Shown: positions 1 to 64,000 of the stretch, one piece after another
How positions within the stretch are numbered: the first letter of the stretch is position 1
Layout: every line of letters begins with the position of its first letter
NCBI RefSeq assembly: GCF_000794385.1
Contig: NZ_JTJB01000003.1
Location: 1 to 64,000, forward strand
Direction: 5' to 3'
Origin: Thermus sp. 2.9
GTDB lineage: Bacteria > Deinococcota > Deinococci > Deinococcales > Thermaceae
Length of the DNA: 64,000 bases
The notes under the pieces: model-generated
Database searches by the model: none
What the model was told of the DNA's origin: nothing
The model's input: the letters and a program-made list of their open reading frames with translations, nothing else
Program-made: the position numbers and the translations under genes

Positions 1-47
1 ACAGCCCTTTTCAATACCCCCGGTTGCATATCCTTGAGGGGAAGTGG

Positions 48-1112
48 ATGAGTGCAAGTTTTGAGATGCCTTTCTTTTATAGGCGCCACCACCGGAAGCG
101 GGACGGCCGGGAGCTCATCCTCTACGGGCTTACCCCTTGGGAGGAGGCCCCTTTGCCGGAAGGGGAGGAGGCCCTGGCGCCCGCCCCCCACCTCCGCTAC
201 CACCCCTTGCGGGGGGAGTGGGTGGTCTACGCCGCCCACCGCCAGGAGCGCACCTTCCTTCCCCCAAAGGAGCACTGCCCCTTGTGCCCCAGCCGGGAAG
301 GGGCCTTCCCCACGGAGATCCCCTTTACCCGCTTCCAGGTGGCGGTCTTTGAGAACCGCTTCCCCGCCCTGGTTTCCTCCCCTCCGTCCCCTCCTTCCGG
401 CCTTCCCGTGGCGGCGGAAGCCGCCCGGGGCCGGTGCGAGGTGGTGGTCTACACCCCCGCCCACACGGGGAGCCTGGGCACGCTTAGCGAGGAGGAGAGG
501 CTCCTTTTGGCCTGGGTGTGGCGGGAGCGGTACCAGGCCCTCTATAGCCTTCCCGGGGTGCGCTTCGTCATGCCCTTTGAGAACCGGGGGGAGGCGGTGG
601 GGGTGACCCTGCACCACCCCCACGGGCAGATCTACGCCTACCCCTTCGTGCCCCCCCTTCTAGAGCGGGAAAGCGCGGCCTTCCGCGAGCGGCCTGTGCT
701 CCAGGAGCTTATGCCCCGCCTCGAGGCCTACCGGGTGGACGAGGAGGAGGGCTTCCTGGCCTTCGTGCCCCCCTTCGCCCGCTACCCCTACGAGGTCTGG
801 GTGGCCCCCCGGGAGCGGCACCCAGGCCCCTGGACCTTTGGGGAAGGGGAGATGGCGGCCTTCGCCCGGCTTTTGGGCCGGGTGGTGGCCCGCTACGACG
901 CCCTCTTTGGCGAGCCCTTTCCCTACGTGATGGTCTTCCACGCCGCGCCCTTGGGGGAGGAGCGCACCTTCCATTTCCACGTGGAGTTCTACCCTCCAAA
1001 GCGCACCCGGGACAAGCTCAAGTTTTTGGCGGGAACGGAGCTTGGGGCGGGGACCTTCGTGGTGGACGCCCTGCCCGAGGACACGGCGCGGCGGCTTAGG
1101 GAGGTGTTATGA
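48..1112 (+). CDS. galT: Galactose-1-phosphate uridylyltransferase
   Basis: GalT exchanges UMP between UDP-glucose and galactose-1-phosphate in the Leloir pathway. The 354-residue product matches the usual family length. It shows a CPLC cysteine pair near residue 80 (a metal-site type motif) and the family active-site motif HPHGQ at residues 190-194, whose second histidine is the nucleophile that carries UMP. I chose ATG 48 because GAGGGG at 36-41 lies six bases upstream; a TTG at 24 extends the frame but has no ribosome site. The stop overlaps the glpK start (ATGA), so the two are translationally coupled. Upstream gal genes, if any, lie outside the window. Confidence 0.93.
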   Translation: MSASFEMPFFYRRHHRKRDGRELILYGLTPWEEAPLPEGEEALAPAPHLRYHPLRGEWVVYAAHRQERTFLPPKEHCPLCPSREGAFPTEIPFTRFQVAVFENRFPALVSSPPSPPSGLPVAAEAARGRCEVVVYTPAHTGSLGTLSEEERLLLAWVWRERYQALYSLPGVRFVMPFENRGEAVGVTLHHPHGQIYAYPFVPPLLERESAAFRERPVLQELMPRLEAYRVDEEEGFLAFVPPFARYPYEVWVAPRERHPGPWTFGEGEMAAFARLLGRVVARYDALFGEPFPYVMVFHAAPLGEERTFHFHVEFYPPKRTRDKLKFLAGTELGAGTFVVDALPEDTARRLREVL

Positions 1113-2596
1113 GCTATCTTTTAGCCCTAGACCAAGGCACCACGTCCTGCCGGGCCATTCTCTTCACTTTGGAGGGGAGGCCCGTTGCGGTGGCCCAGCG
1201 GGCCTTTGCCCAGCTCTACCCCAGGCCGGGCTGGGTGGAGCACGACCCCCTGGAGATCTGGGAGACCACCCTGTGGGCGGCCAGGGAGGTGCTGCGGCGG
1301 GCGGGGGTGGAGGCCCGGGAGGTGTTGGCCCTGGGCATCGCCAACCAGCGGGAGACCACCTTGGTGTGGGAAAGGGATACGGGGCGGCCCCTCCATAACG
1401 CCATCGTCTGGCAGGACCGCCGCACGGCTCCTCTTTGCGAGGCCCTGAGGGAGCGGGGACTAGAGGGGCTCTTCCGGTCCCGCACCGGGCTCCTTTTGGA
1501 CCCCTACTTCTCCGCCAGCAAACTCCTATGGCTTTTGGAGAACGTCCCAGGGCTAAGGGGGCGGGCGGAGCGGGGGGAGGTGTGCTTCGGGACCGTGGAC
1601 ACCTGGCTCCTCTGGCACCTCACGGGGGGCAAGGTCCACGCCACCGACCCCACCAACGCCAGCCGCACCCTGCTTTTCAACCTCCAGAGCCTCACCTGGG
1701 ACGAGGAGCTTCTCGCCGCCTTGGAGATCCCAAGAGCCCTTCTCCCCGAGGTGCGCCCCTCGGACGGGGACTTTGGGACCACCCTTCCGGAACTCCTTGG
1801 GGCCCCCTTGCCCATCCGAGGGGTTTTGGGGGACCAACAGGCGGCCCTCTTGGGGCAGGCGGCTTTGGGGGCGGGGGAGGGGAAGTGCACCTATGGCACC
1901 GGGGCCTTCCTCCTCCTGAACACGGGGGAGCGGCCGGTGTTCGCCGAGGGGGGCCTTCTCACCACCCTGGCCTGGCACCTCCGGGGGCGGGCCACCTACG
2001 CCCTGGAGGGGAGCGTCTTCGTGGCGGGGGCGGCGCTGGGATGGCTTCAGGAGGTGGGCCTCCTGGGGGAGAGCGCCGAGGCGGGACGGCTGGCCGAGGA
2101 GGTGGCGGACACGGGGGGCGTCTACTTCGTCCCCGCCTTCACGGGGCTGGGGGCCCCCTACTGGGACCCCTACGCCCGGGGGGCCATCCTGGGGCTCACC
2201 CGGGGCACGGGACGGGCCCACCTGGCGCGGGCGGCCCTGGAGGGGGTGGCCTTCTCCGTGCGGGACGTGGCCCTGGCCATGGCGGGGGCGGCGGGGCTTC
2301 CCCTCAAGGCCCTGAAGGCGGACGGGGGCATGGCGCAGAGCGACGCCTTCCTGGCCATCCAGGCGGACCTCCTGGGGGCGCCGGTGCTCCGGCCCAAGAC
2401 CACGGAGACCACCGCCTTGGGGGCGGCCTTCGCCGCGGGGATGGGGTCGGGGGCGCTTGCCCTTGAGGACCTCCCCGCCCTGTGGCGGGAGGAGGCCCGC
2501 TTCCTCCCCCGGATGCCGGAGGGGGAACGGGCGCGGCGTTACCGCCTTTGGCGGAAGGCGGTGGAGCGGGCCCTGGGCTGGGCGGGGGAGGGGTGA
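1109..2596 (+). CDS. glpK: Glycerol kinase
   Basis: GlpK phosphorylates glycerol with ATP to sn-glycerol-3-phosphate in the cytoplasm. The 495-residue product is full length for the FGGY family. The N-terminal phosphate-binding segment DQGTTSCRA (residues 8-16) and the central GDQQAALLGQ segment typical of glycerol kinases are present. Its start overlaps the galT stop by four bases and its stop overlaps the glpD start by one base (TGATG). The three genes are therefore almost certainly one transcript, and the next gene uses the product of this one. Confidence 0.96.
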   Translation: MSYLLALDQGTTSCRAILFTLEGRPVAVAQRAFAQLYPRPGWVEHDPLEIWETTLWAAREVLRRAGVEAREVLALGIANQRETTLVWERDTGRPLHNAIVWQDRRTAPLCEALRERGLEGLFRSRTGLLLDPYFSASKLLWLLENVPGLRGRAERGEVCFGTVDTWLLWHLTGGKVHATDPTNASRTLLFNLQSLTWDEELLAALEIPRALLPEVRPSDGDFGTTLPELLGAPLPIRGVLGDQQAALLGQAALGAGEGKCTYGTGAFLLLNTGERPVFAEGGLLTTLAWHLRGRATYALEGSVFVAGAALGWLQEVGLLGESAEAGRLAEEVADTGGVYFVPAFTGLGAPYWDPYARGAILGLTRGTGRAHLARAALEGVAFSVRDVALAMAGAAGLPLKALKADGGMAQSDAFLAIQADLLGAPVLRPKTTETTALGAAFAAGMGSGALALEDLPALWREEARFLPRMPEGERARRYRLWRKAVERALGWAGEG

Positions 2597-4134
2597 TGCC
2601 CTGGGAACGGGAGGCGCTTTGGGAAGGGCTTAAGGAACCCCTGGACCTCCTCATCCTGGGGGGCGGGGCCACGGGGGCGGGGGTCCTCTGGGAGGCCACC
2701 TTGAGGGGCCTCAAGGCCGCCTTGGTGGAGGCGAGGGACTTCGGCGCGGGGACGAGCTCCCGCTCCACCAAACTCCTCCACGGGGGCGTGCGCTACCTGG
2801 AGCTGGCCCTTAAGCGCCTGGACCGGCGGCAGCTCAAGCTGGTAATGGACGCCCTCCACGAGCGCCGGGTGGTGATGGACCTGGCTCCCCACCTGGCCCA
2901 CCCCCTCCCCCTCCTCACCCCCCTCTTCCGCCCCCTGGAACTCCCCTACTACGGGACGGGCCTCATGCTCTACGACCTCCTTTCGGGGCGAAGACGCCTC
3001 GGCCCCACCCGCTACCTCCCCCCCCAGGCGGTGGCGGCCCACTTCCCCCAGCTGCCCAAGACCCTGGGGGGCATCCTCTACTGGGACGGGCAGTTTTTGG
3101 ACCACCGCCTCACCCTCGCCCTCCTCCTCTCCGCCCTCCACCGGGGGGCCACTGCCCTGAACCACGCCGAGGCCACCGCCTTCCTCCTCCAAGGGGGAAG
3201 GGTGGCGGGGGCGGTGGTGCGGGACCGCCTCACGGGGAAGGAGGTGGAGGTCTACGCCAGGGCGGTGGTGAACGCCACCGGCCCCCTCACCGACCGCACC
3301 CGCCACCTCCTGGACCCTGACCTCCCCCCCCTCCTCACCCCCTCCTCCGGGGCCCACCTGGTCCTGGACTACCCCTTGCGGATGGGCCTCCTCCTGCCCA
3401 AGACGAGGGACGGCCGGGTGCTTTTCCTCCTGCCCTACCGGGGCAAGGCCCTCCTCGGCACCACCGACCTCCCCGCCGAGGCCACTTCTTGCCCCCTCCC
3501 CCGGGAGGAGGAGGTGGCCTACCTCCTGGAGGAGGTGCGGCCCTACCTGGGGGACCTCTCCCCCCACATCCGGGCGGTCTGGTCCGGGCTCCGGCCCCTG
3601 GTGGGGCGGGGGGAGACCCGGCTTTTGGTGCGGGACCACCTCATCGCGGAGGAGCGGGGGCTCTACACCCTCACCGGGGGCAAGTGGACCACCTTCCGCC
3701 TCATGGCCAAGGACCTCTTGGACCGCCTGGACCGGGACCTGAGCCTGGGGCTTCCCGCCTCCACCTCCCACGCCACGCCCCTATGGGGGGCGGGGCCCAA
3801 GCCCGCCTTGGACCTTCCTTCCGAGGTGGGGGAGTACCTCTACCACACCTACGGGAAGGAGGCGGGGAGGGTGGCGGCCTTGGGGGATAGGCCCCTTGTG
3901 CCCGGGCTTCCCCACCTGGAGGGGGAGGTGGTCTACGCCGTGCGGGAGGAGCTGGCCTGGAAGCCCCTGGACGTTTTGGTGCGGCGGATGGGCCTTGGGC
4001 TTTTGGACCAGGAGAAGGCGAAGGAGGCCCTGCCCCGGGTGGTGGAGCTCATGGCAAGCCTCCTGGGCTGGGACCAGGGGCGGAAGGAGGCGGAGCGGAA
4101 GGAGGCCGAGGCCGCCTTGCCCGGGCTTTGCTAG
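2596..4134 (+). CDS. glpD: Glycerol-3-phosphate dehydrogenase (FAD-dependent, aerobic type)
   Basis: This is a 512-residue GlpD/GlpA-type flavoprotein that oxidises glycerol-3-phosphate to dihydroxyacetone phosphate and passes electrons to quinone at the membrane. The FAD-binding GGGATGAG segment lies near residues 18-25, followed by the family stretch [16 protein letters not shown]. The frame is open upstream to 2482, but that part overlaps glpK and reads as low-complexity out-of-frame sequence. ATG 2596, overlapping the glpK stop by one base, is the natural start. The 3' end converges on ftsH, and the two genes share one palindromic CTAG as stop codon. Confidence 0.95.
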
Positions 4135-5979
4135 CCCTCCTCCGCCCGCTGCACCGCCTGAGTTTCCCGCAGGATGGCCCGCACCCTTTCCCCGGGGATG
4201 GTCTCCTCCCGGAGGAGCTCCTCCGCCAGGCGGTGCATGGCCTCGGCGTGGGCCAAAAGCACCTCCCGGGCCCGGGCGTAGGCCTCGTCCAGGATCTTCC
4301 GGATGTCCTGGTCAATGAGGCGGGCGGTTTCCTCGGAGTGGTCCTTTTTCTTGGCGATCTCCTCCCCCAGGAAGATAGGGCCGGAGTCCGACCCCCAGGC
4401 GATGTTCCTAAAGTGCTCCCCCATGCCCCAGTCCAGGACCATGCGCTTGGCGAGCTGAGTGGCCCGCTTGAAGTCGTCCTGGGCCCCGGTGGTCACGGTG
4501 CCGGTGAAGAGCTCCTCCGCCACCCGGCCCGCCATGAGGACGGAAAGCTCGTCCATGAGGTGTTCCCGGGAGACCAAAACCCGCTCTTCCGGCTTGCTCC
4601 ACCGGGCCCCCAGGGCCATGCCCCGGGGCACGATGGACACCTTTTCCGTCTTGTCGGCGTGGGGCAGGACCTCCCCCACCACGGCGTGGCCCGCTTCGTG
4701 GTAGGCCACGGCCCGCTTTTCCTCGGGGGAGAGCTTGAGGGCGGGGCGCTCCAGGCCGAGGACAATCTTGTCCAGGGCCTTGAGGAAGTGGTCCTTGCGG
4801 ATTTTCTTTTCCCCGTCCCGGGCGGCCAGGAGGGCGGCCTCGTTCACCAGGTTCTTGAGGTCGGCCCCGGAGAAGCCGGGGGTGAGGTGGGCGAGCTCCA
4901 AGGCGTCCACGTCCTCGGCGATGGGTTTGCCCCGCATGTGGACGAGGAGGATGTCCTTCCGTTCCTCCAAAGAGGGAAGTCCCACCACCACCTGGCGGTC
5001 AAAGCGCCCCGGGCGCAACAGGGCGGGGTCCAGGATGTCGGGGCGGTTGGTGGCGGCGAGGACGATGACGGAGGTGTCCTTCTCAAACCCGTCCATCTCC
5101 GAAAGGATTTGGTTTAGGGTCTGCTCCCGTTCGTCGTGGCCGCCCCCGATGCCCGCTCCCGCTTGCGCCGATGGAGTCCAGCTCGTCAATGAAGATGATG
5201 CTGGGGGCGCTTCTCCTGGCGTCCTCAAAGAGGCTCCGCACCCGGCTCGCCCCCACGCCCACGAACATCTCCATGAACTCGCTGGCGGAAACGGAGAAGA
5301 AGGGCACCCCCGCCTCCCCCGCCACCGCCCGGGCCAAAAGGGTTTTGCCCGTGCCCGGGGGGCCCACCAGGAGGACGCCTTTAGGGATCTCCGCCCCCAA
5401 CTCCAGGTACTTCTTGGGGTTCTTGAGGAAGTCCACCACCTCCATGAGCTCGCGCTTGGCCTCCTCGTGGCCGGCCACGTCCTTGAAGGTGGTGTTGACC
5501 TTGCGCTCTTTGCCGTAGAGCTTGGCCCGGCTTTGGCCAAACTGCATCACCTGGCCCGCCCCGCCTTGGGCTCGCATGAAGAAGAACCAGAAGAAGAGGA
5601 TGAGGAGGAGGGTGGGGCCCACGTAGAGGAGGAGCTGGGGCCAGAAGGAAGGGGCCTTGGTCACCACCCGGACGCCGTTTTCCTCCAGGAAGCGTAAGAG
5701 ATCGGGGTCCGCCACCTGGGTGGGGGGCAGGGGCACCTGGAAGCGGCGGGCCACCTGGCTGCCCCCTTGCGGGGTGGGGAAGCGCTCGGGCTCCTTGAGG
5801 GCGCCCAGGATGCGGGTTTCCTCCAGGGTCACCTCCGCCACCTTGCCTTGGCGTACCAGCTCCCGGAACTCGGTGTAGGAGAGGGTGGGGGCCGGGGGGC
5901 CGGTGAAGGCGGTGTAGGCCAGGTAGCCTAAGAGGAGCAGAAAGATCAGGGTAAAGGGGTTCAAGCGTTGCGGCAACAT
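4131..5979 (-). CDS. ftsH: ATP-dependent zinc metalloprotease FtsH, reading frame broken
   Basis: FtsH is a membrane-anchored AAA+ protease that degrades misfolded and short-lived proteins. The N-terminal half (5979 to about 5165) has a first membrane segment near residues 8-25, a periplasmic part, a second membrane segment near 112-135, Walker A GPPGTGKT and Walker [10 protein letters not shown]. The C-terminal half continues in another frame (about 5160 to 4131) with the arginine-finger region and the zinc motif HEAGH. At 5158-5170 two bases are missing relative to the codons expected for the SIGRKRGAGIG segment: one from a CCCC run and one from GGCC. Restoring them gives exactly 617 codons, the normal family size. 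Because ftsH is normally important for viability, a sequence error is more likely than a dead gene. Confidence 0.85.
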
Positions 5980-6035
5980 CTACCTCCCTTGCCCTATGGT
6001 AGCGCCTTACCGGGTGAGAGGACTGAAGGCTGTGG

Positions 6036-6041
6036 TATCCT
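6036..6041 (+). promoter_or_regulatory. Putative -10 box for the TPR gene
   Basis: TATCCT at 6036-6041 fits the TANNNT -10 pattern and ends nine bases before the ATG at 6051, which has no ribosome-binding site. This arrangement suggests a leaderless mRNA, common in Thermus. No convincing -35 box is visible. Confidence 0.4.
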
Positions 6042-6050
6042 CTAGCGGCG

Positions 6051-7406
6051 ATGAGGGGGGTCCTCGAGGCCCTGCACCAGGGGGACTACGACACCGCCAT
6101 AGAGCGCCTCACCCGCAAGGCCCTCTTCGGTTCCAAGGAGGAGGCCAAGGAAGCCCTTTTGCTCCTGGCCGAGGTGCATAGCCTCTACGGGGAGGAGGGG
6201 CTGGAGCGGGCCCATCGGGCCTTGGAGGAGGCTTATGAGCTCGGGGAGCTGGAGTATAACCCCCTTTACCGGGCCCTTTTGGCCGAGCTTCTGGCCCTGG
6301 AGGGGCGGAGCGAGCGGGAGGTTCTCCCCCTCTTCCTCCCCACGGAGGACCCCCGGGCCCTTTACCACCAGGCCCAGGCCCTCTTTTACCTGGGCCGCTT
6401 TGAAGAGGTCTTGGGGACGCTCAGGGAGGGGCTTCCCGCCTTCTTGGCCTGGCGGGCGGAGGCGCTAAAGGGGAGGGCCCTGGAGCGGCTTGGCCGCCAC
6501 CGGGAGGCAGCCACGGCCTACGAGCGGGGGGCGGAGCTCGCCCTGGGGCTTGAGCGCTACTGGCTCCTTCTGGACGCCGCCGCCATGTGGGTGGAGGCGG
6601 GGGAAGGGGAGCGGGCCCTTGTGGCCTTGAAGGAGGCGGAGGAGGAGGTGGGGGAGATGGAAGGGGTGGAGGACGCCGCCACCCGCCACTACCTCCTGGC
6701 CCGGGCCCACCTCCTCTTGGAAAACCCCAACCGGGCCCTGGAGGAGGTGCAGGAGGCCCTGAGGAAGGAGGAGGAAAGCGGCCACAGGGCCTACGGCACC
6801 CCCCTCCTCATGGGGCAGATCCTGCAAAGGCTCGGCCGCCACGAGGAGGCCATGGGGGCTTATCGGGAAGCCCTGGCCAGGGCCCAAGGGGAGGAGCGGC
6901 CTTACGTGCTCCACGAGATGGGGGTAGCGGCCTTGGACCAGGGGGCTTTCCTCGAGGCCGAGGCGTACCTCAGGGCCCTGGTGGAGGAGGAGGGCTACCC
7001 CTACCGGGCCCAGGCCCTGGCGGACCTGGCGGAGGCCCTCTACCGCCAGGGGCGCTACCAGGAGGCGGAAACCGTGGCCAAGGAGGCCATGGCCCAAGGG
7101 GCGGAGGCGGCGGGGGAGCTCATCCTGGGCCACGTGGCCTACGACCTCATGCACCTGGAGGAGGCCCTGGCCCACTACCGCAAGGCGGCGGAGCTTTCCG
7201 AGGAGGGGAGCCGGGAGTGGGTGGGGGCCCAGGAGATGGTGGTGGACACCTTGGCCCAGTTGGGCTACCGCTTCCCGGAGGAGATCCTGGCCCGCGCCGA
7301 GGCGGTGCTGCCCCACGTCCACCCCGCCGACGAGTGGCACCAGGCCCTCCTGGCCTACCGGGAGCGGGCCGAGGCCATTCTGCGCCAGGGCCGGCGGCCC
7401 AACTAG
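6051..7406 (+). CDS. Tetratricopeptide-repeat protein
   Basis: The 451-residue product consists of helix-pair repeats of TPR type through most of its length, with recurring patterns such as LGRHREAATAYERG, LGRHEEAMGAYREAL and QGRYQEAETVAKEA. TPR arrays are protein-protein interaction scaffolds. No enzyme domain, signal peptide or membrane segment is visible, so it is probably cytoplasmic. It is divergent from ftsH and its stop shares CTAG with the convergent receiver-domain remnant. The partner and function are unknown. The start ATG 6051 lacks a ribosome site and sits just after a -10-like box. Confidence 0.85.
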   Translation: MRGVLEALHQGDYDTAIERLTRKALFGSKEEAKEALLLLAEVHSLYGEEGLERAHRALEEAYELGELEYNPLYRALLAELLALEGRSEREVLPLFLPTEDPRALYHQAQALFYLGRFEEVLGTLREGLPAFLAWRAEALKGRALERLGRHREAATAYERGAELALGLERYWLLLDAAAMWVEAGEGERALVALKEAEEEVGEMEGVEDAATRHYLLARAHLLLENPNRALEEVQEALRKEEESGHRAYGTPLLMGQILQRLGRHEEAMGAYREALARAQGEERPYVLHEMGVAALDQGAFLEAEAYLRALVEEEGYPYRAQALADLAEALYRQGRYQEAETVAKEAMAQGAEAAGELILGHVAYDLMHLEEALAHYRKAAELSEEGSREWVGAQEMVVDTLAQLGYRFPEEILARAEAVLPHVHPADEWHQALLAYRERAEAILRQGRRPN

Positions 7407-7715
7407 CCCCGCCGCAAGGGGCTTAGGGCCCTGAGCACCTCCTGGGCCCGGAGGGGCTTGGGCAGGTGGAGGACCCGCAAGGGGCGGAAGAGGAGGCCCG
7501 GGGGGGTTTCGCTCACCAGGTACAAGGAGGCGAGCTTCCCCTCGGGGTGGGACCGGATCCTGCGGGCCATCTCCAGGGCCTTTTCCCCTTGCACGATGAC
7601 GCCCTTGGGCCTTTCCTTGAGGAGCCTTAGGGCCATCTCCAGGTCCTTGGCCAAGAGGACGCGGAAGCGGTGGGCCTCGAGGAGGTAAAGAAGAAGCCTC
7701 CGCACCACCCCGCTT

Positions 7716-8972
7716 GGTCGTGTCAAGATTTATGTGTAAGCGTCTGTGTACGGGGGGCATACCTCTCCCGAAGCATCCCTTCCAACACCTCCTGCACCTC
7801 GGCAAAACCCTTCAACCTCCGCTCCGCCCACCTCCCTTCCTGCCGCTCGGACTCCAGGTACAAAAGCTTGTACACCGCCTCTCCCTTGGGAAACTTGTGG
7901 TCCCGCACCTTCGTCCCACGCCTCACTTCCCGAATAAACCGCTCCATCAGGTTAGTGCTGCGAAGATAGGGCCAGAGCACCTGGGGGTAATCGTGGAAAC
8001 GGAGCAGAGCCCCCGAGTTCTCCCACCAGGAGGCCACCAGGGAAGGGTACCTGGCACCCCAGGCCTCCCTCAGCCTCTCCAAAGCACCCAGGGCTTCCTG
8101 TCGGCTCCCCGCCATGTACACCCCCTTCAGGTCTTGGGCCAAAAGAGCCCTGTCCCGGGAACGCACCTGCCCCAGGCTAGAGCGCACCATGTGCACCACG
8201 CACCGCTGCCACCCCGCCATGGGATAAACCCTCCTGATGGCCTCCTCTATCCCAGGTAGACCATCGGTGACCAACAGCAACACCCGCCTTAGCCCCCTTT
8301 CCCAAAGCTCCTTCAGCACCTCCCCCCAGGCATGGGCGTTCTCCGTGGAAGGAGCCAGAAGCCCAGAACCTGCCTCTCCCCTTTGGGGGTCACCCCCAGG
8401 GCCACGTATACGGCCGCCCTCTCCACCCCAAGTCCCTCCCTGAGCACCTTCAAGAAAAAGCCATCCAGGTAAACAAAGGCCATCTCCTCCGGCAAAGGCC
8501 GCTTCTGGAAAGCCTCGGCCGCTTCCAGCACCTGGTCGGTGATGGCGCTGATGGTTTCGTGGGTGTACCGGTGGCCCAGCAAGAGGCTCATCACCTCCGC
8601 CGCTTTGCGTTGACTCACCCCAGCGGCGTAAAGGGCAATGGCCACCTCCCCCACGTCCACCTGACGGCGGGCATAGGGTTGAAGGAGGCTGGGATAGTAT
8701 TTCCCTTCCCGATCCCGGGGGATGGCCAGCTTCACCTGGCCAAAGGCGGTCTCCAGCTTGCGGGGGTAGTAGCCGTTCTTGCGTCCCCCGTGCTGGCGCA
8801 AGAAGGCTTCCCGGTCGGCGTCCAGGAGAATCTGCAAGACCTCGGTCACCGTCTGCCTCACCGCTTCCCTTAGCATCACCTGCAAGGTATCCTGGTCCAC
8901 GGGGTACCTCCTTCCTAATCCTGGTACCCCCCTTTTATACACAAACCCCTACACATAATTCCTTACACGACC
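7716..8972 (-). mobile_element. IS256-family insertion sequence
   Basis: The element is 1257 bp. Its ends are imperfect inverted repeats: the left end begins GGTCGTGTCAAGATTTATGT and the right end, read inward, begins GGTCGTGTAAGGAATTATGT, with further matches inside. It is flanked by an 8-bp direct repeat CCCCGCTT at 7708-7715 and 8973-8980, the target duplication length expected for IS256 elements. The single transposase gene is on the minus strand and has a broken frame. The element interrupts the receiver domain of the DUF4388 gene. Confidence 0.9.
7723..8900 (-). pseudogene. IS256-family transposase, single-base frame break
   Basis: The N-terminal part (8900 to about 8350) and C-terminal part (8319 to 7723) together form a 392-residue mutator-type transposase. 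Acidic catalytic candidates are the D in VYLDGFF, the D in VTDGLPGIEEA and the E in SWWENSGALL. A C is missing near 8347, in the codons before the expected TENAHAWGE segment; restoring it gives 393 whole codons. The likely start is GTG 8900, preceded by an AGGAAGGAGGT ribosome site; the frame also runs further upstream. Programmed frameshifting is not usual in this family, so this is either an inactivated copy or a sequence error. Confidence 0.85.
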
Positions 8973-8995
8973 CCCCGCTTTCCGCCAGGACTAAG

Positions 8996-9898
8996 AGGCT
9001 GTCGTAAAAGGGTGGTATTCTTGAGGGATGAGCTCTAGACGATCTTACCCCAGCGACCTCAGCGATGCGGAGTGGGCCCTCCTGGAGCCCCTCATCCCAG
9101 CCCCCAAGCCCGGCGGCCGACCCGCCAAGGTGCCGAGGAGAGAAATCGTTAACGCCATCCTTTACGTCCTGGAAAACGGCATCAAGTGGCGGGCTATGCC
9201 CCATGACTTGCCCCACTGGTCCACCGTCTACCACTACTTCCGCAAGTGGCAGAAGGAAGGCATTTGGGAGAAGGCCGTCCAGGCCCTGGCCCGCCAGGAC
9301 CGGGAGCGAGAAGGGAGGCAAGCTTCGCCCAGCGCTCTGGTGATGGATAGCCAGTCCGTCAAGACCACGGAAAAAGGGGGCCCCGAGGGAACGACGGGGC
9401 GAAAAAGGTCAAGGGGAGAAAGCGCCAAATCTTGACGGACACGGGGGGTCGCTTGCTGAAGGCCTTCGTGCACCCGGCCAACGAGCACGATAAGCGGGGT
9501 GGGGAGGCCTTGCTCCTGGGGATGGACCTCTCCCTTTGGCCAAGGGTGCGGAAGCTCTTTGTGGACTGGGGGTACAGGGGCCTCAAGGGGCTCGCTTCTT
9601 CCCTGGGGCTGGAGCTTGAGGTGGTGGCCCGTCCCTACGCGGGGGTGCGTGGGGTCTGGGTGCGGGAGGGGGAGGAGGCGCCGGAGCTTCCGCGGGAGAG
9701 GGGGTTCAAGCCCTTGCCCAAGCGGTGGGTGGTGGAGCGGACCTTCGCCTGGCTTGGGCGGAATCGGCGGCTTGCCAAGGACTACGAAGCTAACCCTCGG
9801 GTGAGCGAGGCCTGGGTGTATCTGGGCATGCTACGCTTGTTGGTGAAGCGGCTGGCTAGGGCCGCGTAGCTGGCCGTGGAGGACTTTTACGACAGCCT
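8996..9898 (+). mobile_element. IS5-family (IS427-like) insertion sequence
   Basis: The terminal inverted repeats are AGGCTGTCGTAAAAG (left) and its complement CTTTTACGACAGCCT (right). CTAAG occurs at both borders, at 8991-8995 and 9899-9903. Because a G next to the left repeat mirrors the C of the right border, the exact limits are ambiguous and the true duplication could be the shorter TAA. The element carries two overlapping frames for one transposase. It lies only 15 bp from the IS256 copy and disrupts the same host gene. Confidence 0.9.
9028..9869 (+). CDS. IS5-family transposase, two overlapping frames (possible -1 frameshift)
   Basis: OrfA (9028-9435) holds the N-terminal DNA-binding region and the first catalytic aspartate in VMDSQSVKTTEKG. 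OrfB (9432-9869) holds the second aspartate in FVDWGYRG and the glutamate in VVERTFAWLGRNRRL. OrfB is in the -1 frame. Slippage on the A5 run at 9402-9406 (CGA AAA AGG) would give a continuous 280-residue DDE transposase reading GRKKVKGRKRQILTD across the shift. IS427-group elements often use programmed frameshifting, so the copy may be functional. One missing base near 9390 is the alternative. ATG 9028 follows a GAGGG ribosome site. Confidence 0.85.
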
Positions 9899-10608
9899 CT
9901 AAGACCAAGGGGTCTTCCGCCAGGAGGGTGGAAGGGCGCACCAGGCCCCGGCTTTTGAGCTCAAAAAGGAGGTGGTAGACCTCCTCCTCCGGCAGGCCAG
10001 AAAGGAGGGCCACGCTCCGGGCCCGCCGCACCCCGTCCAGGTGCTCCAACACCGCCCAAGCCTCCGGGGGCAGGGGATGGCGGGTGGGGTCTTCCACCAG
10101 GTGAAAGACCTCGTCCGGGTCCACCTGGCCCCGGCGCCACTCGTCCAGGCGTCTCGCCGCTTCCATGAGGGCGGCGTCCGTGTCCAGGGTGTGGGGGAGG
10201 GCCACCTGGCTCCCCTCCGTGAGGGGCTCGGCCAGGACCTCCCCTTCCTTTTCTCCCAAAAGGGTGGCCAGGGCCTCCAGGACCTGGGCCTCCAGGGCCT
10301 CCCTTAGCTCCTCCTCCCCGATGAGGCCGAGCTCCAAGGCCAAGGCCCCCAAGGGGGTGCCGGGGTTTTCCCGGCCCTGGCGCTCCACGAGCTCCTGCAC
10401 TTCCTCCAGGGTGAGGTGGCCGAGGCGCACCAGGTACTCCCCCAGGTGGGGGCCCGGCTCGGTGCGGGCGTAGAGGATGCGCCCGCCCAGGAGGTGGACC
10501 CGGCCGTAGATGCGGCCCTGGAAGGCCACCACGGCGCTTTTCCGCTGGGCGGAAAGGGCTTTTAGGAGTTCGCCCAGGTCCAGTTCCTCGAGGGTGGCCC
10601 GGATCATG

Positions 10609-11586
10609 CTAGAGGAGGGGTTCTGCGGGGGGCGGGTAGCCCAGGTGGCGGTAGGCCCGCTCCGTGGCCACCCGGCCCCGGGGGGTGCGCTTGAGGAGGC
10701 CCTGCTGGATGAGGTAGGGCTCGTGCACCTCCTCCAGGGTCCCGGGGTCCTCCGAAACCGCCGTGGCCAGGGTGGCGAGGCCCACGGGCCCACCCCCGAA
10801 GCGGAGGATGAGGGCCTCGAGGATCTCCCGGTCCCGCTTTTCCAGGCCGAGCTCGTCCAGGCCCAAGGCGGCCAGGGCCTCCTTGGCCCTTTCCGGGGTG
10901 ATGACCCCTTCCCCCGCCACCTGGGCGAAGTCCCGCACCCGGCGGAAAAGCCGCTTGGCGATGCGCATGGTGCCCCGGCTCCGCTTGGCGATCTCCATGG
11001 CGGCCTCTTCCGTGATCTCCACCCCCAGGAGCCCGGCGTCCCGTCGGATCCCTTGGGCGAGCTCTTCCAAGGAGTAGTACTCCAGGTGCTCCACGATGCC
11101 GAAGCGGCTCCTCAGGGGAGCGGTGATGAGGCCGGGGCGGGTGGTGGCCCCGATCAAGGTGAAGCGGGGAAGCTCCAGGCGGATGGTCCGCGCCGCCGGC
11201 CCCTGGCCGATGACGATGTCCATCTTGAAGTCCTCCATGGCCGGGTAGAGGTGCTCCTCCGCTTGGCGGCTCAGGCGGTGGATCTCGTCAATGAAGAGGA
11301 TGTCCCCCTCCTCCAGGGAGTTGGCCAAGATGGCCGCCAGGTCCCCAGGCTTTTCTATGGCGGGCCCCGAGGTGACGCGGAGGTTCACCCCAAGCTCGTG
11401 GGCGATCACGTGGGCCAGGGTGGTCTTGCCCAGGCCGGGGGGGCCAAAGAGGAGGAGGTGCTCCAGGGGTTCCCCCCGGGCCTTGGCGGCCTCGAGGTAG
11501 ACCCTAAGCTTCTTCTTTAGCCTTTCCTGGCCGATGTACTCGTCCAGGGTCTTGGGCCTTAGGGCGAAGTCCGGGTAAACCTCCAC
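10609..11586 (-). CDS. ruvB: Holliday junction branch migration ATPase RuvB
   Basis: RuvB is the hexameric AAA+ motor that, with RuvA, drives branch migration of Holliday junctions. The 325-residue product has Walker A GPPGLGKT near residues 49-56, Walker B FIDEIHRL near 98, sensor GATTRPG and the C-terminal winged-helix DNA-binding region with [14 protein letters not shown]. The start is GTG 11586. It is divergent from panB across 24 bases and followed after one base by the disrupted DUF4388 gene. Confidence 0.96.
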
Positions 11587-11610
11587 GCCCTTTCATGATA
11601 GCCTTTTCCC

Positions 11611-12396
11611 GTGCGGCGCACGGTGAAGGAGTTTCGCGAGGCCAAGGGCAAGCGGCTCGTCTACCTCACAGCGTACGATTACCCCACCGCCCGCCTGGCG
11701 GAGGCGGCGGGGGTGGACGCCATTTTGGTGGGGGACTCCTTGGGCATGGTGGTCCTGGGCTACCCCTCCACCGTCCCGGTGAGTCTGGAGGAGATGCTCC
11801 ACCACACCAAGGCCGCCAGGCGGGGGGCGCCCGACACCTTCTTGGTGGCGGACCTCCCCTACCTCTCCTACGCCACCTTGGACCGGGCCTTGAGTGCGGC
11901 GGAGCGCCTCCTTAAGGAGGGCGGGGCCGACGCGGTGAAGCTAGAGGGGGGCGAGGAGGTGGCGGAGATCGTCCGGGGCCTCACCCGGGCCGGGGTTCCG
12001 GTCTTGGGGCACGTGGGCCTCACCCCCCAGACGGCGAGCCAGCTCGGGGGCTATAAGCTCCAGGGCAAGCGGCCCGAGGAGGCGGAGCGCATCCTAAAAG
12101 GTGCCATGGCCTTGGAGGAGGCGGGGGCCTATGGGGTGGTGCTGGAGATGGTCCCCGCCCTCTTGGCCAAGGAGATCACGGGGCGGCTTTCCATCCACAC
12201 CGTGGGCATCGGGGCTGGGCCCTATACGGACGCCCAGGTCCTGGTCTTCCACGACGTGGTGGGGCTTTACGGGGAGTTCAAGCCCCGCTTCGTGAAGCGC
12301 TATTTGGAGGCGGGGAAGCTGATCCAAGAAGCCCTTGTCCAGTACGCCAAGGAGGTGCGGGAGGGGGTTTTCCCCGGCCCTGAGCATAGCTTCTAG
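11611..12396 (+). CDS. panB: 3-methyl-2-oxobutanoate hydroxymethyltransferase
   Basis: PanB transfers a hydroxymethyl group from methylene-tetrahydrofolate to 2-oxoisovalerate to make ketopantoate, the first committed step to pantothenate and coenzyme A. The 261-residue product has the metal- and substrate-binding segments VGDSLGMVVLGY (about 43-54) and VKLEGG (about 110-115), plus GHVGLTPQ. The start is GTG 11611. It is divergent from ruvB and lies just ahead of the RluA-type synthase gene, with only seven bases between them. Confidence 0.95.
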   Translation: MRRTVKEFREAKGKRLVYLTAYDYPTARLAEAAGVDAILVGDSLGMVVLGYPSTVPVSLEEMLHHTKAARRGAPDTFLVADLPYLSYATLDRALSAAERLLKEGGADAVKLEGGEEVAEIVRGLTRAGVPVLGHVGLTPQTASQLGGYKLQGKRPEEAERILKGAMALEEAGAYGVVLEMVPALLAKEITGRLSIHTVGIGAGPYTDAQVLVFHDVVGLYGEFKPRFVKRYLEAGKLIQEALVQYAKEVREGVFPGPEHSF

Positions 12397-12403
12397 CCCT
12401 ACA

Positions 12404-13351
12404 ATGAAGGCCGTGGTGCGCTTTCAGGCGGAAGGGGTGCGCCTGGACCAGGCGGTGGCCGAGGCCTGCGGGGTGAGCCGGGCCCGGGCCCAGGCCTGGA
12501 TTGCCCAGGGCCGGGTGCGGGTGGGGGAACGGGTGGTGGAAAAACCCTCCTACCGCTTGAAGGGGGAAGAGGTCCACGTGGAGCCCCCGGAGGAGCGGCC
12601 CATGGTGGTGCCGGAGGACCTTTCCCCTTCCCCTGCTTTATGAGGACGAGGACCTTCCTGGTCCTGAACAAGCCCCCGGGCCTTCCTCACCCCACCCCGC
12701 CCCTGGGGTCTACACGGGGTACCGTGGTGAACGCCCTTTTTGGGCCGCTATTTGGAGGTTCCGGAAGCCCTTCCCCCCGCTCGGCCTGAACTGGTGCGCC
12801 CGGGCATCGTCCACCGCCTGGACAAGGACACGAGCGGCGTTTTGGTGGTGGCCAAGCACCCGGGGGCGGTGGAGGCCCTCTCCCGCGCCTTCCGCGACCG
12901 GCTCGTGATGAAGCGCTACCTGGCCCTCACCGAGGGACACCCCAAGGAGGGCACCCTCATCGCCCCCATCGGGCGCCACCCGGTGGAGCGGCACAAGATG
13001 CACGTGGGGGGTGTGGCTCCCCGCTACGCCGAGACGGAGTTTAGGATTTTGGCCACCGCCGGGCCCCACGCCTTGGTGGAGGCCAGGCCCCACACGGGGC
13101 GCACCCACCAGATCCGGGTGCACCTGAAGCACCTAAAGGCCCCCATCCTGGGGGATGAGGTTTACGGCAGGAAAAGCCCCCATATCCCCCGCCAGGCCCT
13201 GCACGCCTACGAGCTCCGGATCCCCCATCCCCGCACCGGGCGCATCTTGGAGTTTGTGGCCCCGGTGCCCCCCGATATGGTGCGGGCATGGGGGGCGGTG
13301 GGGGGGGTGTGGCCGGGGGATATTCTCCTGGAAGGGTATACTGGGGCCTAA
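12404..13351 (+). CDS. RluA-family RNA pseudouridine synthase, three frame-altering insertions
   Basis: The N-terminal part (from ATG 12404) is an S4 RNA-binding domain. The C-terminal part (from about 12740) is the catalytic domain with HRLDKDTSGVLVVAK, whose D is the catalytic aspartate, and the ARPHTGRTHQIRVHL motif. Enzymes of this family convert uridine to pseudouridine in rRNA; the target cannot be told here. Three extra bases, at 12621-12623, 12654-12656 and 12737-12741, each shift the frame. Together they return to the starting frame but leave a TGA at 12641. Removing them gives 315 codons, normal for the family. The stop overlaps the following methyltransferase start (TAATG). Confidence 0.82.
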
Positions 13352-14238
13352 TGAGCGCTTCCCAGGCCTTTCCGGTAGCGGAAAGCCTGCCCGAAGAGGC
13401 GGGCCAGCCCCGTCTCTACGTGGGGGACGCTCGGGAGGTGCTTACCCGCCTGCCCGAGGCCTCCGTGCACCTGGTTCTCACCTCACCCCCCTACTGGACC
13501 CTGAAGCGCTACGAGGACATGCCCGGGCAACTGGGCCACGTGGAGGACTACGAAGCCTTCCTGGACGAGCTGGACAAGGTGTGGCGGGAGGTTTACCGGG
13601 TCCTGGCCCCCGGGGGGCGGCTCGTCATCGTGGTGGGGGATGTGGCCGTGGCCCGGAGGCGCTTTGGGCGCCACCTGGTCTTCCCCCTCCACGCCGACAT
13701 CCAGGTGCGCTGCCGGAAGGTGGGCTTTGACAACCTCAACCCCATCCTATGGCACAAGCACACCAACGCCGCCCTCGAGGCGGACCGCCCCGGGTTCTTC
13801 CTGGGCAGGCCCTACGAGCCCGGGGCCATCATCAAGACCGAGGTGGAATACATCCTCATGCAAAGGAAGCCCGGGGGCTACCGCAAGCCCACCCCGGCGC
13901 AGCGGGAGGCCTCCCGCATCCCCAAAGAACTCTTTGCCCGCTGGTTCCGGCAAATCTGGGACGACATTCCCGGGGAAAGCACCAAGGCCCACCCGGCGCC
14001 CTTCCCGTTGGAGCTGGCGGAGAGGCTCGTGCGCATGTTCAGCTTCGTGGGGGATGTGGTGCTAGACCCCTTCGCCGGCACCGGCACCACCCTCATCGCC
14101 GCCGCCAAGTGGGGGCGGAGGGCCCTTGGGGTGGAGCTGGTGCCCCGGTACGCTGAGCTCGCCCAAAGGCGCTTTGCCCAGGAGGTTCCCGGGGGCTCCT
14201 TGGAGGTTTGGGATGGGATCCCAGGACTTGGCCCGTGA
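13351..14238 (+). CDS. Type II DNA methyltransferase (TSPPY, beta-type order)
   Basis: This 295-residue S-adenosylmethionine-dependent DNA methyltransferase has the catalytic motif TSPPY at residues 44-48. The cofactor motif DPFAGTGTT lies at 239-247, so the catalytic motif precedes the cofactor motif as in the beta class. The TSPPY form occurs in N4-cytosine and some N6-adenine enzymes, so the modified base is not certain. It begins within the stop of the pseudouridine synthase gene and its 3' end is overlapped by a gene of unknown family. That layout suggests a type II restriction-modification pair. The recognition site is unknown. Confidence 0.88.
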   Translation: MSASQAFPVAESLPEEAGQPRLYVGDAREVLTRLPEASVHLVLTSPPYWTLKRYEDMPGQLGHVEDYEAFLDELDKVWREVYRVLAPGGRLVIVVGDVAVARRRFGRHLVFPLHADIQVRCRKVGFDNLNPILWHKHTNAALEADRPGFFLGRPYEPGAIIKTEVEYILMQRKPGGYRKPTPAQREASRIPKELFARWFRQIWDDIPGESTKAHPAPFPLELAERLVRMFSFVGDVVLDPFAGTGTTLIAAAKWGRRALGVELVPRYAELAQRRFAQEVPGGSLEVWDGIPGLGP

Positions 14239-14890
14239 GCTGGAGGGGGTGCTGGAAGGACTGATCCACACCTCCTCCCAGGACAGCGGGCGCCAAAACC
14301 GCCTCGCTGACTACCTGATGGGGCGCTTGCGCGCGCGTCTTCCTTCCCACCTTTGGCCCTATCTGGAACCGGAAGTCCAGGTGCCAGGGTTGGCGCGGGA
14401 AAAGGCTTGGGACCTGGGGTTGGTCTACCCGATGGGGCCCACGCTTCCCAAAAAGCCCCGGCTTCTCCTTTCCCTTAAGTCCATTTTGAAAAACCCTTCG
14501 GGCTCCTGGCCCAACCGCTTGGATGACCTGGTGGGGGAGGTTTCCTCGGTGCAGATGCTTTTCCCCGAGGTGGTGGTGGGCTACGTGGTGGTCCTGGACC
14601 ATGGGGCGCCCACCAAGCGAAAGGGCGTCTACAGACAACCTGAAGGGGACGAGCTTTTGCCCATCTATGCTCGCTTCAAGGACGGGCTTGCCGCTTTGGC
14701 GCGAAGGCGGCCCCCCCTTTGGGCCCAGGGGCTGGTGGAGGCCCATTGGGTCTTGGAGATAGATACAAGGAAACGGCCGCTTTTGCAAAACCCCCAGGAA
14801 ACGGCCCGTGCGGGCGAGGCCTTTTTAGACCTTTTGGTGGGGGCCTTGCGCCAGCGGGAGCCCCTGCTTTTCCTAGGCCAGGGCCAGTAG
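14213..14890 (+). CDS. Possible type II restriction endonuclease partner of the methyltransferase
   Basis: This is a 225-residue protein I do not recognise. Its position is the main clue: it starts 26 bases inside the methyltransferase gene on the same strand, as restriction endonucleases often do. The segment AWDLGLVYP followed about 12 residues later by LLLSLKSIL could be a variant PD-(D/E)xK core with D and a S-x-K, but this is inference. ATG 14213 is preferred; the frame is open further upstream inside the methyltransferase. The 3' end overlaps the convergent lysN by 18 bases. Confidence 0.55.
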   Translation: MGSQDLARELEGVLEGLIHTSSQDSGRQNRLADYLMGRLRARLPSHLWPYLEPEVQVPGLAREKAWDLGLVYPMGPTLPKKPRLLLSLKSILKNPSGSWPNRLDDLVGEVSSVQMLFPEVVVGYVVVLDHGAPTKRKGVYRQPEGDELLPIYARFKDGLAALARRRPPLWAQGLVEAHWVLEIDTRKRPLLQNPQETARAGEAFLDLLVGALRQREPLLFLGQGQ

Positions 14891-16066
14891 CCCCTTTAGC
14901 GCCCTGCCCAGGCGGCGCACGCCCTCTTCTATGCGCGCTCGGTCCATGGTGGCGTAAGAGAGCCTCAGGGTGTTCTCCCCGCCCCCGTTGGCGAAGAAGG
15001 GGCCTCCGGGCACAAAGGCCACGTTTTCCTCTATGGCCCGTTGGAAGAGGCGCTCGGCGGAAAGCCCCTCGGGTAGCGTCATCCAGACGAACATCCCACC
15101 CTGGGGCCGGGTGTAGCGGACCCCCTCGGGCATCTCCCGGTCCAAGGCGGAAAGCATGGCCAGGGCCTTTTCCCGGTAGGTCCTGCGGATGAGGGCGAGG
15201 CGCTCGGAAAAGCCCTCCTGCACCAGGGCGTGGACCAGCATCTGGTTGAGGACGGGGGTGTGGAGGTCGGACCCCTGCTTGGCCTGGGTGAGCTTGCGGA
15301 TGGCCTCGAGGTTCCCGGCCGCAAAGGCCACCCGGAGGCCCGGCGCGAGGATTTTGGAAAAGCTTCCCAGGTAAATGACCCCCGGGTAGCCCGCCTGCCG
15401 GGCGAGCTCAAAGAGGCTGGGAAGCCTGCTTTCCCCAAAGTAGAGCTCCCGGTAGGCGTCGTCCTCCACCACCACCAGGCCCCGTTCCATGGCCATGGCC
15501 AGGAGGCGCTGGCGGGCGGGAAGGGGCATGAGGCCCCCCGAGGGGTTTTGGAAGGAGGGGATGAGGTAGAGGAAGCGGGGGCGCTCCCGCTTCAGGACCT
15601 CCTCCAAGGCCTCCAGGTCCGGCCCCTCCTCCCCAGTGGGCGCGGTGAGGAAGCGGGGGCCATAGGGGCGGAAGGCCTGGATGGCCCCCATGTAGCTGGG
15701 GGCTTCCAGGAGGAGGGGGCTTCCCTCGTCCAGGAAGACCTTGCCCAGGAGGTCTAGGGCCTGCTGGCTTCCCGTGGTGATGAGGACCTCCTCCGGGTTG
15801 AGGCCGAGCCAGTCCGCCACCCAGGCCCTAAGGGGAAGGTAGCCCTCCGTGGGGCCATACTGCAAGGCCACCTCCCCCTTTTCCCGCAAGATGGCCGCCA
15901 CCTTTTCCGCCGCCAGGTCCTTGGGGAAGAGGTCGGGGGCGGGAAGCCCCCCGGCGAAGCTGATGACCCCCGGGCGCTGGGTGAGCTTGAGGAGCTCCCG
16001 GATGGTGGAGGCCTGGATGCGGCCCGCCCTTTCGCCGAAAAGGGTACTCCAGTCCAGGGTTCTCAC
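14873..16066 (-). CDS. lysN: 2-aminoadipate aminotransferase LysN
   Basis: This is a 397-residue fold-type I PLP aminotransferase closely resembling T. thermophilus LysN, which makes 2-aminoadipate in the AAA lysine pathway and also accepts branched-chain and aromatic amino acids. Visible signatures are the ITTGSQQALDLLGKVFLDEG cofactor-contact region, LIPSFQNPSGG, VVEDDAYRELYFG and the PLP lysine in GSFSKILAPGLR. The terminal FANGGGENTLRLSYA is typical of the family. It follows dgt by 16 bases, probably in the same transcript. Confidence 0.88.
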   Translation of the reverse strand: MRTLDWSTLFGERAGRIQASTIRELLKLTQRPGVISFAGGLPAPDLFPKDLAAEKVAAILREKGEVALQYGPTEGYLPLRAWVADWLGLNPEEVLITTGSQQALDLLGKVFLDEGSPLLLEAPSYMGAIQAFRPYGPRFLTAPTGEEGPDLEALEEVLKRERPRFLYLIPSFQNPSGGLMPLPARQRLLAMAMERGLVVVEDDAYRELYFGESRLPSLFELARQAGYPGVIYLGSFSKILAPGLRVAFAAGNLEAIRKLTQAKQGSDLHTPVLNQMLVHALVQEGFSERLALIRRTYREKALAMLSALDREMPEGVRYTRPQGGMFVWMTLPEGLSAERLFQRAIEENVAFVPGGPFFANGGGENTLRLSYATMDRARIEEGVRRLGRALKGLLALA

Positions 16067-16082
16067 TTACCCATTCTACGCC

Positions 16083-17213
16083 TTAGGGGAAAAGGCGGCG
16101 GTAAGCTTCCAGGGCGTAGCGGTCCGTCATGCCGGCGATGTAGTCGCACACCGCCCGCTCCAGGCCCTCCTCGAGGATGCGCCCCTGCACCTCCTTGGGC
16201 AGGGTTTCCGGGTAGCGGGTGTAGGCGCGGAAAAGCCCTTCCAGGGCGGTTTCGGCCTTGAGCCTTTCCCGAAGCACCTCGGGGTGGCGGTAGAAGCGCT
16301 CAAACAAGAAAGCCTTTAGCTCTTTGAGCGCCGCTTCCGCCTCCTCCGTGAGGGTGGCGAGGCGGCTGGGATGGTGGCGCACCGCCTCGGCGCTGTGCAC
16401 CTGGGCCCTTTCCAGGCGGGCGTGGGTGGCCTCAATGGCGGCGGTGATGAAGTAGCCCAAAAGTTGCCGCACCAGAACCCGCCGCTCCAACTCGGGAAGC
16501 CGCAGGAGGTCCAGCCCTTCCTCCTGGGCCAGGGCCTTGAGGAGGGGGACGTCCAGAAGCTCCTCCGGGCGCAAAAGCCCCGCCCTTAGCCCGTCGTCCA
16601 GGTCGTGGGCGGCGTAGGCGATGGCGTCGGAGAGGTCCACCACCTGGGCCTCGAGGGTGCCCTGCCCTTGGTACTGTTCCTTGAAGCCCGGGACATAGGC
16701 GGCCTCGTGGGTGGCGATCCCCTCCAGGACCTCGTAGGTCAGGTTGAGGCCGCGGAAGCCGGGGTAGCGCACCTCCAAGTGGGTGAGGATGCGCAGGGCC
16801 TGGGCGTTGTGCTCAAAGCCCCCGTGGTCCTTCATGAGCTCGTGCAGGACCTTTTCTCCCGTGTGGCCGAAGGGGGGGTGGCCCAGGTCGTGGGAGAGGG
16901 CGATGGCCTCGGTGAGGTCCTCGTTGAGGCCTAGGGCGCGGGCGATGGAGCGGGACACCTGGGCCACCTCCAGGGTGTGGGTGAGGCGGGTGCGGTAGTA
17001 GTCCCCGGCCCAACCGGGAAGCACCTGGGTCTTGTACTCCAGGCGGCGGAAGGCGGTGGTGTGGAGGATGCGGTCCCGGTCCTTCTGGTAGGGGGTGCGG
17101 AAGGAGGACTCGGGCTCGGGGTGCATGCGCCCCCGGGTGTCCCTGGCCTTTTGCGCATAGGGGGCGAGGCGGGCGGCCTCCAGCTCCAGAAGGGTTTCCC
17201 GGGGGAAGAGCAT
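16083..17213 (-). CDS. dgt: Deoxyguanosinetriphosphate triphosphohydrolase-like protein (dNTPase)
   Basis: This 376-residue HD-domain phosphohydrolase of the dGTPase family splits deoxynucleoside triphosphates into deoxynucleoside and triphosphate and helps hold dNTP pools. The HD metal ligands are seen in RLTHTLEVAQ and in SHDLGHPPFGHTGE, followed by VDLSDAIAYAAHDLDD. It closely resembles the Thermus enzyme known to act on several dNTPs. The start ATG abuts the fabF stop directly, so a nucleotide-pool gene is co-transcribed with fatty-acid synthesis genes. Confidence 0.9.
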   Translation of the reverse strand: MLFPRETLLELEAARLAPYAQKARDTRGRMHPEPESSFRTPYQKDRDRILHTTAFRRLEYKTQVLPGWAGDYYRTRLTHTLEVAQVSRSIARALGLNEDLTEAIALSHDLGHPPFGHTGEKVLHELMKDHGGFEHNAQALRILTHLEVRYPGFRGLNLTYEVLEGIATHEAAYVPGFKEQYQGQGTLEAQVVDLSDAIAYAAHDLDDGLRAGLLRPEELLDVPLLKALAQEEGLDLLRLPELERRVLVRQLLGYFITAAIEATHARLERAQVHSAEAVRHHPSRLATLTEEAEAALKELKAFLFERFYRHPEVLRERLKAETALEGLFRAYTRYPETLPKEVQGRILEEGLERAVCDYIAGMTDRYALEAYRRLFP

Positions 17214-18440
17214 CTAGACCCGCTTGAAGAGGAGAACGGCGTTGTGGCCGCCAAAGGCGAAGGAGTTGGAAAGGGCGTAGTCCACCTTTGCTTCCCGAGG
17301 CTCGGGGACGAAGTCCAAGTCCAGCTCAGGGTCGGGGTCTTCCAGGTTGAGGGTGGGGGGGATTACCCCGTGATAAAGCGCCTGCACCGTGGCGATGGCC
17401 TCCACCGCTCCCGCCGCCCCCAGGAGGTGGCCGATCATGCTCTTGGTGCTGGAAACCATGAGGCGCTTGGCGTGCTCCCCGAAGACCTGCTTGATGGCTA
17501 ACACCTCCGCCCTATCCCCCACAGGGGTGGAGGTGCCGTGGGCGTTGATGTAGCCCACGGCCTCGGGGGGCACCTGGGCGTCCTCGAGGGCCCGCTTCAT
17601 GGCCAAGGCGGCCCCCTTCCCTTCGGGGTGGGGCTCGGTGATGTGGTGGGCGTCAGCGCTCCGGCCGAAGCCCACGATCTCGGCGTAAATCCTGGCTCCC
17701 CGCTTTTGGGCGTGCTCGTACGCTTCCAGGACCAGGACCCCGGCTCCTTCCCCCATGACGAACCCGTCCCGGCTTAGGGTGAAGGGGCGGCTCGCCTTAT
17801 GGGGCTCCTCGTTCCGGGTGGAAAGGGCCCGCATCACGGCGAAGGCCCCGATGGCCATGGGGGTGATGGCCGCCTCCGTCCCCCCGGCAATGACCACGTC
17901 CGCCTCCCCCAGCTGGATCATGCGGAAGGCCTGGCCGATGGCGTCCGAGCCGGTAGCGCAGGCGGTGACGGCGGTGGTGGAAGGCCCCATGAAGCCGTAG
18001 CGCATGGCGATGTGGGCCGAGGCCATGTTGGCGATCATCATGGGGATGAAGAAGGGGCTGATGCGGTTGGGGCCCCTTTCTAGGAAGACCTTGCTCTGCG
18101 CTTCCCAGGTTTCCATGCCCCCGATGCCCGTGCCCACCAAGGTGCCCACCCGCTCGGGGTTCAGCGTCCCCGGTTCCAGCCCGGCGTCCTTGAGGGCCAG
18201 CTCGGCGGCGATGAGGGCGTACTGGGCGAAGCGGTCCAGGCGCTTGATCTCCTTCTTGTCCAGGTAGGCTTCCGCGTCCACGTCCACCTCGGCGGCGATG
18301 CGCACGGGGAGCGCCGAGGCGTCAAACCGGGTGATGGTGCGGACCCCGCTTTTACCCTCCAGTTGGGCTTTGTGGAAGGCCTCCTGGCCCACCCCGATGG
18401 GGGTAAGGGCCCCGAGGCCGGTGACCACCACGCGTCGCAT
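17214..18440 (-). CDS. fabF: 3-oxoacyl-ACP synthase II
   Basis: FabF condenses malonyl-ACP with a growing acyl-ACP. The 408-residue product shows the Cys-His-His triad: C in [14 protein letters not shown] (about residue 165), H in [12 protein letters not shown] and H in [13 protein letters not shown] start at ATG 18440 because [16 protein letters not shown] is the conserved N-terminus; an in-frame extension to 18482 reads through the promoter region. A -10-like TATACT lies just upstream, so the gene may have its own leaderless transcript as well as reading from acpP. Confidence 0.96.
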
Positions 18441-18446
18441 GGGCGC

Positions 18447-18497
18447 AGTATACCGCCAAAAGGAAAGCGCCGGACGGGCCAAATCCCCAAAACCCGC
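18447..18497 (-). promoter_or_regulatory. Putative fabF promoter and hairpin between acpP and fabF
   Basis: On the minus strand TATACT (18452-18447) ends six bases before the fabF ATG, the spacing of a leaderless start; no good -35 box is seen. Just upstream, GCGCCGG-x-CGGG and CCCG-x-CCGGCGC at 18467-18502 can pair into a stem with one mismatch. This could be a partial terminator between acpP and fabF, which would set the ratio of the two. Confidence 0.4.
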
Positions 18498-18509
18498 CCG
18501 GCGCCCCCC

Positions 18510-18755
18510 TTAAGCCCCTAGCTTGCCCTTGATGTAGGCCACCGCGTCCTTCACGGTGCGGATCTTCTCCGCCTCCTCGTCGGAAATCTCCAAGCCGAAC
18601 TCGTCCTCCAGGCCCATGATGAGCTCCACGGTGTCCAGGGAGTCCGCGCCCAGGTCCTCAATGAAGCGGGCCTCGAGGGTGATCTTCTCCGGCTCCACCT
18701 GGAGCTTGTCCGCGATAACCGCCTTGACCTTTTCAAAGATTTCCTGCTCCGTCAT
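18510..18755 (-). CDS. acpP: Acyl carrier protein
   Basis: This is an 81-residue acidic acyl carrier protein. The phosphopantetheine serine is S39 in the [10 protein letters not shown] motif. It carries acyl chains between the fatty-acid synthase enzymes encoded on both sides. ATG 18755 is preceded by a GGGAGG ribosome site; an upstream in-frame start at 18782 is not supported. Confidence 0.96.
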
Positions 18756-18782
18756 GAAAACCTCCCTGGGGGATTTTACCAC

Positions 18783-19520
18783 CTAGTGGGGGGTAAGCCC
18801 CCCGTCCACGCAAAGGGTCTGGCCGGTGATGTAGCCCGCCCCTTCGCTCACCAAGAAGGCCACCGCCTCGGCCACGTCCTCGGGCCGGCCGAAGCGCCCG
18901 GCGGGGATCTGCTTGAGGTAGGCTTCCCGCACCTCTTGGGGGAGCCTTTCCGTCATCTCCGTCTCAATGAACCCCGGGGCCACGGCGTTCACCGTGATGC
19001 CCCTTTGGGCGTACTCCTTGGCCACGGCCCGGGTGAAGCCGATGAGCCCCGCCTTGGAGGCCACGTAGTTGGCCTGGCCCGGGTTGCCCAAAAGCCCCAC
19101 CACGCTGGTGATGTTCACGATGCGCCCGAAGCGGGCCTTCATCATGAGCTTGATGGCCTCGCGGGTGGTGCGGAAGACGGCGGAGAGGTTGGCCTCCAAA
19201 ACCAGCTCCCAGTCCTCGTCCTTCATGCGCACGAGGAGGGTGTCCCGGGTGATGCCGGCGTTGTTCACCAGGGTGTCTAGCCCTCCTAAAAGCTCCGCCG
19301 CCTGGTGGACGAGGGCGGTGGCCGCCTCCGCCTCCAAGAGGTTCGCCCCCAGGATCCCCACCAAGGGGCTTCCCAAGCGGCGGGCTTCTTCCGCCACTTC
19401 CTCCGCCCTCTCGCGGTTTTGCCCGTAGTGGATGGCCAGGGCAAAGCCCTCCTGGGCCAGGCGAAGGGCGATGGCCCGGCCGATGCCCCGGCTGGCTCCG
19501 GTGACGAGCGCTCTACGCAT
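18783..19520 (-). CDS. fabG: 3-oxoacyl-ACP reductase
   Basis: FabG is the NADPH-dependent short-chain reductase that reduces 3-oxoacyl-ACP. The 245-residue product has the cofactor motif TGASRGIG (7-14), NNAG near residue 86, and the catalytic Ser-Tyr-Lys in NITSVVGLLG and NYVASKAG. Its start overlaps the fabD stop by eight bases, consistent with coupled translation in the fab operon. Confidence 0.95.
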   Translation of the reverse strand: MRRALVTGASRGIGRAIALRLAQEGFALAIHYGQNRERAEEVAEEARRLGSPLVGILGANLLEAEAATALVHQAAELLGGLDTLVNNAGITRDTLLVRMKDEDWELVLEANLSAVFRTTREAIKLMMKARFGRIVNITSVVGLLGNPGQANYVASKAGLIGFTRAVAKEYAQRGITVNAVAPGFIETEMTERLPQEVREAYLKQIPAGRFGRPEDVAEAVAFLVSEGAGYITGQTLCVDGGLTPH

Positions 19521-20430
19521 CCTGCACCTCCAAAGCCTTCCTTAAGCTTTCCGGATCGGTAACGGAAAGGGCCTCCACACCCTCTAGGGTGCGGGCTACG
19601 AGGCCCTTCAGGACCTCCCCGCTCCCGAACTCCAAAAAGCGCCGCACGCCCCGCCTTTCCATGTCCATTAGGATCTCCACCCAGCGCACCGGGGCGGTGA
19701 TCTGCTCCAGGAGGAGGTGCCGGATGGCCTCGGGGTCCTCCTCCGGCTTTGCGGTGACGTTGGAGTAAACGGGGAAAAGGGGTTTGCGGAAGGGGATTCC
19801 TGCCAGGTCCCGGGCGAGCCGCTCCTTGGCGGGGGCCATGAGGGAGGAGTGGAAGGGGGCGGAAACGGGCAAGTAGACCACGCGGGCCCGGAGGGCCTTA
19901 AGCCTTTCCGCCGCCCGCTCCACCGCTTCCTTCCGCCCCGAGATCACCGTCTGCTCGGGGGCGTTGAGGTTGGCGATCTCCACCCCCTCTAGCCCTTCCA
20001 GGGCGGCTTGGATCTCCGCCAGGGGAAGCTTCAGGATGGCGGCCATGGCCCCCTGGCCTTTGGGCACCGCCTCCTGCATGTACCGCCCCCGTAGGCGCAC
20101 AAGCCTCAGGGCGTCCTCCAGCTCCAGGGTCCCCGCGGCCACGTGGGCCGTCCACTCCCCCAAGGAGTGCCCCGCGGCCAGGGCCGGGGGCTTCCCCCCT
20201 TGTCCCAGGTAGGCGCGGTAGGCGGCGTAGCCCACGGCCAGGAGGGCGGGCTGCTGGTTTTCCGTGAGGGTGAGGGCCTCCTCAGGGCCTTCCCACATGA
20301 GCCGGAGGAGGCCCGGCAGCGCCGCCTCGGCCCGGTCCAGGACCTCCTTGGCCTCGGGGAAGGCCTCGTAGAGGGCTTTCCCCATCCCCACCTTATGGGA
20401 GCCCTGGCCGGGGAAGAGGGCGGCTTTCAT
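19513..20430 (-). CDS. fabD: Malonyl-CoA:ACP transacylase
   Basis: FabD loads malonyl groups onto acyl carrier protein. The 305-residue product has the N-terminal FPGQGSHKVGMG motif, the nucleophile serine in AGHSLGEWTA and the histidine in SAPFHSSLM. ATG 20430 overlaps the fabH stop by one base (TGATG). An upstream in-frame extension lies inside fabH and is rejected. Confidence 0.95.
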   Translation of the reverse strand: MKAALFPGQGSHKVGMGKALYEAFPEAKEVLDRAEAALPGLLRLMWEGPEEALTLTENQQPALLAVGYAAYRAYLGQGGKPPALAAGHSLGEWTAHVAAGTLELEDALRLVRLRGRYMQEAVPKGQGAMAAILKLPLAEIQAALEGLEGVEIANLNAPEQTVISGRKEAVERAAERLKALRARVVYLPVSAPFHSSLMAPAKERLARDLAGIPFRKPLFPVYSNVTAKPEEDPEAIRHLLLEQITAPVRWVEILMDMERRGVRRFLEFGSGEVLKGLVARTLEGVEALSVTDPESLRKALEVQDA

Positions 20431-21398
20431 CAGGCACCTCCCCAAGTGAGGACCGCCGCCGCCCAGGTGAGGCCGGCGCCGAAGGAAACCAAGAGGACGT
20501 GGTCCCCTTCCCGGATGCGCCCGGCGTCCACCGCCTCCTTCAGGGCCAGGGGGATGGAGGCGGTGGAGGTGTTGCCGTAGCGGTCCACGTTCACCACCAC
20601 CCGCTCCCAGGGGAGGCCGAGCCGCTCCCGGGCGGCGTCAATGATGCGCAGGTTGGCTTGGTGCGGGACGAAGACCTTGATGTCCTCGGGGGTGAGGCCG
20701 GCCTTTTCTATGGCCTCGAGGGTGGCGGTGTTCATCACCCGCACGGCGAACTTGAAGACCTCCCGCCCGTTCATGTACAGGCGGTTCCGCATGGAGGTGC
20801 CGTCGGGAAGCCGGGGGGCCACGCAGGCGTGGAAGAGCTCCTTGGCCCCCGAGCCGTCCGCCCCCAGGACGAAGGATTTAAAGCCGAAGCCCTCCCGCAC
20901 CTTCCCCACCACCGCCGCTCCCCCGGCGTCCCCGAAGAGGACGGCGGTGGCCCGGTCGTTCCAGTCCAGGATCTTGGAAAGGGCCTCGGCCCCCACCACC
21001 AGAACCTTGCGGGCCAGGCCCGCCTCCACCAGGGCGTGGGCCTGGGCCAGTCCGTAGACCCACCCCGGGCAGCCCGCCAGGAGGTCGTAGGCGAAGGCGT
21101 TCAGGCCGAAGCGGGCCTGGACCAAGGCGGCGGTGTCGGGGAAAAGGGCGTCCGGGGTGTTGGTGGCCACGATGACCCCGTCCACCCCTTCCAGGGCCCC
21201 CGGGTGGCGGGCGAGGAGGTCCTCCACCGCCTTAAACGCCAGGTCCGAGGTGTACTCGTCCTCCGCGGCGATGCGCCGCTCCCGGATCCCCGTGCGGGTG
21301 ACGATCCACTCGTCCGAGGTGTCCAGGTAGGCCTCAAACTCCTCGTTTTTCATGACCCTTTGGGGCGCGTACGCCCCTAAGGCCAGGATGCCGCTCAT
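20430..21398 (-). CDS. fabH: 3-oxoacyl-ACP synthase III
   Basis: FabH starts fatty-acid chains by condensing acyl-CoA with malonyl-ACP; branched-chain starters are expected in Thermus. The 322-residue product has the active cysteine in DLLAGCPGWVYG (about residue 110), histidine in VFVPHQANLRI and asparagine in YGNTSTASIPLAL. It is the first gene of the fabH-fabD-fabG-acpP-fabF-dgt-lysN run. Upstream are a -10-like TATAGT at 21428-21423 and the terminator of rpmF. Confidence 0.95.
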   Translation of the reverse strand: MSGILALGAYAPQRVMKNEEFEAYLDTSDEWIVTRTGIRERRIAAEDEYTSDLAFKAVEDLLARHPGALEGVDGVIVATNTPDALFPDTAALVQARFGLNAFAYDLLAGCPGWVYGLAQAHALVEAGLARKVLVVGAEALSKILDWNDRATAVLFGDAGGAAVVGKVREGFGFKSFVLGADGSGAKELFHACVAPRLPDGTSMRNRLYMNGREVFKFAVRVMNTATLEAIEKAGLTPEDIKVFVPHQANLRIIDAARERLGLPWERVVVNVDRYGNTSTASIPLALKEAVDAGRIREGDHVLLVSFGAGLTWAAAVLTWGGA

Positions 21399-21422
21399 GC
21401 CGGACCTCCCGTCATGGGCCTT

Positions 21423-21428
21423 ACTATA
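21423..21428 (-). promoter_or_regulatory. Putative -10 box of the fab operon
   Basis: TATAGT on the minus strand lies 24 bases before the fabH ATG, between the rpmF terminator and fabH. The -35 region would fall in or next to the terminator T-run and is weak. Confidence 0.4.
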
Positions 21429-21440
21429 CCCGCGCCCATG

Positions 21441-21472
21441 AAAAAAGTTGAGGCCCCGGGGAGGCCGGGGCT
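21441..21472 (-). terminator. Intrinsic terminator after rpmF
   Basis: On the minus strand a GCCCCGG/CCGGGGC stem with a five-base loop (21471-21453) is followed by a run of six T (21446-21441). It lies 18 bases after the rpmF stop and upstream of fabH, so it separates yceD-rpmF from the fab operon. Confidence 0.75.
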
Positions 21473-21489
21473 ATGGACGTGAACGGGAT

Positions 21490-21672
21490 CTAAACCTCCA
21501 GGACCTTGCGCCCGTCGTAGTAGCCGCACTCCGGGCAGACGGTGTGCGGGGGCTTCATCGCCTTGCACTCGGGGCAGGGGACCAGGGTCGGGGGGGTCAG
21601 GGCGTGGTGGCTCCTGCGGGCGTCGCGCCGCGCCTTGGAGGTCTTCTTCTTGGGTACCGGGTGCTTGGCCAT
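21490..21672 (-). CDS. rpmF: 50S ribosomal protein L32
   Basis: This is a 60-residue basic protein of the L32 family. The N-terminus [17 protein letters not shown] is typical, and two CPEC-type pairs (CPECK and CPECG) form the zinc ribbon kept in Thermus L32. ATG 21672 is used; two codons further upstream are in frame but not conserved. Upstream lies a DUF177 gene, the standard yceD-rpmF pairing ahead of fatty-acid genes. Confidence 0.95.
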
Positions 21673-21732
21673 CTCCAATCCTCCGTGGGGGGCCTTGGCC
21701 CCCGCTAAACCCCTGGTAGTATAGCAGACCCG

Positions 21733-22269
21733 CTAGAGTTCGGGAAGGAGGTCCTTAAGCCCAGTGAAGGGGTGGGAAAGCCCCACCTCGTGGCCGCAGT
21801 CCACCAGGTTGCGGTCGGCCCCGCACACCGGGCAAAGCCCCTTGCACCCCTCCTCGCAGAGGACGGTGTAGGGCATCTCCGTCACGAAGGCCTCGGTGAG
21901 GAAGGGGAGGAGGTCCAGGTCGGGAAGCCCAAAGGCGTAGTACTCGTCTTCCTCCTCCTCGTGGAAGACCACTTCCTTGAGGCCCTCCTGGTAGCGGAGC
22001 ATGTGCTGGAAATGGGCGTGGACGTGAGTGGGGGTGGGTTTGAGGCAGCGGCGGCACTCCATGAGGACCACTCCCTCCACCTCCCCGGAAAGCCAGTACT
22101 CCGGCCCGCCCACGGCGGAAACCGCCACCTTCCAGGTGGCCTCGCCCTCCAAGGGGAAGCGCTCCTCGCCCACAAGGAAGGCCTCCCGCACCACGCCCGT
22201 GGCCCGGGCCGTGCCTCCTTCCTTCAAAAGGCGGGCTAGGTTGATGCTGGTCACCTCGCGCTGTTCCAT
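21733..22269 (-). CDS. yceD: DUF177 (YceD) family protein
   Basis: The product is 178 residues and belongs to the YceD/DUF177 family, which in many bacteria sits directly before rpmF and is linked to 23S rRNA biogenesis. It has two cysteine pairs, MECRRCLKP and CEEGCKGLCPVCG, that probably bind a metal, with an acidic stretch (FHEEEEDEYY) between them. A -10-like TATACT at 22282-22277 lies seven bases before the ATG and there is no ribosome site, suggesting a leaderless mRNA. Confidence 0.88.
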   Translation of the reverse strand: MEQREVTSINLARLLKEGGTARATGVVREAFLVGEERFPLEGEATWKVAVSAVGGPEYWLSGEVEGVVLMECRRCLKPTPTHVHAHFQHMLRYQEGLKEVVFHEEEEDEYYAFGLPDLDLLPFLTEAFVTEMPYTVLCEEGCKGLCPVCGADRNLVDCGHEVGLSHPFTGLKDLLPEL

Positions 22270-22276
22270 CCTTACA

Positions 22277-22282
22277 AGTATA
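22277..22282 (-). promoter_or_regulatory. Putative -10 box for yceD-rpmF (leaderless)
   Basis: TATACT on the minus strand is followed by seven bases and then the yceD ATG. Transcription would begin at or next to the start codon. No clear -35 box is seen. Confidence 0.45.
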
Positions 22283-22356
22283 GCGCGCCTTGGGTGGATT
22301 TCCTAGGGCATAAACTTCCCGGGCAACGCATAGGGCTTTCTGCTACCATGCCCCCC

Positions 22357-23223
22357 ATGGAGCGGGTAGCGGTGGTCGGGGTGCCCATGGACCTGGGAGC
22401 GGGGCGGCGCGGGGTGGACATGGGGCCCTCCGCCCTGCGCTACGCCCGGCTTCTGGAGGAGCTGGAGGCCTTGGGCTTTGGGGTGGAGGACCTGGGGAAC
22501 GTCCGGGTGCCCTTGGCGGAAACCCTTAGGGGGCGGAAGGGGTCCTACCTGGAGGAGATCCGCCAAGCGGCCCTGGAGCTAAAGGAGCGGCTTCGCGCCT
22601 TGCCCGAGGGGGTCTTCCCCATCGTCTTGGGCGGGGACCACTCCCTTTCCATGGGCTCGGTGTCCGGAGTGGCCCGAAAGCGCATTGGGGTGATCTGGGT
22701 GGACGCCCACGCCGACTTCAACACCCCGGAAACAAGTCCCTCGGGGAACATCCACGGCATGCCCTTGGCGGTGCTGGCCGGGCTCGGCCACCCCCGGCTC
22801 ACGGAGGCCTTCCGGGCGGTGGACCCCAAGGACGTGGTCCTCGTTGGGGTGCGGAGCCTGGACCCAGGGGAGAAGCGCCTCCTAAAGGAGATGGGGGTCA
22901 AGGTCTACACCATGCACGAGGTGGACCGCCTGGGCGTCGCCCGCATCGCCGAGGAGGCCCTCGCCTACCTGGAAGGTCTCCCCCTCCACGTCTCCCTGGA
23001 CGCCGATGTCCTGGACCCCACCCTGGCCCCCGGGGTGGGCACCCCGGTGCCGGGAGGGCTTAGCTACCGGGAGGCCCACCTCCTCATGGAAATCCTGGCC
23101 CAGTCGGGGCGGGTGAGGAGCTTAGACCTGGTGGAGGTGAACCCCATCCTGGACGAGCGGAACCGCACCGCGGAGATGATGGTGGGCTTGGCCTTAAGCC
23201 TTTTGGGGAAGCGGATCCTTTAG
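22357..23223 (+). CDS. rocF: Arginase
   Basis: This is a 288-residue ureohydrolase of the arginase type, which hydrolyses arginine to ornithine and urea using two manganese ions. Metal ligands are in GGDHSLSMG, VDAHADFNTPE and SLDADVLDP. The sequence closely follows the T. thermophilus enzyme from MERVAVVGVPMD, which fixes the start at ATG 22357; ATG 22348 is also in frame. It is divergent from yceD. Its stop overlaps the convergent downstream gene by four bases. Confidence 0.9.
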   Translation: MERVAVVGVPMDLGAGRRGVDMGPSALRYARLLEELEALGFGVEDLGNVRVPLAETLRGRKGSYLEEIRQAALELKERLRALPEGVFPIVLGGDHSLSMGSVSGVARKRIGVIWVDAHADFNTPETSPSGNIHGMPLAVLAGLGHPRLTEAFRAVDPKDVVLVGVRSLDPGEKRLLKEMGVKVYTMHEVDRLGVARIAEEALAYLEGLPLHVSLDADVLDPTLAPGVGTPVPGGLSYREAHLLMEILAQSGRVRSLDLVEVNPILDERNRTAEMMVGLALSLLGKRIL

Positions 23224-23591
23224 GGGGTTTTGGCCCTTAGGGCTTCCCCTAGGCGGCTTCCCTGGAGGAAGGCCTGGCGCAGGCGGGCGTAGCCCGGGCG
23301 GCGTTTGCGGTAGAGGAGGGGCTCGAGGGCGCTCCTCGCCCACTCGCTCACCAAGACCGGGAAGTCCAAGCCCGTGTCCCAAAAGTAGGCTTCCGCCTCC
23401 CGCCACGCCCCTTCCATGCGTCGGAAAAAGGCGGAGAGGTCCTTGGGCGGCGGGGCCTCGGGCCAGAGGAAGCCGCTCGCCACCCCCAATAGCCACGCCC
23501 CCCGGGTGGCCTTGGGCAGGCTTTGGGCCTGGAGCCGCACCCAGGCCAAGGGGTCCTTCTCCAAAAGCTCGGGGGCCAAGGGGTCTTCCAC
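23220..23591 (-). CDS. Hypothetical protein, 123 residues
   Basis: I do not recognise this small protein. It is predicted mostly helical, rich in Leu, Ala and Arg, with a tryptophan-rich middle (GAWREAEAYFWDTG), and has no signal or membrane segment. It starts with GTG 23591 and its stop overlaps that of arginase. It lies upstream of no other minus-strand gene until the nuo terminator, so it is probably a single-gene unit. Codon use fits its neighbours. Confidence 0.6.
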   Translation of the reverse strand: MEDPLAPELLEKDPLAWVRLQAQSLPKATRGAWLLGVASGFLWPEAPPPKDLSAFFRRMEGAWREAEAYFWDTGLDFPVLVSEWARSALEPLLYRKRRPGYARLRQAFLQGSRLGEALRAKTP

Positions 23592-23624
23592 TTTGCCCTC
23601 ACTCTACCTAGGCCGGGAAAAGCG

Positions 23625-23652
23625 CACAAGGGGGGCCAAAGCCCCCCTTGTG
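23625..23652 (-). terminator. Terminator of the nuo operon
   Basis: A perfect 12-bp stem, CACAAGGGGGGC and GCCCCCCTTGTG, with a four-base loop lies 11 bases beyond the nuoN stop. Read on the minus strand it is followed by CGCTTTTCC, a short T tract. It is the strongest hairpin seen between genes in this window. Confidence 0.8.
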
Positions 23653-23663
23653 GGGAAGCAGGC

Positions 23664-24944
23664 CTAGCCCGCCGCCAGGGCTGGGAGGAGGCTTCCCGGG
23701 AAGAGGCCCAGGAGGAGGAGGAAAAGGGCCACCAAGAAGGCCACGCTCCGGGCGAGGGGCCTGGGGGCGGCCATCGCCTCGCCCTTTTGGAACACCGCCA
23801 GGGCCAGGCCCAGGTAGTAGTAGGCGCTCACGGCGCTGGTGAGGAGGGCGAGGACCAGTAGTCCCCACTGCCCCGCCCGGGCCGCCTCGGTGAAGACCAG
23901 GTACTTGCCCCAGAACCCCGCCAAGGGGGGTAGACCCAGGAGGGAAAGGGCGGCCACGAAGAGGCCAAGGCCCAAAAGGGGGTCCTTGTGGAAGAGGCCC
24001 TTGAGGCTTTCTAGGGGTACCTGGTCCGGGGAGACCTCGGAGAGCACGGCGAAGGCCAGGCCCGTGGCCAGGACGTAGGTGAGGAGGTAGAAGCCGAGGG
24101 CCTGGGCGTTTCCGGTGTAAAGGGCGAGGGCCATGTACCCGGCGTGGGCGATGGAGGAGTAGGCGAGAAGCCGCTTGGCCTCCTTTTGGCTTAAAGCGGC
24201 CAGGTTCCCCAGGAGGACGGAGAGGGCGATGAGGAGGGGGAGGGCCTCGAGGGAAGCCGGGGCCACCACCCTCAGGAGGGCGGCGAAGGCCGCCGCCTTC
24301 ACCCCCGTGGCCATGAAGAGCACCACCGGGGTGGGGCTACCCTGGTAGACGTCGGGGGTCCAGAAGTGGAAGGGCGCCAGGGCCACCTTAAAGCCCAGGC
24401 CCACCAACAAAAGCCCCACCGCCAGGGCGTAGAGGGGGCCTTCCCCCGGGGTGCCCGCCAGCAGGCTCCCCGTGGCCCCGTAGAAGAGGGCGGTGCCGTA
24501 GAGGAAGAAGGCGGCGGCCAAGGCCCCGAGGAGGAAGTATTTGAGGGCGGCCTCGAGGCCCGCCCCCCGCCGCCAGGTGGCCAGGGCGTAAAGGGGCAAG
24601 GAGAGGGCTTCCAAGGCCACCAGCATCAGCACCAGGTGCTTGGTGGAGGCGAGGAGGTGCATCCCCGTGGCGGCGTAGAGCACGAGGAGGTAGAACTCAA
24701 AGCGCCGCGTGCGCACCAGCCCCACCGTCCAAAGCGCTCCCAGGAGGGCGAGGAGGGTGAAAACCCGGGAAACGCCGTCCACCTGGTAAGGCCCAAAGGC
24801 CTCCGGCCTTCCCCAGGTGGCGAAAAGGGCGAGGAGCCCCAGGGAAAGCCCCAGGATGGTGAGCCGCTTGAAGGCGGGCACGGAAACGAAGAAGCCGAGG
24901 AGGGTGAGGACCACGGAAACCGCCGCAAGGACCAAGAGCGTCAT
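23664..24944 (-). CDS. nuoN: NADH-quinone oxidoreductase subunit N (Nqo14)
   Basis: This is one of the three antiporter-like membrane subunits of respiratory complex I that carry proton translocation. The 426-residue product is almost entirely hydrophobic, with about 14 membrane segments. It includes the conserved charged helices around VALEALSLPLYAL and GLGFKVALAPFHFWTPDVYQ. ATG 24944 overlaps the nuoM stop by four bases; an extension to 25064 lies inside nuoM and is rejected. It is the last gene of the operon. Confidence 0.95.
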   Translation of the reverse strand: MTLLVLAAVSVVLTLLGFFVSVPAFKRLTILGLSLGLLALFATWGRPEAFGPYQVDGVSRVFTLLALLGALWTVGLVRTRRFEFYLLVLYAATGMHLLASTKHLVLMLVALEALSLPLYALATWRRGAGLEAALKYFLLGALAAAFFLYGTALFYGATGSLLAGTPGEGPLYALAVGLLLVGLGFKVALAPFHFWTPDVYQGSPTPVVLFMATGVKAAAFAALLRVVAPASLEALPLLIALSVLLGNLAALSQKEAKRLLAYSSIAHAGYMALALYTGNAQALGFYLLTYVLATGLAFAVLSEVSPDQVPLESLKGLFHKDPLLGLGLFVAALSLLGLPPLAGFWGKYLVFTEAARAGQWGLLVLALLTSAVSAYYYLGLALAVFQKGEAMAAPRPLARSVAFLVALFLLLLGLFPGSLLPALAAG

Positions 24945-26350
24945 GCGCCACCTCCGAGGATGCGGGCGAAGGCCTCCGCCAAGGGTTCTAGGCCGTGGAG
25001 GAAGAAGCCGGGGAAGACCCCCAAGGCCACCAGGGCCAGCACCGCCAAGGCGGCGAAGGGCCACTCCTCGCCCCTAAGGTCGGCCACCTTCCTCCCCTCC
25101 TCTTCCCAGAAGGTCTTCTGGAAGGCGGTGAGGGCGTAGGCGGCGGAGGCGATTACCGAGAGGAAGGCGAAGCCGGCAAGCCATGGGCTCGCCTTGTAGG
25201 CCCCAAGGAGGGTCAAAAGCTCCCCCGGGAACCCGGCAAGCCCCGGGAGCCCCACCATGGCGAGGAAGAGGAAAAGGGCCAAGGCGGCAAGCCCCGGGGC
25301 GCTATGGGAGAGGCCCCGGTAGCGCCCGATCTCCAAGGTCTGAAGCCGCTCGTAAAGCCTCCCCGCCAGGAGGAAAAGCCCCCCGGTGTAGACGCCGCTT
25401 GCCGCAAGAAGGTAGAGCCCCCCCAAGGCGCCCTCTGGGGTGCCGGAGAAGACGCCCAAGGCCGCCACCCCCATGTGGGAAACCCCGGCGTAGGCCAGGA
25501 GGGTTTTGAAGTCGGGGGCGGAGAAGGCCACCCAGGCCCCGTAGATCGCGGAAAGGGCCGCCAGGAAGAGGAGAAGCCCCTGGAGCTCGGCAAAGCCTTC
25601 GGGGGCCAGGGGGATGGCGTAGCGGAAGAAGGCGAAGACCCCCACCTTGTACAGGGTGCCCATGGCGTCCGCCAGGCCTGCGGGGTGGTTTTCCCGGTGG
25701 AAGAGGGGAAGCCAGGCGTGCACCGGGAAGAGGGGCGTTTTGATGGCGAAGGCCAGGGCGAAGCCGAGGAAGACCCAGAAGGCGGCCTCGCCCCGCACCG
25801 GGTGGGCCAGGAGGTCCTCGAGGAGGAAGGTGGGGCTTCCCCCCAGGGCCTTCACCGCCAGGATGGCGGCCAGCATGGGCAAGGAGCCCGCCAGGGTGAA
25901 GAGGAGGAAGGTGTAGATGGCCCTAAGCCGCCCCTCCCCCCCGTAGAAGAGGAGCATGAGGAGGGCGGGGATCAAGGCCGCCTCAAAGAAGAGGTAGAAG
26001 ACGAGGAGGTCCCGGGCGGCAAAGAGCCCCAAAAGGAGCCCCTCCATGAAGAGGGCGAGGCCCAGGAAGCGGCCTTCCGCCCGGGCCACCAGGGCCCCGA
26101 GGAGCACCGTGAGGCCCACCGTGAGGAAGAAAAGGGCGGAAAGCCCGTCCAGGGCGAAGGCCCAGTAGACCCCGGCCTGGGGCACCAGGGGCAGCTGGAC
26201 GGCGAAGGTTTCGCTCCCCCGGTGGGCCAAAAAGAGCCCCAGGTTGAGGAGGAAGGAGGCCAAAGCCCCAAGGACGCCCAGCGCCCGGGGGGCCCCCAAG
26301 AGGAGGAGCGCCCCGAAGAGGATGGGTAGAAGAATGGCCAAGACTACCAC
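24941..26350 (-). CDS. nuoM: NADH-quinone oxidoreductase subunit M (Nqo13)
   Basis: This is a 469-residue antiporter-like membrane subunit of complex I. About 14 hydrophobic helices are visible. Conserved features include [32 protein letters not shown] and the [11 protein letters not shown] helix, which carry the glutamate, lysine and histidine residues of the proton path. It overlaps nuoN by four bases and nuoL by seven. Confidence 0.96.
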
Positions 26351-28164
26351 CGCATCACCCCCAAGAGGACCAGCACGCCCAAGACGAAGAGGAGGGCGTA
26401 GACCCTAAGGTAGCCCGCCTGGAGCCGGGCCACGCTCTGCCCCAGACCCCGCACCGCGCCCCCCAGGCCGAAGTAACCCCTAAGGAGGCCCAAGTCCCCC
26501 TGGAGGAGGGCCTCGGCCAGGGCTTTCAAGGGGTTCACCAGGAGGGCGTTGTACGCCTGGTCCACGTAGAAGCTCTCCCGGCTCGCCCGCTCAAAGGCCA
26601 GGTACCAGGCGGGGAAGGCCTGTCGTTGGAAGAAGGTGTAGCCGAGCCAAAGCCCAAGGAGGGCCACAAGGGCGGAGAGGGCGATGAGCCCCCACTCCGC
26701 TCCCAAGGAGAGGTGGTGGGCCTCCACCTCCGCCAAGGCCGGCTTCAAGAAGGGCTCCAGCAGGTTGGGCAAGGGGTGGGGCAGGGCCAGGTAGCCCGCA
26801 AGCACCGAGCCCAAGGCTAGGAGGTGGTTGGGCCAGAGCATCACGGGCGGGGCCTCGTGGGGGTGGTGGTGGCCCCGCTCCTCGCCCAGGAAGACCAGGA
26901 CGAACCAGCGCATGGCGTACATGGCGGTGAGGACCGCCACCAATAGCGCCCCCACGTAGAAGCCCGCCCCGCCGAAGGGGTAGGTAAGGGTGGCGGTGAG
27001 GATGGCGTCCTTGGACCAGAAGCCGGAGAGAAGGGGAAGCCCACCTAGGGCCAAGGCCCCGATGAGGCCGTGCCAGCGGGTTTGGGGCAGGTGCTTCCAA
27101 AGCCCTCCCATCTTGCGCACGTCCTGCTCCCCGCCCAGGGCGTGGATCACGCTACCCGAGGCCAGGAAGAGGAGGGCCTTGAAGAAGGCGTGGGTGAAGA
27201 CGTGGAAGAGCGCCACCCAGTAAGCCCCCACCCCGGCCGCCAGGAACATGTAGCCCAACTGGCTAATGGTGGAGTAGGCCACGATTTTCTTGATGTCCGT
27301 CTGCCCAAAGGCGGAAAGGGCCCCGTAGAAGGCGGTGAGGAGGCCGACCACGGCGATGGTGTAGGAAACCTCGGGCAGGGCGCCATAGAGGAAGGAGCTC
27401 CGGGCGATGAGGTAGACCCCAGCGGTCACCATGGTGGCGGCGTGGATGAGGGCGGAAACCGGGGTGGGGCCGGCCATGGCGTCGGGAAGCCAGACCATGA
27501 GGGGCACCTGGGCGCTTTTGCCCACCGCGCCGAGGAAGAGGAAAAGCCCCGCCAGGGCCAGGAGGGAGGGGTTCTTGAGGGGGCCTTCCAGGGCCTCCTT
27601 GAGCTCGGAAATGGAAAGCGTACCGTAAAGGGCCCAGAGGATGGCCATGCCCAGGAGGAAGCCGAGGTCGCCGATGCGGTTCACGATGAAGGCCTTGCGG
27701 GCGGAGTCGGCGTACTGGGCGTTCTGGTACCAGAAGCCGATGAGGAGGAAGCTCGCCAGGCCCACGCCCTCCCAGCCGATGAACATCACCGGGTAGCTAT
27801 CCGCCAGGACCAGGGTGAGCATCATGGCGATGAAGAGGTTGAAGTAGGCGAAGAAGCGGCTATACCCAGGGTCGCCCGCCATGTAGCCAATGGCGTAGAC
27901 GTGGATGAGGAAGCCCACCCCGGTGACGATGAGGAGCATGAAGCCGGAGAGATGGTCCAGGAGGAGGCTAAAGGGGATGCCGGGAAGCCACTCCGCCTCA
28001 AAGCGGGCCCCGCCTCCCAGGAGGAGGTCCACCCCGAGGAGGAAGGAGGCGAGGACCAGGGCGGAGGCGATGACCCCGGGAAGGGGCTCCCGCATCCTTT
28101 TGCCGAAAAGCCCCAGGAGGGCGAAGCCCAGAAGGGGCAGGAGGATGGTGGTGAGGAGCGCCAT
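26344..28164 (-). CDS. nuoL: NADH-quinone oxidoreductase subunit L (Nqo12)
   Basis: This is the largest antiporter-like subunit of complex I, 606 residues. It has the 14-helix core, including [37 protein letters not shown] and [10 protein letters not shown]. The C-terminal extension contains the long lateral helix that runs along the membrane arm, followed by a final membrane segment. It starts two bases after the nuoK stop and overlaps nuoM by seven bases. Confidence 0.97.
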
Positions 28165-28166
28165 GC

Positions 28167-28454
28167 TTACCCCCTAAGCTCGGACAGGTCGTCCACCGCG
28201 GTGCTTTCCCGGTGGCGGAAGATGGCCACGATGAGCCCTAGGCCAACCGCCACCTCCGCGGCAGCGATGGCGATGACCATGAGGGCGGCCACCTGGCCCT
28301 CGAGGCCGTGGGCCCGGGCGAAGCCGATGAGGGAGAGGTTGGCGGCGTTCAGCATGAGCTCAATGGAGAGGAAGACCAGGATGGCGGTCCGGCGGGTCAA
28401 GACCCCGTAGACCCCCAGGGCGAAAAGCAGCGCCGAGGCGAAGAGGTAACTCAT
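28167..28454 (-). CDS. nuoK: NADH-quinone oxidoreductase subunit K (Nqo11)
   Basis: This is a 95-residue, three-helix membrane subunit of complex I. The conserved intramembrane glutamates are in [13 protein letters not shown] (helix 2) and [11 protein letters not shown] (helix 3); they belong to the central proton path. It overlaps nuoJ by four bases. Confidence 0.96.
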
Positions 28455-28984
28455 CGCAGCACCTCCTCCTTGCGCTCCTCGGGGCGCAGGGCGTCCAGGG
28501 GGCGGCTCGGCTGCACCAAGGCCACCGCCACCACCGTGGCCGCCATGAGCAGGAAGCCCACGGCGAGGAGGACGAGGAGCCAGTCACCGTAGAGGAGGGG
28601 CCCCAGGGCCTGGGGAAGCCCACCTTGGAGGTCTTGGGAGAAGGCGAGCTTCAGGCCCAAGAGCCCGGAGAGGAGGACCCCCGCCACCCCGAGGGAGAGG
28701 AGGGCCGCCAGGGGCTTGGAGCGCACCAAGGGGTCAAAGCCCACCTCCCCCTGGGCGGCGAAGAGGAGCATGATGACGAAGAGGAAGAGGACCACGATGG
28801 CCCCGGCGTAGACGATGATCTGGATGAACCCGAGGAAGCGGGCGTCTAGGGCCACGTACACCCCGGCCAGGACCAAAAAGTTGGCGATGAGGGCCAAGGC
28901 GGCGTGGATGGCGTTCCTTAGCGTCACCACCAGGAGCCCGGTGGCGAGGAGCAAAAGAAGGGCCAAAGCTTCCCAAGGGCTCAC
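28451..28984 (-). CDS. nuoJ: NADH-quinone oxidoreductase subunit J (Nqo10)
   Basis: This is a 177-residue membrane subunit of complex I with five hydrophobic segments. The third, [19 protein letters not shown], is the conserved helix that contains the pi-bulge involved in coupling. It overlaps nuoI and nuoK by four bases each. Confidence 0.95.
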
Positions 28985-29529
28985 TTTTTCCCTCCTTCCG
29001 TGGGGGCCTTGAAGCCCTCCAGCTCGGGCCGCACGTAGGGCACCACGTAGCCGGGCTTCACCGCCTTCCCGGTCATCTTGGCCTCGCGCCGTTGGGGTTT
29101 GGTCCCCACCACGTCCACCAGCATGTCCTCCTTGCCGTAGATGAGGTCGGAGTACTGGTAGTCCGCCATCTCAAAGTCGTACCCCAGGACGATGGCCCCC
29201 GTGGGGCAGGCCTCCTCGCAGAGCCCGCAGAAGATGCAACGGAGCATGTTGATCTCGTAGACCTTGGCGTAGCGCTCCCCGGCGGAAACGGGGTTTTCCG
29301 GGTCGTTCTCCGCGGGCTCCACGTAGATGGCGTAGGCGGGGCAGGCGGCGGCGCAGAGGGAGCAGCCGATGCACTTCTCCAGGCCGTTGGGGTGCCGGGT
29401 GAGGACGTGCCGCCCGTGGAAGCGGGGCTTGAGGGCCACGGGGGCGTCGGGGTAGGGGACGGTCACCGGCTTGGAGAAGAGGTACTTGAGGGTGATGCCG
29501 AGGCTTTGCGCTAGGGCTTTTAAGGTCAT
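28981..29529 (-). CDS. nuoI: NADH-quinone oxidoreductase subunit I (Nqo9), 2[4Fe-4S] protein
   Basis: This is a 182-residue peripheral-arm subunit that holds clusters N6a and N6b. The two ferredoxin motifs are [12 protein letters not shown] and [12 protein letters not shown], each with CxxCxxCxxxCP spacing. It passes electrons towards cluster N2 in NuoB. Overlaps of four bases on both sides keep it coupled to nuoH and nuoJ. Confidence 0.97.
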
Positions 29530-30620
29530 GCGCCACCTCCTTTGCGGACGGGCTTGGGGCTATAGAACGTCGCCCCGAGGAGGGCGAGGAAGCTCAGGCC
29601 GGAGAGGTAGACGAGGTACACCCGGGGCAGGCCCAGGGCCACCACCAAGGCGGTGATGAGGAACCAGACCAGGGCCACGGGGAACAGGAACCCCCAGCCG
29701 AAGCGCAAAAGCTGGTCGTAGCGGAGGCGGAACCAGGTGGCCCGGATCCAGATGAAAAGGAAGAGGAAGAAGGCGATCTTGAGGAACATCCAGAGGTAGG
29801 GGACGTTGAAAAAGGGCATGGTCCAGCCCCCCAGGAAGAGGGTGGGGATGAGGGCGCTGGCGGTGATGAAGTGGATGTACTCCGTCATCTGGAAAAGGGC
29901 CCACTTGATGGAGCTGTACTCCGTATGGTAGCCCCCCACCAGCTCCTGCTCCGCCTCGGGGAGGTCAAAGGGGGTGCGGGCGGCCTCGGCCAAGGCGGCG
30001 ATGGCGTAGACCAAGAAGGCGGGAAAGGCGTAGAGGAAGAGCCAGCCGTTTTCCTTCTGCCAGTTCACGATGTCGTTGAGGTTGAGGCTACCCACCAAGA
30101 GGACCGGGGCGAGAAGGGCGATGCCGAGGCCGAGCTCGTAGGAGATGAGGCTTGCGGAGGAGCGCAAGGAACCCAGGAGGCTATACTTGCTCCCCGAGGC
30201 CCACCCCGCCAGGAAGATGCCGTAGATGGCCATCTCGCTCACGGCGAAGAGGTAGAGGATCCCCAGGTCCAGGTTCACCACCCAAGGCTGGAAGCCGAAG
30301 AAGCTCCCCGGGGGGCCGAAGGGGATGGCCCCGAAGGCCAGGAGGGCGAAGACCACCCCGAGGAGAGGGGCGAGGACGAAGAGGACCTTGTCGGCCCGCT
30401 CCACCACCAGGTCCTCTTTGAAGATGCTCTTGATGGCGTCGGCGATGGGCTGGAAGAGGCCGGAGGGCCCCACGCGGTTCGGGCCCATGCGGATCTGGAA
30501 GCGGGCGAGGAGCCTGCGCTCAATCAAGGTCATGAAGGCAAAGGCGGTGAGGAGGCCCACCACCACCAAAAGCGCCTTCAGGGCCACCATCCAGTAGGGG
30601 TCCAGGGGGTAAGGGTTCAC
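29526..30620 (-). CDS. nuoH: NADH-quinone oxidoreductase subunit H (Nqo8)
   Basis: This is a 364-residue membrane subunit next to the quinone site, with eight or more hydrophobic helices. The conserved cytoplasmic loop [20 protein letters not shown] and the acidic [14 protein letters not shown] segment help form the quinone chamber. It overlaps nuoG and nuoI by four bases each. Confidence 0.97.
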
Positions 30621-32968
30621 GCTTCACCTCCTGCCGGGACCAGGATCTGGGCCGGGAAGCGCCTGCCGGCGAAGGGGCCCAGGGCGGAGAGGTAGTAAAG
30701 GCCCTTGGGGACGTCTTGGCGGTGGACCACCCGAGCCCCTTCCCGTCCCAAGGGGGTTTCCACCTCCACCAAGGCGCCTTCGGGCAGGGCCTCGAGGCGG
30801 GCCGTTTCCGGGTGGACCCAAAGCTCCGCTGAGGCCGCCTCCTTGGCCTTGCCCTCCCTTTGCCAGGCCTTCCACATGGTGGGTCGGAGGTAGAGGTTCC
30901 CCGTTTCCTCCTTGGGCCTGAGCGCCTTGGTGCGGAAGGCGTAAAGCCCCATGGCCTCGGGCACCTTCTTGGCCTTGAGGGCCCGCTCCGCCTCCAGGTG
31001 GAGCCTGAAGGGCGGCCGCACCCCCAAAGCCTCCGCCAGGAGGGCCAGGACCTGTAAAGCCCCTTCCGCCTCCCCGTTTTCTATGGGGGCGGGGGAGAGG
31101 GGAAGGACGCGGCCTTCCAGGTTCAGGATGTGGCCCCGCTTCTCGTAGAAGGTGGGGGCGGGCAGGATCACGTGGGCGTGGCGCTCGGCCAGGGGGTGGA
31201 GGTGGGAGAGGTGCATCACCACGAAGCGCTTTCCCTCTAGGGCCGCCTCGGGGGGGACAAAGCCGTAGTAGGCGTAAGGGGCCCCCGGCTCGTCCCAGGC
31301 GGCCCCCTTCTCCTTGGGCCATACCCCCATGGCCTCGAGGCCCCGGGCATTGGGGGCGGGGGTCATGGCCAGGACCTTGGCCCCCTTGCGCTCGGCGAGG
31401 AGCCTGGCCCTTTCCGCCGCCACCGTGTCCTGAAGCACCCCAGCCCCCAGGATGAGCACGGGGCGCTCCGCCCGCTCAAAGGCCTCCTTGGCCTTCCGCA
31501 CCGCCTCGCCTCCCTCCTTCTCCCCCAGGAGGGCGAGGAGGATTTCCCGCTCCTCCCCGGGGGCGTGGACCTCCTGGATGGCCGCCCAGCGCATGAGAGG
31601 GGCGCGGTAGGGGGCGAAGAGGGCCATCTTGTCCGTGCGGCGGAGCATCCGCTCCTTGATCTGCAGGTCGGCGAAGGGGGTGCCGTGGGCAAAGCGGTAG
31701 GGGGGCTTGAGGTCCCGCACGAACTCGGAGAGGCGCAGGTGGAGGATGGGGGCCTCCTCCGTGGGGTCGCCCAGGACCAGGGCGAAGTCGGCCCGGAGGA
31801 GGTCTTCCAGGGTGGCCGGGGGATAGAGGCTCGCCGGGGCGGCGGTGCGGCCCTGGAAGTCCAGGTGGGGGGTTTTGAGGCTCTCCGCCAGGGCGGCGGC
31901 CAGGAGGCCCTCCTCCAAGGTGGCGTCCCCCGCCAGGTAAAGCCCCACCTCCTCCCCCTTAGCCCCCTTCAGGCCCTCCTTTAGGGCGAGGAAGGCCTCC
32001 TCCCAGGTGGCCTCCCGAAGCCGCCCACCTTCCCGCACCATGGGGGTCTTGAGGCGGCGGGTGTCCGCCCACTCGTGGCCGAAGCGGCCGGCGTCGCAGA
32101 GCCAGATCTCGTTGACCTCGGGGACCTCCCGGGCCCGGACCCGTAGGAGCTCGCCGCTTCGGGTGTCCGCGGTGATGCCGCACCCCACGGGGCAGAGGGC
32201 GCAGGTGGTGGGGGTTTCCTCCATCTCCCAGTTGCGGGCGCGGAAGCGGGCGGTGAGGTCCAGAAGGGCGCCCACGGGGCAGATGTCCGTGATGTTGCCG
32301 GAAAAGCCCGAGGGGAGGCCGAAGTCCAGGGTGCCGATGAAGGTGTGCACCCCCCGCTCAATGAAGTCCAGGACCTCGTCCCCCGGGATCTCCTCAAAGT
32401 AGCGCACGCACCGCTTGCAGTGGATGCACCGCTCCCGGTCCAGGATGACGAAGGGGGAGAGGGGGTGGTGCTTGTCCTCGTGGCGGCGGGTGAACTCAAA
32501 GCGGGTGTAGACGGGAAGCTCCAGGGGGTTTTTCTGGTAGTACTTCTCGTAAAGCCCGTACTCCACGGTGCGGTCCTGGAGCTCGCAGGCCCCGCCCTTG
32601 TCGCAGGTGGGGCAGTCCAGGGGGTGGTTGAGGAGGGTGAACTCCACCATCCCCGCCTGGGCCTCCCGCACCACCTCGGAGAGCGTGTCCACCACCATGC
32701 CCTCGGCCACGGCGGTGACGCAGCTCGCCGCAAGCTTGGGTTGCCACTGGATCTCCGGCTCGCCCTTTTCGTTCAAGAGGGGCTTCCCGTCGGGGCCCCG
32801 CTTGGGCAGGCCGATGCGCACCAGGCACATGCGGCAGGCCCCGATGGGGGAGAGGTGCTTTTCCGAGCAGAAGAGGGGAACGTCGTACCCGGCGTGGAAG
32901 ACGGCGTCCATGACGCTCGTCCCCGGGGGCACTTCCACCACGCGGTCGTTGACCTTGACCCTGACCAT
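30617..32968 (-). CDS. nuoG: NADH-quinone oxidoreductase subunit G (Nqo3)
   Basis: This is a 783-residue peripheral-arm subunit. The N-terminal [2Fe-2S] domain (C in [17 protein letters not shown]) is followed by the cluster ligands [14 protein letters not shown] and the two-cluster motif CIHCKRC. The extra N7 cluster site CALCPVGC, with a fourth cysteine in IWLCDAG, is kept in Thermus and some other bacteria. The rest is a molybdopterin-oxidoreductase-like domain that has lost its cofactor role. It begins one base after the nuoF stop. Confidence 0.97.
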
Positions 32969-32969
32969 G

Positions 32970-34282
<1,313 letters not shown>

Positions 34283-34286
<4 letters not shown>

Positions 34287-34828
34287 ACCTCCACCTCGTG
34301 CACGTGGTGGCCGCACCTGCCGGGAAGCGCGATCTCCTCAAGCCGCTTCCCCGCCCTTAAGCCCTCCAAAAGGGCCTGGAGCCTGGCCCGGGTCACGCAC
34401 TCCACGTAGGGCTCGTCGTTCACCTGGATCACGGGGGCGGTGTGGCAGCTTCCCAGGCACTCCACCTTCTGCACGCTGAAAAGCCCGTCCGGGGTCACCT
34501 CCCCGGGGCCGATGCCCAGCGCCTCGGTGAGGTGGTCCCAAAGCTCGTCTGCCCCGGCGAGCTTGCAGCTTAGCGTGGCGCAGACCTGGAGGTGGTACTT
34601 GCCGGTGGGCACAAACTGGTAGTAGGAGTAGAAGCTCGCCACCCCCATGACCTCCGTGGGGGTGGTGCCCACCAGACGGGCGATCTCCTCTATCCGCTCG
34701 GGCCGGATCCAGCCCTCCTCCTGCTGCACCCGCCTCAGGAGGGGCATGATGGCGGCCCGCCGCCCCTCGGGCGGGTACTTGGCGAAGGTTTCCCTTAGGA
34801 AGTCCTCTTTGTCGTCAAAGAACCCCAT
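34283..34828 (-). CDS. nuoE: NADH-quinone oxidoreductase subunit E (Nqo2)
   Basis: This is a 181-residue thioredoxin-fold [2Fe-2S] protein carrying cluster N1a. The four ligands are in VCATLSCKL and [11 protein letters not shown]. It pairs with NuoF in the NADH-oxidising module. It follows nuoD by nine bases and overlaps nuoF by four. Confidence 0.96.
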
Positions 34829-34837
34829 CTTCCCTCC

Positions 34838-36055
34838 TTAGCGGTCCACGTCCCCCATGACCGGGTCCAGGCTGGCGATGATGGCCACCATGTCCGGCAC
34901 CTGTTCGCCCTTGGCGGCGTAGGGCAGGCTTTGCAGGTTGACGAAGCTCGGCGCCCGCACCTTCACCCGGTAGGGCATGCTCCCCCCGTCGGAGACGATG
35001 TAGTAGCCGAGCTCCCCCCGGGCCGACTCCGTGGGCACGTAGACCTCGCCCTTGGGGGGGTGGAAGCCCTCGGTGTAGTGCTTGAAGTGGTAGATCACCG
35101 CCTCCATGGAGGTCTCCAGGAGGTGGCGGGGGGGCGGGGTGATCTGGGGGTTGGGGTCGCGCACGGGCCCCGGCTCCAAGCGCTCTAAGGCTTGCCGGAT
35201 GATCTTCACCGACTCCCGCATCTCCCGGATGCGGATGATCATCCGGTCAAACACGTCCCCGTGTTCCCCCAAGGGCACGTCAAACTGGTAGGTCTCGTAC
35301 CCGGCGTAGGGGTAGGCCTTGCGCACGTCGTAGTTCACCCCGCTCGCCCGCAAGGACCCCCCGGTGAGGCCGAGGTTGATGGCAACCTCCGGGGGAATCA
35401 CCCCTACCCCCCGCGCCCTTTCGTAGAAGATGGGGCTTTCGGCAAAGAGGGCCTCGTACTCGTCAATGCGGTGGGGCATGACCTCGAGGAACTTCTTGAG
35501 CTCGGGGACGAACTCCTCGGGCAGGTCCTCCTTGACCCCGCCGATGCGGATGTAGTTGTGGTGGAAGCGCTGGCCCGTGACCCACTCAAAGAGGTCCAAA
35601 ATGGTCTCCCGCTCGCGGAAGGCGTAGAAGAAGGGGGTGAGGGCCCCGAGGTCCAAAAGCCCCGTGCCCAGGAAGACCAGGTGGCTCGCCAGGCGGGAGA
35701 GCTCGTTCAGGATGATGCGGATGGTCTGGGCCCTGGGCGGCACCACCGCCCCCACCAGCTTCTCCACCGCCAGGGCGTAGGCCAGGTCGTGGGCGAAGGA
35801 GTGGAGGTAGTCCATCCGGGGCGTATACGTGATCACCTGCGTATACGTCCGGTTTTCCATGTTCTTCTCAAAGCCGGTGTGGAGGTAGCCGATGTGGGGG
35901 ACGAGGTCCAAGACCTCCTCGCCCGAAAGCGTCACCACCACCCGCAAGACCCCGTGGGTGGAGGGGTGTTGCGGGCCCACGTTCAGGGTCATGACCTCGG
36001 TGCGGAGCTCTTTGGGCTCCTCCAGGGTCTCCACCGGGTCCAGGTAGTCCTTCAT
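34838..36055 (-). CDS. nuoD: NADH-quinone oxidoreductase subunit D (Nqo4)
   Basis: This is a 405-residue subunit related to the large subunit of NiFe hydrogenases. It forms the quinone pocket with NuoB: the conserved [12 protein letters not shown] loop and [18 protein letters not shown] segment are present, with the quinone-contacting tyrosine expected in the latter region. ATG 36055 overlaps the nuoC stop by four bases; an upstream extension inside nuoC is rejected. Confidence 0.97.
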
Positions 36056-36672
36056 TTGACCTCCTTGGCCTTGGTGAGGTCGGCCCAAAGGGCCCGGTAG
36101 CCCTTGCGGCTACCCCCCTTGTAGAGGGTGAGGCCGGGGCTTTTGCCGGTGATGGCGGCCCGGAACTCGCTCGGCACGATGAAGCGCCCCTCGCGGAAGA
36201 GGGTGGGGGTTTCCCCCAGGGGGAAGTCCTTGCGCAAGGGATGGCCCTCGAGGTCCTCCGGGGTGAGGATCTTGCGCAGGTCCGGGTGCCCCTCAAAGAC
36301 GATGCCGAACATGTCGTAAACCTCCCGCTCCAAGAAGTTGGCGCTCCCCCAGAGGTCGGTCACCGTGGGAAGCCTGGGGTCCTTCTCCGGCACGTAGACC
36401 CGGGCGAAGAAGCGGCTCCCGTCCCCGTCCTTCCACCCCGGCAGGGAAACCAGCTCGTAGACCACGGCAAAGCGCTCGGGGCGGGGGTCGGGGTACTCCA
36501 GGTAGTCCAGGCCCACGATGTCCGCCAGGTAGTTGAAGCCCAGCTCCTTGTAATGGACCATCTCCCCCTTGAAGGCCTCCCGGGGCAGGACCACCCAGAG
36601 GTTGCCAAGGCCGTTCTCCTCCACGGCATACCCCTTGGACCGGGCTTCTTCCAGGACACGCTCAAGCCGCAC
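36052..36672 (-). CDS. nuoC: NADH-quinone oxidoreductase subunit C (Nqo5)
   Basis: This is a 206-residue 30-kDa-type subunit of the peripheral arm, with the family signature [14 protein letters not shown] and the segment [24 protein letters not shown] that recurs in all NuoC proteins. It has no cofactor. It overlaps nuoD and follows nuoB after three bases. Confidence 0.96.
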
Positions 36673-36675
36673 GCT

Positions 36676-37221
36676 TCACCCCCTTGCCCGCTGCCAGGCG
36701 GCCACGGGCGGAAGCTTCCGGCCCCTTTCGTCGTAGGCCTGGCCGCGCACCTTCTTCTGGAGTTGCATCACGGCGTAGATGAGGGCCTCGGGCCGCGGGG
36801 GGCAGCCGGGGACGTACACGTCCACGGGCACCACGGAGTCCACGTTCTGCACGATGGCGTAGTTGTTGAACATCCCCCCGGAGCTGGCGCAGGCGCCCAT
36901 GGAGATCACCCATTTGGGGTCGGGCATCTGCTCCCAGACCCGGCGCATCACCGGGGCCATCTTCTTGGACAGCCGCCCGGCCACGATCATCACGTCCGCC
37001 TGGCGGGGGCTGGCCCGGAAGACCTCGCTGCCGAAGCGGGAGAGGTCGTTGCGGGCGTCGGTGGAGGCCATCATCTCAATGGCGCAGCAGGCGAGGCCGA
37101 AGGTGGCGGGCCAAAGGGAGTTGGACCGCCCCCAGGCCACCAGCTTTTCCAGGGTGGTGAAGAGAATGCCCTCCCTTTCCAGCTCCTGCACGTCTTTCTC
37201 AAACAAATCCTTCAATGCCAC
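36676..37221 (-). CDS. nuoB: NADH-quinone oxidoreductase subunit B (Nqo6)
   Basis: This 181-residue subunit carries the terminal cluster N2. Ligands are the tandem cysteines in [11 protein letters not shown], the cysteine in [10 protein letters not shown] and that in [11 protein letters not shown]. The start is GTG 37221, giving the conserved Nqo6 N-terminus [14 protein letters not shown]; the frame extends seven codons further but inside nuoA without support. It overlaps nuoA by ten bases. Confidence 0.97.
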
Positions 37222-37571
37222 CGCATCACCCCCTTCCACCACTCGTAGAGGAAGCCCACGAAGAGGAGGAGGGTGAAGGCCAAAACCCCGAGGAAGCCAT
37301 AAAGCCCAAGCCCTCCGGCGCTCACGGCGTAGGGCCAGAGGAAGGCCACCTCCACGTCAAAGAGGATGAAGAGCATGGCCACCACGTAGAAGTGGACGGG
37401 AAAGCGCTTCACCTCCCCGGCGGGGTCGTTCCCCGACTCGTAGGGCATGAGCTTGGCCCTGCCCGGCTTCTTAGGGCCCAAAAGAGCCCCCACCCCAAGG
37501 GCCGCCACCCCGATGAAGAGGGCCACCCCTAGATAGATGAGGACGTTCACGTACTCCGCGATCGGCGCCAA
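37212..37571 (-). CDS. nuoA: NADH-quinone oxidoreductase subunit A (Nqo7)
   Basis: This is a 119-residue three-helix membrane subunit and the first gene of the 14-gene nuo operon. Conserved features are the [20 protein letters not shown] loop between helices 1 and 2 and the [13 protein letters not shown] helix. The start is TTG 37571 with an AGGAGGGGAC ribosome site upstream; the protein aligns with Nqo7 from MAPI onward. A rare start codon on the first gene may lower initiation. Confidence 0.95.
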
Positions 37572-37599
37572 GGTCCCCTCCTTTCGTGCATCTCTTCAC

Positions 37600-37635
37600 G
37601 AGGCGGGGACCCAAAACCCCAAACGCCCCCGCCTC
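37600..37635 (-). promoter_or_regulatory. Leader hairpin ahead of the nuo operon
   Basis: GAGGCGGGG (37600-37608) and CCCCGCCTC (37627-37635) form a perfect 9-bp stem around an 18-base loop, about 28 bases before the nuoA start. It lies between a -10-like TAAGAT (37651-37646 on the minus strand) and nuoA. It may be a leader structure controlling entry into the operon. No known riboswitch class was recognised. Confidence 0.4.
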
Positions 37636-37726
37636 ATTTCCCGCCCATCTTATCACCCTGAGGCCGGGACAAGGGGGATAGGCTACACCAAGAGTAGATT
37701 AAACGGTGTAATGTCCATCCTCACGC

Positions 37727-39291
<1,565 letters not shown>

Positions 39292-39295
<4 letters not shown>

Positions 39296-39924
39296 CCCTT
39301 GAGCAAGGCCCGGAGTTCCCCGTAGAGGCGCTTGGTCTCCTCAGGGGTCTTGCCGTACCCCCCGTATTTGGTGACGATCCTGGCCGCCTCTTTGCCCAGG
39401 CCCTTTTCCCTGAGGCGCTCCAGGAGCTGGTCAATGAGGCGGTGGGCTTCGGGCTTCTCCTCTTCGGGCTCCGCCTCCGGTTCCGGGAGCTTGGGCGGGG
39501 TGAAGCGGCCCTTTTCCGGGTCGTAGTCCACCCACTGCTTTTCCAGGCGGTAGAGGTAGCGCCCCACCCCGAACTTCACCGCCGCCCGCTTGAGGGCGTC
39601 GGAAAAGGCGGCCTTGAGGGAGTCGCCCTCTCCCACGTCCTCCTTGGTGACCCCGAGGACCGTGAGGCGGCACTTCACCTCGCAAAGCCGCTCCCTACGC
39701 TCGCCCCGCTCGTCCTTTAGGTTCCTTTCCTGGTCGGCCAGGACCTCGTAGCTATCGTGCCACCCCTCGGGCCCCACCACCCGGTCCAGGCGGTCCAAGA
39801 CGGTGCGGGCGTCCACGTAGGGGACCACCAAGGCCCGCTTCCGGTCCTTGGAGAGGGCTTCTATGCGCCACTGCACCTCGGCGGGGGGAAAGGGCTCGGC
39901 CAGTTTCCGCCAAACTTCGTCCAC
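39292..39924 (-). CDS. ddrA: DdrA/Rad52-type single-strand annealing protein
   Basis: This 210-residue protein resembles the Rad52/22 family and in particular Deinococcus DdrA, which binds single-stranded DNA ends and protects them after damage. Family features are VPYVDARTVLDRLDRVVGP near residues 34-52, and the GEGDSLKAAFSDALKRAAVKFGVGRYLY segment (about 99-126). The C-terminus, EAHRLIDQLLERLREKGLGK, resembles a small helical binding tail. The start is GTG 39924. It is first of a three-gene operon with the phosphoesterase and ksgA. Confidence 0.8.
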
Positions 39925-39986
39925 TTTCTAAGTCTACTTTAGCGGGCTCTCATGGACCAGGGGAGGGAGGGGGGTATCCTTAGGGC

Positions 39987-40325
39987 ATGCGGAAGTGGCT
40001 TGTCCTTTCCTTCCTGTTGGTTCCGGCGGTGGCCCTCGAGGTCCGGATCACCGCCAACCTCACCTTGGATCTCTTTCCCCAAGCGGTGGTGGTGGAGCGG
40101 GTGGCGGAGCCCCAGGGGGTCGTGGTGGTCTACAACTTTTCCCGGGCGGAGGCCGTGTTCCGCTACCATGACGAGGACCTGCGCCGCCGGGGCTGGGTGC
40201 GCACCAAGTACGAGGTGAAGAAGGGCGAGTGGAAGGCGGAGTACCGCAAGGGCAAGGCCAAGGCTAAGCTTTCCGTGAAGGACAAGAAGGGGCGGGTGGA
40301 GGTGCGCCTCAAGGAAGGGGACTAG
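39987..40325 (+). CDS. Hypothetical secreted protein, 112 residues
   Basis: The N-terminus MRKWLVLSFLLVPAVALEV is a clear signal peptide with a likely cleavage after VAL or ALE. The mature part is small and very basic at its C-terminal half, with repeated Lys-rich segments (KYEVKKGEWKAEYRKGKAKAKLS). I do not recognise a family. It precedes the tRNA-Ala gene, whose promoter overlaps its last codon. Confidence 0.65.
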   Translation: MRKWLVLSFLLVPAVALEVRITANLTLDLFPQAVVVERVAEPQGVVVVYNFSRAEAVFRYHDEDLRRRGWVRTKYEVKKGEWKAEYRKGKAKAKLSVKDKKGRVEVRLKEGD

Positions 40326-40350
40326 ACAAGCCTTCTTGCCCCGCTACCAT
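40323..40350 (+). promoter_or_regulatory. Putative promoter of tRNA-Ala
   Basis: TAGACA at 40323-40328 and TACCAT at 40345-40350 are separated by 16 bases, close to the TTGACA/TANNNT pattern. Transcription would start about five bases before the tRNA. Confidence 0.5.
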
Positions 40351-40361
40351 ATAGGGCGCGT

Positions 40362-40437
40362 GGGGCCGTGGCGCAGCTGGGAGCGCGCCTGAATCGCACT
40401 CAGGAGGTCACGGGTTCGAGTCCCGTCGGCTCCACCA
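40362..40437 (+). tRNA. tRNA-Ala (anticodon CGC)
   Basis: This is a 76-base cloverleaf with CCA encoded. The acceptor stem GGGGCCG pairs with CGGCTCC and contains the G3-U70 pair that identifies alanine tRNA. The anticodon stem CCTGA/TCAGG encloses ATCGCAC, giving anticodon CGC for codon GCG. The T arm is ACGGG-TTCGAGT-CCCGT. An integrase gene converges on its 3' end, so the tRNA 3' half is the probable attachment site of the prophage. Confidence 0.96.
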
Positions 40438-40457
40438 AGTCTGGGACGTGAAAACCG

Positions 40458-40479
40458 CCCCCCGGGGAAACCCGGGGGG
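40458..40479. terminator. Hairpin between tRNA-Ala and the integrase
   Basis: CCCCCCGGG-GAAA-CCCGGGGGG is a perfect 9-bp stem with a GAAA loop, between two convergent genes. There is no long T tract; AAGCTTT follows. It could stop transcription from either side. Confidence 0.6.
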
Positions 40480-40514
40480 AAGCTTTGACAGCAGGCCGTG
40501 TAGCAGAACCCCTC

Positions 40515-41659
40515 TCAGCCTAGGTCTAGGACCCACCCCATGCGCTCTTCCTCCAAAAGGTGCCGGTAGATGCCCAAGGTGATGGTTGGGCTGGCGTGGC
40601 CCATGCGGTCCGCTACCACCTCCACGGGAGCGCCGTTGGCCAGGAGGAGGGAGCCGTAGGAGTGGCGCAGGTCGTGTACACGGATGGCGGGGAGCCCAAG
40701 CCGGGCCAGTACCCGCCGCAGGTAGTGGTCCGGAGCGTCTGGGTGGGCAGGGGTGGAGGGGTCCCGCCCAGGGAAAAGCCACATGCCCCGCGCTTCGGCC
40801 TCCGATAGCCCCTCGAGGGTTGCCCGGTACGCCCGCAGGCGCTCCAAGGTGGTGGGGGGAATGGGTACGGTGCGGTAGCTTCCCGGCGTCTTTGGCTCCG
40901 AAAGCTGGCCCTTTCCGTTCACCTTTATCCACGCCCGGCGCACGTGCAAAACGCCCCGCTCCAGGTCCACATCCCCCCATTGCAGGCCCATCGCTTCACC
41001 CCGCCGCAGGCCGCAGGTGAGCATGAGGCGAAGGGCCAGGGCGATGGGGGTTCCCCCCTCGTCCAGGGCCGCCAGCAGAGCGCGGGCCTCCTCCGGCTGG
41101 AGGGTGCGCCCCGGGGGACGCTTGGGAGGCAACTTCAGGCGCACCGGGGCCACGGGATTGCGCACAATCATCTCCAGGCGAAGGGCATCCTCAAATAGGG
41201 AAAAGAGCAGGGTCCGCGCCAAGCGCACGGTCCTCGAGGTGGCTCGGCCTTGGAGCTCCGTGAGGAAGCGGCGCACGTGCAGGGGCTGTACCGCCTGGAG
41301 GCGCATCCGGCCTAGAGGGTCGTGGGCGGAAGGGTTTTTGAGGGATGGAAGCAGGCGGGTGAGCTCGTAGCGGTAGGAGTTTAGGGTGCTGGGCCGCACT
41401 TCTTTGGCCTTCATCTCCAGCCACTGCTTGGCCCAATCGGCCACGGTGAGGCGGGTGGGCTCGGGCAGGAGCCCCCGATGATGCCGGGCTTGGAGCTCGG
41501 CAAGCTTTCTGGCCACTCAGCCCTGGTCCGGCCATAGACCTGGACGCGTTTGGGGTTGCCCCGCTCGTTGTAGCCGATGGTGATGGCACCCACCCACCGA
41601 CCGTCCTTCCGCTGGTAGATGGAGCCCTCGCCAGGAGGGCGCTTGCCTGTACGGGGCAT
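40515..41659 (-). CDS. int: Tyrosine recombinase (phage integrase), single-base frame break
   Basis: The N-terminal arm-binding region (MPRTGKRPPGEGSIYQRKDG) reads from ATG 41659. The core-binding and catalytic domains continue in another frame from about 41514 to 40515. One base is missing near 41514-41516, where GAGGTGGCC is expected and GAGTGGCC is found; adding it gives 382 whole codons. Catalytic residues are the arginine in CGLRRGEAMGL, the HDLRHSYGS box, the histidine in MGHASPTIT and the tyrosine in LGIYRHL. The start overlaps the repressor stop (TGATG). The indel is either a sequence error or it locks the prophage in place. Confidence 0.88.
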
Positions 41660-42330
41660 CAAATCCTCCGCACCAGGTTCACGGCCACGCCCAAGATGCG
41701 GTCGTGCTCTCCCAGGGGCAGGGGCGGGTGGGCGGGGTTATCGGAGTAAAGGTACCAGGAGCCGTTATAGCGTTGAAGCCGCTTGATAACTACCCCATCC
41801 CAATGCACATGCACGGCCACGACGCGCCCAGGTTCTGGCGCTCCCTCAGTCCAGAACACCACCACATCTCCATCGGTGAGGGTGGGCTCCATAGAGTCTC
41901 CCTTGACCCGCACCGCGAAGAGTTCGCGCTCCCCTTTGCCCCTTAGCTCGGGGAGATCCAGGGTGATGTATTCGGCGTTCTCGTTCCACATGGGCGGTCC
42001 CGCTCCTGCCTCAATGATGGGCATCCGGTAGCGCGTGGTGGGGATAAAACTGGAGGAGTCCACCACCGGGGAGGGGAAGCGGATGCCCGTGGCCTGGGAG
42101 AACTCTTCAGGGGTCCATTGAAGGGCGTTTAAGAGGCGCCTAAAGGTTTCAGGCTCTTTGGCCCACAAGTAGCGCAAAGCCCCCTCAGGATTGGGGAGCA
42201 CCTGAGTGGCTAGCCATGAAGCGCTTTTGCCTACCATCCGCGACACCTTTGGTTGCGAGAGCCCAAGCTCTTTTATCCGCTTACGTATAGCAGACGCCGC
42301 TTTTTCATGGGCCAAAATATCTGCACCCAT
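41659..42330 (-). CDS. Phage repressor with S24 peptidase domain (CI/LexA-like)
   Basis: This 223-residue protein has an N-terminal helix-turn-helix (about 16-50, GLSQPKVSRMVGKSASWLA) and a C-terminal S24 self-cleavage domain. Its catalytic serine is in KGDSMEPTLTDGD and the lysine in DGVVIKRLQ. Such repressors keep the prophage silent and are inactivated by RecA-stimulated self-cleavage after DNA damage. It has a GGAGGAGGT ribosome site. It is divergent from the cro-like gene across an 86-base control region and lies just upstream of, and coupled to, the integrase. Confidence 0.88.
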   Translation of the reverse strand: MGADILAHEKAASAIRKRIKELGLSQPKVSRMVGKSASWLATQVLPNPEGALRYLWAKEPETFRRLLNALQWTPEEFSQATGIRFPSPVVDSSSFIPTTRYRMPIIEAGAGPPMWNENAEYITLDLPELRGKGERELFAVRVKGDSMEPTLTDGDVVVFWTEGAPEPGRVVAVHVHWDGVVIKRLQRYNGSWYLYSDNPAHPPLPLGEHDRILGVAVNLVRRI

Positions 42331-42381
42331 ACCTACCTCCTCCCCTTATTAGTCAGGGTAGCAGGCGCTTTGCCAGCAGTG

Positions 42382-42416
42382 TTGACATATTGACTCGGGC
42401 GTGCTAGGGTATGGGC
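42382..42416 (+). promoter_or_regulatory. Early promoter of the cro-like gene, with TTGAC operator-like repeats
   Basis: A perfect -35 box TTGACA (42382-42387) is followed after 17 bases by TAGGGT (42405-42410). Six bases later is ATG 42417, so the mRNA is predicted leaderless. A second TTGAC starts eight bases after the first (TTGACATATTGAC), a possible repressor site over the -35 box. Confidence 0.7.
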
Positions 42417-42638
42417 ATGGACCTGGCTACCCTCATCAGGGTGAAGCGAGCAGAAAAGCGGTTGAGTCAGCAGGAAGTGGCGCGAATGGCCGGGGTCAGC
42501 CGCTCGTTTGTGTCTATGGTGGAAAGCGGGAAGACGCGGGTGCGCGTCCAGTCGCTACGAAAACTAGCTCGGGCTCTGGACATTTCTGCCGCCGAGTTAT
42601 CAGCAGTTCTGATGACAATGGAGGACCCCAATGCCTGA
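42417..42638 (+). CDS. Cro-like helix-turn-helix regulator
   Basis: This 73-residue XRE-family protein has the helix-turn-helix LSQQEVARMAGVSRSFVSMVE filling most of its length. It is divergent from the S24 repressor and is probably the early-gene regulator of the lytic switch. ATG 42417 is preferred to ATG 42411 because the latter touches the -10 box, while 42417 is at the expected transcription start. The stop overlaps the next gene by eight bases. Confidence 0.8.
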   Translation: MDLATLIRVKRAEKRLSQQEVARMAGVSRSFVSMVESGKTRVRVQSLRKLARALDISAAELSAVLMTMEDPNA

Positions 42639-42861
42639 CCCCATCGCCTACAACGTGGCCCAGGCCGCGCGGGTGCTGGGCATCGGCGAGACCACCCTGA
42701 GGGCTCTCATCCGGGCTCGGCAGATCCGGGTGGCCCGGGTGGGGCGGCGCATCATCATCCCCCACTCTGCCCTGGTGGAGTTTCTAGAGGCGGGAGGCGC
42801 TGAACGGGTCCTTTACGGCCACCAGGCCGTGAGGAAGGCCAGGGAGGAGGCCCTGGCCTAA
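42631..42861 (+). CDS. Excisionase-like HTH protein
   Basis: This is a 76-residue MerR/excisionase-type winged helix-turn-helix protein: VAQAARVLGIGETTLRALIRARQI followed by VARVGRRIIIPHSALVEFLE. Proteins of this class act as excisionases or small activators. It lies directly after the cro-like gene with an eight-base overlap. Excisionase is inferred from position only. Confidence 0.7.
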   Translation: MPDPIAYNVAQAARVLGIGETTLRALIRARQIRVARVGRRIIIPHSALVEFLEAGGAERVLYGHQAVRKAREEALA

Positions 42862-42876
42862 GAGAAGGAGGTACAT

Positions 42877-43344
42877 ATGGGACGCGCTCAGTTTACCTCG
42901 GCGGCGCAGCGGGCGCTAGCTCCCCGTTGCGCGGTTTGCGGGCGGCCCCTCTCGAGGTCCGGCTACGCGGTGCCGGGCATCGGCGTGGTGGGGCCGGAGT
43001 GCCGGCGGAAGTACGCGGCGATGGAGGCCTACCTCGAGGCCGCCCACCCCCGCCTGGTGAACGCCGTGTACGGCGGCGCGAACCTGGCGTGGGACGAGCT
43101 CACCCCTGAGGAGCGCTACCGCCTCCACGGGGCCATTCTGGCCCTGCGGCAGGCGGGGCTCCGGGTGGAGGTCATCCGCGATGAGCGCGCCCGCACCGTC
43201 CACGTCCGGGTGGCCGGGGTGGAACGTCCCCGGGCGTGGGCGGGGGCGTGGAAGCGGGACGTTTGGCGCGCGTGGGGCGAGCGCCTACGGCTCCAGGCGG
43301 AGGCGAGGGCGCTGGCGGCGGAAATGGGGGCAGCCCATGATTAG
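42877..43344 (+). CDS. Phage hypothetical protein with N-terminal zinc-finger-like motif
   Basis: This is a 155-residue protein with a CAVCGRPLSRSG pair and, after GVVGPEC, a third cysteine. The motif resembles small metal-binding treble-clef sites in phage early proteins. The remainder is helical and Arg/Ala-rich. It has a textbook AAGGAGGTACAT ribosome site before ATG 42877. The function is not recognised. Confidence 0.65.
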   Translation: MGRAQFTSAAQRALAPRCAVCGRPLSRSGYAVPGIGVVGPECRRKYAAMEAYLEAAHPRLVNAVYGGANLAWDELTPEERYRLHGAILALRQAGLRVEVIRDERARTVHVRVAGVERPRAWAGAWKRDVWRAWGERLRLQAEARALAAEMGAAHD

Positions 43345-43489
43345 AGGCGTTCTGCTTTCCCTGGTCATGGGGTGGCTCTGGGGGAACGCCACCCACGACG
43401 TGTGGGTGGCGGTGGCCGTGGCCACCACGGGCGTGGCCGCCGCGTTTGTCGGGTGGTTGGCGGCTTGGGAAAGGAGGAATAATGCTTGA
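43337..43489 (+). CDS. Small membrane protein, 50 residues
   Basis: ATG 43337 overlaps the previous stop by eight bases. The 50-residue product contains two hydrophobic stretches (GVLLSLVMGWLWGNA and VWVAVAVATTGVAAAFVGWLAAW) and ends in ERRNNA. It is too small for a family call; it could be a phage inner-membrane protein. Overlaps on both ends support it being translated. Confidence 0.5.
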   Translation: MIRGVLLSLVMGWLWGNATHDVWVAVAVATTGVAAAFVGWLAAWERRNNA

Positions 43490-43766
43490 GCCCGGCGACA
43501 TCATCAGGCGCGTGCATAACGAGGACCTCGAGCGCCGCGCCATCCGGGCCTGGTGGGAGCGGCATAGCCTCATCGCCCGCATCCGCCGCATCCAGGCCCA
43601 TGACCCGGAGGCCGCTCGTAGGGCCGCCCAGCACGCGGAGCGGTGGGGGTGGGAGGGCGTCCTCGAGGTCCTCCACACCTCCACCGCTTGCCCCGTGTGC
43701 GGGGGCGATGGGCGCGTCGGGGACGACATCCCCTGTCCAGCCTGCACCCAGGGGAGGTGGGCATGA
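43482..43766 (+). CDS. Phage hypothetical protein with DnaJ-type zinc motif
   Basis: This is a 94-residue protein, helical and Arg-rich at first, ending in CPVCGGDGRVGDDIPCPACTQG, two CxxC pairs as in a half DnaJ zinc finger. ATG 43482 follows AGGAGGAATA. The overlaps with both neighbours fit the tight early operon. No enzymatic function is apparent. Confidence 0.6.
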   Translation: MLEPGDIIRRVHNEDLERRAIRAWWERHSLIARIRRIQAHDPEAARRAAQHAERWGWEGVLEVLHTSTACPVCGGDGRVGDDIPCPACTQGRWA

Positions 43767-44266
43767 CGGATTTGGAGCTGGCGCGGGAGGTGTTCAGGGC
43801 CCTGGCCAAGGCTCCCCAGGGCCTCACCCGGGAGGAGCTGGCCCGGGTCCTGGGAGTGGGCGACCGCCAGATGCGGGACGCCGTGGCCTTGGCCGCGGAG
43901 AAGGCGGCTCCCGCCGGCTACCTCCTGGGCATGGACCCGGAGACGGGTCGCTACGTCCTCATCCCCCTCAACGACCCCCAGGCCCCCACGCGGAAGGCCC
44001 AGGCGCGGCGCGTCCTCGCCTACCTCTGGAGCTACTTCGAGACCACCTTCCGCCGCTACAGCCTCATGGCGGAGGCCTTCACCCGCGCCTACGGGGAGCC
44101 CCCGGAGGTCCTGGGCGCCGCCCAGCCCAACCTCTTCCAAGCGGCCCTGAACCCCGAGGCCCTCTTGCGGGAGGCGGTGCGGGCCTGGGAGCGGCGCGAC
44201 CAGGCCGCTTTGGCCCAGGTCATGGAGCAAGCTCAGGTCTATTTGGGGGTGGGGCGTGCCTGGTGA
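43763..44266 (+). CDS. Phage protein with winged-helix-like N-terminus
   Basis: This is a 167-residue protein. Residues about 8-45 (VFRALAKAPQGLTREELARVLGVGDRQMRDAVALAA) look like a helix-turn-helix of winged type. The rest is helical, with no metal or catalytic motif. It overlaps the neighbours by four and eleven bases. It may be a regulator or DNA-binding partner of the replication genes. Confidence 0.55.
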   Translation: MTDLELAREVFRALAKAPQGLTREELARVLGVGDRQMRDAVALAAEKAAPAGYLLGMDPETGRYVLIPLNDPQAPTRKAQARRVLAYLWSYFETTFRRYSLMAEAFTRAYGEPPEVLGAAQPNLFQAALNPEALLREAVRAWERRDQAALAQVMEQAQVYLGVGRAW

Positions 44267-45008
44267 GGCCTTCGCCCTGTACGAGGACGCCTTTGAGGTC
44301 CTGGCCCGCCTCGAGGCGGGCTCGGCCCGCCTGGTGGTCTTGGACCCCCCGTACGGTACCACCCAGCTGCCCTGGGACCACGCCCCCCACCCGCCCCGCC
44401 TCCTCCAGGAGGTGGGGCGGGTCCTGGGGGCAGGGGTGGTCCTGGCCTTCGCCGCCCACCCCTACGCCTTGGACCTGCTCCTGGCGGCCCGGGAGGCGGG
44501 GTGGAGCTACTACGAGCTCATCTGGGCTAAACCCCGCCCCACCAACCCCTTTAACGCCAACCGGCGGCCCCTCGTGGCCCACGAGAACGTTTTCGTCCTC
44601 TACCGGGGCCCTCACCTTTACCAACCTCAGCTTCGCCCCGGCACCCCCTACCGCCTGCGGCGGCGGACCCCCGCGGGGCGGCACTACGGGCGGGGCACGC
44701 CCCACGTGGCGGAGAACCCGGGCACCCGCCATCCCACGTCCGTCTTCCACACGGACGTGGGGGAAGCGGGGGAGCCTCGGCTCCACCCCACGCAAAAGCC
44801 CTTGAGCTTCCTCCTGTGGGCGGTGCACAGCTACACCGAGCCCGGGGATTTGGTGGTGGACCCCTACGCGGGAAGCGGGGTGAGCGGCGTAGCCGCCCTC
44901 ATGACAGGGCGGCGCTGGGTGGGCGCGGAAGCGCACCCGGAGTACCGGGAACGGGCCCGGCGCTGGTTGGCGGGCGCCATCCCATTGCTGGTGGAGGAAG
45001 GCGTATGA
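44256..45008 (+). CDS. Phage DNA methyltransferase (DPPY type)
   Basis: This 250-residue enzyme has the catalytic motif LDPPYGTTQLPW near residues 29-40 and the cofactor motif VVDPYAGSGVSG near 203-214, with HPTQKPLSFL before it. The order is beta class, probably N6-adenine. No endonuclease is adjacent, so it is an orphan enzyme that may protect phage DNA from host restriction. The start is GTG 44256, overlapping the previous gene. Confidence 0.85.
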   Translation: MPGEAFALYEDAFEVLARLEAGSARLVVLDPPYGTTQLPWDHAPHPPRLLQEVGRVLGAGVVLAFAAHPYALDLLLAAREAGWSYYELIWAKPRPTNPFNANRRPLVAHENVFVLYRGPHLYQPQLRPGTPYRLRRRTPAGRHYGRGTPHVAENPGTRHPTSVFHTDVGEAGEPRLHPTQKPLSFLLWAVHSYTEPGDLVVDPYAGSGVSGVAALMTGRRWVGAEAHPEYRERARRWLAGAIPLLVEEGV

Positions 45009-45226
45009 ACACCGTACACGAGATGGGTTTGCGGGCGCATCAGGCGGAAGCGGTGCGGAAGCGGCTCAAGGGCATGGGCTACCAGGTGGACGTGGCCCAG
45101 CGCCGCCACAGCGTGGAGGCCTGGGCCATCTACGACGGGCGCACCGTGGGCTATGGCTCCGGGCGGGACGCCCTCGAGGCCCTCCGGTCCCTGGCCGGGG
45201 ACCTGGGCGTGGAGGTGCAGCCGTGA
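45005..45226 (+). CDS. Phage hypothetical protein, 73 residues
   Basis: This is a small protein that begins MNTVHEMGLRAHQAE, with one helix followed by a probable beta-hairpin (YQVDVAQRRHSVEAWAIYDG). It overlaps the methyltransferase stop and the next GTG. No family is recognised. Confidence 0.55.
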   Translation: MNTVHEMGLRAHQAEAVRKRLKGMGYQVDVAQRRHSVEAWAIYDGRTVGYGSGRDALEALRSLAGDLGVEVQP

Positions 45227-45396
45227 GGGGCGGCCCCTGGGACGCCGGTTTCGCGGTAGAAGAGGTCGCAGCCATCCTCCGGGACTACCGGGCCGGGCAC
45301 CTGGGCCCGGAGGAGGCCCTCGAGGAGGTCGCGCAGGCCTTGGTGGAGAACAACTTCGGGAGGCTCCTGGAGGAAGACTCCGCGGAGGAGGGGTAA
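45223..45396 (+). CDS. Phage hypothetical protein, 57 residues
   Basis: An open frame from GTG 45223 overlaps the previous stop (GTGA) and ends at TAA 45396, two bases before the next start. The product is acidic and helical (MRGGPWDAGFAVEEVAAILR start, EEDSAEEG end). Its perfect fit between two genes and normal codon use are the only evidence. Confidence 0.5.
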   Translation: MRGGPWDAGFAVEEVAAILRDYRAGHLGPEEALEEVAQALVENNFGRLLEEDSAEEG

Positions 45397-45398
45397 GC

Positions 45399-46238
45399 AT
45401 GAACAGGACGGAACTGGCGGTTAGGTGGAGCTTGGAGGACCTCGAGCGGGCGGCCCGCTACATGGTCAAAAGCGGGCTCTTCGGCTTGCGGTCCCCGGAG
45501 GAGGCGGTAGCCCTGATGCTCTTGGCCCAGGCTGAAGGGCTCCACCCCGCCCAAGCGGTGCGGGAGTACCACGTGATTGACGGGAGGCCCGCCCTGCGGG
45601 CTGACGCCATGCTGGCCCGCTTTTTGGCCGCGGGCGGGCGGGTGGAGTGGCACGAGCTCTCTGACCAGAAGGCGGAGGCTACCTTCTCCCACCCCCAAGG
45701 CGGCACGGTGCGCCTCTCCTGGACGATTGAGGACGCCCGGCGGGCCGGGCTTTTGGAGCGCAAGGGGAGCAACTGGCTCCGCTACCCCAGGGCCATGCTC
45801 CGGGCCCGGGTCATCTCGGAAGGCGTTCGCACCGTCTACCCCGGGGTAGCGGTGGGGGTCTACACCCCGGAAGAGGTGGTGGAGATGGCCCAGGAGGTGC
45901 CCCCGCCCAGAGAACCCCTCGAGGCCAAGCCGGAGCCCACAAAGGCGCTGGAGAGCCCGTCCGAGGACAAGCCCAAGCGGGAGCGCATCAGGGGCCTCCT
46001 GAAGGCCCTCGGGCTAAGCAAGGAGGAAGCCCGGCAGCTCGCCTCCTTGGTGGTGGAGCGGGAGGTGGCTTCGTTCGGGGACCTCGAGCCCCTGGAGGTG
46101 GACCTCCTCGTGGCCGAGCTGGAGCGCCTGGTGGCCCAGTTTGAGGAGGACGACGTGCCCGTGCTCGACCGGGCCGAGGTGGTGAGGGCGTACCTCCAGG
46201 AGGGGGAGCTTCCCCACAGGGAGGAGGTGGGGGTATGA
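45399..46238 (+). CDS. RecT-like single-strand annealing protein
   Basis: This 279-residue protein has the pattern seen in phage RecT-like pairing proteins: SPEEAVALMLLAQAEGLHP, then YHVIDGRPALRADAMLA (about 54-70), then SWTIEDARRAGL and WLRYPRAMLRARVISEGVR. These proteins anneal complementary single strands during phage replication and recombination. The C-terminal third is charged and Pro/Glu-rich. ATG 45399 follows a GGAGGAGGGGTAAGC ribosome region. It sits before the replication-type gene, the usual place. Confidence 0.7.
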   Translation: MNRTELAVRWSLEDLERAARYMVKSGLFGLRSPEEAVALMLLAQAEGLHPAQAVREYHVIDGRPALRADAMLARFLAAGGRVEWHELSDQKAEATFSHPQGGTVRLSWTIEDARRAGLLERKGSNWLRYPRAMLRARVISEGVRTVYPGVAVGVYTPEEVVEMAQEVPPPREPLEAKPEPTKALESPSEDKPKRERIRGLLKALGLSKEEARQLASLVVEREVASFGDLEPLEVDLLVAELERLVAQFEEDDVPVLDRAEVVRAYLQEGELPHREEVGV

Positions 46239-47299
46239 GGTACGGCGTCCTCTACGCCGCCCTCCGCCTCCTCCTGCCCCCGGAGGGGGGCGTGGTGAAC
46301 CTGAAGGCCCTGGCGGAGGCCCTCGGGGTCCACCCCCGCACGCTGCGGCGGGGGCTTCGGGCCCTCGAGGCCCAGGGCCTCCTCCAGCGCGAGGTGGTCT
46401 ACAGCCGCCACGGGGACCCGGACGGCCTGCGCCTGGTCCCGGTGCCCACCCCCGTGGCGGTTTGCCAGGGGGGTGAGGGCGATGCGCACCCCACCCCGGG
46501 TACAAGGTGCCAGGGGGGTGAGGACACTTTGTATCCCACCCCCGGGCAATCTGTCAGGGAGGTGGGGCACAAACCGCCCTCACCCCCCACCCCTCCCTCT
46601 CCCCCTTCCGCCCTGCCCCTTCCCCCCCAAACCCCCCTAACCCCACCCACCTTCCCTCACTCCCACCCCAACCCCACCACCCCCTACAGTCCCCCTCCTC
46701 CCCACGGGGCGGATCTCGGCGAGCGGGCCCATACCCGGGAAGCCGTTGTTGGGGGAGAAGCGTTTGAGGAAGAGCAAACCCCTCCCGTTAGGGGTGAGCG
46801 GGGTTTTGGGGCTCTCGAGGCTTTCCCCGCGGCTCGTGAAGCCAATCACATGGACCCCGAGGAGGCCCGGGCGTGGGCCGCGGCGGCGCGCCCCGAGCGC
46901 ATCCCGCCCCCGGCCCACACCGAGGCCGGGGCCGCGGCGGTGCGGGCCCTGAGGGACGCGGGCCTCTGGGAGCGCTTTGCCGCCCTCCGCCGCCACGCCC
47001 GCGACTGGCGGGCCTGGCAGGACTGGCTCCACGGGCCCATCGCCCGGGAGTTCGGGCGGCTGGGCGCCCGGGAGTTTGTGGCCGCGGTGCGGGAGGCCCT
47101 CGAGGGCCTAGCCTCCCGCCCCGACCTGGCCCGCCCCCTCATCTGGCTGGAGCGCCAGCTCCAGCGGCGGCCCACGCCGGTGCGGGTAGCCCAGGAAGCG
47201 GTGGAGGACGACCCCATGAGGGCGCTGGTGGACGCCATCATCGCCGGGGATGAGGCGGCGCTGGCGGAGGCGATAGCCCGGATGCCCTTGGACGCGTGA
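46235..47299 (+). CDS. Putative phage replication protein (HTH, Pro-rich linker, helical C-terminus)
   Basis: This is a 354-residue protein. Residues about 20-60 form a winged helix-turn-helix ([24 protein letters not shown]). From about 78 to 165 there is a linker with repeated PTPG-type units and then a run almost wholly of Pro, Ser and Thr. A helical domain with many Arg and Ala follows. This three-part plan and its place after the RecT-like gene recall lambda O-type initiators, in which the origin lies inside the gene. The DNA repeats and pyrimidine tract over the linker fit that idea. Function is inferred, not shown. Confidence 0.55.
   Translation: MRYGVLYAALRLLLPPEGGVVNLKALAEALGVHPRTLRRGLRALEAQGLLQREVVYSRHGDPDGLRLVPVPTPVAVCQGGEGDAHPTPGTRCQGGEDTLYPTPGQSVREVGHKPPSPPTPPSPPSALPLPPQTPLTPPTFPHSHPNPTTPYSPPPPHGADLGERAHTREAVVGGEAFEEEQTPPVRGERGFGALEAFPAAREANHMDPEEARAWAAAARPERIPPPAHTEAGAAAVRALRDAGLWERFAALRRHARDWRAWQDWLHGPIAREFGRLGAREFVAAVREALEGLASRPDLARPLIWLERQLQRRPTPVRVAQEAVEDDPMRALVDAIIAGDEAALAEAIARMPLDA
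46463..46570 (+). repeat. Three imperfect 44-45 bp tandem units inside the replication-type gene
   Basis: Units begin at 46463 and 46508 (both TGCCAGGGGGGTGAGG) and at 46552 (TGTCAGGGAGGTGGGG). The first two also share a CACCCCACCCC-type end. The spacing and position resemble origin iterons. Confidence 0.6.
46571..46704 (+). other. Pyrimidine-rich tract (G-rich on the minus strand)
   Basis: Only four G occur in these 134 bases on the plus strand, and none from 46616 to 46688. Most of the rest is C. The minus strand has many runs of three to seven G and could form G-quadruplexes. It encodes the Pro-rich linker and lies next to the tandem units. Confidence 0.75.
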
Positions 47300-47310
47300 G
47301 GAGGCGCGCG

Positions 47311-47700
47311 ATGGATGCCTGGTATGCGGAGCTCGGCCTGCGCGAGAACGCGTTGGTGTGGGACCTGGGTGCGTGCCCCTGGTGCGGGGGCTACGAGGTG
47401 CACGTGGGGCATGGGGGCGCGGCGGCCTTGCGGCGGCCCACGTACGACTGCTGCGTGCACGGGGCCCTGGCTGGGGTGGCCCGCCTGAAGGAGGCGGTGG
47501 CCCGCACCAAAGACCCTGAGGAGCGGGCGGAGCTGGAGCGCGACCTGGCCCAGCTCATGCGCCGCGCGGCGGCGTTGGTGGCGGGGCGCTCCGCGGAGGA
47601 GCTCCAGGCCGCGGCCCGGGATGTGATGGGCCGGTACCGCTTCCGGGGCCTCGAGGCGGTGGCGCTGGGCCTGGCTGCCCGCATGGGGGCGCGGCGGTGA
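47311..47700 (+). CDS. Phage hypothetical protein with CPWC motif
   Basis: This is a 129-residue protein with CPWCGGYEVHVGHGG and, further on, a CC pair in TYDCCVHG, probably a metal site; the C-terminal two thirds are helical. ATG 47311 is chosen for the GAGGAGG six bases upstream. A GTG at 47296 overlapping the previous stop is also possible and would add five residues. Confidence 0.55.
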   Translation: MDAWYAELGLRENALVWDLGACPWCGGYEVHVGHGGAAALRRPTYDCCVHGALAGVARLKEAVARTKDPEERAELERDLAQLMRRAAALVAGRSAEELQAAARDVMGRYRFRGLEAVALGLAARMGARR

Positions 47701-47909
47701 AGCTGGAGGGGATGCGCTTCTGGAAGCACGTGGTGCCCCTGGACCCCACCCCCGTCCTCATGGCCCGGGCGGAGGTGCGGGCGGATTTGGAGGCCCGGGG
47801 CATCCCTGTGGCGCCAGGGGACCTCTACCTGTGGCAGGTGGGGGAGTACTACGAGGTCTGGGTGTCGGAGGCCTTGTGGCCCGCGATTGCCCGGGCGCAT
47901 TGGGAGTAG
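47697..47909 (+). CDS. Phage hypothetical protein, 70 residues
   Basis: It starts at GTG 47697 in the previous stop (GTGA). The product is small and aromatic-rich (GDLYLWQVGEYYEVWVSEALW), probably beta-sheet. No family is recognised. Confidence 0.5.
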   Translation: MKLEGMRFWKHVVPLDPTPVLMARAEVRADLEARGIPVAPGDLYLWQVGEYYEVWVSEALWPAIARAHWE

Positions 47910-47910
47910 T

Positions 47911-48708
47911 GTGCGGTACTATGAGTGGCTCAACCGCCACGAGCAGCCCGAGCTCCTGCGGGCGGTGGAGAGGGCGGCGGAGGACATGAGCCCCGCGGAG
48001 GCGGCGGCCTTCATCCGGGCCCACCGCCCCAGGGGGGAGGAGGAGTCCTGGCAGGCGGCCCTCTTCTGGGAGGAGCACCGCCCCCTCCTGCTCCTTGCCC
48101 TTTTGGGGCGTTCGGGCCCCGTGGTCCAGGTGGAGCGCGAGCTGGGCCTGGGGGCGGGGATGCTCTACCACCTCCTGAAGGACTGGGGCGTGGTGTTTAT
48201 GGTCTTGCCCGCCCGGGCTACCCTCGAGGGCCCTTCCGGGCGCTTCTACGAGGGCGTGGTGGAGTGGGACGGCTCCACCTACCGAGCCCGGGTGCGGGGG
48301 CAGGTGGTCCCCGCGCGGTGGGTGGGGCGCTTCCGCCTCCTGGATGAGCCGGACCTGCTGCCCGCCCGCTACGCCCTGGAGGCGGCCCGTTTGGCCTACC
48401 CGTGGCGGGCGTGGACCCGCACGCCCCTCATGCTGGAGCTGCGGCTGCTGGCCCGGGAGCTGGGGCTGCCGGCTCGGGACGAAGCCGTCTCCGAGCGGGT
48501 GTTGCGCCACGTCTTTGGGGACCACGCGGTGGAGCTAGCCCTGGCCCGGCTCAACCCCTGCGGGTGCGCCCTCTATGACCCCCTGGAAGGGTGCCTCCTG
48601 GAGCGCGGGCGCGAGGCCGAGGGCCCGTGCGAAGACCGCATCGCCTTGGAAACCTCATGGCCCGTGCCCCCCTCGAGGAAACCTCATGGCCAGGAAGAAA
48701 GACCCTAA
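47911..48708 (+). CDS. Phage protein with helix-turn-helix segment
   Basis: This is a 265-residue protein. A helix-turn-helix-like region VVQVERELGLGAGMLYHLLKDWG lies about residues 69-91, followed by a beta-rich part and a helical end with CGCALYDPLEGC. GTG 47911, one base after the previous stop, is the likely start; the frame is open further upstream to 47887. It overlaps the next gene by 23 bases. It may be a DNA-packaging or late-control protein, but nothing decides this. Confidence 0.5.
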   Translation: MRYYEWLNRHEQPELLRAVERAAEDMSPAEAAAFIRAHRPRGEEESWQAALFWEEHRPLLLLALLGRSGPVVQVERELGLGAGMLYHLLKDWGVVFMVLPARATLEGPSGRFYEGVVEWDGSTYRARVRGQVVPARWVGRFRLLDEPDLLPARYALEAARLAYPWRAWTRTPLMLELRLLARELGLPARDEAVSERVLRHVFGDHAVELALARLNPCGCALYDPLEGCLLERGREAEGPCEDRIALETSWPVPPSRKPHGQEERP

Positions 48709-49381
48709 CCCCAACCTGGAACCCTTCCTACCCGATGGCAGGCCCCGGTGTCAGGCCCGGTCCAAGTCCACCGGGGCGCAATGCCGGCAGCCGGCGGTGC
48801 GCGGCTACTCCGTCTGCCACGTGCACGGGGCGGGCACGCGCAAGCGGGTGGCGGAGGGCGCCCGTAAGCCCCCGGGCCGCCCCGTGGTCCACGGCCTCTA
48901 CTCCGAGCGGCACGCCGCCACGCTTCGGGCCCTCTACGAGGAGGTCCTGGCGTTGGGAGACCTGGACGCCACGGACCGGGACGTGGCGGTGCTAAAGGCG
49001 GTGGTCTGGTACCTCCTGAACGGGGCGGGGCGGGTGGAGGAGTGGCAGGGGCGCCTCGAGGGCCTCTTCGCCCGCCTGGAGGAGGCGGGTGCGGAGGAGG
49101 CCCGCCCCCTCCTCTACCAGGTGGAGCGCCTCATGCAGCAGACCCAAAGCTACCTGGACCGCCTGGCGGAGCACGCCTTCCGGGTGGTCCAGGCGGTCAA
49201 AACCCGGGCGGAAACGGAGGCCAAGCGGGCGGAGACCAAGGCCCTGGCCTACCTCCTCCGCTTTGTGGACGAGCTCAAGGCGGTGCTCGTGGAGCGCCTA
49301 GAGCCCGAGGTCTATGAAGCGGTGCTGGAGGACCTGCAAAAGCGGGTGCTGGCGAAGGCCTTGCCTCAGGCTGACCCCTAG
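48686..49381 (+). CDS. HGG-motif phage protein (possible small terminase-like)
   Basis: This is a 231-residue protein. The N-terminus has a cysteine-containing module CQARSKSTGAQCRQPAVRGYS followed by CHVHGAGTRKR and then RPVVHGLYS. This module is common in phage proteins annotated near terminases. The rest is a long helical, charged region, probably coiled coil. A large terminase is not next to it, so the packaging role is only a suggestion. Confidence 0.5.
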   Translation: MARKKDPNPNLEPFLPDGRPRCQARSKSTGAQCRQPAVRGYSVCHVHGAGTRKRVAEGARKPPGRPVVHGLYSERHAATLRALYEEVLALGDLDATDRDVAVLKAVVWYLLNGAGRVEEWQGRLEGLFARLEEAGAEEARPLLYQVERLMQQTQSYLDRLAEHAFRVVQAVKTRAETEAKRAETKALAYLLRFVDELKAVLVERLEPEVYEAVLEDLQKRVLAKALPQADP

Positions 49382-49400
49382 CCCCGGGTAAAAGGGGAGC

Positions 49401-52400
49401 ATGACGCTGGCCGAGGAGCTAGCCCTAGCGTACGCCCGGCGTGCGCTGTTGCCCCCGGGGCGGCATGAGGTGTACGTCCACCCCCACGCCCTGGTCCTGG
49501 CCAAGGCGGGCTACAACCCCTGTAGCCCGCCCCACCACCGCTGGATTACCCTGCACCCCTCCGATGACCCCGAACACTACGTGCGGGTGTGCATTCGCAT
49601 CCACGAGGACGGCACCGCTCACGTGGTGAGCGGGGGAGAGGGGCTGCGGGGCCTCCGCCTCACCCGCCTCCGCTCCCCTGAGGAGTGGAAGGAGGCGGCG
49701 AAGGAGCGCCGCAGGCAGCGGGAGGAGCGCCGCCGCCAGGAAGAAGAGCGCCGGCGGCAGGAGGAGGAAGCGGCCCTGCGCCGCGCGGCGGAGGACCCGG
49801 AGTACGCCGCCCAGTACGCCCGGCAGAAGCTGGAGGAACGGGAGTGGCAGGAACGGGCCAAGGAAAAGCAGGCCCAGCTTATGGAGGAGCTGGCCCGCAT
49901 CCGCTACCAGCAGGCCCAGCTCGCCCAGGACCTGGGCCTCGAGGGCTGGGACCTGGAGGAGCTGGGCATAGAGCGCCCGGAGGACCTGGACCCCAAGCGG
50001 CTCAAGGCCAAACTCGCCTCGGAGGTGGACCCCGACCTGGAGGACCCCGGGGTGAAGGGCGGGGCGGGGATGGTGGCGGCCCGGGTCCACCGTACCCTGG
50101 TGAACCGCCTGAACGCCCTGGAGCGGAACCTCATCCGGGAGCTGGCCCAGGACCACGAGCTCAGGGCCCAGGTCCTGGGGGAGGGGGCGGCCATCGCCCC
50201 GGAGGAGGCCCTAGCCACCATGCCCAAGGGGGGCCTGGGCTTCAGGAAGAGCCTGAAGGCGATGGCAAAGGAGCAGGGGGCCACGGAGGAGGCGCTCGAG
50301 CGGGAAAAGGAAGAGGTCTTTTGGAAGCGCGTGGAGCAGATGGACCCGGAGCGGGCCATGAATGTCATCCAGGCCCGGGACACCCTGCAACGGATGCACT
50401 ACTGGGCCAAAGAGCTTTCCCCCGGCCCCCTCCAAGCGGAGGCCAAGCCCAAGCCCGAGGAGGTGAAGAAGGACGCCGAGGCGGTGAAGGCCTTCCTAAA
50501 GCTGGCGGAAGAGGCGCGGCGCCTCGAGGCCGCCCTCCGCCGCTACGCCCGCGACACGGACCAGGCCGCCAGCGCCCTGCAAAACCGGGACCCCTCCGCC
50601 TTTGACGTGGAGGCCCGGGCCCTGGAGGACGAGGAGTTTTTGGCCAAGCTCAAGGAGGACGTGGCGGAGATGGCCCGCATGGAACTCACCCAGTCCTTCT
50701 TTGACGCCCTGGAAGCGGAGGACGACCCCACGGGCCTCCCCTACGCGGAAAAGCGGAAGAAGATGCTGGGCCACCTCCTGCACGGGGCCTACGCCCACCT
50801 CAACGCCGTGGTGGCCTCCACCCTGGGGCTTTCCACCCTGGACCGCTTGGTGGTGGACGCCTTGGGCATAGACGGGGCGGCCCAGGTGGCGGCCTACGCC
50901 CTGCGGTCCCGGCTGTCCCCGGAGGAGCTCCAGGCGGTGCGGGAGGCCCTGAAGCGGTACCACGAGGAGCAGGCCACCCGCCTTATGGAAGAGGCCTTGG
51001 AGCGGGCCCAGGCCGCCCAGGCCGCGGCGGCGGCCATTGAGCTCCCCGAGGTGAAGGACGCCCTGAGCCTCACCCTGGCGAAGGAGCTCAACGAGCAGCG
51101 CAAGGCCTATTTGGAGGAGGCCCTCGAGGCCTTGGGCACGGCCCTGGGCCAGGTGGAGATGGGGGCGGCGCTGAACCTGGCCCTGCGCGCCAAGCGGGAC
51201 CAAGTGGTCATCCGGTTTGGCCGGGATAAGGACACGGAAAGCGTCCTGGTGGCCCTTCGGGCCCTGGGGCTTAGCCGGGAGGACTACGAGGCGTCCCGCC
51301 ACCCGGAGACCAACGAGCTATCGGTCATCCTCAAGGAGAGCGCCCTTCAGAAGCTCGCCCCGGATGCCCCAGTCCAGGAGCTGGCCCTGCGGGCCCGCCT
51401 CGAGGCCATCCGGCGGGGGGAGCTGGACGAGCCCAACTGGCTCCCCAAGGGCTTCGTGAGCTACCCCAAGAACCTCCACAACGACCCGGAGCGCCCCAAG
51501 CCCTTCGCCACCCCCCCGGGCTTCGCCGAGGGGCGCGACGTGGCGGATGCCCTCTATGAGTACGTGGCCTCCCGGTTGGCGGACGGGTGGAAGCCCTCTG
51601 ACATCCTGCGGGAGGTGGGCTCGGTGGACTTCGTGGCCACCTACGTTCCCGAGTCCCAATGGGACGAGTACGCCCGGGCCCTGGACGCCCTTTTCCCCGC
51701 CACCCGGGAGGACGGCACCCTCATAGACGTGGACAAGGACCCGGAGCTGCGAGCGCGCTACGAGGCGATGGCCCGGGAGTACGCCAGCCGCCACGGGGAT
51801 GCCGACTTCCACTCCCAGGCGGTGGACCCCGACCACCCCGACACCCGCAAGGCCCTCTACCTGGCCCTCATGGAAGACCCCCGCACCCAGGTGGCCTTCA
51901 AGCCCCTAGGGGAGCTCACCCCCGAGGATCAGCGGGCCCTGCGGGAATACTTCTACACCGAGATTGCCGGGGTGGACCCCAAGACGGGCCGGGACACCAA
52001 GGCCTTAAGGGAGGCCCTCGAGGCCCTCGGCCCGGAGCCCGCGAAGTACGGGGAAGACCTTTTTGGCAACCGGTCCATCACCCCGGAGTGGGAGGAGTGG
52101 AACCGGAAGCGGGAGGCCATCTTCGCCCAGCATTTTGGCCCCACCGCCTGGGAGGAGTTTGTGGTGGGGATGCGGGGCCTGGACCGGGCGTATGAGGCCA
52201 TCCAGGACCACATGCGGGGGCGCTTGGCGGAGCGCTTTGCCAAGAGCTACGCCCGGCTCACCGGGAAGCCTTTGCGCCTGGGCAAGGTGCCCCTCCAGCA
52301 CGGGGAGCGCTTCCGGGCCGCCATAGACCCCGAGGAGCGGGCCCGCCTCCTCCAGGAGGAGCAGGCCAGAATGGCCGCCCTCAGGGAGCGGGTCCGGGGG

Positions 52401-54269
52401 CGGTTTGCGGCTGAGGGGGAAGGGGCGGTGAGGCAAAAGCTACAGCGCTCCCTGGAGCTCAGGCGGGCCTTGGAGCAGAAGCAGGGGGCCCTCTTCGGCC
52501 TGGCCCCGGGGGCGGGCTACAGCGTAGAGGTGCGCCTCGAGGACCTCACCCGGGAGCGGTACGCCCTGGGCCGCCGCCTGGAGGGGCAACTGGCCTCCCT
52601 CCTGCCCTACGTGGCCAACCTCCCCCCCACCGCCAAGCGCATCACCCCCATCCCTGGGGTCAACCTGGGGAAGGGCACCCCCTTCGTTCGGCAGCAGCGG
52701 GCCATCAAGTTCGCCAAGACCGCCCGCAAAAGCCTCATGGCCCTGGGGATGGGCTCGGGGAAGACCCTCATCCAAATCGGCACCTTCACCGAGCTTCACG
52801 CGGAAGGGAAGGCGAAGAAGGGGCTCTTTATTGTGCCCAGCGTGGTGCGCAACCAGTTCGGGGAGGAGATGGCCCGCTTCACCGAGCCCGGGCGCTACCG
52901 CTTCCACGCCCGGGAAGCCCCCTTCCACGAGCGCCTGGAGGCGTACCGCGACCCCAACACCCACATGGTGGTCATCACGCACCAGACCTTCCGGGATGAC
53001 ATGCTCCGCCTGATGGCGGCCCACACCGGCCTGCCCCTCGAGGACTTCCAGGACCACTTCATGCAACTCACCCCGGAGGCCCGCAGGCGGCTTCTGCGGG
53101 AAACCCTGAAGGCCAACGGCATGGAAAACCTCCTGGACTACGTGGCCGTGGACGAGGGGCACCAGGCCCTGGGCCGAGAGGGGAAGCCGGACGCCTTCTT
53201 GCAGCTCGTGGTGGACGCCGCCTTGGGGGAGTCCGGCTACGCCATCGCCGCCACCGGGACCCCGGTCAAGAACGACGCCTCGGAGGTGTACGACTGGCTT
53301 CGCAAGCTGGACCCCGAGCGCTGGGAGGGGCGGGAAGGGGAGTTCAAGCGCCGCTACGGGGTGAACCTCCGCGCCGCCCAGGAGGCCTTCAAGCGGGAGG
53401 CGGGCCGCTACGTCTTCGCCGCCTCCATCCGCCCGGGCACGGAGCGCAAGGACGTCTGGGGCATGGAGACGGAGCGGGGGCACGCCCCCATTCCCCTCAC
53501 GGCGTGGCAGCGGCGGGAGCTGGCCCGGGTGAACGAGGCCTATGAGCGGGCCCGGGCCGCGGCCCGGGAAGGGCGGGTGGACCTCGAGGCCCTCGAGGTC
53601 CTGAGCCCCAAGGCCTTCGCCTCCGCGCCCCCGGAGGAGCACGAGGCCATCGCCCGGCGGCTTAGCGCCTCTTTGGGCACGCTGCGCTTCGCCGCCCAGG
53701 CCCGGGTCATAGACGCCGCCCCCCCGGAGCACAACGCCAAGCTCCAGCACCTGCGGCGCCTGGCCAAGGAGCGCCTAGCCCAGGGCCTGCCTGGGGTGGT
53801 CTTCGCCCACAGCCTGGAGGCGGTGAACCTCATCGCCGATGCCCTCAAGCGGGATGGGGCGCGGGTGGAGGTCATCACCGGGGCGGACTCCTCGGAGGAG
53901 AAGGCCCGGAAGCGGAACGCCTTCCAGAACGGGGAGGTGGACGTCCTGGTGGCCTCGGACGCGGGGGCGGTGGGCATGAACCTCCAGCGGGGGCGCTGGC
54001 TCGTGAACTACGACCTGCCCATGACCCACGCCACCCACGCCCAGCGCAACGCCCGCATAGACCGCGTCGGGCAGACCAACCCGGTGGAGGTTCACCACCT
54101 CATCACCGAGTCCAAGTACGACCTGGACGCGGTGAAGCGGCTGGAACGCAAGCGGCTCCTGCACGAAATCTTCGAGGGGGACTGGGAGCGCATGGACGAC
54201 CAGGGCCTGGCCCGGCTCATCGCCCTGGAGCGCGCCAAGCGCGGGGAGCTCCAGGGCATGGTGGCGTGA
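49401..54269 (+). CDS. Giant SNF2-like helicase, 1622 residues, with long unknown N-terminal region
   Basis: The C-terminal third is a superfamily 2 helicase of SNF2 type: Walker A GMGSGKT near residue 1118, the DEGH box near 1251, SAT-like ATGTPVKN, and motif VI with ARIDRVGQTN near 1550. The first 1080 residues are unrecognised. They include a strongly charged coiled coil (about 95-185, repeated RRRQEEE units) and several helical blocks. Phages with such fusions (P1 DarB, polyvalent proteins) use them in the virion for DNA entry or anti-restriction; that role is inferred here. ATG 49401 follows AAGGGGAGC. Confidence 0.8.
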   Translation: MTLAEELALAYARRALLPPGRHEVYVHPHALVLAKAGYNPCSPPHHRWITLHPSDDPEHYVRVCIRIHEDGTAHVVSGGEGLRGLRLTRLRSPEEWKEAAKERRRQREERRRQEEERRRQEEEAALRRAAEDPEYAAQYARQKLEEREWQERAKEKQAQLMEELARIRYQQAQLAQDLGLEGWDLEELGIERPEDLDPKRLKAKLASEVDPDLEDPGVKGGAGMVAARVHRTLVNRLNALERNLIRELAQDHELRAQVLGEGAAIAPEEALATMPKGGLGFRKSLKAMAKEQGATEEALEREKEEVFWKRVEQMDPERAMNVIQARDTLQRMHYWAKELSPGPLQAEAKPKPEEVKKDAEAVKAFLKLAEEARRLEAALRRYARDTDQAASALQNRDPSAFDVEARALEDEEFLAKLKEDVAEMARMELTQSFFDALEAEDDPTGLPYAEKRKKMLGHLLHGAYAHLNAVVASTLGLSTLDRLVVDALGIDGAAQVAAYALRSRLSPEELQAVREALKRYHEEQATRLMEEALERAQAAQAAAAAIELPEVKDALSLTLAKELNEQRKAYLEEALEALGTALGQVEMGAALNLALRAKRDQVVIRFGRDKDTESVLVALRALGLSREDYEASRHPETNELSVILKESALQKLAPDAPVQELALRARLEAIRRGELDEPNWLPKGFVSYPKNLHNDPERPKPFATPPGFAEGRDVADALYEYVASRLADGWKPSDILREVGSVDFVATYVPESQWDEYARALDALFPATREDGTLIDVDKDPELRARYEAMAREYASRHGDADFHSQAVDPDHPDTRKALYLALMEDPRTQVAFKPLGELTPEDQRALREYFYTEIAGVDPKTGRDTKALREALEALGPEPAKYGEDLFGNRSITPEWEEWNRKREAIFAQHFGPTAWEEFVVGMRGLDRAYEAIQDHMRGRLAERFAKSYARLTGKPLRLGKVPLQHGERFRAAIDPEERARLLQEEQARMAALRERVRGRFAAEGEGAVRQKLQRSLELRRALEQKQGALFGLAPGAGYSVEVRLEDLTRERYALGRRLEGQLASLLPYVANLPPTAKRITPIPGVNLGKGTPFVRQQRAIKFAKTARKSLMALGMGSGKTLIQIGTFTELHAEGKAKKGLFIVPSVVRNQFGEEMARFTEPGRYRFHAREAPFHERLEAYRDPNTHMVVITHQTFRDDMLRLMAAHTGLPLEDFQDHFMQLTPEARRRLLRETLKANGMENLLDYVAVDEGHQALGREGKPDAFLQLVVDAALGESGYAIAATGTPVKNDASEVYDWLRKLDPERWEGREGEFKRRYGVNLRAAQEAFKREAGRYVFAASIRPGTERKDVWGMETERGHAPIPLTAWQRRELARVNEAYERARAAAREGRVDLEALEVLSPKAFASAPPEEHEAIARRLSASLGTLRFAAQARVIDAAPPEHNAKLQHLRRLAKERLAQGLPGVVFAHSLEAVNLIADALKRDGARVEVITGADSSEEKARKRNAFQNGEVDVLVASDAGAVGMNLQRGRWLVNYDLPMTHATHAQRNARIDRVGQTNPVEVHHLITESKYDLDAVKRLERKRLLHEIFEGDWERMDDQGLARLIALERAKRGELQGMVA

Positions 54270-54281
54270 AGGGGGTGAAGG

Positions 54282-54527
54282 ATGCGGAAGCGGCTACAGC
54301 GCAAATGGGCCGAGGTCTGGGGCGCCTACGCCACCGCCTTGCGGATGGACGAGGCCATTCGGGAAGCGGCCCGGGGCTTGGAAGCGCACCACGAGCGCCG
54401 CCTACAGGCCATGCTTCCCCTCATCCCCGCGCCTGGGGCGCGAGAGGATGGCCTCGAGGCGGAGTACCTGGACACCCTCTTCCAGCGGCACATCGCCCGG
54501 CTGTACGCCGGGGATGAGGCGGGGTAG
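54282..54527 (+). CDS. Phage hypothetical protein, 81 residues
   Basis: This small helical, basic protein starts MRKRLQRKWAEVWGAYA, twelve bases after the helicase gene with a GGGGGTGAAGG ribosome region. No family is recognised. It is the last plus-strand gene before the AT-richer spacer and the CRISPR array. Confidence 0.55.
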   Translation: MRKRLQRKWAEVWGAYATALRMDEAIREAARGLEAHHERRLQAMLPLIPAPGAREDGLEAEYLDTLFQRHIARLYAGDEAG

Positions 54528-54974
54528 AGAAGGGCGTAGCCCGGTTCTGAAGGGAACGGGGGCCTAAGGGGGCGATTTGGCGGGTTGGGGGATGGGCCCT
54601 TACTTGCGGATGAGATAGCTACTTCCGCGGTTCGCCTAGATTTAGGCGCAAAGGCGCGTTTAACACTTTCTCATAGTGTAGTGAGCTCCGCAAGGTTTTT
54701 TCTGTCGCAAGTATATACTGAGTGCATCGTTGCGCTCATCTGCTATAATGGCCTTGTCCGAGGGTCGGACAGGGGATCTTGAAAGCCAGTTTTGCCCTTG
54801 AGGAAGGCGAATATGCGCTTTCACCTTCTCATCGCCCCTTCCGCAAGTAAGTTTTCATCGGGCTAAACCCCCAAAAACGGCCTTTATACGGCTTATGCAT
54901 ATTCCAAACTTCATCTTTCTCACAAACCCCCCCTCCAAGAGCAACGTCCAGGACGGGATTATGAGAGGGGTACA
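54528..54974 (+). other. AT-richer intergenic region, probable CRISPR leader with promoters
   Basis: These 447 bases carry no convincing gene and are clearly less G+C-rich than the surroundings. They hold a perfect TATAAT (54744-54749) and another -10-like TATACT (54714-54719). A 7-bp inverted repeat TGTCCGA-GGG-TCGGACA lies at 54755-54771. CTTACTTGCGGA (54599-54610) has an exact inverted copy at 54840-54851, and CTTGaGGAAGG (54797-54807) pairs with CCTTCCgCAAG (54837-54847). The stretch lies on the leader side of the array. Confidence 0.6.
54744..54771 (+). promoter_or_regulatory. Putative promoter with palindromic site ahead of the CRISPR array
   Basis: TATAAT is a consensus -10 box. The 7-bp palindrome TGTCCGA/TCGGACA starts six bases later, at the expected transcription start, and could be an operator or a 5' hairpin. 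The only feature downstream on this strand is the CRISPR array, about 200 bases away. No strong -35 box is seen. Confidence 0.5.
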
Positions 54975-55534
54975 GTTGCACGAGATGCTTCCCCGCAAGG
55001 GGATTGCGACCTTTGAAGCCTCGGATTTTGCGCTTGTCTTGACTCGTCAAGTTGCACGAGATGCTTCCCCGCAAGGGGATTGCGACCACTTGATGGCCCC
55101 GACAAAGGTTAGGGCCACGCCCGGATGGTTGCACGAGATGCTTCCCCGCAAGGGGATTGCGACCTAGCGCCTCCACCGCCTTCCAGAACTCATCCCACTC
55201 TTGTTGCACGAGATGCTTCCCCGCAAGGGGATTGCGACCGCGCCCTCCGGCAGTCTGATGGCGGCCTCTATCGTGTTGCACGAGATGCTTCCCCGCAAGG
55301 GGATTGCGACGACAGAAAGAACTTATGGCCTCTAAACATTCGTCCTCCCTACAGTTGCACGAGATGCTTCCCCGCAAGGGGATTGCGACGCCTTGGCCCA
55401 GCTCCGGGGGGGACGGTGAGAATCGCGTTGCACGAGATGCTTCCCCGCAAGGGGATTGCGACTCCAGGTACAGCTCACGCTCCCGCTCCCAGCGTTTTGT
55501 TGCACGAGATGCTTCCCCGCAAGGGGATTGAGCT
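54975..55534 (+). CRISPR. CRISPR array, 8 repeats of 36 bp and 7 spacers
   Basis: Repeats start at 54975, 55051, 55128, 55203, 55275, 55354, 55427 and 55499. The first 20 bases are GTTGCACGAGATGCTTCCCC and the last 8 ATTGCGAC, with a CCCC-GCAA-GGGG hairpin in between. Seven copies are identical; the eighth changes after ATTG and is the terminal one. The ATTGCGAC end, like the usual 8-base crRNA tag, and the decayed last copy both put transcription left to right. Spacers are 40, 41, 39, 36, 43, 37 and 36 bases. Repeat and spacer lengths resemble Thermus type III arrays. No cas gene is in the window. Confidence 0.97.
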
Positions 55535-55550
55535 AGTGCCGGGCGTCGCC

Positions 55551-56405
55551 TCAGACCCCTACCCGCCACTCCAGGGTGTAGTCCCCAATGCGGTAGGGCC
55601 TGCCGTAGGCGGCGTAGGCGTCCAGGATGCCCTCGAGGGCCATCTCCGCCCCGTAGAGGACCGCGCTTCCCAGGTCCAGCATCCGGTCCGCGCGGGTGAG
55701 GGTGAGGCCGTCCCACCCTAGGGCCTCTAGGAGGGGGAAGTCCGCCAGGAGGCGGGCGGTGAAGTAGAGGGCCAGCTCATCCCGCTGCCCCGGGCTTTCC
55801 GCCAGGAGGAGGACCTCCGCCACCGCGCGGAAGGTGGCGGTGAGGTCCCGATCCCCGAAGGCCCGCTCCGCGAGGGCGTAGCGGGCCTTGATGAGGGCTT
55901 GGGGAAGGGGCTTCTGCTCGTGCACGTGCTCTTGGAGGGCCACAAAGACCCCCCGGGCCTCCCCGTGGAAACGCAAGCGCTGGTACAGCACGCGCTTCAC
56001 GTCCAGGACCAGGCGGGCCTCCGCCTCCCGCCGCACCGCCACCGTGGCGGTGGCGGGCTCCCCGTACTGGCCCTCCGGGGTTTTGGGCCAGACGTGGTAA
56101 GTCCAGCGGCCCCCCTCCAGGGGCCGGCGCTCCTCCCCAAACGCGGCGGGGAAGGCCTCGAGGTCCCACACCTCCCCCCCCTCGGGCAGGGAAGGGCGCG
56201 GTTCCCGCACGAAGGGATAGGCGCGGCTGGGCCTGGGTGGCCCGTCCCAGACCAAAAAGCCCCCGGGGTCCTCGGGGCCGGCGAGGGGCGTGCCCTCCGG
56301 GGCCCGGAGGACCCGCACCCAGGGGTAGCCCTGGGGCAGGGTGAGGAAAAGCCGCACCGCCCCGCCCTCGGGCCGGGGCTCGGCCAAAAGGTGCAAGACC
56401 CTCAT
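55551..56405 (-). CDS. Phage hypothetical protein, 284 residues
   Basis: This is the last gene of the minus-strand late cluster; its stop is 17 bases from the CRISPR array. Its first half has beta-rich, Pro/Gly segments that look like a small immunoglobulin-type domain (GGRWTYHVWPKTPEGQYGEP). The second half is helical (RYALAERAFGDRDLTATFRAVAEVLLLAE). It overlaps the next gene upstream by four bases. It may be a tail or baseplate component, but no family is recognised. Confidence 0.55.
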   Translation of the reverse strand: MRVLHLLAEPRPEGGAVRLFLTLPQGYPWVRVLRAPEGTPLAGPEDPGGFLVWDGPPRPSRAYPFVREPRPSLPEGGEVWDLEAFPAAFGEERRPLEGGRWTYHVWPKTPEGQYGEPATATVAVRREAEARLVLDVKRVLYQRLRFHGEARGVFVALQEHVHEQKPLPQALIKARYALAERAFGDRDLTATFRAVAEVLLLAESPGQRDELALYFTARLLADFPLLEALGWDGLTLTRADRMLDLGSAVLYGAEMALEGILDAYAAYGRPYRIGDYTLEWRVGV

Positions 56406-57259
56406 GCCCCACCTCCCGCCAAGGCCTTGAGCCGGTTAACGTCCGCCTCTAAGGCGATGCGCATCACCTCGGGGTATACCTGGCGTAGCCAGTCGTAGAC
56501 CGCCCCGGCGATGCGGTAGCCGGGGTGCTCGGGGATGACCCAACTCCCTGGGGGGCTCTTCTCGGAGAGGGTGCGGAAGGTGAGGTACGCGCTCCGGCTT
56601 TCGCTCGGGGTGGAGGCGGCCTCGAAGCGGTGTAGGCCCGCCAGGCGCTGTACCTGGGGGTCCGAGGTGTCCAGCCCCAGGGCCTCGAGGTCGCCCAGGG
56701 TGAGCCGGTCCCCCCATTGGTAGCGGAAGCGGCGGGCGAAGGCGCTGGGGTCGTGGACCGAGGGCTCGTGGTGCACGCCCACGACGCGGCTTTGGGCCAT
56801 CCGCCGCGCCCGGGCGTACACCTCCTCCGGCATCACCGAGGCGAAGCCCACCGCCCCCGGGGTCCCGTGGCGGAAGGGGATGTGCATGTAGAGGTGGCCC
56901 GCCTTGGCCCGGCGGGCTTGGTGGCTTCGCTTCAGGACCTCCCGCAGGTCGTAGGCGGGGCGCCCCCACTCCAGGGCCGCGGCGTAGGGAGCCTTGGCCT
57001 TGAGGGTGTAGCTGTGGTCCGCCTCCGCTTCCAGGGTGATGCTCCGGGCGTAGTTGCCCGTGCGGGGCTGGACGCGCTCCCCCGAGGGCAGGGGTTCCCC
57101 CAGGGCGTAGCCCACCCACTTCCGGTGCGCGGCCACCGCCAGGTCCCGGATGGCGGCGAGCTGGTTGGGGAAGAGGGCCTCGGGCCGGTGGGTGGCCAGG
57201 GCGATGGCCCGCTCGAAGGGGCTGGGAAAGCCGATGCTGACGCTGACCTCGTAGCGCAT
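56402..57259 (-). CDS. Phage tail-completion-like (HK97 gp10-type) protein
   Basis: This is a 285-residue protein. The stretch ARSITLEAEADHSYTLKAKA followed by PYAAALEWGRPAYDLREVL resembles gp10-type neck proteins, in which a PYAxxxExG pattern is common. The remaining part is of unknown fold and ends in a helical segment. It lies between other connector-like genes on the minus strand, three bases after the upstream gene. Family assignment is tentative. Confidence 0.5.
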   Translation of the reverse strand: MRYEVSVSIGFPSPFERAIALATHRPEALFPNQLAAIRDLAVAAHRKWVGYALGEPLPSGERVQPRTGNYARSITLEAEADHSYTLKAKAPYAAALEWGRPAYDLREVLKRSHQARRAKAGHLYMHIPFRHGTPGAVGFASVMPEEVYARARRMAQSRVVGVHHEPSVHDPSAFARRFRYQWGDRLTLGDLEALGLDTSDPQVQRLAGLHRFEAASTPSESRSAYLTFRTLSEKSPPGSWVIPEHPGYRIAGAVYDWLRQVYPEVMRIALEADVNRLKALAGGGA

Positions 57260-57262
57260 GCC

Positions 57263-58183
57263 TCACCTCCCGTAGGCCGCGCCGGGGCGGGGGAAGAGCT
57301 CCCAGACGCGGAGGTGCAACCGGCGGGGCAGGGAATGCCCGCCCTGGTGCCGCACCTGGGGCAGCTCCCGGAAGACGTAGAACTCCGGGGCGGCGATGTA
57401 CGTGAGGGTGTAGGGGGTGCCCATCCGGGGCCCCCGGCCCGGGGTCCAGACCACCCGGCCCGCCTCGAGGGTGAAGTCCTCCCCCGGCGCGTAGGCGCTG
57501 GGGCGGAACTGGGCGTCTAGGGCCTCGCATCCCAGGACCTGGTAGACGTACGCGTATAAGAGGTGCTCCTCCTCCCCCCGGTGGAGGACCTGGGAAACCC
57601 GCACCCGCGCGTCCACGAGGACGAAGCGGTCGGGGTAGGCGGCGAAGAAGGCGGGGTTGGCCACATACCTGCCATCGGGGAGGCGGGTACGGGCGGGGAG
57701 GGTGAGGCTCAGGTCCCGGTGGTCCAGCTCCCCGTACTCCCCCACCTCCTTCCGCCCCGCCAGGTTCTGCCCGTGCCCCCGCGCTACCAAAGGCGCCCGC
57801 ACGCGCACGTGGTAGGCGGCGCCTTCCGGCGGGGCCTCCCCCACGAAGCGGATTTGGCCGTCCTCGAGGGCGATGGCGTAGCTCCTCCCCTCCTCGTCCC
57901 AGACCGCCATCACCTCCTCCGGGCGGAGGTGGCGGGGAAGGGCCTCGGGCCGGGCCGCGGAACCCCGGTGGAAGGTGAGGGTCCACTCCACCCTCGGGGG
58001 CGGTTCCCAGGTGAAGCCGTAGCCCCGGCAGCGGGGGCAGGTGGGTTGGGGGCTCCCCGTGGCCCGGTCCCGGCAGGGGCAGGCCCGGGCGGGGAGGTAG
58101 AGGAGGGCCCAGGACTGCTCCCCGTTCAGGAGCTCGTCAAAGTGCTCCAGGTGGAAGGCGTACCCGTCAAAGGAGTGCCTCAT
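57263..58183 (-). CDS. Phage structural protein with zinc-binding cysteines
   Basis: This is a 306-residue protein. Near residues 34-55 it has CPCRDRATGSPQPTCPRCRG, a likely zinc site as found in phage neck proteins of the DUF-type family. The rest is beta-rich. ATG 58183 overlaps the upstream stop by four bases; the open frame further upstream lies in another gene. I cannot name the protein. Confidence 0.55.
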   Translation of the reverse strand: MRHSFDGYAFHLEHFDELLNGEQSWALLYLPARACPCRDRATGSPQPTCPRCRGYGFTWEPPPRVEWTLTFHRGSAARPEALPRHLRPEEVMAVWDEEGRSYAIALEDGQIRFVGEAPPEGAAYHVRVRAPLVARGHGQNLAGRKEVGEYGELDHRDLSLTLPARTRLPDGRYVANPAFFAAYPDRFVLVDARVRVSQVLHRGEEEHLLYAYVYQVLGCEALDAQFRPSAYAPGEDFTLEAGRVVWTPGRGPRMGTPYTLTYIAAPEFYVFRELPQVRHQGGHSLPRRLHLRVWELFPRPGAAYGR

Positions 58184-58971
58184 GCGCTGAAGAGGATGGG
58201 CCCCTTGATGGAGAAGTAGGTCCGGAGGAACGCCTCCAGCTCCTTCTCCAGGGCGCTTTGGTAGGGGGAGAGGCGGTGGCTGGTGGCGCTCACGGGGTAG
58301 CTCCGGCTCTGGCTGAGGCCGTCCACGCTCACGCTCTCCGAGGCCACCGCTCCTTCCTGGAGCATGGCCAGGGTGGGCAGGAGGAGGATGGCGGCCCGGG
58401 CCGCCACCGCCCAGGCCAGGTCCGGCTCCTCCTCGAGGACGTCCCCAAACCCCGCGTCGTAGGCGATGCGCCACCCGTTGGGGATGCGCCTGCCCCCCGC
58501 CACCACCCCCGTCCACACCCCGCTGAGCTGCACCATCTGCGCCGAGGTCCATCCCGGGTAGAGGCGGAGGGCGTAGCGGCGCCGGCTCACCTGCCACCAC
58601 TCCCGCGGGAACTCCAGCACCGGGGGCAAGGCCTGCCCCCCCAGACCCAGGGCCACGTAGCGCACTTCCCGGATGGGGCCGTAGGGGAGCTTCAGAATGC
58701 TCCAGCGGTCCCCCTTCCAGGCGTCCGGCTCGTAGTCCGGCCCTTCCCCCCGGAGGATGGGCAGGCCGTCCTCGGGCAGGCGGGCCTGCGGCACCGCCCC
58801 CAGGACGACCCGGGTGGGGGCGAAGAGGACGCCGAAGGCCCGGGTGAACCAGGCCTGGGCCGCCTTAAGGGCCTCCTCCAGGTGGGCCTCGGGGTACGGC
58901 CGGCCCTCCTTGTCCTCCAGGGGGACCCCCCGCAGGAAGCGGTCCCGCAGGTACTGGGCCGTGAGGGGCAT
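58180..58971 (-). CDS. Putative phage head-tail connector protein
   Basis: This is a 263-residue protein starting MPLTAQYLRDRFLRGVPL. It is helical at the ends (YQSALEKELEAFLRTYFSIKG), with a central beta region containing WQVSRRRYALRLYPGW. Length, helix pattern and its place near the start of the minus-strand late block suggest a gp6-like connector. This is an inference from context. Confidence 0.45.
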   Translation of the reverse strand: MPLTAQYLRDRFLRGVPLEDKEGRPYPEAHLEEALKAAQAWFTRAFGVLFAPTRVVLGAVPQARLPEDGLPILRGEGPDYEPDAWKGDRWSILKLPYGPIREVRYVALGLGGQALPPVLEFPREWWQVSRRRYALRLYPGWTSAQMVQLSGVWTGVVAGGRRIPNGWRIAYDAGFGDVLEEEPDLAWAVAARAAILLLPTLAMLQEGAVASESVSVDGLSQSRSYPVSATSHRLSPYQSALEKELEAFLRTYFSIKGPILFSA

Positions 58972-58974
58972 AGG

Positions 58975-59417
58975 CTAGAGGGCCTCATCCAAAAGGCGCA
59001 CCAGGTCTTCCTTGGAGGCCTCCTCGGGGGCCACCACCTGGAGGGCCTCGAGGGCCCGCTTAAGCTCCTCCTTGGGGAGCCTGGCCTTGGCGCTTGGGCT
59101 CATGCTCCGGTAGCGGGCGCGGAAGGCCTCGAGCCAGTCTTTTTCCGCGGGGGAGGGGCCCAGGCCCGTTTCCTCCGTGGGGTTGGGCGCACCGCGGCCA
59201 CGGGGGGCGTGATGAGGTCCCCGGTGGTGGCGTCAATCACCGCGTAGCCCGGCACCTGGCGGAAGGGCTCCACCTGCTTCAGGCTCACGGGCTCGGAGAC
59301 CACGGCGCCAAACTTGTCGCTCCAGCCGAAGAGGATGCCGTTCACCTTCACCCTCTGGCCCTTCTTCACCGCGTCCAGCACGCTGGGCACACCGACCACT
59401 TTGACCCGGTAGTCCAT
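58975..59417 (-). CDS. Phage hypothetical protein, frame broken by one base
   Basis: The N-terminal part (MDYRVKVVGVPSVLDAVKKG) is a small beta domain with VKVNGILFGWSDKFGAVVSEP. After about residue 77 the frame shifts. With one G added to the GGG run at 59185-59187 (plus strand), the protein continues RPNPTEETGLGPSPAEKDWL and ends in a helical tail rich in Lys and Glu (LVRLLDEAL), 147 residues in all. The adjusted length is an exact 148 codons. ATG 59417 follows GGAGGTGAGC. It is the first gene of the minus-strand late cluster. Confidence 0.6.
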
Positions 59418-59449
59418 GCTCACCTCCACCCGCACGCTACACGGGGCGC

Positions 59450-59475
59450 GGGGTCAGGGGGCTCTGACCCCTAAG
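59450..59475 (+). promoter_or_regulatory. Control region between divergent late gene blocks, with inverted GGGGTCAG/CTGACCCC
   Basis: GGGGTCAG (59450-59457) and CTGACCCC (59464-59471) form an inverted repeat in the 77-base gap between the minus-strand and plus-strand late genes. A TAGGGT lies at 59489-59494, directly before ATG 59495. The TCTGACCCCT core is repeated near other plus-strand late genes. Confidence 0.5.
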
Positions 59476-59494
59476 CTGGTCCACCTTCTAGGGT

Positions 59495-60469
59495 ATGGAG
59501 CTCCTCACCTTGCCCCAGGGGGTGGACACCCTTCTCATCCCCCTGCCCCAGGCGGTGCGGGCGGAGCCCGGCACGCGGCGCGTCCTCTACTTCGAGGCCT
59601 CCCGGGAGGGCGTGGTGGACCGGGAGGGCGAGGACATCGCCGCGGATGCCCTTTGGGCCTCCCGGGACCTCTTCCTGCGACAGGGCAACATTGACGTCAA
59701 CCATTGGTCTTGGCTCGGCAACCCCCCGGGGACCGGGATGCGCCCGGAGTACGTCATCGGCCTGCCCCTGGAGGTGCGCCGGCAGGGCCCGAGCATCTTC
59801 GTTAAGGCGGAGCTCTTCAGCAACCTGGCCCCACCCCCGCCCGGCTCCAGCGGGGAGTGGGCGGACCGGGTGTGGCACTCCCTCACCCAGATGACCCCGC
59901 CCATGCGCTGGTTCCCCTCCGTGTTCGGCAAGCTGGCCCCCAACGCCACGGTGGAGGTGGAGCTACGGGACGGGAAGCGGGTGCGGGTGCTCAAGGGGCC
60001 CATCGAGTGGTACTCCGTGGGCCTGGCCCAGCGGGCGCAAAACCCCGCCTTGCCCCCGGTGAGCCTGGAGCCGATGGGGGCGTTCGCCAAGGCGGAGGGC
60101 GCGGGGGACGTGCGGGTGATGGGGCAGGTGGCGGTGGTGCCCTACCGCACCCTGGCCAAGGCCCTGACCCAGGCGGCGCTGCTCACCGCGGGCGACCCCC
60201 AGGCCCTGGACGCCAAGGCGGGGCTGAGCGGGGTGCCCGCCCTGCGGCGGGAGTCCCTCGAGGCCCTCTACCGCCAGACCGCCCCCAAAGTCCTGCGGGG
60301 GCTCCTAACGGGCCGGGTGGAGGGGAGCCTAAAGGGGGTGATGAAGGCCTTCCTCCGCCTGGGCGTGCCCGAGCGCGTCGCCAAGCGCTTCACCACGCGC
60401 TTGGGAGAGGAGATTTTGGCTCTGACCCCTAAGGGAGGGCAAGGTGAAAGCGTGAGGAGGAAGCCATGA
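59495..60469 (+). CDS. Putative phage prohead protease (XkdF-like)
   Basis: This is a 324-residue protein. The region FEASREGVVDREGEDIAADA followed by QGNIDVNHWSWLG resembles the start of XkdF-type prohead proteases, in which the His comes early. The EWYSVGLAQ segment (about 171-179) could hold the catalytic serine. It precedes a scaffold-like and a capsid-like gene, the usual order. Residues about 231-257 almost match the capsid N-terminal region. ATG 59495 has no ribosome site and directly follows TAGGGT; GTG 59522 is another option. Confidence 0.6.
   Translation: MELLTLPQGVDTLLIPLPQAVRAEPGTRRVLYFEASREGVVDREGEDIAADALWASRDLFLRQGNIDVNHWSWLGNPPGTGMRPEYVIGLPLEVRRQGPSIFVKAELFSNLAPPPPGSSGEWADRVWHSLTQMTPPMRWFPSVFGKLAPNATVEVELRDGKRVRVLKGPIEWYSVGLAQRAQNPALPPVSLEPMGAFAKAEGAGDVRVMGQVAVVPYRTLAKALTQAALLTAGDPQALDAKAGLSGVPALRRESLEALYRQTAPKVLRGLLTGRVEGSLKGVMKAFLRLGVPERVAKRFTTRLGEEILALTPKGGQGESVRRKP
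60185..60265 (+). repeat. 81-bp segment shared with the capsid gene, copy 1
   Basis: It matches 61244-61324 at 71 of 81 positions, in the same frame, and encodes TAGDPQALDAKAGLSGVPAL. It lies near the C-terminal third of the protease gene. Confidence 0.85.
60421..60430 (+). repeat. TCTGACCCCT motif, copy 2 of 4
   Basis: The 16-base context GGCTCTGACCCCTAAG (60418-60433) is identical to 59460-59475. It lies 35 bases before the scaffold gene start. Further copies of the core are at 62672 and 62788. Confidence 0.7.
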
Positions 60470-61131
60470 GGCAGAAGGACGTGGAGACCGCGTTCGCCCG
60501 CATTCAGGGCCTCCTGGCCAAGGCGGTCCAGGAGGAAGAGGATGACGAGCTGGCCCGGGACCTGGACGAGGACCTCGAGGCCTACGCCCGCCTGAAGGCC
60601 AAGAAGGCCAAGAAGGCCCAGGAGGCCCAAGAGGACGAGGAGGACCAGGACCTGGAGATGGACTTTGAGGACGAGGAGGACAAGCCCACCGCCAAGGCCC
60701 GCTACGAGGACGACGAAGAGGACGACGAAGAGGACGAGGACGACGAGGCGGAGCCCACCCTGGGCGCCGTGCTCTCCCTCATCGTCCGGGCCCTGGACGG
60801 CATCCACCAGAACCTCGAGGCCCTCCGGGCCGCCACCTTGGAGCTGGGCAGGCAGAACGTGGCGGTGGCCAAGGGGGTGGCGGAGCTGGAGGAGGCCGTC
60901 TATGGCGTCCTGGACGCCCCCAGGCTCCCCAAGTCGGGTCGGCGGGTGGCCAAGGCCGCGGAGGAGCCCCGGCTCAACCCGGGGGAGCTGGTGGCCAAGG
61001 CGGTGGCGGCCAAGGACGCGTTCAGCGCCTACGACGTGGCCGTGCTGGAGTCCATGCTCAACCGCGGCGACCTGGAGGGCGTTCGGAAGCGTTTCGCCCC
61101 GCACCAGCTCAAGGTGTTGGGCCTCATCTAG
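60466..61131 (+). CDS. Putative phage scaffolding protein, very acidic
   Basis: This is a 221-residue protein. Residues about 22-103 are extremely acidic with a Lys-rich break (KAKKAKKAQEAQEDEE then EDDEEDDEEDEDDEAE), followed by a coiled-coil helix (ALDGIHQNLEALRAATLELG) and a helical C-terminus. Acidic coiled-coil proteins between a protease and a capsid gene are usually scaffolds. It overlaps the protease gene by four bases and is followed by the capsid gene after ten. Confidence 0.6.
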   Translation: MRQKDVETAFARIQGLLAKAVQEEEDDELARDLDEDLEAYARLKAKKAKKAQEAQEDEEDQDLEMDFEDEEDKPTAKARYEDDEEDDEEDEDDEAEPTLGAVLSLIVRALDGIHQNLEALRAATLELGRQNVAVAKGVAELEEAVYGVLDAPRLPKSGRRVAKAAEEPRLNPGELVAKAVAAKDAFSAYDVAVLESMLNRGDLEGVRKRFAPHQLKVLGLI

Positions 61132-61141
61132 GAGGTAGCGG

Positions 61142-62632
61142 ATGGACGGGTTGACCAACATCCTCTTCGGCGGGGGGCTTCCCGGCTTCCCCAACGGCAT
61201 TCGGACCCTGGAGGACTGGCAGGCCTTTGCCAAGGCGGTGCAGACCGCGGGCGACCCCCACGCCCTGGACTTCAAGGCGGGGCTGAGCGGGGTGCCCGCC
61301 ATCCGCCTCGAGTCCTTGGAGGCCACCCTGCGGAGCGTGGTGGAGCGGGAGGAAACCTTCCGCCTCTACAAGCGCCTCACCCCCGTGCCCGCCTTTAGCT
61401 CCGTGGCCGAGTGGGCCACCCAGGTGGGCACCGGGGGCGACATCGCGGATGCCTTCCACTCCGAGACCTCGGACATCCGGGGGGCGGTGGGCGAGTACCG
61501 GCGCAACATCCTCCGGGTGAAGTACCTCATGACCCGGGCGGAGATTAGCCTGGCCGCCTTGCAGCAGCGCACCGTCTTGGGCACGGGGGACGACCTGAAG
61601 GCCCGGGAGAACGTGAACGCCACCCTGCGCCTCCTTCGGGGCCTGGAGTGGGCCCTCTTCCAGGGGGATGAGGCGGTGGTGCCCACGCAGTTTGACGGCA
61701 TCCGCGCCTGGCTTGCCAAGGAGTTCCCGGACCACATCCTGGACCTAAAGGGCTCCAGCAACGTGGACGAGCTCTACGCCGCCATTTACCAGGCCTTTGG
61801 GCGCACCATCGGTCCGGATGGCGGTTTTGGCCGCATCACGGACGTGTACCTTTCCCCCGCGGTCCAAAACGACCTGGACCTTCACCTCCAGCCGCAATGG
61901 CGCGTGGCCCTGGACGATAACCCCCGGGCCGTGGATTACGGGGCGCCCGTGCGGGCCATCCGCACCTCCTACGGGGACGTCATCACCACCCAGGACGTCT
62001 GGATCGAGGACCCCGACGCCGCCCACCTCACCACCCCGGCGGAGGTGCGCACCCGGGGCCGGCTTTCCCCCGAGGCCCCTGCCGCCCCCACCCTGAGCGC
62101 GCAGGCCATCACCTCTGACCCCAACAGCCGCTTCCAGGCGGCCCAGGCCGGCACCTACCACTACGCCGTGGCCGCCATCGGGGAGGGCGGCGAGGGTCCC
62201 TTGAGCGCCCTCGAGGCCGTCACCATCGCCGCGGGCGGCGGGGCGGAGCTCACCATCCAGCCCCCCGCGGGCTACCGCCAGACGGGCTACGCCATCTACC
62301 GCTCCACCAAGGACCCCGCCACCCTGCCCACCCCGGCGGACCTCCGCCTCGTTAAGCGCATCCCCGCGGGCTCGGACCCCACCCAGCCCGTGGTCTTCCG
62401 CGACCTTAACCACGACATCCCCGGCTCCGCCACCCTCTACCTCCTGGACCTCAGCCCCGAGGCCATTGACTGGACGCAGCTTTTGCCCATGCTCCAGTTC
62501 CCCCTGGCCCCGGTGAAGGCCACGGTGCCCTGGGCGGTGCTCCTCTTCGGCGCCCTCAAACTGGGCATTCCCCAGCGGCATTGGGTGGTCAAAAACTACC
62601 TGCCCAAGGCGGCCCGCTGGAAGCCCTTCTAG
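61142..62632 (+). CDS. Putative major capsid protein with immunoglobulin-like insertion
   Basis: This is a 496-residue protein. The first about 310 residues have the layout of tailed-phage capsid proteins, with helical N-terminus, AIYQAFGRTIGPDGGFGRIT and DVYLSPAVQNDLDLHL. Residues about 317-430 form a fibronectin/immunoglobulin-like beta domain (AAPTLSAQAI, YHYAVAAIGEGGEGPLS, YAIYRSTKDP). The C-terminus PWAVLLFGALKLGIPQRHWV returns to a capsid-like domain. It follows GGAGGTAGCGG and ends just before a strong terminator, as expected of a highly expressed gene. Confidence 0.65.
   Translation: MDGLTNILFGGGLPGFPNGIRTLEDWQAFAKAVQTAGDPHALDFKAGLSGVPAIRLESLEATLRSVVEREETFRLYKRLTPVPAFSSVAEWATQVGTGGDIADAFHSETSDIRGAVGEYRRNILRVKYLMTRAEISLAALQQRTVLGTGDDLKARENVNATLRLLRGLEWALFQGDEAVVPTQFDGIRAWLAKEFPDHILDLKGSSNVDELYAAIYQAFGRTIGPDGGFGRITDVYLSPAVQNDLDLHLQPQWRVALDDNPRAVDYGAPVRAIRTSYGDVITTQDVWIEDPDAAHLTTPAEVRTRGRLSPEAPAAPTLSAQAITSDPNSRFQAAQAGTYHYAVAAIGEGGEGPLSALEAVTIAAGGGAELTIQPPAGYRQTGYAIYRSTKDPATLPTPADLRLVKRIPAGSDPTQPVVFRDLNHDIPGSATLYLLDLSPEAIDWTQLLPMLQFPLAPVKATVPWAVLLFGALKLGIPQRHWVVKNYLPKAARWKPF
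61244..61324 (+). repeat. 81-bp segment shared with the protease gene, copy 2
   Basis: It matches 60185-60265 at 71 of 81 positions, in the same frame, and encodes TAGDPHALDFKAGLSGVPAI near the N-terminus of the capsid protein (about residues 35-61). Confidence 0.85.
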
Positions 62633-62644
62633 CCCAAGGCCTGG

Positions 62645-62670
62645 CCGGGGGGCTTCGGCCCCCCGGTTTG
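62645..62670 (+). terminator. Terminator after the capsid gene
   Basis: CCGGGGGGC-TTCG-GCCCCCCGG is a perfect 9-bp stem with a UUCG loop, followed by TTTG, 13 bases after the capsid stop. It could limit read-through from the capsid gene into the tail genes. Confidence 0.75.
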
Positions 62671-62671
62671 G

Positions 62672-62681
62672 TCTGACCCCT
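62672..62681 (+). repeat. TCTGACCCCT motif, copy 3 of 4
   Basis: It lies directly after the capsid terminator and 22 bases before ATG 62703. An inverted partial copy GGGTCAGA is at 62748-62755. Confidence 0.65.
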
Positions 62682-62702
62682 CGAGGGGAGGAGGATGAGG
62701 CC

Positions 62703-62792
62703 ATGCCGGTGTACCGCGCTTCTCGCGCCCGCCCGCAACACCACGGTGGGTCAGACGGCCCGCTCCTCCAGGGCCTAGCCGAGGAGGTCTGA
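62703..62792 (+). CDS. Possible small protein, 29 residues
   Basis: ATG 62703 lies eight bases after a strong GGGGAGGAGG, and the frame ends at TGA 62792. The product starts MPVYRASRARPQHHGGSDG. There is no independent support, and another short frame from ATG 62695 competes for the same ribosome site. Confidence 0.25.
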   Translation: MPVYRASRARPQHHGGSDGPLLQGLAEEV

Positions 62793-62797
62793 CCCCT
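62788..62797 (+). repeat. TCTGACCCCT motif, copy 4 of 4
   Basis: It lies 13 bases before ATG 62811. With the inverted GGGTCAGA at 62748-62755 it forms an 8-bp inverted repeat 32 bases apart. Confidence 0.65.
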
Positions 62798-62810
62798 GTC
62801 CCCAGGCAGG

Positions 62811-63059
62811 ATGAAGGACATGAAGAAGCGCCAGACGGAAACGGAAGTGGTTCCCCCTTCTCCGGCGGAGGGGGAAGAGGTCCTCCCCGCCCCTGAGCCC
62901 GCGCCCCGGGTGATGCCCCTGGAGGAGTGGGCCAGGGAAGCGGGCCTGAGCCCCATCGCCCTGCGGGCCATGCAGCTCCGCTACCGCTCGGACCGGGCCA
63001 CGGCGGAGGAGTGGATGAGCCGCTACACCCGCATGATGGCCGAGGTGGTGCGGCACTAG
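62811..63059 (+). CDS. Phage hypothetical protein, 82 residues
   Basis: It starts MKDMKKRQTETEVVPPSPAE. A Pro/Glu-rich first half is followed by a helical part (PLEEWAREAGLSPIALRAMQ). The position between capsid and sheath genes suggests a head-completion or neck role, but no family is recognised. ATG 62820 is an alternative start. Confidence 0.5.
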   Translation: MKDMKKRQTETEVVPPSPAEGEEVLPAPEPAPRVMPLEEWAREAGLSPIALRAMQLRYRSDRATAEEWMSRYTRMMAEVVRH

Positions 63060-63069
63060 GAGGTGAAGG

Positions 63070-64000
63070 ATGCAGCTGGGCATTTACTTTGAGGGCAGGC
63101 AGATTATTCTGCCGGGCGCCTACGCCCGGACCAAGGTGGAGGCCTTCAACTTGCAAAGGCCACCCCTCTTCAAGCGCCTGGCGGTCATCGCCCCCGCGCT
63201 GGGCGGCGTGCCCAAGGGCTTCACCCGCATCACTTCCGGCACCGAGGCGGCGAAGAAGCTGAAGGGCGGGGTGGGCCTCGAGCTGGTGGACCTGGCCCTG
63301 GACCCCTCCCGGGAGGTCCCCGGGGCGGGGGAAATCCTCTTCTACCGGGTGAACGCCGCGGTCCCAGCGAGCCTGGACCTGGGGAACCTCCGGCTCACGG
63401 CCAAGCCGGAGTACGCTGGGCTCTACGGCAATGGCTTCCGGGCTAAGCGGGAGCTCCACCCCGAGGGCTACCACCTCCTGTGGGTGGAGGACCCCCAGGC
63501 CGGGGTCCTGGAGCAGAGTCCCCCCTTGGGGCCGGCCCTCGAGCTCCGCTACTACGGGAGCGGCACCCCCACGGCGCAAATCACCACGGACAGCGAGGGC
63601 CAAAAGCACCTGGTGCTCACGGGCGGGGCCCCCTACGAGAACCACGACATCCGCATCGGAGGGATGGGCATCAAGACCATCCAGGAGCTGGCGGACTTCC
63701 TAAACGGCACCTCCGTTTGGGGGGGCACGGTGCTCCACCGCCACCACCTCTTTGACCCCGGGGGCTTCCCCAACGGCGCCCTCACCTTTGCCGATGGCAA
63801 GGCGGTGCTCAACCTGGGGCTTTCCGCCCAGCTCCAATGGCTGGCGGGCTCCAGTTTGGTGGACGCCGCGGCCACCGGGGGGACCGATAGCGCCACCGGG
63901 CGGGGCTGGCTCTACTTCAGCGGCGGCCACGAGGGCCCTCCCGTGAGCCTAGGGGACTACGAGCAGGCCCTGGCGGCCCTGGAGGGGGAGGACGTGCAGG
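63070..64000 (+). CDS. Putative phage tail sheath protein (3' end beyond the window)
   Basis: The frame is open from ATG 63070 (ribosome site AGGAGGTGA) to the end of the window, 310 codons. The N-terminus IILPGAYARTKVEAFNLQRP followed by LAVIAPALGGVPKG is typical of contractile-tail sheath proteins. A beta-rich middle comes next, then GGHEGPPVSLGDYEQALAAL, which resembles the start of the conserved C-terminal sheath domain. If correct, the prophage is of myovirus type. Confidence 0.65.
   Translation, partial: MQLGIYFEGRQIILPGAYARTKVEAFNLQRPPLFKRLAVIAPALGGVPKGFTRITSGTEAAKKLKGGVGLELVDLALDPSREVPGAGEILFYRVNAAVPASLDLGNLRLTAKPEYAGLYGNGFRAKRELHPEGYHLLWVEDPQAGVLEQSPPLGPALELRYYGSGTPTAQITTDSEGQKHLVLTGGAPYENHDIRIGGMGIKTIQELADFLNGTSVWGGTVLHRHHLFDPGGFPNGALTFADGKAVLNLGLSAQLQWLAGSSLVDAAATGGTDSATGRGWLYFSGGHEGPPVSLGDYEQALAALEGEDVQ

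Follow-up and report, generated by a model that had tools for sequence, protein, structure and literature searches.

The stretch of DNA analysed here (hereafter the window) comprises 64,000 nucleotides of Thermus sp. 2.9 and enters a complete-looking, phiMa-like prophage (C3:40393-91831, 51,439 bp) that is related to the Thermus phages Cumys and phiMa. The ends of this prophage are exact 87-bp direct repeats overlapping the 3' end of a tRNA-Ala gene, and an integrase gene lies beside the left repeat. RecT and replication-initiation genes, which are of the early type, are followed on the same strand by a very long ORF that begins with ATG, is free of internal stops and belongs to a family labelled DNA helicase by both PHROGs and GenBank (Table 1).

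Table 1. Positions of the SNF2 gene, its parts and neighbouring features in the window
Feature	Position	Strand	Basis or remark
tRNA-Ala gene	40362-40437		overlapped by left repeat
Left 87-bp direct repeat	40393..40479	.	right copy C3:91745-91831, beyond window
ORF directly upstream, Cumys_44 homolog (match 48650-49366)	48575..49381	+	weak HGGxSTG match
1622-aa SNF2 protein	49401..54269	+	phrog_62 'DNA helicase'; homologs full-length
N-terminal module, residues ~33-98	49497..49694	+	small beta unit, strands 46-51, 61-67, 73-78
Long predicted helices, residues 93-177	49677..49931	+	coiled-coil-like, poorly conserved
Helical block, residues ~411-600	50631..51200	+	conserved; conservation profile and model
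Small alpha/beta unit, residues ~600-655	51198..51365	+	weak ACT-type likeness only, Z 4.8, 53 residues
SNF2 two-lobe motor, residues ~1085-1596	52653..54188	+	Pfam, profiles, structure comparison
Motif I (Walker A) GMGSGKT, residues 1116-1122	52746..52766	+
Motif II DEGH, residues 1251-1254	53151..53162	+
Motif VI QRNARIDRVGQ, residues 1548-1558	54042..54074	+
Small helical-type ORF, 81 aa, directly downstream	54282..54527	+	conserved together with helicase
Head maturation protease homolog	59495..60469	+	homology
Cumys_40 homolog, scaffold position	60466..61131	+	homology
Major capsid protein homolog	61142..62632	+	homology

Identity of the encoded protein to the Cumys helicase is 78% and extends along almost the entire chain. 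Full-length homologs are also found in phiMa (77%, with an annotated start later than that of the window ORF), Lalka27b (45%), Bordetella phage PHB04 (35%) and Morganella phage Mecenats66 (32%). The dN/dS ratio against the Cumys helicase is 0.25 overall (NG86, own script), which indicates purifying selection; by region it is 0.15 for residues 1-100 and again for 1086-1622, and 0.30-0.35 between them. This identity and the purifying selection show that the ORF is not a chance one. A scan of viral contigs (IMG/VR, two peptide patterns) yielded 107 relatives, the best 80 of which were kept. The family is otherwise sparsely represented. It was found in eight of 50,697 phage records, corresponding to seven phages, and in three of 72,556 plasmid records, among which only that of Rhodovastum aligns beyond the motor. 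A pattern scan of a one-genome-per-species collection gave 13 loci, assigned by record title to Calidithermus, proteobacteria and Polyangiaceae. Matches at E <= 1e-20 occur in three of the 61 genomes searched, that of Thermus sp. 2.9 included, which is the only one among the 27 of its genus.

In the window protein, Pfam recognizes SNF2-rel_dom (1108-1324), Helicase_C (1448-1557), overlapping DEAD/ResIII matches and one weak match below threshold, and nothing else. The AF2 model of residues 830-1622 (pLDDT 81.9, pTM 0.62) resembles DDM1 (Foldseek, 4.1e-19) and INO80 (VIA Z 30.8, rmsd 2.7 over 401 residues), the part of the model concerned (256-767) corresponding to residues ~1085-1596 of the protein. 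In a 52-row alignment, which leaves out L042, L081 and L088, the catalytic positions are invariant: in motif I two glycines and the lysine, in motif II the DE, and in motif VI the Q, R, R, R and G. Strict motif strings were present among 55 homologs in 36 (motif I), 55 (II), 34 (III), 42 (V) and 51 (VI) cases. The window protein belongs to the SNF2 (SF2) ATPases and has the fold of a remodeller-type dsDNA motor; motors of the SNF2 class travel along dsDNA. One orthologous helicase carries an intein (L088:13379-14434; PF14890, E 1e-11), located near Walker A by profile position.

The preliminary description of this gene, an SNF2 helicase fused to more than 1000 unknown residues, was correct. 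It had also pointed to a coiled coil, and long helices are indeed predicted at residues 93-131 and 133-177, forming a coiled-coil-like stretch. Structure prediction in segments, which it had proposed as a check, gave the remodeller motor described above and, for residues 1-1100 (55 rows; pLDDT 78.7, pTM 0.49), mostly helical bundles with a small beta unit at 46-78. Foldseek searches with the latter model against PDB and BFVD returned nothing at E <= 0.001, and a second look with VIA gave matches to short stretches of helix, the highest Z being 5.8; a multi-domain model of 1100 residues may hide single-domain matches, so that this blank is no proof of a new fold. The best match of an N-terminal alignment profile to PDB sequences (E 0.14, to a scaffold protein) was taken as chance. 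These searches revealed no clear likeness of the N-terminus to a known cytoplasmic factor; such a likeness, together with absence from virions, had been named by the preliminary description as contrary to its reading. For the conservation analysis, the 76 full-length loci of the 80 were reduced to 55 rows of less than 90% identity, the window protein included. Conservation shows an N-terminal peak at residues 41-80, is low at 121-240 and comes near the level of the motor from about residue 480; the non-motor half is therefore under family-wide constraint.

The position of the gene had first appeared odd, at the end of the early genes and apart from other replication genes. This impression was mistaken, since all five named relatives examined have the gene in the structural module, and in the window, too, it borders head genes. 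In Cumys the helicase is followed by the small ORF, the head protease, the scaffold-position ORF and the major capsid protein, and the order in phiMa is the same. In PHB04 and Mecenats66 the helicase lies between the portal/minor-head genes and the protease-MCP block; in Lalka27b it is found in the tail part, between a tail protein gene and the baseplate genes. The window keeps the Cumys order except for five genes (h34-h38, homologs of Cumys 34-38), which lie in reverse orientation at a new place, after the small ORF and ahead of the protease (55560-59417). As to the cause of this inversion, no exact 12-base inverted repeat was found between the boundary stretches checked. The ORF directly upstream of the helicase may be terminase-small-subunit-like.

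In relatives, the order in the head operon is minor head, in some cases a DarB-like methylase-helicase, helicase, small ORF, protease, scaffold and MCP. Among the best 80 of the 107 relatives, counting eligible loci (those with enough flank or with the gene found, a definition that tilts the counts upward) and genes on the same strand, a protease lies within 6 kb downstream in 61/72 loci (44/51 after clustering at 90% identity), an MCP within 8 kb in 59/69 (42/48), a minor head gene within 9 kb upstream in 52/67 (34/46), a portal gene within 9 kb upstream in 22/62 (15/42), and the small ORF within 600 bp in 55/77 (39/53), the profile for the last mixing two unlike families. Gene roles were assigned with profiles built iteratively, the seeds being annotated proteins and some without a name; the protease profile expanded from 78 to 136 ORFs and the MCP profile from 71 to 129, so that some drift is likely. 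At least one structural gene is present within 10 kb on the same strand in 76 of these 80 loci (52 of 54 when non-redundant), the exceptions being L072, L075, L076 and L081. A 2097-aa neighbour of the helicase in PHB04 combines an N6-methylase with an SNF2 protein, a DarB-type pair, and a relative of it occurs near the helicase, on either side, in 38/66 eligible loci of the same set (23/44 non-redundant).

Right after the helicase and the small ORF, the prophage contains a CRISPR mini-array (window 54975-55534) with eight 36-nt repeats, the last of which is degenerate. Host arrays on contigs C54, C62, C18, C55 and C10 carry its repeat with 1-3 mismatches. The mini-array found no match among phage records at E <= 1, and six of its seven spacers matched in the collected loci, apart from the array itself, only short pieces of at most 17 bases. 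In Lalka27b (L007:6016-8095) an annotated CRISPR array adjoins a TnpB gene near the capsid gene, and PMC11437467 likewise describes a CRISPR array beside TnpB in this phage.

Several orthologs carry additional domains ahead of the conserved chain. Among 11 N-terminal extensions scanned, five contain InPase, a polyvalent-type inorganic pyrophosphatase (L022, L034, L044, L045 and L091, of which L034 and L045 are apparently close relatives), and one of these (L022) also has ART-PolyVal; the other six (L040, L048, L057, L072, L075 and L081) show no Pfam domain. Extensions were taken from the first start codon and may overreach; those of L035, L082, L085, L052, L073 and L089, with a layout as in L034 or L044, were outside the scan.

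The N-terminal module has relatives beyond the helicase family. A profile built from 55 helicase rows alone (residues ~33-98) matches a protein of Aeromonas phage DH1 (E 1.6e-8), where the matching segment follows a portal domain (PF06381, 2.1e-19), and ORF26 of Vibrio phage 1.112.O (3.5e-6), which is encoded two genes ahead of a head-morphogenesis gene. Two further matches were not counted as lying outside the family, one being part of a split helicase (L094) and the other a second SNF2 protein of L074. This paralog (L074:432-3758) is shorter (1109 aa), has the same module and precedes the main helicase by about 6 kb. Scanning viral contigs with the DH1 and Vibrio phage 1.112.O segments gave 47 loci, in 42 of which the helicase-only profile matches an ORF at E <= 1e-3 (best 1.3e-14), the remaining five having no ORF at this threshold. 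The 42 ORFs score 23.2-49.1 bits, the next ORF in these loci scores 10.0, and among 12,400 shuffled sequences none reached E <= 1e-3 (best 8.6 bits). From 38 unique module proteins, L113, L115, L141 and L153 were left out, and those of DH1 and Vibrio phage 1.112.O were added. Pfam assigns 17 families in all to 36 module proteins scanned, including DUF2213 (10 proteins), Phage_portal_3 (8), DUF5710 (7), InPase (3), ddrB-ParB (2) and Portal_Mu (1), with LPD3, PBECR1, ADPrib_exo_Tox, ART and NUDIX among those found in single members. We noticed that DUF2213 and DUF5710 proteins of many phages start with the module (L107-L153). A literature search for DUF2213 as a prohead protease found no paper with both terms, and the protease-position proteins of the window, PHB04 and Mecenats66 have no Pfam match.

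In the opposite direction, 92 helicase ORFs were compared with a profile of 31 non-helicase segments, and 73 of them match at E <= 1e-3. No Thermus-type helicase is among them, the window copy included (the best value, 0.0096, falls on a relative), and the membership of the Thermus-type copies rests on the helicase family alignment. Three other module queries against the 50,697 phage records recovered DH1 and Vibrio phage 1.112.O only, weak module-like matches (E 0.5-10) occur in several phages, and one query copy found none on plasmids at E <= 0.01. A literature search for a published name of the module met the strings GGKFNG, GMGGKF and AGMGGK only in three papers titled on hepatitis C. Judged from the profile matches, the same unit of ~50 residues seems to be common to portal proteins, to proteins with effector domains (InPase, ADP-ribosyltransferase, PBECR nuclease, ddrB-ParB, NUDIX) and to the SNF2 family. 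It is tempting, if doubtful, to suggest that residues ~33-98 represent a mobile module for sorting into heads, employed throughout the tailed phages to route unlike enzymes into the capsid for injection, and that the SNF2 family is a methylase-free injected DNA motor protecting or clearing incoming phage DNA.

The window protein itself is probably an SNF2 translocase of the polyvalent class that is packaged in the virion and injected, and not a DarB. We favour this reading because of the position in the structural operon, the DarB-like methylase-helicase nearby, the polyvalent fusions of orthologs, the shared module and the intact motor, and because of the parallels with DarB of phage P1 (PMC9024508) and the DarB-like protein of phage JC1 (PMC9144972). 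The N-terminal module would sort the protein into the assembling head; the long body, mostly helical in the predicted structure, fills residues ~100-1084; and the C-terminal motor, whose fold and motifs are present, should translocate on dsDNA as its class does. By analogy with P1 DarB, the protein may be synthesized together with the proteins of the head and packaged; it would then be ejected, threaded, along with the genome and would refold in the new host. There, the motor would most likely ride on the incoming DNA and displace or block proteins of the host that bind DNA, restriction complexes for instance. This step is the weakest of the proposal, possible and yet somewhat doubtful. Against this reading we counted the failure of the reverse profile to match Thermus-type copies, the tail position in Lalka27b, the four of 80 loci without a structural gene nearby, the single recognized activity, the six blank extensions among 11 and the insignificant matches to DarA.

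Operon position beside protease, scaffold and MCP, together with the movement of SNF2 motors on dsDNA, would also suit a late translocase that stays out of the virion and, in the cell producing the phage, helps heads to assemble or DNA to be packaged, perhaps by clearing concatemers for terminase. We consider this unlikely, since the InPase and ART-PolyVal fusions of orthologs and a module common to portal and other polyvalent-type proteins point to an effector carried in the head, and packaging in most tailed phages proceeds without such a protein. The name DNA helicase given by PHROGs and GenBank, as well as RecT and replication-initiation genes upstream on the same strand, would fit an early-expressed replication or recombination helicase. 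However, the motor is of the SNF2 remodeller type and does not have a replicative helicase fold, and relatives keep the gene beside head genes rather than replication genes, which makes this explanation improbable. Finally, the motor scores with profiles of the defence proteins BrxHI (5.8e-18) and DrmD (3e-17), and also DpdE and ZorD, and a CRISPR mini-array is present in the same prophage, as might be expected of a prophage-encoded defence against other phages. The best stretches of all four matches nevertheless lie almost wholly in the motor, an identification as DISARM DrmD was rejected at 63.1 bits against a cut-off of 610 (DISARM_DrmD), and unrelated phages retain the gene among those for the head; a role in defence thus seems very improbable.

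To our knowledge, few packaging signals have been described, which makes phages difficult to study when they deliver proteins into the host before their genes are expressed. One protein with a mapped targeting segment is P1 DarB (PMC9024508). If our reading is right, a short module of portals and injected-type enzymes would provide a testable sorting signal and a sequence predictor of injected proteins. In that case the SNF2 family would also offer a counterpart of DarB with the motor only, in thermophile phages that can be cultured (Cumys and phiMa on T. thermophilus HB8), and a heat-stable version from these could be purified for structure determination. The class itself is already known; the newest element is the possible general head-sorting module.

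The closest known relatives, the phrog_62 helicases of Cumys, phiMa, Lalka, PHB04 and Mecenats66, are uncharacterised members of the same family (78-32% identity, nearly full length) that share module, body, motor and head or tail operon setting with the window protein, and differ from it in the five-gene inverted block that precedes the protease in the window. We found no earlier description of the window copy, and 'helicase' is used twice in the main text of the Cumys and Lalka paper (PMC11437467), both times for other proteins. This paper hypothesises packaging of the separate DarB and Ulx homologs of Lalka. A literature search found no virion proteomics for relatives, and the main texts of PMC11437467 and PMC9503643 do not contain 'mass spectrometry'. 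The ORF family directly downstream of the helicase is not supported as homologous to Ulx (hhalign probability 0.1, with two sequences only on the Ulx side and a query mixing two small-ORF families). With SNF2 remodellers (INO80, ISW1, DDM1, RapA and Sulfolobus SNF2), the window protein shares the two-lobe fold (Z up to 30.8) and profile matches, but identity is ~16-21% and confined to the motor, and the ~1084 residues preceding it are not common to both.

P1 DarB is likewise a very large phage protein with an SNF2-type motor. From the head, 37 unique peptides of P1 DarB are reported; the protein is believed to pass into the cell, and 30 of its N-terminal residues suffice to send a reporter into the capsid (PMC9024508); a DarB-like protein is also listed among the virion proteins of JC1 (PMC9144972). 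In contrast to DarB, the window protein has no methylase in Pfam; the family aligns with DarB in motor segments only (family profile 7.8e-10), and its N-terminal ~1085 residues do not align. Lalka27b carries a helicase-family protein and a DarB-like protein separately. Lacking both the methylase and the N-terminal similarity, the window helicase was rejected as a DarB. Matches to DarA are weak and not significant (E 0.097). According to Iyer et al. (2017; PMC5512222), InPase domains of the kind seen here occur mainly in phage polyvalent proteins, which are likely packaged, and are also fused to portals. The preliminary description had likened the protein to polyvalent injected proteins that guard entering DNA. 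Its likeness to the polyvalent injected class is supported indirectly, through InPase or ART-PolyVal in orthologs, the head-gene setting, the frequent DarB-like neighbour and the shared module; in the window chain itself, SNF2 is the one recognized activity. Like polyvalent proteins, the window family is encoded among virion or packaging genes, and kinship and gene context together support, indirectly, the grouping of the window protein with them.

Follow-up and report, generated by a model that had tools for sequence, protein, structure and literature searches.

A leader-equipped type III CRISPR array inside a Thermus prophage, probably host-powered and directed against competing phages

Our analysis of a 64,000-nucleotide window of the Thermus sp. 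2.9 genome (part of contig C3; coordinates are those of the window unless the contig is named) leads us to conclude, with a probability of about two in three, that a prophage carries a leader-equipped CRISPR array from the host lineage, and that this array would provide type III immunity against competitors, powered by the host. The location of the array, its leader and repeat, the cas genes of the host, the match of spacer 4 and the attachment site shared with the target of that spacer can all be read from the DNA itself. Virus-borne arrays without cas genes are a known kind; this one stands out for how complete it is, for its type and position, and for what it targets.

An 87-bp perfect direct repeat, found with blastn-short and by exact matching, bounds one element of about 51.4 kb (the two copies are 51.35 kb apart; Table 1). 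From the array it is 14.6 kb to attL and 36.2 kb to attR. The presence of the right attachment site, which the first-pass annotation had seen as the way to prove the point, places both flanks in one prophage, and the array therefore lies within a viral genome. Between the att sites, from the repressor through the portal, the encoded proteins have counterparts in Thermus phage Cumys, many of them 65-85% identical; homology to Cumys and phiMa is found on both flanks of the array, and the array is absent from both phages. On these sequence grounds we assign the carrier, which is integrated at tRNA-Ala(CGC), to the temperate Thermus myoviruses around Cumys and phiMa. An IMG/VR entry is apparently the same provirus from the same assembly. 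The first-pass annotation had also offered the idea that a host array was split by two separate integrations, and the flanking blocks are indeed transcribed in opposite directions; but there is only a single integrase and a single att pair, and both sides carry Cumys-like genes, so that we reject this idea and leave it almost no probability.

Table 1. Features of the prophage and its array (window coordinates).
Feature	Position	Strand	Remarks
tRNA-Ala (CGC), attachment gene	40362..40437	+	ARAGORN
attL, 87-bp core over tRNA 3' end	40393..40479	+	attR at contig C3:91745-91831, beyond the window
Tyrosine integrase	40515..41516	-	PF00589, E 7e-28; 34% identity to Cumys integrase; related to Riverbug integrase
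LexA-like repressor (Peptidase_S24)	41659..42330	-	PF00717; Cumys_59 homologue
RecT-like annealing protein, early gene	45153..46238	+	PHROG 561
Phage helicase, 1622 aa	49401..54269	+	Cumys_43 homologue, 77%
Last early gene	54282..54527	+	Cumys_42 homologue, 69%
CRISPR leader	54614..54974	+	about 360 bp, canonical Thermus type; homologous to leaders of known Thermus arrays
Spacer 1	55011..55050	+	leader-proximal; searches without target
Spacer 2	55087..55127	+	searches without target
Spacer 3	55164..55202	+	searches without convincing target
Spacer 4	55239..55274	+	35/36 match, tape-measure gene of Riverbug-like prophage, G007:C1:1483480-1483515
Spacer 5	55311..55353	+	searches without target
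Spacer 6	55390..55426	+	searches without target
Spacer 7	55463..55498	+	weak partial match 25/27, another Thermus genome
Inverted tail-gene block	55551..59417	-	Cumys_34-38 homologues (tblastn)
Head maturation protease, first non-inverted late gene	59495..60469	+	Cumys_41, 81%
Major capsid protein (MCP)	61142..62632	+	Cumys_39, 83%; genes 33-31 absent after MCP

The array itself (54975-55534, + strand) consists of eight direct repeats of 36 bp separated by seven unique spacers, in the position and with the repeat number first annotated. The repeats start at 54975, 55051, 55128, 55203, 55275, 55354, 55427 and 55499. Seven are identical (GTTGCACGAGATGCTTCCCCGCAAGGGGATTGCGAC), and the eighth is degenerate at its 3' end only (...ATTGAGCT); the spacers, all distinct, are 36-43 nt long. 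These are the hallmarks of a CRISPR array: at least three near-identical direct repeats, unique spacers of similar size and, here, a leader abutting the first repeat. With up to three mismatches allowed, the repeat pattern occurs at 22 sites in the whole genome; the reversed pattern, used as a control, occurs at none. The repeat is predicted to fold into a hairpin with a GNRA loop and a 3' tag, ATTGCGAC. It is of type III class: its 3' half is that of the T. thermophilus HB27 III-A/III-B repeat (PMC10989782), and near-identical host repeats adjoin type III genes, which bears out the earlier description of a Thermus type III-like repeat.

The leader (54614-54974) had been overlooked by the first-pass annotation, as had the inverted state of the adjacent "late" genes. 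It resembles the leaders of arrays on other contigs of the same genome (93% identity over 357 bp for C10, 99% over 245 bp for C54 and 89% for C62). Further afield, 20 other genomes of the genus have related leaders, as do megaplasmids of Thermus, HB8 pTT27 among them. In a leader tree, the prophage leader groups with the host C54, C10 and C62 leaders (support 98/97), and those of other Thermus species stand apart. Because it clusters with the host's own leaders, the array has most likely been exchanged with this host lineage. We looked upstream of the leader for a Cas1 remnant such as has been described for HB27 and found none, nor was a sigma-70-like promoter found within the leader. The other arrays of the host genome (C54, C62, C10, C18 and C55) are short or ended by contig edges; in the C10 array, the 3' tag is changed at two bases (ATTGATAC) in both repeats.

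The prophage repeats are set apart from those of the leader-matched host arrays by one base, a C in place of T that is the same in all eight. This base is the N of the GNRA tetraloop, which reads GCAA in the prophage and GUAA in those host arrays, with no change in the predicted hairpin; since the closest host repeats differ only there and share the predicted fold, host Cas6 should accept the prophage repeat. That one base is common to 8/8 repeats, unlike in the leader-matched host arrays, would fit expansion of the array after its entry into the phage lineage. The one other array in which we found the exact prophage repeat is from T. altitudinis and contains a mixture of repeat variants. Within the assembly the repeat is confined to the prophage array, which argues against an assembly chimera in which the near-identical leader served to stitch a host array into the contig of the prophage. 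Such an artifact could be imagined in a draft genome of 62 contigs, where contig C54 starts at the point at which its leader becomes near-identical to that of the prophage, and where the IMG/VR copy appears to come from the same assembly. Nevertheless, the right end of the array continues through unique spacers into a tail gene, and if only the leaders had been swapped, a prophage that is otherwise complete from att to att would have been broken; we consider a chimera extremely improbable.

The array sits at a REARRANGEMENT rearrangement breakpoint. In Cumys, phiMa and the hot-spring contig IMGVR_3300020567_000131, all of which lack the array, the genes run in one direction in the order helicase, 42, 41 (protease), 40, 39 (MCP), 38-34, 33-31, 30 and 29 (sheath); a further contig, _000391, has the same order but covers it from the MCP onward only. 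In all these relatives, the tail block is downstream of the MCP gene and reads the same way as the early genes. Here, helicase and 42 are followed by leader and array, next by the inverted 34-35-36-37-38, and then by 41, 40, 39, 30 and 29, an arrangement that two nested inversions would yield. Inverted repeats sought at the breakpoints were mostly GC-rich coding matches, with nothing convincing among them. The array had originally been placed between early genes ending at 54527 and late genes ending at 55551. Both coordinates are correct, with 16 bases between the end of the array and the late-side gene, and the early side stands; the "late" side, however, is the inverted tail block rather than an ordinary late operon, and it is because of this inversion that the array appears to separate early from late genes.

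The rearrangement raises the question of whether the array is a passenger, a host array moved into a decaying prophage by the event that inverted the tail genes, still working for the host, with its phage location accidental and no longer mobile. Its position at a breakpoint and a leader nearly identical to one of the host's would both suit this explanation, as would the damage nearby: the Cumys_38 homologue is frameshifted (58978-59417, - strand), genes 31-33 were not found in the prophage, and the inverted tail block may be partly inactive. Taken together, the inversion, the missing genes and the frameshift mean that the prophage may be defective. Against this, the captured piece comprises leader and array only, with no further host genes; the inverted block retains near full-length matches to genes 34-37; the open frames of integrase, repressor, portal, terminase, capsid and sheath are intact, and most structural genes keep an open frame; and the att sites are perfect. 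We therefore regard a passenger array as unlikely, although it is the alternative to which we give most weight.

If the prophage uses the array, it probably does so with Cas proteins of the host. Whole-genome searches for Cas1, Cas10/Cmr2 and Cas6 gave no match on contig C3, in agreement with the earlier observation that no cas genes are near the array; the viral element thus lacks the families searched. The rest of the genome supplies them: contig C18 has cmr genes with Cas10 (Cas10/Cmr2) and csx1, adjoining an array; C55 has a second Cas10, csm4 and cas6; C54 has csx1 and cas1, with arrays on their flanks; and C61 has type I-E genes. A cognate effector and Cas6 are therefore present in the same genome (C18 and C55). 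Moreover, a search for cas loci with the same repeat, as the first-pass annotation had suggested, does find arrays with near-identical repeats beside type III genes: host arrays whose repeats differ from the prophage repeat at one or two positions adjoin csx1, cas1 and cmr genes. In HB27, artificial mini-arrays are reported to give interference by means of this type III system (PMC10989782); all type III arrays that retain a leader are reportedly transcribed, and type III arrays reportedly gain new spacers during phage infection (PMC7515739). The prophage array is likewise predicted to be transcribed and processed into crRNAs.

Repeats that fit the host system could also serve the opposite end, as an RNA anti-CRISPR or decoy whose host-type repeat transcripts occupy host Cas6, Csm or Cmr and so shield the phage. 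Phage repeats without cas genes can act in this way, according to the Racr work as cited in PMC11656645 (see also PMC10651486). Racr, however, are solitary repeat units, whereas the element here combines a full leader with eight repeats and seven real spacers, one of which matches another phage, and a decoy is accordingly very improbable.

That spacer is spacer 4, which differs from its target at a single position, spacer nucleotide 5, near the 5' end of the crRNA (about 2e-11 such matches are expected by chance). Over the 14 kb compared, the targeted prophage, in genome G007, and phage Riverbug are 90% identical. Orientation and flank are those that type III targeting requires: the crRNA would lie antisense to mRNA of the tape-measure gene, and between the 3' flank of the target (CCTACTCT) and the crRNA tag there is no pairing. 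The targeted prophage also occupies tRNA-Ala(CGC), with an identical 45-bp att core and a 71%-identical integrase; Riverbug itself has at least 27 bp of this core. The position of the mismatch counts against the favored reading, as does the absence of the protospacer from cultured Riverbug, in which the best match, 23/36, is at noise level. The authors of PMC11437467 reasoned that different tRNA sites should spare related phages competition in lysogenisation; unlike in their separate-site case, carrier and target here use one tRNA site. The spacer thus targets a competing mobile element and not the carrier, and the earlier suggestion that a phage-borne array could exclude competing phages gains support, so far as a sequence match can provide it.

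The remaining six spacers had no target in the phage, plasmid, Thermus-genome and IMG/VR collections searched. The comparison with phages and plasmids originally proposed gave nothing credible for any of the seven, and it was among Thermus genomes that the spacer 4 match emerged. No significant match was found in the host's own genome outside the array, and none above shuffles or noise in the carrying prophage. Ungapped scans of Cumys, phiMa, Riverbug, Lalka8, part of phiFa and P23-45, and the own prophage likewise gave noise except for the known spacer 4 match; these were judged against 20 shuffles, and a few scores 1-2 above the shuffles were counted as noise. In IMG/VR, the cores of five spacers recovered only the same provirus, as did the general type III repeat core, and leader plus array had no match among INPHARED phages. 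A 24-nt Brachyspira match to one spacer (E 5) was dismissed, and the partial match of spacer 7, near a RecJ-like gene in genome G005, was too weak to retain. As a control, seven spacers from the host's own arrays were compared with other Thermus genomes and gave no matches, so that one of seven for the prophage array is suggestive but not statistically separate; with a target for one of seven spacers, the aim at site-sharing rivals rests on a single case.

The model of prophage-borne, host-powered immunity that we favor would work as follows. In the lysogen, the leader would drive transcription of the array, and host Cas6 would cut each repeat hairpin, leaving ATTGCGAC as the 5' tag on the crRNAs. 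Loaded with these, the Csm (III-A) and Cmr (III-B) complexes of the host would recognize transcripts of superinfecting phages and activate Cas10 and the Csx1 nucleases. With the spacer 4 guide directed against a phage that integrates at the same tRNA, the prophage would guard both site and host from a direct rival, and it would bring the immunity of the array to every new host with a compatible system; interference and benefit to the phage, like transcription and processing, are thus predictions of the model. A further step, which we advance tentatively, is that the array might be an updatable weapon, a captured, leader-equipped type III array with which the phage defends its attachment site as host Cas1-Cas2 adds spacers that guide Csm and Cmr against same-tRNA competitors.

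Several known systems resemble this one in part. The mini-CRISPR arrays of Saccharolobus portogloboviruses SPV1 and SPV2 (PMC6858448) are likewise virus-borne and leader-equipped, with no cas genes, host-type repeats and spacers against competing viruses; but they have one or two spacers, and these closely related archaeal viruses target each other, whereas here seven spacers and type III repeats are carried by a tailed bacterial prophage, and the target is a different phage group with the same attachment site. In Clostridioides difficile, prophage arrays, which are the most expressed there, are processed by host machinery and have been proposed to block competing phages (PMC6079278). Our array shares their prophage location and, presumably, host processing; theirs is type I-B, ours type III, with a spacer aimed at a prophage that, in another strain, occupies the same att site. 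Thermus phages Lalka8, 27a and 27b, distantly related myoviruses of which Lalka8 and 27a also use tRNA-Ala, similarly have CRISPR-like arrays within structural modules, proposed to form a separate type V system (PMC11437467); those have 29-bp repeats unlike Thermus CRISPR and lie beside tnpB, in contrast to the canonical host type III repeats and leader, with no tnpB, seen here. Phage and prophage mini-arrays and solitary repeats (Faure et al., 2019, as cited in PMC6858448 and PMC11656645) are also phage-carried repeats without cas genes; the mini-arrays, as reported there, are leaderless with one or two spacers, compared with a full leader and seven spacers in this prophage. Finally, the HB27 type III arrays (PMC10989782, PMC7515739) share the 36-bp repeat class (...CCCCGTAAGGGGATTGCGAC), and homologous leaders occur on Thermus megaplasmids, but they are host-borne, on chromosome or megaplasmid.

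The finding makes it possible to test in Thermus, on a concrete case, whether a tailed prophage borrows the type III immunity of its host: the targeted gene is named, a matching rival prophage is at hand, and the two share an att site. Type III systems have been characterised in T. thermophilus, which also has phages related to carrier and target (Cumys, phiMa and Riverbug), so that the recruitment and updating of whole arrays by phages, and their use in holding an integration site, are directly testable.

The prophage has other distinctive genes. A DarT/DarG toxin-antitoxin pair, present in phiMa and absent in Cumys (PMC11437467), lies among the baseplate genes (contig C3:71743-73631; L024:7743-9631, - strand). 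Inserted among the portal-side head genes is a methyltransferase with an HSDR-like N terminus, together with a specificity subunit (contig C3:85417-88979; L025:1417-4979, + strand); the pair has mad2/mad5-like matches and is probably a third defence module. Where Cumys and phiMa have an rSAM/DUF483 module, this prophage has a Kelch-repeat protein (contig C3:78753-79736; L024:14753-15736). Lastly, TCTGACCCC, which occurs in neither Cumys nor phiMa, is present in the prophage in seven copies on the + strand and none on the - strand, with about 0.5 expected per strand (window 59463, 60421, 62114, 62672 and 62788; contig C3 77828 and 80206). The copy at 59463 is preceded by a partial inverted copy that faces the inverted block. 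Five of the seven copies precede the start of a late gene by 23-45 bp, and the motif is possibly a late promoter or activator site.
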